18,396 nucleotides of DNA from an uncultured Collinsella sp. GTDB lineage: Bacteria > Actinomycetota > Coriobacteriia > Coriobacteriales > Coriobacteriaceae. The notes below the pieces were generated by a model that did no database searches, was not told the DNA's origin, and worked only from the letters and a program-made list of their open reading frames with translations. Shown here in pieces: positions 1-18,396 of this stretch; position 1 is the first letter of the stretch, and the number at the start of each line of letters is the position of its first letter. The position numbers and the translations under genes are program-made. Location of the stretch: the NCBI GenBank assembly GCA_934646965.1, contig CAKUEZ010000034.1, positions 1 through 18,396 of the forward strand. Reading direction: 5' to 3'.

Positions 1-373
1 GCACCTGGTTGACGTCGTTGGTGATGCGCGTGATGAGCGACGGCGTGCCAAAGCGATCGAGCTCGGCATAGCTCAGCCTGTTGATATGTTCGTAGAGCGC
101 ACCGCGAATATCGGTGCCCATGCCCTGCGAGGTCAGCGCCGCCATCTTTTGGCAGACGAGCGTAAACGAGATGCCGATCGCGGCCATGGCGCCAAGTACC
201 ATGCCGAAGTGGATAACGGCGCTCACGTCGTGCGCGCCGATACCTTTATCGATCATCTGGGCAATCACGAGCGGCGTCAGCAGGTCAAAGATCACTTCGA
301 TCAGCTTACACGCAGGGCCAACCACCATATACCGGCGAAACTTACCGCCAAAACGCCTAAGCAACTCAATCAT
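1..373 (-). CDS. ABC exporter, N-terminal transmembrane domain (partial, cut by the window edge)
   Basis: About 124 codons read from the ATG at 373 leftward off the window with no stop. The start is preceded on the minus strand by a GGGAG-type ribosome site about ten bases upstream. The translation begins MIELLRRFGGKFRRYMVVGP, continues into a hydrophobic segment (LIEVIFDLLTPLVIAQMIDKG), then a second one (GMVLGAMAAIGISFTLVCQK), and reaches LYEHINRLSYAELDRFGTPS followed by LITRITNDVNQV. The last stretch is the cytoplasmic-loop signature of ABC exporter half-transporters, in which membrane and ATPase domains are fused (LmrA/BmrA/BmrCD style). The ATPase half would lie outside the window, so the substrate cannot be told. 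Such proteins often come as adjacent heterodimeric pairs; the partner, if any, would lie further left. Confidence 0.85.
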   Translation of the reverse strand, partial: MIELLRRFGGKFRRYMVVGPACKLIEVIFDLLTPLVIAQMIDKGIGAHDVSAVIHFGMVLGAMAAIGISFTLVCQKMAALTSQGMGTDIRGALYEHINRLSYAELDRFGTPSLITRITNDVNQV

Positions 374-417
374 AAAAAGGCGCTCCCTATCATCATTCAC
401 ACTCAATTCGAACCATG

Positions 418-447
418 ATAGTACGAAGAACTCAAAAGACGAGTAAA
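418..447 (-). promoter_or_regulatory. candidate promoter for the ABC exporter gene
   Basis: On the minus strand, TTTACT (447-442) and TACTAT (423-418) are separated by 18 bases, placing a start site about 35-40 bases before the ATG at 373. The match is modest and based only on consensus resemblance. Confidence 0.3.
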
Positions 448-674
448 CAACCGGCCAAAGATGACGCCAATGTTTTGGCAACGCCAGCGAGCAGCACAAC
501 GCGCGGGAATGAATTGTTCAGATTAATGCGCCATCTACGGGTGATTTTTGGACGACGGGGCCCGGTTGGCGGCGAGGTATTTGGTAGTCGAGCGATTCCG
601 CAGGCGCAGCCGAGGACCAGCGAGAAACGTCTGGACCACGGAATCGCCGATGTTTTGGCGCAGCCAGCGAGCGA
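441..674. repeat. two diverged copies of a ~50-bp direct repeat, 180 bp apart
   Basis: The segment at 466-494 (GCCAATGTTTTGGC followed by AACGCCAGCGAGC) recurs at 646-674 (GCCGATGTTTTGGC followed by GCAGCCAGCGAGC), with roughly 24 of 29 bases identical. Weaker similarity continues leftward to about 441 and 622. The 180-bp spacing is a whole number of codons, and in one minus-strand frame both copies read as ARW-x-x-QNIG. No start, ribosome site or full reading frame supports a gene. The stretch 374-700 is therefore treated as non-coding, possibly holding decayed coding sequence. The core of the left copy is itself a small inverted repeat (GCCAA/TTGGC). Confidence 0.5.
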
Positions 675-700
675 CATCCAGGGCGAACAAGTTGGCATGA

Positions 701-741
701 AAAAGGCAGGGCATTGACCTTCTGGTCATGCCCTGCCTTTT
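701..741 (-). terminator. strong intrinsic terminator downstream of ffs (could act on both strands)
   Basis: A 14-bp perfect stem (701-714 with 728-741) is extended by four more pairs (716-719 with 724-727) after a single bulged base, closed by a TTCT loop. The arms are A-rich on the left and T-rich on the right, giving a U run on transcripts from either strand. It lies about 80 bp past the 3' end of the SRP RNA and is the natural end of that transcript. Confidence 0.8.
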
Positions 742-783
742 GAATGACAAATTGTCGCCCTGGGTGGCGCGCAGCGTCGAGCA

Positions 784-809
784 TTGCGCGGTTTGGTAAA
801 ACCGCGCAA
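784..809 (-). terminator. hairpin directly after the SRP RNA
   Basis: An 11-bp perfect inverted repeat (784-794 with 799-809, TTGCGCGGTTT / AAACCGCGCAA) with a 4-base loop starts 11 bp beyond the closing helix of the SRP RNA. It lacks a following U tract on the minus strand, so it may be a processing or 3'-protecting stem rather than the main terminator, which is better placed at 701-741. Confidence 0.5.
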
Positions 810-819
810 GAATAGCGCA

Positions 820-914
820 CTCGATGGATTCGGATGCCCGACAGAGGCTCCTTATGGCTGCTTCCTTCCGGACCTGACCAGATTCGGAACATGTCGTCAT
901 CCGAACCCATCGAA
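820..914 (-). ncRNA. ffs: signal recognition particle RNA, small bacterial (4.5S) type
   Basis: The minus strand contains the nearly invariant SRP RNA apical motif GGTCCGGAAGGAAGCAGCC (about 856-876), which is the binding site for the Ffh M-domain. The flanks form the expected single long hairpin: 898-913 pairs with 821-836 over about 16 bp with one G-U pair. The size, about 95 nt, fits the small bacterial form without an Alu domain. With Ffh and FtsY this RNA directs membrane and secreted proteins to the translocon. A separate promoter lies just upstream and hairpins follow. The exact ends are estimated from the helix; the primary transcript probably starts near 927. Confidence 0.95.
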
Positions 915-933
915 CGCGCTAGGCGCTCGGTAT

Positions 934-962
934 ATCTTACCCGCTCCCGCCCAGCAGGGCAA
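934..962 (-). promoter_or_regulatory. promoter of ffs
   Basis: On the minus strand TTGCCC (962-957) and TAAGAT (939-934) are spaced by exactly 17 bases, predicting initiation around 927, some 14 bases before the SRP RNA helix. The -35 hexamer abuts the hairpin that ends the upstream giant gene, so ffs can be transcribed independently of it. Confidence 0.65.
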
Positions 963-996
963 GTGGGGCGAACCCATCGGATGGATTCGCCCCACT
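962..996 (-). terminator. hairpin at the end of the giant surface-protein gene
   Basis: A 16-bp inverted repeat (962-977 with 981-996; AGTGGGGCGAACCCAT against ATGGATTCGCCCCACT, one G-U pair) with a 3-base loop starts 11 bp after the stop codon of the surface-protein gene. No U run follows on the minus strand, so termination might be leaky or Rho-aided. Its last base overlaps the ffs -35 element. Confidence 0.6.
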
Positions 997-1007
997 CGTG
1001 CATATCG

Positions 1008-4000
1008 CTAACGGCGCTTGCGGTACAGGACCGCGCCGCCCGCGACGGCCAGCGCGCCGATGCCGGCCATGGCAGCGAGCGCCTCGACCGGCAGGCTGCG
1101 GTCGCCGGTGTCGGGCATGCCGCCCCTGGATCCGTCGCCGCCGGAGCCGCCGCCGGAGCCGCTATCGGAACCGCCGCCCGGCGTGCCAGGGTTCCCGGGG
1201 GTGCCGGGGGTCCCGGGATCCTCGGCGTAGCTGTTGGTGAAGACCGGCGGCAGGCTGGCGTCGTCCTCGTAGGAGACCTTCGCCGACAGGTAACCCGTCT
1301 TGGTGCCGTCGGCCGCCTCGTCGCTCACCGTGACGACGATCTTGTGCACGGCCTTGTCGTAGGTCACATGCGCCTGGCCGTCGTCGACCTCGCTCACCGT
1401 GAAGGTGTAGGTGCCGGCCTGCTTGAAGGTCAGGGCGTCGAACGTGACGCTACCGTCCGCGGCGTTCTTGGCGGTCGACATGACCTTGCCGTCCCGGCTC
1501 TTGAGCTCAAAGCTAAACTGGCCCGCCTTGAGCTCGGCGCCCTTGAGCACCTTGGCGGCGCCCAGCTTGAGGGTGACGGGCGCGGCCTCGTAGCCGTTGG
1601 TGAAGGTCACCGAGGTGTCGCCCGTGGGATTGCCCTCGGCATCCACAAGCTCGTGATTGACGGTGAGTTTGCCGTTGCCGGCATCGGTGACCGTCGTGTG
1701 CACGCGGTGGATCGCCCTGTCGTAGGTCACGCCGCCCGCCGTGCCGGTGACCTCGCGCAGCTCGTAGCTGTGCGAGCCGGGCGCGGTGTAGGGGATGGAG
1801 CTGAGCGCGACCGTGCCGTCGGCGGCGTTCTTACCTGTCGCCGCGACGCTCTCGCTGCCGTCGGCGGCGATCTCGACCAGCTGGAACTCGAACTCGCCCT
1901 CGGCCAGGTCGCGGCCTTTGAGCTTCTTGCTCACCTTGATCTGGTCGGTGACAAAGCTCGGCGTCGGGTCCACGCCGTAGGTGTTGGTGAACTCGAACGC
2001 GCCCTTGCCCTTGGGCGTACCCTCAGCGGGCAGGACCTCCGCGACGAGCGCGCCCTTGTTGGTGTCCTCGACGACCTTGACCGTGAAGGTCCTGGTCGAC
2101 GTCGCGTCGTTAACCACGCCGTCGACCGAGCCGGACTCGCTCACCCGGTAGGCGAACGTCTTGGTGCGCATGCCGTCGCCGTCGATCTCGACGTCATCGA
2201 GGTCGCTCGGCTGCCTGAACGTGACGTGGCCCAGCACGACGTTGCCGGCGGCGTCGTTGGTCGCCTCGGTCACCGTCTTGCCGGAGGCGTCGACCGGTGC
2301 GGGCGCGCCGCCCAGCGGCTCAATCTTGAAGGTGTACTTGTCCGCGATGTCGGCTTGCGTCAGGCCAAGGCCGGCCTGGCTGAGCGCCAGCGTCTTGGTG
2401 CCCGCGAGGTCGACCGTCGCCTCGCCGGCACTATAGCCGTTCACGAACGACAGCTTACCGTCGGAGTCCTCGGGGTAGACCACGGCCACATCCAGCCCGC
2501 CCTTGCCGTTATCGGTCGCCTGGACCGTGATGTCGAAGCTCGACGCGGTCGCCGTCACGCCCTTGGGCAGTGCCGCCGTGTCCTCGGAAACGGTATAGGA
2601 GATGGACCAGAAGCCGTCGTCGATCCTGGTGGCGGTGCCGTCCGCCACCATCTGCTCGAGCGCGTCGGTGGTGTAGTCGATGCGCGAGAACGTGAGCTCC
2701 GCGGCCTCGCCATCGCCGGAGGCCCGGTTGGTCGCAGTCGCGACCTCGCTGCCGCGGGCATCGCGGACGGAGAACGAGAACTCGCCCGCCGCCGCGGGGC
2801 GGCCCGTCAGTGTCTTGGTGGCGTTGATGGCCACATTGCCCTCGCCGCCAAGCGTTCCGGTGGCCTCGTAGGAGTTCTCGAATGCGACCGTCACGGGCGC
2901 AGGCAGCTCCGCGATGTCATCGGCCGTCGAGACCTCGCTGCGGGCGGCCTCGACACCGTCCTTGACGACCGTGGTCGTGACCGTGAGCTTGCCCGTCGCT
3001 GCGTCGTAGCTGGGCGCAATGGTCACCGTGCGCGGCGCGGTGTCGTTGGTGTAGCCCTCGCCGCCGAGCTTGGTCTCGGCGACAGTGAAGCTGTAGGTCT
3101 TGCCCGCATCGGCGTTGGTGAACTTCACGTCGCCCTTTGCGGCACCGCCGATCAGGTCGACCAGGCCGGCCGCGCCGTCATCGGCCGCGGCCACGGCGTA
3201 GGCGTCCTTGCCGGTCTTGAGGCCGAGCTTGTCGGCCGTCTCGTCGTCGGCGGTCACGGTGAAGGCGAACTGCCCCGCCTCCATGGCACGGCCGGAGAGC
3301 GTCTTGGACAGGCGCACGCCCGCACGGGCAGAGTAGTCGAGCTCGGTCGTGTAGGTGTTGACGAAGTCGCCGCCGCTCACCTGCGCGATCGCGGGCGTCG
3401 AGGCCGTGAGGTTGCCGGAACCGTCGTCGGTCACGGTCACCGTCATCGTGGCGACGCGGCCGTCGTAGGACACTCCGGCGATGGCAGAGCCGTCATCGGG
3501 CTTGACCTCGCTCACCGCGTAAGTGAAGGTCTTGGCGCGCACGCGCTTGCCGCCAACCTCCGCGAACCCGGCGTCCTTGATATCGTTAAGCGTGTAGCGG
3601 ATAGAGCCGAAGTCGAAGGCGACCTTAGCGCCCGCCTTGGTTCCGGCGGCGGCCGTCACGCTGACGGTCTTGGAGCCGTCGACAGAGCCCTCGGGCATGG
3701 GGGCGCCGTCTTCGCCCGTGAGCGTGAACTGGAAGCTGTCGCCCTCCGCCCAGTCGCGGCCCTTAAGCGTCTTGGTGAAGAGCCCCGTGGTGGAGACGTC
3801 CCTGCCCTCGGTGGCCGTTCCGTACGTGTTGGTGAACGCCGCGGTCGCGCCGGCATCGGTCACGGCGCCCTCGGCCCCCTCGGCCGTGGTCGTGTAGCCC
3901 TCGGACGCGTCCTCGGTCACGGTGTAGCGCGCGCCCACGGGCAGGCCGGCGACGGTCTTCTTCTCGCCGTCCTTAAGCGTGAAGGTCGCCTTGCCGTCCG

Positions 4001-7000
4001 TGAACGTCACGGCGCCGCCGCCCTTGCCGAAGGTGCCGGAGACGGGCTCGCCGTCCCCGTCGGCCAGCGTGACGGTGAAGCCGAACTCGCGCTGGCTGTC
4101 GCCGTCGACGACCGTCTTCTTGACGGTGAGGCTGCCGGTCTTAGCGGTGTTGGTGAAGACTGCCGCCTCGACCGTGCTCTCGGCAGCATTACCGGCATCG
4201 TCGGTCAGCTGCGCAATCTTAGTCTTGGCAGTCAGCTTTCCGGCGCCGTCGTCGGTCACCGTGACGGTGGCGCGATAGGTGGCCTTCGAGAACGTGAGCG
4301 ACGCCTCGTCACCCGCCCGCTCGGCAATCACATAGGTATAGGTACCGGGCTTGGTGTACTCGATGGTGCCGAAGTTGCCGACCTGAACGTCCTTCTTCAG
4401 CGTAATCGTCGCCAAGCCATCCTTGGCGCCATCGGGCATGGGCGCCTCGCCCTCGGCAGTCAGCGTCATAGTAAAGACATCCGCCTTAGTCCAGTTGCGA
4501 CCGGAGATCTTCTTTTGGACCTTGAAGGCGTTTTCCAGCTTCGTGGACTCCACGCTGTAGACGTTGGTGAAGCCGACCTGCGTCTCCTTTCCGACGGTGC
4601 CCGTCTTGGAGTTCGCCTTATCGGCAACCGTAAAGCCGTCCTCGCTCGTCATGAGGTTGCCCTTGGAGTCGAGCTCCTGCACCTCGCAGTGCGCGCCCGT
4701 GGGCACGGTAACCGTCACGGAGCCTCCGGCCTTGAGCACGATGGTGTCCCCGCTCTTGATCTGTCCGCTTACATAGGTGCCGTTGGCGCCGCTGGGGCGA
4801 CCGGTGTACGCAAAGGTACCGGCAAGAGGCGTTGTGCCATCGGCCTGATAGAGCAGGACCTTAAAGGTAAATGCCTTGTTGGGCGCGGTGATGCCTTCGG
4901 CAGCCGTGACCGTCTTGCTCAACGTCAAGCGACCGTCAGAGACCTCATCGGTGGTGGTGTTGGTCTTGACGGCAGGGTTGTTGCCGATCTTCACCGACGC
5001 CTGGTTGGAAATGTCACCCGATGCGCCGCCGCTCTTAAATGCATCCTCGGTCACGCGGACCTTAAACTGGACCGTGCCCTCCTTGCCGGCGGGAACATCC
5101 GTCAACGTCCAGGTGAGGTTGCCGTCGTTGTCCTTGGATGCGACATCCGCATGGTCGCCCGCGAACTCCACGAACTTGGTCCCCGCGGGAACGGCATCGG
5201 AGACCGTCACCGTAGCCTGCTTGTTCTCGGTGTTCTTGTAGCCGATGGTATAGGTGAGCTCATCGCCCAGCGCCACACCCGAGCCCGTCGTATCCTGAGC
5301 ATCGCTCTCGGACTTCTTGGGCACGTAGTTAGTCGTGGTGCCGGCATAACTCCTGCCACCGACCTTAACGGTGGCAGTGTTGTTGACGGTACCGACCGCA
5401 CCCTGGTCACCATTCACGGCGTCCTCGGTAATCTTGACGCGCACGCGCACCGAACCGTGGCTGCCCGCAGGCTGCTTGCCCAGGCTCCACGTGAGCAACT
5501 GGCCGTCCGCGGCGCCCTTATCGGCGTTCTCGCCCTCAAAGGCCTCGAACACAACGCCCGTGGGCAGCTTGTCGGTCACGGTCACATCGGCCGGAACCAG
5601 ATTGTCTTTGGCATCGGCCTCGGTGTTGACCCAGTTGATGGTGTAGACATAGGAGTCGCCCACGGAGAGCAGCTGCCCGTCGATATCCACACTGGGCTTT
5701 GCGACCGTGCCGATCGTCTTGACCTTATCACGCGTATTGTGGAAGACGATCTTGCCGTCCTTGGTACCATCGCGATAGGTCACCTTGGACGTAAGTTTGC
5801 CGTTGTTGTTGTCGGTCACCTCGAGCAGCACGCGACACGTCGCGGATGTGTCCACGGGGCGCACGCCCTCGGGCAGGTTGGCCAAGCGCTCCTTTGCCAC
5901 CAGGTTAAAGCTGTAGGTAGTGGTGTGGTCGGCATTGTGACGCTTGATGGCAATGCCATCGTTGACGGCGCCGGCAAGGTCGACCGTCTGCTCATGGGAT
6001 TCGCCGGGAGCGTTGCCGAGCTTAAAGTAAACCTTGCCGAAGTCGACCGTGGCTTTACCGTTATCGCTCGCCTGGGTCGTGCCCTCATCCATCTTTACGA
6101 GCGAGCCATCGGCTTCCTTCTCGGCATACAGGTCAAACGTATACTGGCCCGCCTCGATCTTGTCGCGGGAGTCCATTACCTTCTCGGCAGCAAGGCCCTC
6201 AAAGGTTCCGGTCGCGACGTAGCTGTTGGTAAAGGACACCTGGGCCTTGGCGGTACCGTCCTTGGAACTATAAGTCTTTGCATCATCGGTATCTTCGACA
6301 TTGTTGGCGTCATAGTGCTTGACCGTGGTCACGGTATAGAGCGAACCGTTATCGCGCTTCTTAACCGCAATCTCTACCTTCCAATAGGTGGGGTCGTACG
6401 TATAGCCGCCCTTGTCGCCGTCATTCTCGACAACCTTGTAGGTGAACGTCTTACCCACATCTTTCGTCGCAAAGGTCAGGCCACCCAAAATACCGGTGTG
6501 GGACGTGCCATCAGCCTGCGGCTCATCGTTGGTAACGGTGAGCTTGCCCTCATCCGCGCGCAGCAGCGCCTTAAGCTTTTCGGTTGAGGCGGTGTCGGCG
6601 GTGTCTTCGCCCGTCACCGTAAAGCCAAACATGCCGGCATGCAGGTCGTGCCCGTTAAGCGTCTTGACGATCTCCAGACCGCCCTGGAGCTCATAGCTCG
6701 TCGAGGCGCTATACCTATTGGTAAAGACGAAGCCTTCCGAACCAGTCTCGCGGTCGGCACGCGCCACGAGCTTGCCGCCCTCATCGGAAACCTTAACGGT
6801 CACGGTATTGGTGTGCGTGTCATACGTCCACCCGTTAAGGTCATTCGGAATCTGCTCATTCATAGCGAACGTATACGTGCCCGGCTTGTTGAAGGTGAGC
6901 TTTGAGAAGTCAATCTTATCGTGCTCGCCGTCGGCAAGGTCTTCCCTCGTCTGCTTCTGCTCGGTATAGCCGTTGCCCTTGCTCATCGAAGAGCCGGTGA

Positions 7001-10000
7001 TGAGCTTGCTGTCGATGGCAGCCTTGGTGGCGTCGTCAGCTGCGGTCATGGTAAAGGTGAACTTGTCCGGGGCATTGGCGCCGACAACAACCTTCGTCAC
7101 GGACGGAGTGTAGGTTGCCGCCTCGGTGACTGTATAGGTGTTCTTAAACTTGACCGTCGCGACACCGGTGGACGTTGTACCCGACGGATAAATCCACTGA
7201 CCCTCGAGCTCGTCGCCATTGTCACCCGGCTTGCTTACCGATGTCGTGACCCTGAGCGTGCCGTCGCCGTTATCCGCTACGACGGCCCTAACCGTATGGA
7301 CCGTGTTGTCGTACGTATAGCCCGCCGCCTTGTCGTCAATCTCGCTCACCGTATAGGTGAACGTCTTGCCGGCATCATTCTGAGTGAAGGTCAGTCCACC
7401 CGCAGGTACCAGACTCACGGTCTTGGGGGCGTCGGCCTCGACATTTGTGGTCTCAAAGACCTTGCCGTCCGCGGAAATGCCGACCTTGCTGGCAGATGTC
7501 TTGTCGGCAGGCTTGACGATATAGCGGAACGTGCTCTTGGGCGAGCCGAACACCGTCGCGTCCTTGGGGTACGTCAGTGTCTTCTCGATCTGCAGGCCGC
7601 CAGCGGCACCATAGTCGAGACTTGCCGCATAACGGTTCACAAACGAGACGGTAGGCGTCGTGGCGCCGGCCTCGCTTGCATCGTACTGCTGCACGTAGGT
7701 ATTCGGATCCTGCTTGAGCTCGGTAATCTTTTCGTCCGTCAACGCGCTCGCATTGGTGCCATCGCCCAGCAGCTTCGTCACACCCGCGCCCTTGAGCACG
7801 GTCGTCACGGTGTAGAGCTTGGCGGGGTCGTCCTTGCGTGCAAGAACCTTGACGAGCACGATGGCATCGCCGGTATAGCTGGTGTCATAGGTGTAGCCGG
7901 CAGCAGCAGGCTGGTTCTCGCGGATGCGATAGGCAAACGTATGGCCAAGGTCCTGCTCGGTGAGCTTGCGGGCAAAGAGCTTCTCCGCTCCGCTTGCGCC
8001 CACCACGGCACCGGACACGCCGGTCCCCGCCGCCTTGTTGGACAGGTTGGCCTCGGCGCCATCGACCGACGTCTGGACGCCGTTGTACCAAAGGCCCGTC
8101 ACGGCAAAGGTAAACTGGCCCGCGGTAGAGGCGCGACCCTGAAGGGTCTTGCTCACCGTCACGCCGCCAAAGGTGCCCGTCGCATGGTATGCGTTGGTAA
8201 AGGCGGCCTTGTCGGTTACGGCCTTGTCTGCATCGGAGGCACCGGTGTTGGCATAAGTCACGCTCGACACGTGCAGCTCGCCCGTGTGGTTGCCCGACTT
8301 GTCCAGATCGGTCACCACGACGATCGCACGTGCGGTGTGCTTGTCCATGGACATGCCCGCCTGGCCATCCTGCGCGGCATTCTCGGTGATATTAAAGCTA
8401 AAGGTACCTGCGCGTTTGAACGTCACGGCCGAGGCGGCTTCGGTGCCAAAGGCGAACGAGGCCACGCGTCCCGACTCGGGCGCATTGGCGACAGCTTGGT
8501 TAGTGCCGATAGCAACGGCTCCATCCGTTACTGCCTTTGCGGTGGTCTTACCCAGACCAGTTGCGCTGGCATCATCCGTAGCGGCAGCGAGGTTAAAGGT
8601 ATAGCTCTCGCCCTGGTTCCAGTCGCGACCGCTCAGGGTCTTTTGGCCCTGCAGGGTCACGCTCGTGGGCTCCACACTATATTTATTGGTAAAGGAAGGC
8701 GTGACGTTCGTTTTCAGCTGCTCTACCGAGCCGTTTGCCAAGACCTTGTAGTACTCGATCGAAGTCTGGACGCCGGCGCCCTGCTTGGCGTTGCGCACCA
8801 CGGCGTAATAGACCGATCCGTCGTAGGTCATGCCCGCGACACTGCCGGGATTCTCGGCAAACTTGTACACGTAGGCGCGTCCCGCATCCGCCCTGGCGGT
8901 ATAGGAGATCGCCGGCCAGGTCACCGTGCCGTCGGCGTTGTTGCCCACGGACGCGGTGTCGCCTTCGGCGCCCTGAGGCATGGGAGCCTTGATGCTCGGT
9001 ACGACCGTATCGGGATCGAACGCTGCATTGTCGTCCGCATAGCCGCCCACACGCTCGAGCTTAAAGCTAAAGGTGTTCTGGGCAAGCGGGAAGGTCCCGG
9101 CGTTGTCGACTAGGTTCTTTTGAGCATGGATGATGATGCTCCTCTCATGCTCGTCGTAACGGTTGGTGAAGGTCGCGGTCTTACCGGCGACCTCTGCGGT
9201 AGCCGGTTTGTCCGCGTCGTCACGCACCTGCTCCACCTTTACGCTCGTAACGACCAGAGCGCCAGCCTGGTTGTCCTCCACCACGACCTTCGCGGTATAG
9301 ACGGCGGCAGAGTAGCTTATACCGTCTGCCCCGGCATCGGAACCGGGGATAACCTCATTGATGGTATAGGTGTAGGTGCCCGGCTTGGCATACTCGATGG
9401 TTCCGAAGTTGCCGACCTGAGCGTGCCTGTTCAGCGTAATCGTGGACACGCCGTCCTTGGGCATGGGAGCGCCATGCTTGGGCGTAAGCTTCACGGTAAA
9501 GGTATCGTCATCGGTCCAATCGCGACCGATGAGCTCTTTCTTGACTTCCAGGAAATCTTTGCCCTCAAGCGTTACAGAGCTGGCGCTGTAGTTATTGGTG
9601 AACTCGAGCCTGTTGCTCGCGGGGATCTCTCCACCCAAGAGCGCGTCGATCGTACCCGTGATAGTGTTGCCAGTTCCGGACTGCTCCTCGCCGCCGGCCC
9701 TGCGGCTCACGAGCCTAAAGCCAGCCGGAAGCACCGACTCATCGGCAGAGCCGGTCACTGTGTTAACGATGCTCGCCAGCACGTTGCCGTTGGACTCCTC
9801 GTCCTTGGTGGTGAGCTCGCTCACGCTATACTTGTCGCCCTGCATAAGGTCGTATACGCGAATGGTCTCGCCGGCCTTGATGGAATGGGTGCTGCCGTTC
9901 ATGAGCGTAAAGGAATCGCCCACGGCATTGCCATTCGCATCGAATACGTGTGCCTCGTAGCCCTTCTCGGACTCCGGCAGGGTGAACTTAAACGTAAACG

Positions 10001-12977
10001 TCAGATCGTTGTTGTTCGCATCCTTGGTAGGCGCGGTAAGCTCAGCATCCGCCGTCACGGTCTTGGTCACTTGCAGGCGCGCCACGCGACGGTCGGTATA
10101 CTGCACGGCCGTTGCCGTGGTAAAGAGATGGTTGAGCTGGAGCGTGCCCAAGTTGGTACGAGTCTTGGAGGCATCATCGATATATGATGGGTCGTCCTCT
10201 TGGTAGAGGGCCATACGGTTGATGCCCGTATCGGCAAAGATCGTCGCCAGCTGGCCGTCGCGGACGCCCTTGTCCTCGACATAGCGCAGAACGGTCTTGG
10301 TGCCCTGAGTCGCCTTGTCATAGCGCATGTGCATCAAGTCATTTTTGAGCGAAGGCGTCACGCCCTCGGCGGTGCTCGTCTGGCCCCACGTCAGGTTACC
10401 CTTGACATCTGCACCAGTCACGCTCTGCAGCTTGCCCTTGATGTGTGTAAGCGTGTTGTCGATCGAGTCGGGAGAGCCAAACTGCGCCAACGAGGCAATC
10501 AGCGAACCCGGGCCACTCATGCTGCGCACGCCGTCGTTCTTCTCACCGGCATCCACGTACACGCCCGAATCGTCCACGATCACCTTGGTAATGGTGGAAT
10601 TTATCTCGTAGCCATCCGGGCTCAACGATTCGCGCAGATAGTACGTACCTTTGGTAAGAGGTGCGTGATTATTCGAATCGAGCGGGAAGCATGCAGCACC
10701 CTTAATCTCATACGGATAGGTCATGCCTTTTGCCTGCACGGTGTCATACGGCTCGGCACCCGCTTTTATGGCATAGGTTTTAGGACTATCGCCGGTAACG
10801 TCCTTGGCCTGGTACAGCTCAAACGTCGCGCCGTTCACGGGCTTGCCCGAGTCGTCGACCTTTTGCACAAACAGACGATTCTGGACGTTGGTGAGGTGAA
10901 TCACCGTAGAGAACTGCCTGTTTATCGACTGGTATTGAACCATGGAGGTGTTCTCCGTGGTTGCCTCTGCCAGAGACGATGCCGTGGTGTGATACACCGC
11001 CACGGTATATTCCGCCTTCGACTGGTCCGTCATCATGGCGGCGTACTTCTCGATATCTCCGGGCAGCGACCTAACCGTCACCTCGTAGTCGCCCTTGGTG
11101 TTGACGGCAAAGACGCTCGTGTCCGCCGATTTGGCAGCCTCGACCGCGCCAGCGATGCCGTGTTTGGAGCACAGTTTGTAGCCATCGAGCGGATTACCCG
11201 TGACTGCCGTCCATGCGTTTTCGCTTTTATGGTCCTCGCTCGCACCGGTGAGCTTGAGCACGACAGCGAAGGTCGTACCCGAGCTAATGGCGTGGCCCTT
11301 ATTGTCTACCGTCTCTTTGGACAGGGAGATGGTCTCCTTGGCGGCCAGATAACCACCGTTGAGCCACATGCGGCTGCCCGTCCACTGGCTGTCATCAGCC
11401 GTGGTGACCGTCGTTTGCGGCGCGACGACCACGCCACCCGAGCCACTCGCCGCAGCTTGCTTGTACTGCAAATGTAGCTCGCCTGGTGTTGCGGTGGTCG
11501 ACGAGGTCAGACTCGAACGGTATCCCGCGGGCAATTCTTCTTCTTTGAGTACAAAGTAATCGTGGCCCTCGGAATGCTGGCCATCGAACGAGAGCACAGA
11601 GCCGTCCTTCTTCATCAGAAGTACCAGTTGGCCATTGGCGTCCGTCGTGCCTTGGGCGATAGGCTCGGCCCCGCTTGGCACGGTCCATTTTTCATCGGAC
11701 TGATACAGAGCAAACTTGGCACCTTGGACTGCCTGGCCGTTCTGGTCGACCTTCTCGACCTCGGACGACGGCAGGGTGGTAAGGTTGAACTTGAGCGACA
11801 TGTTCGATGCGCCCGCGCCGCGCTCCAGATAGAAGAAGCTCAGCGTGTGCTTGGTGCTGTCGCGGAAGGTGCTGCCGGAGAAGTTGGTGGTATCCGCACC
11901 GGCAGCTTTGAACATCTCCTTGATGGTCGTGTTCTGAATTGTCTTTTCGGGGTCATTTGCGTTGTCGACATGGCCGACATGCACCGCGCCCGTAGCAAAG
12001 TTGATCTTGAGCGTCGCCTTCTCGTGAATGCCGCCCAAGTCACCCACGAGCACACCGTCGATATACACCCAGACATCATCGTCGCCCGAGAATTCAAAGA
12101 CCATGTCCTCGTTTTTGGTGGTCTTGCCGCGTGCAGGCTGGACAAACTCCGTGGTCATGGACATGCCAAAGTGGTGGTTGAGATCCGTGCTTCCATCAAC
12201 GATCTTTTTAGGGGAGAGGTTGTTGCCGTTCTCATCAAAAACCTTGCTTGCAGAGTCAAAGGGGAAGAACTGGCCCAGATTGGTTTCTTTGCTCGCATCG
12301 CCCTTATATACGCCCGCTTTATCGTAGACGTCAAAGGAATTGGTCGTGGGGTTATACACAGCGTAGTTGCCGTTAGAGCCGTTAGAGCCGTACGAGTCGT
12401 AAACGTAATAGCCATCCTTGAGCTGGAAGAGGCCTTTCACGTTGTTGTAGACGGCTTTGCCGTTCTGCCTACCATTTGCCTGGCTGGCATTGTTAAAGAG
12501 ATAAGCCAGCGACTCATCGGTGTACGTACCACTCGTGTTATAGGAGGTGTAGGTACCGGCATCAATCGCTGGATAACCATTTACCAGCATGTTCTTCACA
12601 AACGAAAGGCGTCCATAGCCATTGATGGCGCTTTTGCCCGTCCACCTGTTAATGCCCGTGCCAGCGCCACCATTGAACTTGAGCTGATGGTCTTTATTGA
12701 TACCGGTGTTGTTATTCTTGTTGTCGTTGTTTATGTTCTTCGAGCTATCGTTATCGCCATCGACAACCCAGTAGTCGAACAGGTTGACCGTGGTGCCGGT
12801 AGGATTCACCGTTTGCACGGTGTGGTCACTCACGGCAGCCGACGCACTCGTCGCACCAAACAAGAGAGCGCACGCCGCCAGCGGAACGGTCAAAACCCTT
12901 AGAGCGCGCTTGACTGTATTGGTTTTTTCGCCAAAAAGCTCCAGCTTTTCTTGAGCTCTCGCACATACGCGATTCAT
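1008..12977 (-). CDS. giant LPXTG-type cell-wall-anchored surface protein with fibro-slime head and about 15 Spy0128-like isopeptide modules
   Basis: One uninterrupted frame of 3990 codons (3989 residues plus TAG). The ATG at 12977 is chosen because GGGGAGG lies about seven bases upstream; a TTG at 12992 in the same frame has no such site. Order of parts: signal peptide (1-47, ASA cleavage), Asn/Gly/Tyr-rich head and fibro-slime core (about 60-400), SpaA-like modules (about 403-508 and 698-812), a Lys/Glu/Asn-type beta module (about 965-1130), eight Spy0128-like modules (1127-2416), two DUF11-like modules (about 2426-2681), seven further Spy0128-like modules interleaved with two other beta modules (to 3915), a Gly/Pro/Ser wall-spanning linker, and MPDTG (3954-3958), a hydrophobic segment and an RKRR tail. 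Inferred role: an extended covalently stabilised stalk presenting an N-terminal adhesive head. No sortase or pilin partner is visible, so anchoring by a housekeeping sortase is likely. It could instead be the tip or ancillary subunit of a pilus encoded elsewhere. Ligand unknown. Confidence 0.93.
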   Translation of the reverse strand: MNRVCARAQEKLELFGEKTNTVKRALRVLTVPLAACALLFGATSASAAVSDHTVQTVNPTGTTVNLFDYWVVDGDNDSSKNINNDNKNNNTGINKDHQLKFNGGAGTGINRWTGKSAINGYGRLSFVKNMLVNGYPAIDAGTYTSYNTSGTYTDESLAYLFNNASQANGRQNGKAVYNNVKGLFQLKDGYYVYDSYGSNGSNGNYAVYNPTTNSFDVYDKAGVYKGDASKETNLGQFFPFDSASKVFDENGNNLSPKKIVDGSTDLNHHFGMSMTTEFVQPARGKTTKNEDMVFEFSGDDDVWVYIDGVLVGDLGGIHEKATLKINFATGAVHVGHVDNANDPEKTIQNTTIKEMFKAAGADTTNFSGSTFRDSTKHTLSFFYLERGAGASNMSLKFNLTTLPSSEVEKVDQNGQAVQGAKFALYQSDEKWTVPSGAEPIAQGTTDANGQLVLLMKKDGSVLSFDGQHSEGHDYFVLKEEELPAGYRSSLTSSTTATPGELHLQYKQAAASGSGGVVVAPQTTVTTADDSQWTGSRMWLNGGYLAAKETISLSKETVDNKGHAISSGTTFAVVLKLTGASEDHKSENAWTAVTGNPLDGYKLCSKHGIAGAVEAAKSADTSVFAVNTKGDYEVTVRSLPGDIEKYAAMMTDQSKAEYTVAVYHTTASSLAEATTENTSMVQYQSINRQFSTVIHLTNVQNRLFVQKVDDSGKPVNGATFELYQAKDVTGDSPKTYAIKAGAEPYDTVQAKGMTYPYEIKGAACFPLDSNNHAPLTKGTYYLRESLSPDGYEINSTITKVIVDDSGVYVDAGEKNDGVRSMSGPGSLIASLAQFGSPDSIDNTLTHIKGKLQSVTGADVKGNLTWGQTSTAEGVTPSLKNDLMHMRYDKATQGTKTVLRYVEDKGVRDGQLATIFADTGINRMALYQEDDPSYIDDASKTRTNLGTLQLNHLFTTATAVQYTDRRVARLQVTKTVTADAELTAPTKDANNNDLTFTFKFTLPESEKGYEAHVFDANGNAVGDSFTLMNGSTHSIKAGETIRVYDLMQGDKYSVSELTTKDEESNGNVLASIVNTVTGSADESVLPAGFRLVSRRAGGEEQSGTGNTITGTIDALLGGEIPASNRLEFTNNYSASSVTLEGKDFLEVKKELIGRDWTDDDTFTVKLTPKHGAPMPKDGVSTITLNRHAQVGNFGTIEYAKPGTYTYTINEVIPGSDAGADGISYSAAVYTAKVVVEDNQAGALVVTSVKVEQVRDDADKPATAEVAGKTATFTNRYDEHERSIIIHAQKNLVDNAGTFPLAQNTFSFKLERVGGYADDNAAFDPDTVVPSIKAPMPQGAEGDTASVGNNADGTVTWPAISYTARADAGRAYVYKFAENPGSVAGMTYDGSVYYAVVRNAKQGAGVQTSIEYYKVLANGSVEQLKTNVTPSFTNKYSVEPTSVTLQGQKTLSGRDWNQGESYTFNLAAATDDASATGLGKTTAKAVTDGAVAIGTNQAVANAPESGRVASFAFGTEAASAVTFKRAGTFSFNITENAAQDGQAGMSMDKHTARAIVVVTDLDKSGNHTGELHVSSVTYANTGASDADKAVTDKAAFTNAYHATGTFGGVTVSKTLQGRASTAGQFTFAVTGLWYNGVQTSVDGAEANLSNKAAGTGVSGAVVGASGAEKLFARKLTEQDLGHTFAYRIRENQPAAAGYTYDTSYTGDAIVLVKVLARKDDPAKLYTVTTVLKGAGVTKLLGDGTNASALTDEKITELKQDPNTYVQQYDASEAGATTPTVSFVNRYAASLDYGAAGGLQIEKTLTYPKDATVFGSPKSTFRYIVKPADKTSASKVGISADGKVFETTNVEADAPKTVSLVPAGGLTFTQNDAGKTFTYTVSEIDDKAAGYTYDNTVHTVRAVVADNGDGTLRVTTSVSKPGDNGDELEGQWIYPSGTTSTGVATVKFKNTYTVTEAATYTPSVTKVVVGANAPDKFTFTMTAADDATKAAIDSKLITGSSMSKGNGYTEQKQTREDLADGEHDKIDFSKLTFNKPGTYTFAMNEQIPNDLNGWTYDTHTNTVTVKVSDEGGKLVARADRETGSEGFVFTNRYSASTSYELQGGLEIVKTLNGHDLHAGMFGFTVTGEDTADTASTEKLKALLRADEGKLTVTNDEPQADGTSHTGILGGLTFATKDVGKTFTYKVVENDGDKGGYTYDPTYWKVEIAVKKRDNGSLYTVTTVKHYDANNVEDTDDAKTYSSKDGTAKAQVSFTNSYVATGTFEGLAAEKVMDSRDKIEAGQYTFDLYAEKEADGSLVKMDEGTTQASDNGKATVDFGKVYFKLGNAPGESHEQTVDLAGAVNDGIAIKRHNADHTTTYSFNLVAKERLANLPEGVRPVDTSATCRVLLEVTDNNNGKLTSKVTYRDGTKDGKIVFHNTRDKVKTIGTVAKPSVDIDGQLLSVGDSYVYTINWVNTEADAKDNLVPADVTVTDKLPTGVVFEAFEGENADKGAADGQLLTWSLGKQPAGSHGSVRVRVKITEDAVNGDQGAVGTVNNTATVKVGGRSYAGTTTNYVPKKSESDAQDTTGSGVALGDELTYTIGYKNTENKQATVTVSDAVPAGTKFVEFAGDHADVASKDNDGNLTWTLTDVPAGKEGTVQFKVRVTEDAFKSGGASGDISNQASVKIGNNPAVKTNTTTDEVSDGRLTLSKTVTAAEGITAPNKAFTFKVLLYQADGTTPLAGTFAYTGRPSGANGTYVSGQIKSGDTIVLKAGGSVTVTVPTGAHCEVQELDSKGNLMTSEDGFTVADKANSKTGTVGKETQVGFTNVYSVESTKLENAFKVQKKISGRNWTKADVFTMTLTAEGEAPMPDGAKDGLATITLKKDVQVGNFGTIEYTKPGTYTYVIAERAGDEASLTFSKATYRATVTVTDDGAGKLTAKTKIAQLTDDAGNAAESTVEAAVFTNTAKTGSLTVKKTVVDGDSQREFGFTVTLADGDGEPVSGTFGKGGGAVTFTDGKATFTLKDGEKKTVAGLPVGARYTVTEDASEGYTTTAEGAEGAVTDAGATAAFTNTYGTATEGRDVSTTGLFTKTLKGRDWAEGDSFQFTLTGEDGAPMPEGSVDGSKTVSVTAAAGTKAGAKVAFDFGSIRYTLNDIKDAGFAEVGGKRVRAKTFTYAVSEVKPDDGSAIAGVSYDGRVATMTVTVTDDGSGNLTASTPAIAQVSGGDFVNTYTTELDYSARAGVRLSKTLSGRAMEAGQFAFTVTADDETADKLGLKTGKDAYAVAAADDGAAGLVDLIGGAAKGDVKFTNADAGKTYSFTVAETKLGGEGYTNDTAPRTVTIAPSYDAATGKLTVTTTVVKDGVEAARSEVSTADDIAELPAPVTVAFENSYEATGTLGGEGNVAINATKTLTGRPAAAGEFSFSVRDARGSEVATATNRASGDGEAAELTFSRIDYTTDALEQMVADGTATRIDDGFWSISYTVSEDTAALPKGVTATASSFDITVQATDNGKGGLDVAVVYPEDSDGKLSFVNGYSAGEATVDLAGTKTLALSQAGLGLTQADIADKYTFKIEPLGGAPAPVDASGKTVTEATNDAAGNVVLGHVTFRQPSDLDDVEIDGDGMRTKTFAYRVSESGSVDGVVNDATSTRTFTVKVVEDTNKGALVAEVLPAEGTPKGKGAFEFTNTYGVDPTPSFVTDQIKVSKKLKGRDLAEGEFEFQLVEIAADGSESVAATGKNAADGTVALSSIPYTAPGSHSYELREVTGTAGGVTYDRAIHRVHTTVTDAGNGKLTVNHELVDAEGNPTGDTSVTFTNGYEAAPVTLKLGAAKVLKGAELKAGQFSFELKSRDGKVMSTAKNAADGSVTFDALTFKQAGTYTFTVSEVDDGQAHVTYDKAVHKIVVTVSDEAADGTKTGYLSAKVSYEDDASLPPVFTNSYAEDPGTPGTPGNPGTPGGGSDSGSGGGSGGDGSRGGMPDTGDRSLPVEALAAMAGIGALAVAGGAVLYRKRR
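1011..1118 (-). other. C-terminal sortase sorting signal of the giant protein
   Basis: The last 36 residues are MPDTG (3954-3958), a short spacer, a hydrophobic run ending GGAVLYR, and the basic tail RKRR. This is the standard sortase substrate layout with Met in place of Leu at the first motif position. It is preceded by a PGTPGTPGNPGTPGG-type and Ser/Gly-rich linker that would cross the peptidoglycan. Confidence 0.9.
1230..4575 (-). other. distal array of isopeptide modules (seven Spy0128-like plus one or two Cna-B/DUF5979-like)
   Basis: Each module has the family's three marks: a Lys near the first strand (KTL, KKL or similar), a central Glu (Y-x-V-x-E), and a closing F-x-N-x-Y whose Asn is the bond acceptor. 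Closing Asn codons lie near 4150, 3360, 2875, 2440, 1985, 1597 and 1235. The module ending near 3830 is shorter and resembles DUF5979/Cna-B-type folds. All seven Spy0128-like copies keep Lys, Glu and Asn, so spontaneous intramolecular bonds are expected in each. The module calls are by eye. Confidence 0.75.
4935..5700 (-). other. pair of DUF11-like repeats inside the stalk
   Basis: Two tandem modules show the DUF11 pattern: GDSYVYTINWVN or GDELTYTIGYKN, then VTVTDKLPTG or VTVSDAVPAG, then LTWSLGKQPAG or LTWTLTDVPAG, and a closing NNTATVKV or SNQASVKI strand. They lie at about residues 2426-2681 and separate the two isopeptide arrays. DUF11 domains are common in bacterial surface stalks; the second copy runs into another Lys/Glu/Asn beta module (to about 4548). 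Confidence 0.75.
5730..9600 (-). other. proximal array of eight Spy0128-like isopeptide modules
   Basis: Eight modules follow one another at about residues 1127-2416. Their closing F-x-N motifs lie near 9165, 8690, 8195, 7640, 7145, 6720, 6228 and 5740. Lys (for example KKELIGRDW, KTLSGRDW, KTLQGR), Glu (INEV, FAEN, ITEN, VSEI, MNEQ and similar) and Asn (FTNRY, FTNKY, FKNTY, FHNTRD) are retained in all eight. These resemble the Streptococcus pyogenes pilin Spy0128/FctA domain, which forms Lys-Asn bonds helped by Glu. Confidence 0.75.
10545..10885 (-). other. second SpaA-like prealbumin module
   Basis: Residues about 698-812 run from FVQKVDDSGKPVNGATFELY to YYLRESLSPDGYEIN and a closing VIVDDSGVYV strand. 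This is the SpaA/Cna-B pattern of K-x-D-x-G-x-x-x-x-GA-x-F-x-L-Y plus an E-x-x-x-P-x-GY motif. Confidence 0.75.
11455..11770 (-). other. first SpaA-like prealbumin module
   Basis: Immediately after the fibro-slime core, residues about 403-508 contain VEKVDQNGQAVQGAKFALYQ and later VLKEEELPAGYRSS. This is the same SpaA signature, with Lys and Glu in the positions used for isopeptide bonds. Confidence 0.75.
11780..12270 (-). other. fibro-slime domain (head of the giant protein)
   Basis: Residues about 235-399 include FPFDSASKVF, LNHHFGMSMTTEF, FEFSGDDDVWVYIDGVLV, GDLGGIHE, and a closing LSFFYLERGAGASNMSLKF. These blocks are characteristic of the fibro-slime family, a PA14-like beta-sandwich found in slime-mould and bacterial surface proteins. 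The acidic GDDDVW and D-x-GG-x-H motifs suggest a metal- or carbohydrate-binding surface; that role is inferred. Confidence 0.85.
12837..12977 (-). other. signal peptide of the giant protein
   Basis: The first 47 residues have a long basic N-region (…TVKRALR), a hydrophobic core (VLTVPLAACALLFG) and an ATSASA cleavage site, as expected for Sec export. The extended N-region is typical of large wall proteins of Gram-positive bacteria. Confidence 0.85.
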
Positions 12978-12995
12978 GAAGGCCCTCCCCAATCC

Positions 12996-13043
12996 ATGAG
13001 GACGGCAAGCAGTGGCTCGCTATATGTGTGTCGTCGTCCTCAT
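12996..13043 (-). promoter_or_regulatory. 5'-UTR hairpin just upstream of the surface-protein ribosome site
   Basis: A 9-bp perfect inverted repeat (12996-13004 with 13035-13043, ATGAGGACG / CGTCCTCAT) with a 30-base loop falls between the predicted start of transcription and the Shine-Dalgarno site. It could affect mRNA stability or ribosome access. The ATG at 12997 within it opens a 7-codon frame (MDWGGPS) whose TGA overlaps the gene's ATG, but that ATG has no ribosome site. Confidence 0.4.
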
Positions 13044-13050
13044 CGATGCA

Positions 13051-13081
13051 AATATACGCCCCCCCCCGCGCAGAAACGCAA
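13051..13081 (-). promoter_or_regulatory. candidate promoter of the giant gene containing a G9 homopolymer
   Basis: On the minus strand TTGCGT (13081-13076) and TATATT (13056-13051) are 19 bases apart, and nine consecutive G residues (13067-13059) occupy the spacer. The -10 match is good. The 19-base spacing is two longer than optimal, so loss of two G would give 17. The leader would be about 65-70 nt. This is the best promoter found upstream of the gene. Confidence 0.55.
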
Positions 13082-13104
13082 GGCGGGACATCGCTATATG
13101 CTTA

Positions 13105-13119
13105 AAATTGTAGCAATTT
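13105..13119. promoter_or_regulatory. palindromic operator-like site upstream of the surface-protein promoter
   Basis: AAATTGTAGCAATTT is a perfect 6+3+6 inverted repeat, with its nearer edge 24 bp from the candidate -35. The partial sequence GTAGC(T)AATTTGGG recurs at about 13202-13214. Position and symmetry suit an activator or repressor site; no protein can be assigned. Confidence 0.35.
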
Positions 13120-13295
13120 GGGTGACCCGAAATTTCGCCTCGGGTTGCCACTCAGGCTCAAAATCGAACCACTCGCGCCATCGACATACCCCAGTAGCAA
13201 AGTAGCTAATTTGGGACGGGGCTATTTTGACTACTCGGCCAAACCGGGCTCCCGACCCAAGACCCAAGGCGACCAGCCTCGGATAGCGATTCTCG

Positions 13296-13364
13296 AAGTT
13301 GCGGTGGAATAGTTCCTGTTTTTGCTGCCTGAGCCGCCAAACAGGAACTATTCCACCGCAACTT
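13296..13364. repeat. perfect 26-bp inverted repeat (hairpin element)
   Basis: Arms 13296-13321 and 13339-13364 are exact reverse complements; the left arm begins AAGTTGCGGTGGAATAG. They enclose a 17-base loop. It lies 16 bp after the stop of the tadA-glycerate kinase gene and about 320 bp before the surface-protein gene. No U tract follows either arm, so it looks more like a palindromic intergenic repeat than a textbook terminator, though it may stop or protect the upstream transcript. The remainder of 13120-13295 shows only short palindromes (for example CGAAATTTCG at 13128-13137) and no gene. Confidence 0.85.
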
Positions 13365-13379
13365 ATTGGGGGATGGATT

Positions 13380-15161
13380 TTAGAGGCGGGCGAGGTCGTA
13401 GGCTTGGGCGGCTGACTCGCCGGCGCAGATGAGGTTGGTTGTGGCTTCCCGTGGTTCGAGTGCTTGGTCGAGGGACATAGGCTTGCGGCAAATCGGCAGT
13501 ACCAAGTCGATACCTTGCTCGTACACCGCGTTCAGGTTGTCAGCACGGCCGCCCACGACGGCGGCCACCGGCTTGCCATAGCGCTTGGCACGGCGAGCCA
13601 CGCCCACCGGTGCCTTACCGGCGGCGGACTGCTCATCCATATTGCCCTCGCCCGTTATGACCAGATCGACATCGCGCACGCGCTCGTCAAACCCCACAAG
13701 GTCGAGCACCGTTTCCACGCCCGAGCGCAGCTCCGCACCGAGTGCCAGCAGCGCAGCACCCAAACCACCCGCCGCACCCGCGCCGGGCACGCCGAGGACC
13801 GAACCAAATGTCCGTGTGCCCTCGGGCGTGCGCAGCAACCCCTGAGTCCGAACCTCGGCAATCGCAGCGTCGAGCAGGCGACCGTAGCCGATCATCCAGC
13901 TGTCGTATCTACGCAGTACCTCGGCATCCCCCGTCGGCAGACCCTTCTGTCCGCCGAACACCGCCAGTGCGCCACGACGTCCCACAAGCGGATTCTCGAC
14001 ATCGGAAAGCACAACGATACGAGCGCCATCCAGCGCCTGCATCGCGGGCGTCAGGTCAACACCGGCCACACGCTCAAGACCCGCGAGCCCCGGCGCAACA
14101 TCGCAACCGTGCTCATCAAGCAGACGCGCGCCGAGCGCCCGCAGCATACCGGCGCCGCCATCGTTGGTGGCACTGCCGCCCAAACCAATATAGATAGTCT
14201 TTGCACCCGCGCGAACCGCACGAAGCATGAGCTCGCCCACGCCATAGGTCGAAGCTGTCAGAGCCGCCGATTCCGTACAGGGTGAATACCCAATGCCTGC
14301 CGCCTCGGCCATCTCGATAACCGCAGACGCGCGCCCGGCATCTACCAGCATCCGGGCAGACACGCGCTCGTTCAAGGGGCCTGCCACCTCGCAGGTCACG
14401 ACCTCGCCGCCGCACGCGGCGACAGCGTCGAGCGTTCCCTCGCCACCATCTGCCAGCGGCAATGCGCACACCTGGGCATCGGGCCACGCGCGGCACACGC
14501 CCTCGGCAACTGCTTCTTCTGCCTGCGTGCTTGAAACGCTGCCCTTAAAGGAGTCAATCGCCAACAGCACGCGACGAGGCCGGCGCTGCGCGGCGCCAAA
14601 GTCGACCGTCTCAACGGCAATATCTCCGGCATCCGCAAGTGCCGCGGCGTGAGCGGCATGCGCGTCAAGATTGGACTCACAGCCGCAAGCAGCCCCGTCC
14701 GCTCCACGCAAGCCGGCAAAATAGCTACTCAGCAGCTCGCGGCACTCATCCGCCAACACACCGGCGGCCACGTTAAACCGATGATTCAGGCGCGAATCGG
14801 CATTGAGGTCGTACAGAGACCCCAGCGCGCCCGCCTTGGCATCGGCCGCACCATACACGCAGCGCCCAACGCGCGCGTTGACCATAAGGCCCGCGCACAT
14901 GCAGCAGGGCTCGAGCGTCACATAGACGGTGCAATCGGAAAGGCGCCATCGGCCGAACGCCTGAGCAGCGGCGCATAATGCCGCGAACTCGGCATGCGCT
15001 GAAGGATCCTGGTCAAGTTCGCGACGGTTATGCGCCCGCGCGACGATCTCGCCAGCACGCACCACCACGGCTCCGATGGGCACCTCGCCCACCGCCGCGG
15101 CAGCTCGTGCCTCCGCTAACGCCTCGCGCATGAACTTCTCGTCGATTCCGGTGCTCGTCAT
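13380..15161 (-). CDS. fusion of tRNA adenosine deaminase (TadA) and class I glycerate kinase
   Basis: 593 residues from the ATG at 15161, chosen because AGGGAAGG sits just upstream; a GTG at 15212 in frame would crowd the tRNA gene. Residues 1-150 are a TadA-type deaminase: zinc ligand and catalytic Glu in AHAEF (H56, E58) and PCCMC (C86, C89). TadA makes inosine at the wobble base of tRNA-Arg(ACG). A 45-residue Ala-rich linker follows, then from about 197 a glycerate kinase of the GlxK/GarK family: LLAIDSFKGSVSS, LPLADGGEGTLDA, GLGGSATNDGGAGMLRALGA and ITGEGNMDEQSAAGK, through to the C-terminus. That enzyme phosphorylates D-glycerate. The kinase part has no ribosome site of its own. Both halves appear complete. 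The pairing joins tRNA modification with carbon metabolism and has no obvious logic; a functional link is not implied. Confidence 0.9.
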   Translation of the reverse strand: MTSTGIDEKFMREALAEARAAAAVGEVPIGAVVVRAGEIVARAHNRRELDQDPSAHAEFAALCAAAQAFGRWRLSDCTVYVTLEPCCMCAGLMVNARVGRCVYGAADAKAGALGSLYDLNADSRLNHRFNVAAGVLADECRELLSSYFAGLRGADGAACGCESNLDAHAAHAAALADAGDIAVETVDFGAAQRRPRRVLLAIDSFKGSVSSTQAEEAVAEGVCRAWPDAQVCALPLADGGEGTLDAVAACGGEVVTCEVAGPLNERVSARMLVDAGRASAVIEMAEAAGIGYSPCTESAALTASTYGVGELMLRAVRAGAKTIYIGLGGSATNDGGAGMLRALGARLLDEHGCDVAPGLAGLERVAGVDLTPAMQALDGARIVVLSDVENPLVGRRGALAVFGGQKGLPTGDAEVLRRYDSWMIGYGRLLDAAIAEVRTQGLLRTPEGTRTFGSVLGVPGAGAAGGLGAALLALGAELRSGVETVLDLVGFDERVRDVDLVITGEGNMDEQSAAGKAPVGVARRAKRYGKPVAAVVGGRADNLNAVYEQGIDLVLPICRKPMSLDQALEPREATTNLICAGESAAQAYDLARL

Positions 15162-15176
15162 CGTTCGCCTTCCCTG

Positions 15177-15202
15177 TTGCAAATTCAAAACGATGCTATC
15201 AT
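15177..15202 (+). promoter_or_regulatory. possible promoter of tRNA-Ser
   Basis: TTGCAA (15177-15182) and TATCAT (15197-15202) lie just upstream of the tRNA, but the 14-base spacing is short. The 51 bp between the tRNA and the divergent tadA-kinase start must hold promoters for both directions. Confidence 0.3.
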
Positions 15203-15212
15203 TACGACTCAC

Positions 15213-15302
15213 GGAGAGATGGCAGAGCGGTTGAATGCGGCGGTCTTGAAAACCGTTGAGCGCGAGAGCGTTCCGGGGGTTCGAATCCCCCTCTCTCCGC
15301 CA
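15213..15302 (+). tRNA. tRNA-Ser (anticodon UGA), CCA encoded
   Basis: The 90-nt sequence has a 7-bp acceptor stem (GGAGAGA with TCTCTCC), discriminator G and an encoded CCA. The anticodon arm (15240-15256) presents TGA at 15247-15249 in a 7-base loop. A long variable arm is typical of class II serine tRNAs, and the T arm contains GGTTCGAATCC. It reads UCA and related serine codons. No separate terminator is seen: the tRNA ends three bases from the convergent TetR stop codon. Confidence 0.97.
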
Positions 15303-15305
15303 CTT

Positions 15306-15890
15306 TTAGTGCTTTACCGGCGTCATGGTTCGCTCGAACAGTGCATCGACCACGTCGGCTATCTCGGGTTGACGTTCAAGGTCATGGCCCGATTCCCACC
15401 ACATGGTAAATAGACGAATGATGCCGCCGGCGACAAACTCGGACGTCGTCTCGAGCGACACGGGCGCAAGCGCGTCTTCGTCGAGCGCGCTCATCACGCG
15501 CTCGCGGATGGAACGGGCGATGCGATCGCAAATCGTACCGGTCAACATGCCCGACATGCTGCTCGCCAGAATGTTATCCATGAGCTGCTCGTGCGCCAGA
15601 ATCATGTTCATGGCGTCGTCAAACACTTCATGACGAAGCGTGCGCACATCGCCCGCTACCTCCGCGCCATCTGCATCGTCCAGCTTTTGCGGCAGGCCCG
15701 ACATGAGCTCATCGACATAGAAGGCGAAGTAATCGTTCTTATCGCGAAAGTGCTTGTAGAACGTCGTGCGCCGAATCATGGCGCGGTCGCACAGCATGGC
15801 GACCGTCAGGTCCTCAAAACGATACTCTTCGAGCAGTTCGGTAAAGGCATTAAACAGGGCACGATAGGTTTTCTTGATGCGAAGATCCAT
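15306..15890 (-). CDS. TetR/AcrR-family transcriptional regulator
   Basis: 194 residues from the ATG at 15890 (MDLRIKKTYRALFNAFTELL, a normal TetR opening). An upstream ATG at 15902 and a GTG at 15923 are in frame, but neither has a better ribosome site. The helix-turn-helix lies at about residues 28-60: LTVAMLCDRAMIRRTTFYKH followed by FRDKNDYFAFY. The rest is a helical ligand and dimer domain with no recognised specificity. It is divergent from lemA with 211 bp between, and convergent with tRNA-Ser. A likely target is its own promoter through the palindrome at 15930-15942. Whether it also controls lemA is unknown. Confidence 0.9.
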   Translation of the reverse strand: MDLRIKKTYRALFNAFTELLEEYRFEDLTVAMLCDRAMIRRTTFYKHFRDKNDYFAFYVDELMSGLPQKLDDADGAEVAGDVRTLRHEVFDDAMNMILAHEQLMDNILASSMSGMLTGTICDRIARSIRERVMSALDEDALAPVSLETTSEFVAGGIIRLFTMWWESGHDLERQPEIADVVDALFERTMTPVKH

Positions 15891-15926
15891 CCATATCGCC
15901 ATCCTCGGGGGCAGCAACAACACACA

Positions 15927-15947
15927 GTAATATGTCGCATATCTTAC
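15927..15947. promoter_or_regulatory. candidate operator of the TetR regulator
   Basis: ATATG-TCG-CATAT (15930-15942) is a perfect inverted repeat flanked by GTAA and TTAC in near symmetry, about 40 bp before the regulator's start. Size and position fit autoregulation by a TetR dimer. Assignment is inferred. Confidence 0.4.
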
Positions 15948-16010
15948 ACCCGTACCGTAGTCTCTGCCTTAAAGCCCAACCTTGGCGGAAACATAACGCT
16001 TACCGGAAAG

Positions 16011-16040
16011 TTCGGCACCGCCAAGGGTTGCGGGTATACT
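16011..16040 (+). promoter_or_regulatory. promoter of lemA
   Basis: A good -10, TATACT (16035-16040), is preceded at 18 bases by a weak TTCGGC (16011-16016). Initiation near 16047 would leave a leader of about 55 nt before the lemA ATG. Confidence 0.5.
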
Positions 16041-16101
16041 AGAAGTGTTAGACCAACGGCAGCTGGCGCACAACGCCGCGGCCATTCGAAACGGAGACAT
16101 C

Positions 16102-16653
16102 ATGGCTACCATCATCATCGGTATCGTTGTTGTCGTTGTGATTGTCTGCGCCATCGCCGGCATCTACAACAACATGGTCACCAAGCGCAATCGCATCGAC
16201 AACGCCTGGCAGAACATCGACACGCAGCTGCAGCGCCGCAACGATCTTATCCCCAACTTGGTAGAGACCGTCAAGGGCTACGCCAAGCACGAGCAAGAGA
16301 CGCTCGCCGCCGTGGTCAATGCACGCAACGCCGCCGTAAGCGCCACCACGCCCGAGGCCAAGATGGAAGCCGACAACGTGCTGACCGGCGCCCTGCGCCA
16401 GCTCTTCGCCGTGGCCGAGGCCTACCCCGACCTTAAGGCGAACACCAACTTTACGCAGCTCCAGGCATCGCTCGAGGATACCGAGAACAAGATTAGCTAT
16501 GCACGCCAAAGCTACAACGACTGCGTGCTCAGCTACAACAACGCCATCCAGACGTTCCCGGCCGTCATCTTTGCCGGCATCTTCCAGTTTAAGGAGCGCC
16601 AGGGCTTCGAGGCCGCCGAGGCCGCCCGCCAGGCACCGACCGTCAAGTTCTAG
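16102..16653 (+). CDS. lemA: LemA family membrane protein
   Basis: 183 residues; the ATG at 16102 follows GGAG with five bases between. An N-terminal membrane helix (residues about 3-22, IIIGIVVVVVIVCAIAG) is followed by the family core with RRNDLIPNLVETVKGYAKHE (45-64), a helical bundle, and the conserved C-terminal block FPAVIFAGIFQFKERQGFE ending in PTVKF. LemA proteins are widespread, anchored with a short outside tail and a cytoplasmic or extracytoplasmic helical bundle, and of unknown biochemical role. They often neighbour TPM-domain or M48 peptidase genes, but no such partner is seen here, so it appears to be a single-gene unit with its own promoter and terminator. Confidence 0.93.
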   Translation: MATIIIGIVVVVVIVCAIAGIYNNMVTKRNRIDNAWQNIDTQLQRRNDLIPNLVETVKGYAKHEQETLAAVVNARNAAVSATTPEAKMEADNVLTGALRQLFAVAEAYPDLKANTNFTQLQASLEDTENKISYARQSYNDCVLSYNNAIQTFPAVIFAGIFQFKERQGFEAAEAARQAPTVKF

Positions 16654-16689
16654 CAGGTTGACAGCACGCCCTTAATCGCCTAAATGCAT

Positions 16690-16728
16690 AAACCGCCCCG
16701 TCGAATGCATACTTCGACGGGGCGGTTT
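16690..16728 (+). terminator. intrinsic terminator of lemA
   Basis: A perfect 16-bp stem (16690-16705 with 16713-16728, AAACCGCCCCGTCGAA and its complement) with a 7-base loop is followed by TTTCCTTTC. It lies 36 bp after the lemA stop. The A-rich left arm could give weak termination in the opposite direction too. Confidence 0.9.
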
Positions 16729-16753
16729 CCTTTCTCGCAACGGCCTCCCTCAA

Positions 16754-16966
16754 GGCGCCGTGCATTTTTGGGAGTATTCAGCAAACCCGGATGCTTCGAG
16801 CGCCGCAGCAAAGGCGTAAGGCGGCGAATATCCCTGTGGCTCGCTCCCCGGCAGCCCACAACCTCGCCCATTTTTCGCAAAAAGCATCGCTAAACAGCAG
16901 CTACTGCCCGAAAGCCGGTATGCAAGGGCCTTTGGCTGCAGAATACTCCCAAAAATGCACGGCGCC
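16754..16966. repeat. 213-bp MITE-like element with 26-bp perfect terminal inverted repeats
   Basis: The ends 16754-16779 (beginning GGCGCCGTGCATTTTTGGG) and 16941-16966 are exact reverse complements. The 161-bp interior has no convincing gene; it includes a smaller stem near its middle (TGTGGCT at 16835-16841 with AGCCCACA at 16853-16860). No clear target-site duplication is visible at the borders. It could be a non-autonomous mobile element or a structured intergenic repeat. It lies between the convergent ends of lemA and ilvE. Confidence 0.7.
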
Positions 16967-17003
16967 CACACCCCTACGTAACGCACAGCAGGTAGCGCGC
17001 AGC

Positions 17004-17036
17004 TAAAAATACAAAAGACGCGGCCAAAAAGCCGCG
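17004..17036 (-). terminator. intrinsic terminator for minus-strand transcription from ilvE
   Basis: The stem CGCGGC/GCCGCG (17019-17024 with 17031-17036) has a 6-base loop and is followed on the minus strand by TCTTTTGTATTTTT. It is about 195 bp after the ilvE stop, so the ilvE mRNA would carry the 125-bp palindrome below in its 3' UTR. Confidence 0.7.
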
Positions 17037-17089
17037 CACCATCATTTATTCAGCCAAGTAATCCCCTGTCGCGACAGCGCCGAGCCGCA

Positions 17090-17214
17090 GGGCGGAGAGC
17101 AAGTTCCCTCCCGGCGCACTCCGCAGGACGCAAGAAGCCCTCGCCGCACGAAGTGCGCAGCGAGGGCTTCTTGCATGTCCGAGGACGCGCCGGGAGGGAA
17201 CTTGCTCTCCGCCC
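17090..17214. repeat. 125-bp nested palindrome after ilvE
   Basis: Outer arms 17090-17117 and 17187-17214 are a perfect 28-bp inverted repeat (beginning GGGCGGAGAGCAAGTTCCC). Inside is a second perfect 15-bp repeat (17130-17144 with 17160-17174, GCAAGAAGCCCTCGC) with a GCAC-GAA-GTGC tip. The two are joined by a short partly paired loop, so the whole folds as one long hairpin. It lies 16 bp after the ilvE stop and lacks a U tract. It resembles REP/BIME-like intergenic palindromes. Confidence 0.85.
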
Positions 17215-17230
17215 GGATAGGTAAGACAAA

Positions 17231-18283
17231 TTACGCCACGGTGTAAACCCAGTCGTGCTTGTCCTCAACGGCACCAGACTGAATGCCGGTCAGGGTCTCG
17301 CGGAGCTTCTTCATCACAGGGCCGATCTCGGTGTAGCCAGCCGGGAAGGTCACAGTCTCGTCGGCGCCGTAGACCTTGTTGTCGATCTCGCCAACCGGGG
17401 AGATGACGGCGGCGGTGCCGCACAGGCCGCACTCAACAAAAGTGCCGGCCTTGACCTCGGCCCACTCGACGGGACGCTGGTCGACGGTCATGCCCAAGTC
17501 CTCGGCGACCTGAACGAGCGAACGGCGGGTGATGGAGGGCAGGATGGAGTCGGTGTGCGACTGCGGAACGACGAGGGTGCCGTCCTCCTTCACGAACAGG
17601 ACGTTGGCGCCACCGGTCTCCTCGACATAGGTGCGGGACTCGGAGTCGAGATACAGATTCTCGGCATAGCCCTCGCGATGAGCTTCCATCGTGGGCTTGA
17701 GGGACATAGCGTAGTTGAGGCCGGCCTTGATGTTGCCGGTGCCGTGCGGTGCGGCGCGGTCGTACTCGGAAACGCGCAGCTTGACGGGCTTGAGGCCGCC
17801 CTTAAAGTACGGACCGACCGGGGTCACGAGAATGCGGAACGTGTACTCAGGAGCGGGAGCCACGCCGATCACGTCACCGGAGCCGATCATAAACGGGCGC
17901 ACGTACAGGGTTGCGCCGGAGCCGAAGGGCGGAACCCATGCGGCGTTGGCAGCGACAACCTGCTTGACGGCCTCGACAAACTTGTCCTTGGGGAACGGGG
18001 GCATCTCCAGGCGCTCGGCGGAGTTGTACATACGCTCGGCGTTCATGTCGGGGCGGAAGCAGACGATGCTGTCATCCTCGGCGGTGTAAGCCTTCAGGCC
18101 CTCAAAGACCTCCTGGCAGTAGTGGAAGATGCCGCCGCACTCGGAGACGTGCATGGTGTGGTCGGTGGTCAGGCCGCCCTCGTCCCACTCGCCGTCCTTC
18201 CAATGAGCCTCGTAGCTGTAATCGGTCTTCATGTAGCCAAAGCCGAGGCTACCCCAATCGATATCCTTCTTCTCGACAGTCAT
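17231..18283 (-). CDS. ilvE: branched-chain amino acid aminotransferase
   Basis: 350 residues from the ATG at 18283, which is preceded by AAGGAG at ideal distance; the frame is open further upstream but without a better start. It is a fold-type IV PLP enzyme that interconverts Leu, Ile and Val with their 2-oxo acids using glutamate/2-oxoglutarate. Seen in the sequence: EVFEGLKAY (58-66), the R-x-x-x-N-x-x-R-x-x-x-S-type segment FRPDMNAERMYNSAERL (76-92), YVRPFMIGS (127-135), the PLP lysine in GTGNIKAGLNYA (K186), EETGGANVLFV (221-231) and CGTAAVISPVGEI (288-300). The motifs and length fit the larger, eukaryote-like subgroup (IlvE-II). It appears to stand alone; no leader peptide or T-box is evident in the 113 bp upstream that are visible. 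Confidence 0.95.
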   Translation of the reverse strand: MTVEKKDIDWGSLGFGYMKTDYSYEAHWKDGEWDEGGLTTDHTMHVSECGGIFHYCQEVFEGLKAYTAEDDSIVCFRPDMNAERMYNSAERLEMPPFPKDKFVEAVKQVVAANAAWVPPFGSGATLYVRPFMIGSGDVIGVAPAPEYTFRILVTPVGPYFKGGLKPVKLRVSEYDRAAPHGTGNIKAGLNYAMSLKPTMEAHREGYAENLYLDSESRTYVEETGGANVLFVKEDGTLVVPQSHTDSILPSITRRSLVQVAEDLGMTVDQRPVEWAEVKAGTFVECGLCGTAAVISPVGEIDNKVYGADETVTFPAGYTEIGPVMKKLRETLTGIQSGAVEDKHDWVYTVA

Positions 18284-18396
18284 ATGTCGCTCCTTACACA
18301 CACGGTTGCATACTCGCGAACCCGCACGCAAGGACCGAAGCCGGCCGCGTCGCAACGTCGCAAACCCGGAGCGTAGAGCCGGGCAGGACACGCGGG

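Follow-up and report, generated by a model that had tools for sequence, protein, structure and literature searches.

A length-variable poly-G tract at the start of a predicted giant adhesin gene in Collinsella: a candidate phase-variation switch

We observed that the gene for a giant predicted surface protein of an uncultured Collinsella sp. is preceded by an unbroken run of nine Gs, placed between putative −35 and −10 elements (Table 1), and that a G-run of another length occupies the same place in the close orthologs of two Collinsella aerofaciens genomes. We consider it highly likely that this locus is phase-variable, by whatever route. That the tract phase-varies the adhesin through promoter spacing in this lineage is the reading that we think probable, and for it we infer the use of this promoter, the effect of its spacing and switching in culture. 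The G9 run would then be prone to slippage and serve as the phase-variation tract of a giant sortase-type adhesin. Slippage during replication would add or remove Gs between the −35 and −10 elements, which stand 19 bases apart here and 20 apart in both orthologs. Promoter strength would change with this distance, and cells would differ in how much adhesin they make.

Table 1. Positions of the poly-G tract, the elements around it and the giant gene in the window (the whole 18,396-nucleotide stretch of DNA that was analysed).
Feature	Position	Strand	Basis
G9 homopolymer (C9 on the plus strand)	13059..13067	−	read directly
Putative −35 element TTGCGT	13076..13081	−	invariant in three genomes; 3/6 match to TTGACA
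Putative −10 element TATATT	13051..13056	−	invariant in three genomes; 5/6 match to TATAAT
Competing upstream extended −10 TGCTACAAT	13107..13115	−	own scoring; changed to TGCTACACT in L001
9-base inverted repeat, 5′ arm ATGAGGACG, presumed 5′ leader	13035..13043	−	sequence
9-base inverted repeat, 3′ arm CGTCCTCAT	12996..13004	−	sequence
RBS-like GGGGAGG	12984..12990	−	sequence; invariant in three genomes
Giant surface protein (3989 aa) with FctA/Spy0128-type isopeptide domains and an MPDTG end resembling a sorting signal	1008..12977	−	

Read on the minus strand from 13081 downward, the order is TTGCGT, TTCTGCGC, the nine Gs (13067–13059), CG and TATATT, which leaves a gap of 19 bases between the two hexamers with the G-run inside it. 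This confirms the arrangement claimed in a preliminary description of the same DNA. TTGCGT matches at only three of six positions, and other −10-like elements compete with the pair. Downstream, GGGGAGG ends six bases before the adhesin ATG (12977–12975, minus strand).

Is a tract of this length unusual in itself? It is the sole G or C run of at least six in the window. In first-order Markov simulations, a G9 or C9 was present in 302 of 2000 simulated windows, and in 104 of 200 shuffles the number of GGGGGGG matches equaled or exceeded that of the window; we therefore rejected the idea that the tract is statistically striking on its own. Unlike the tract alone, its conserved place combined with a changing length among relatives is not unremarkable.

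The protein matched the FctA domain in 15 stretches (E 1e-207; 678.6 bits against a cut-off of 22.1) and the streptococcal pilin isopeptide domain (strep_pil_rpt) in 10 stretches (356.4 bits), and SpaA and DUF7601 domains are also present. Judged by eye from the translation, its N-terminus is hydrophobic and of signal type, and its C-terminus is made up of MPDTG, a hydrophobic stretch and RKRR, the motif being LPXTG-like but not an exact match. Its anchoring to the wall is a prediction, and from its domains we take the protein to be a putative sortase-type wall adhesin. A sequence search of the PDB with its first 800 residues gave no matches. The open frame spans 3989 residues in the window, 4019 in one C. 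aerofaciens genome (G001) and 2894 in the other (G002), and such a difference in length among close relatives suggests a change in repeat number.

On the other side of the tract, a single 610-residue frame (13380–15212) combines a deaminase domain with a glycerate kinase domain, and this neighbor is kept in both orthologous loci at 87.5% and 88.4% identity. Beside it lies a long, near-perfect hairpin repeat (13297–13362), which occurs at 13 places in one Collinsella record of the plasmid collection; similar sequence adjoins G10 and G12 runs in two other loci (L032 and L037). Among plasmid records, this one Collinsella record matched by the dispersed repeat only, and another was a chance match (E 6). 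The promoter core had no matches in viral_contigs. In Rfam, 12800–13500 matched four times, each time a microRNA model placed on a perfect hairpin repeat, and no match reached its family's gathering score.

The two C. aerofaciens genomes are the nearest named relatives, and their orthologs showed 86% and 78% best-segment identity to a 326-residue query (genomes G001 and G002; promoter loci L001 and L002; gene loci L006 and L007). From −100 to −80, all three genomes are identical except for the length of the tract, which is G9 in the window and G10 in both orthologs, at the same place. Identity among the three is 95–100% at −80 to −60, 88–96% at −125 to −100 and 87–93% at −60 to −30, and it ranges by pair and segment from 76 to 96% over the first 990 coding bases, compared in four segments. 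Beyond −200, the window is 14–74% identical to either ortholog. The core bases match while the run is G9 or G10, and the core is therefore conserved while the tract varies in length between conserved flanks, in the three genomes compared. The preliminary description had proposed comparing the tract in related strains, where a fixed length would speak against a switch; in this sample of three, the length is not fixed. The promoter DNA matched three of 43 Collinsella genomes; the third match, in G038 (L005), was dropped as a chance hit, since by eye it falls inside an unrelated coding sequence.

How widely does the adhesin family carry such runs? With the first 659 residues as the query, matches were obtained in 18 of 43 Collinsella genomes and in 88 of 395 Coriobacteriales genomes. 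The 34 genes examined are 19 from the Collinsella search (21 loci, from which L025 and L026 were dropped as second pieces of the L021 and L023 genes) and 15 new ones among the best matches of the Coriobacteriales search. A run of 7–11 Gs is present at the 5′ end in 17 of them, the two orthologs included, with G always on the coding strand. The carriers comprise 10 of the 19 genes from the first search (L006–L013, L017 and L022) and 7 of the 15 from the second (L098, L099, L101, L105, L107, L108 and L110); the other 17 genes have no such run at the 5′ end within the fetched stretch. Together, the loci total 92,393 + 70,802 bases (163 kb, a figure in which the overlaps of two pairs count double). 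Apart from the 5′-end runs, they contain a single G or C run of at least seven, a C8 near the L098 tract. Because the 5′-end runs recur in half of the genes, both in and out of frame, this adhesin family very probably phase-varies by poly-G slippage, to judge from these sequences.

The position of the run differs within the family. In 12 of the 17 carriers, it falls within the N-terminal part of the coding sequence, close to the signal peptide, and in nine of these 12, a start codon with an RBS-like sequence stands upstream of it, with more than 1000 codons open past the run. At its native length, the run leaves two of the nine genes in frame (L012, G9; L105, G10) and seven out of frame (L008, G10; L009, G7; L010, G8; L011, G7; L013, G7; L101, G9; L108, G10). 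A possible second start, with a poorer ribosome-binding site, follows the run in L008–L013; therefore, being out of frame may not mean being fully off. For L022, L107 and L110, a simple script found no RBS-bearing start within 110 bases of the run. Signal peptides, ribosome-binding sites and the kinds of genes beside other tracts were assigned throughout by eye or by simple script. In the pairs L009/L012 and L010/L011, the flanks are near-identical and the run length is different.

In the remaining five carriers (L006, L007, L017, L098 and L099), the run precedes the start codon. L017, at 44% identity, has a TATAGT with a TGC extension, preceded at a distance of four bases by a G10, and a spacer-like arrangement therefore occurs in the family beyond the three orthologs. 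In L098 and L099, the run is without a clear −35/−10 pair around it; that of L098 is a G11 upstream of an RBS-bearing start, with no −10 directly after it. The part of the preliminary description that is supported is a length-variable poly-G tract at the 5′ end of a giant adhesin-like gene in a gut-type bacterium; the tie of the proposed switch to a promoter does not extend to the family, given the coding-region position in the 12 carriers.

There are 10 runs of at least nine Gs in G001 and 8 in G002, and 16 of them are not at the adhesin gene. By eye, four of the 16 fall in the N-terminal region of signal-peptide-type proteins and one between two pilin-like genes; one is at the end of a contig, two adjoin N gaps and seven are in other settings. 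The remaining one, a G11 in L070 (1501–1518; G001), stops seven bases short of the start codon (ATG) of a regulator-like membrane protein and may therefore overlap the ribosome-binding site. Across the 43 genomes, promoter-like G-run settings numbered 5 with a first pattern, against 4 in the reversed control, and 10 with a second pattern, against 4 in the control. A clear genus-wide enrichment was thus rejected, the excess being at most mild (10 versus 4). Three of the five first-pattern sites precede the giant isopeptide adhesin family, and five of the ten second-pattern sites precede a signal-peptide-type protein, judged by eye.

Some of these sites match one another between genomes. At about base 1500 of L094 and L095 (G036 and G042), TTGACT and TACGCT enclose a G9 and a G8, with spacers of 18 and 17 bases, and precede the same kind of signal-peptide protein in both genomes. 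In L088 and L093, again at about base 1500, a G9 and a G8 occupy corresponding positions between two pilin-like genes, with C on the coding strand. Overlapping G9 matches reach 566 in G031, 989 in G032 and 270 in G033, and in G008 very long G-runs occur in clusters; the excess in these four genomes possibly reflects sequencing artefacts.

Could the run lie in the 5′ leader of a transcript that starts further upstream, rather than in a promoter spacer? A strict sigma-70 scan of 12000–14200, restricted to spacers of 16–18 bases, returned no sites. By our own simple scoring, TGCTACAAT ranked first in the window, and TTGCGT-19-TATATT came next with a slightly lower score. TTGCGT with its 20-base spacer was outside the top ten of L001 and L002, where it was outscored by other pairs, the competitors being a TATAAT near −47 (TATAGC in the window) and a TATATT near −124. 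The pair singled out earlier as the best promoter is therefore present, but its rank as the best is insecure. Transcription from TGCTACAAT or another start would still leave the locus phase-variable, with the length of the run affecting translation, the fold of the leader or a short frame upstream instead of spacing. We regard this as unlikely, although both the score of TGCTACAAT and the setting of the L098 run speak in its favor. Conservation favors TTGCGT/TATATT because both hexamers are invariant, whereas TGCTACAAT has become TGCTACACT in L001. As for an upstream frame, there is an upstream ATG whose frame passes through the run, and in L002 the frame shared with the adhesin could stay open and join it at lengths other than its own; that ATG, however, is without a ribosome-binding site by eye, and in the window and L001 the shared frame terminates ahead of the adhesin ATG, which closes the coding-frame mechanism in these two. 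A coding-frame switch in the window of the kind suggested by L008–L013 was rejected for the same reason. With regard to folding, the inverted repeat sets in at the expected start of a transcript from TATATT, and the fold of 12970–13046 gives modest support in the window (z −2.34, with 4 of 200 shuffles as good); the folds of the orthologs, over a longer stretch that includes the tract, are weak (z −0.54 and −1.21).

The tract might also be the relic of an ancestral coding-frame switch, now non-coding and slipping with no effect on expression. The predominance of coding-region runs among the tract-bearing relatives would fit such an origin, as would the long spacers of all three promoter alleles (19, 20 and 20 bases). 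On the other hand, the region from −100 to −60 is 95–100% identical, against the 76–96% of the early coding bases, and flanks that are more conserved than the start of the gene are not expected of a relic. The distant homolog L017, too, has its run adjoining a −10-like element, and we consider the relic explanation quite improbable. Least of all do we expect the length differences to be homopolymer assembly errors around a tract of fixed length. All lengths come from assemblies, Illumina difficulties at G-tracts have been reported (PMC9187656), two of the other runs in the C. aerofaciens genomes abut N gaps, and three genomes contain hundreds of G9 matches. Nevertheless, many assemblies have a run at the start of the gene, 7–11 bases long and normally flanked, and errors in length would leave the clustering of runs at this place unexplained.

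Homopolymer switches of this general type are familiar. The Neisseria porA promoter carries a poly-G tract, and the Bordetella fim promoter has a poly-C near the −10 of a fimbrial gene; the Bordetella tract sets the distance to an activator site. In the poly-C of the Neisseria meningitidis opc promoter, C11 and C12 are reported to go with different levels of Opc (PMC3447861). The likeness lies in a homopolymer within the promoter of an adhesin gene whose length differs between variants; however, opc encodes a Gram-negative outer-membrane protein whose expression was measured, while ours is a predicted giant Gram-positive-type wall protein. In Cutibacterium (Propionibacterium) acnes, HPT_37 is described as C5 or C7 between −10 and −35, with expression differing between the two strains (PMC4746626). 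That tract is shorter than the tract in the window, and the gene after it encodes a putative ubiquinone/menaquinone methylase instead of an adhesin.

In Bifidobacterium breve, coding G-tracts are reported to govern the switching of sortase-dependent pili (bbr_0113 and bbr_1889), with the heterogeneity of tract length measured within the population, and the report also mentions, without giving detail at that point, other tracts within promoter spacers (PMC9187656). By analogy, the coding-frame placement in L008–L013, L101, L105 and L108 would resemble that of the B. breve pilus tracts. The tract in the window, unlike these, precedes the start codon and is not part of the reading frame; it belongs to a single giant isopeptide-repeat protein in a different class of bacteria. 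In the mostly non-subscription literature searched, we found no report of slipped-strand or homopolymer phase variation in Collinsella and none joining Coriobacteri-, phase variation and homopolymer; papers that mention both Collinsella and phase variation exist, each naming Collinsella one or two times. The type of mechanism is thus already known from Neisseria opc and the Bifidobacterium pili, and the Collinsella case was not found in that literature.

The more interesting result is that, within one Coriobacteriales adhesin family, some tract-bearing genes have the run ahead of the start and others have it within the reading frame. We lean slightly towards the view that Coriobacteriales, and Collinsella above all, run a poly-G phasome on giant isopeptide adhesins and other surface proteins, and that, in a single adhesin family, evolution has relocated the switch between the reading frame and the region ahead of the start. 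If so, the same on/off behavior would have been selected at different levels of expression. The family would offer a natural comparison of one gene across related species, in some of which the switch precedes the start while in others it falls inside the coding frame. Collinsella is a common genus of the human gut. If its giant surface proteins do switch by poly-G slippage, a single isolate would be a mixture of cells with different surfaces, of which an assembly records one state, and poly-G switching would bear both on contact with the host and on the comparison of strains.
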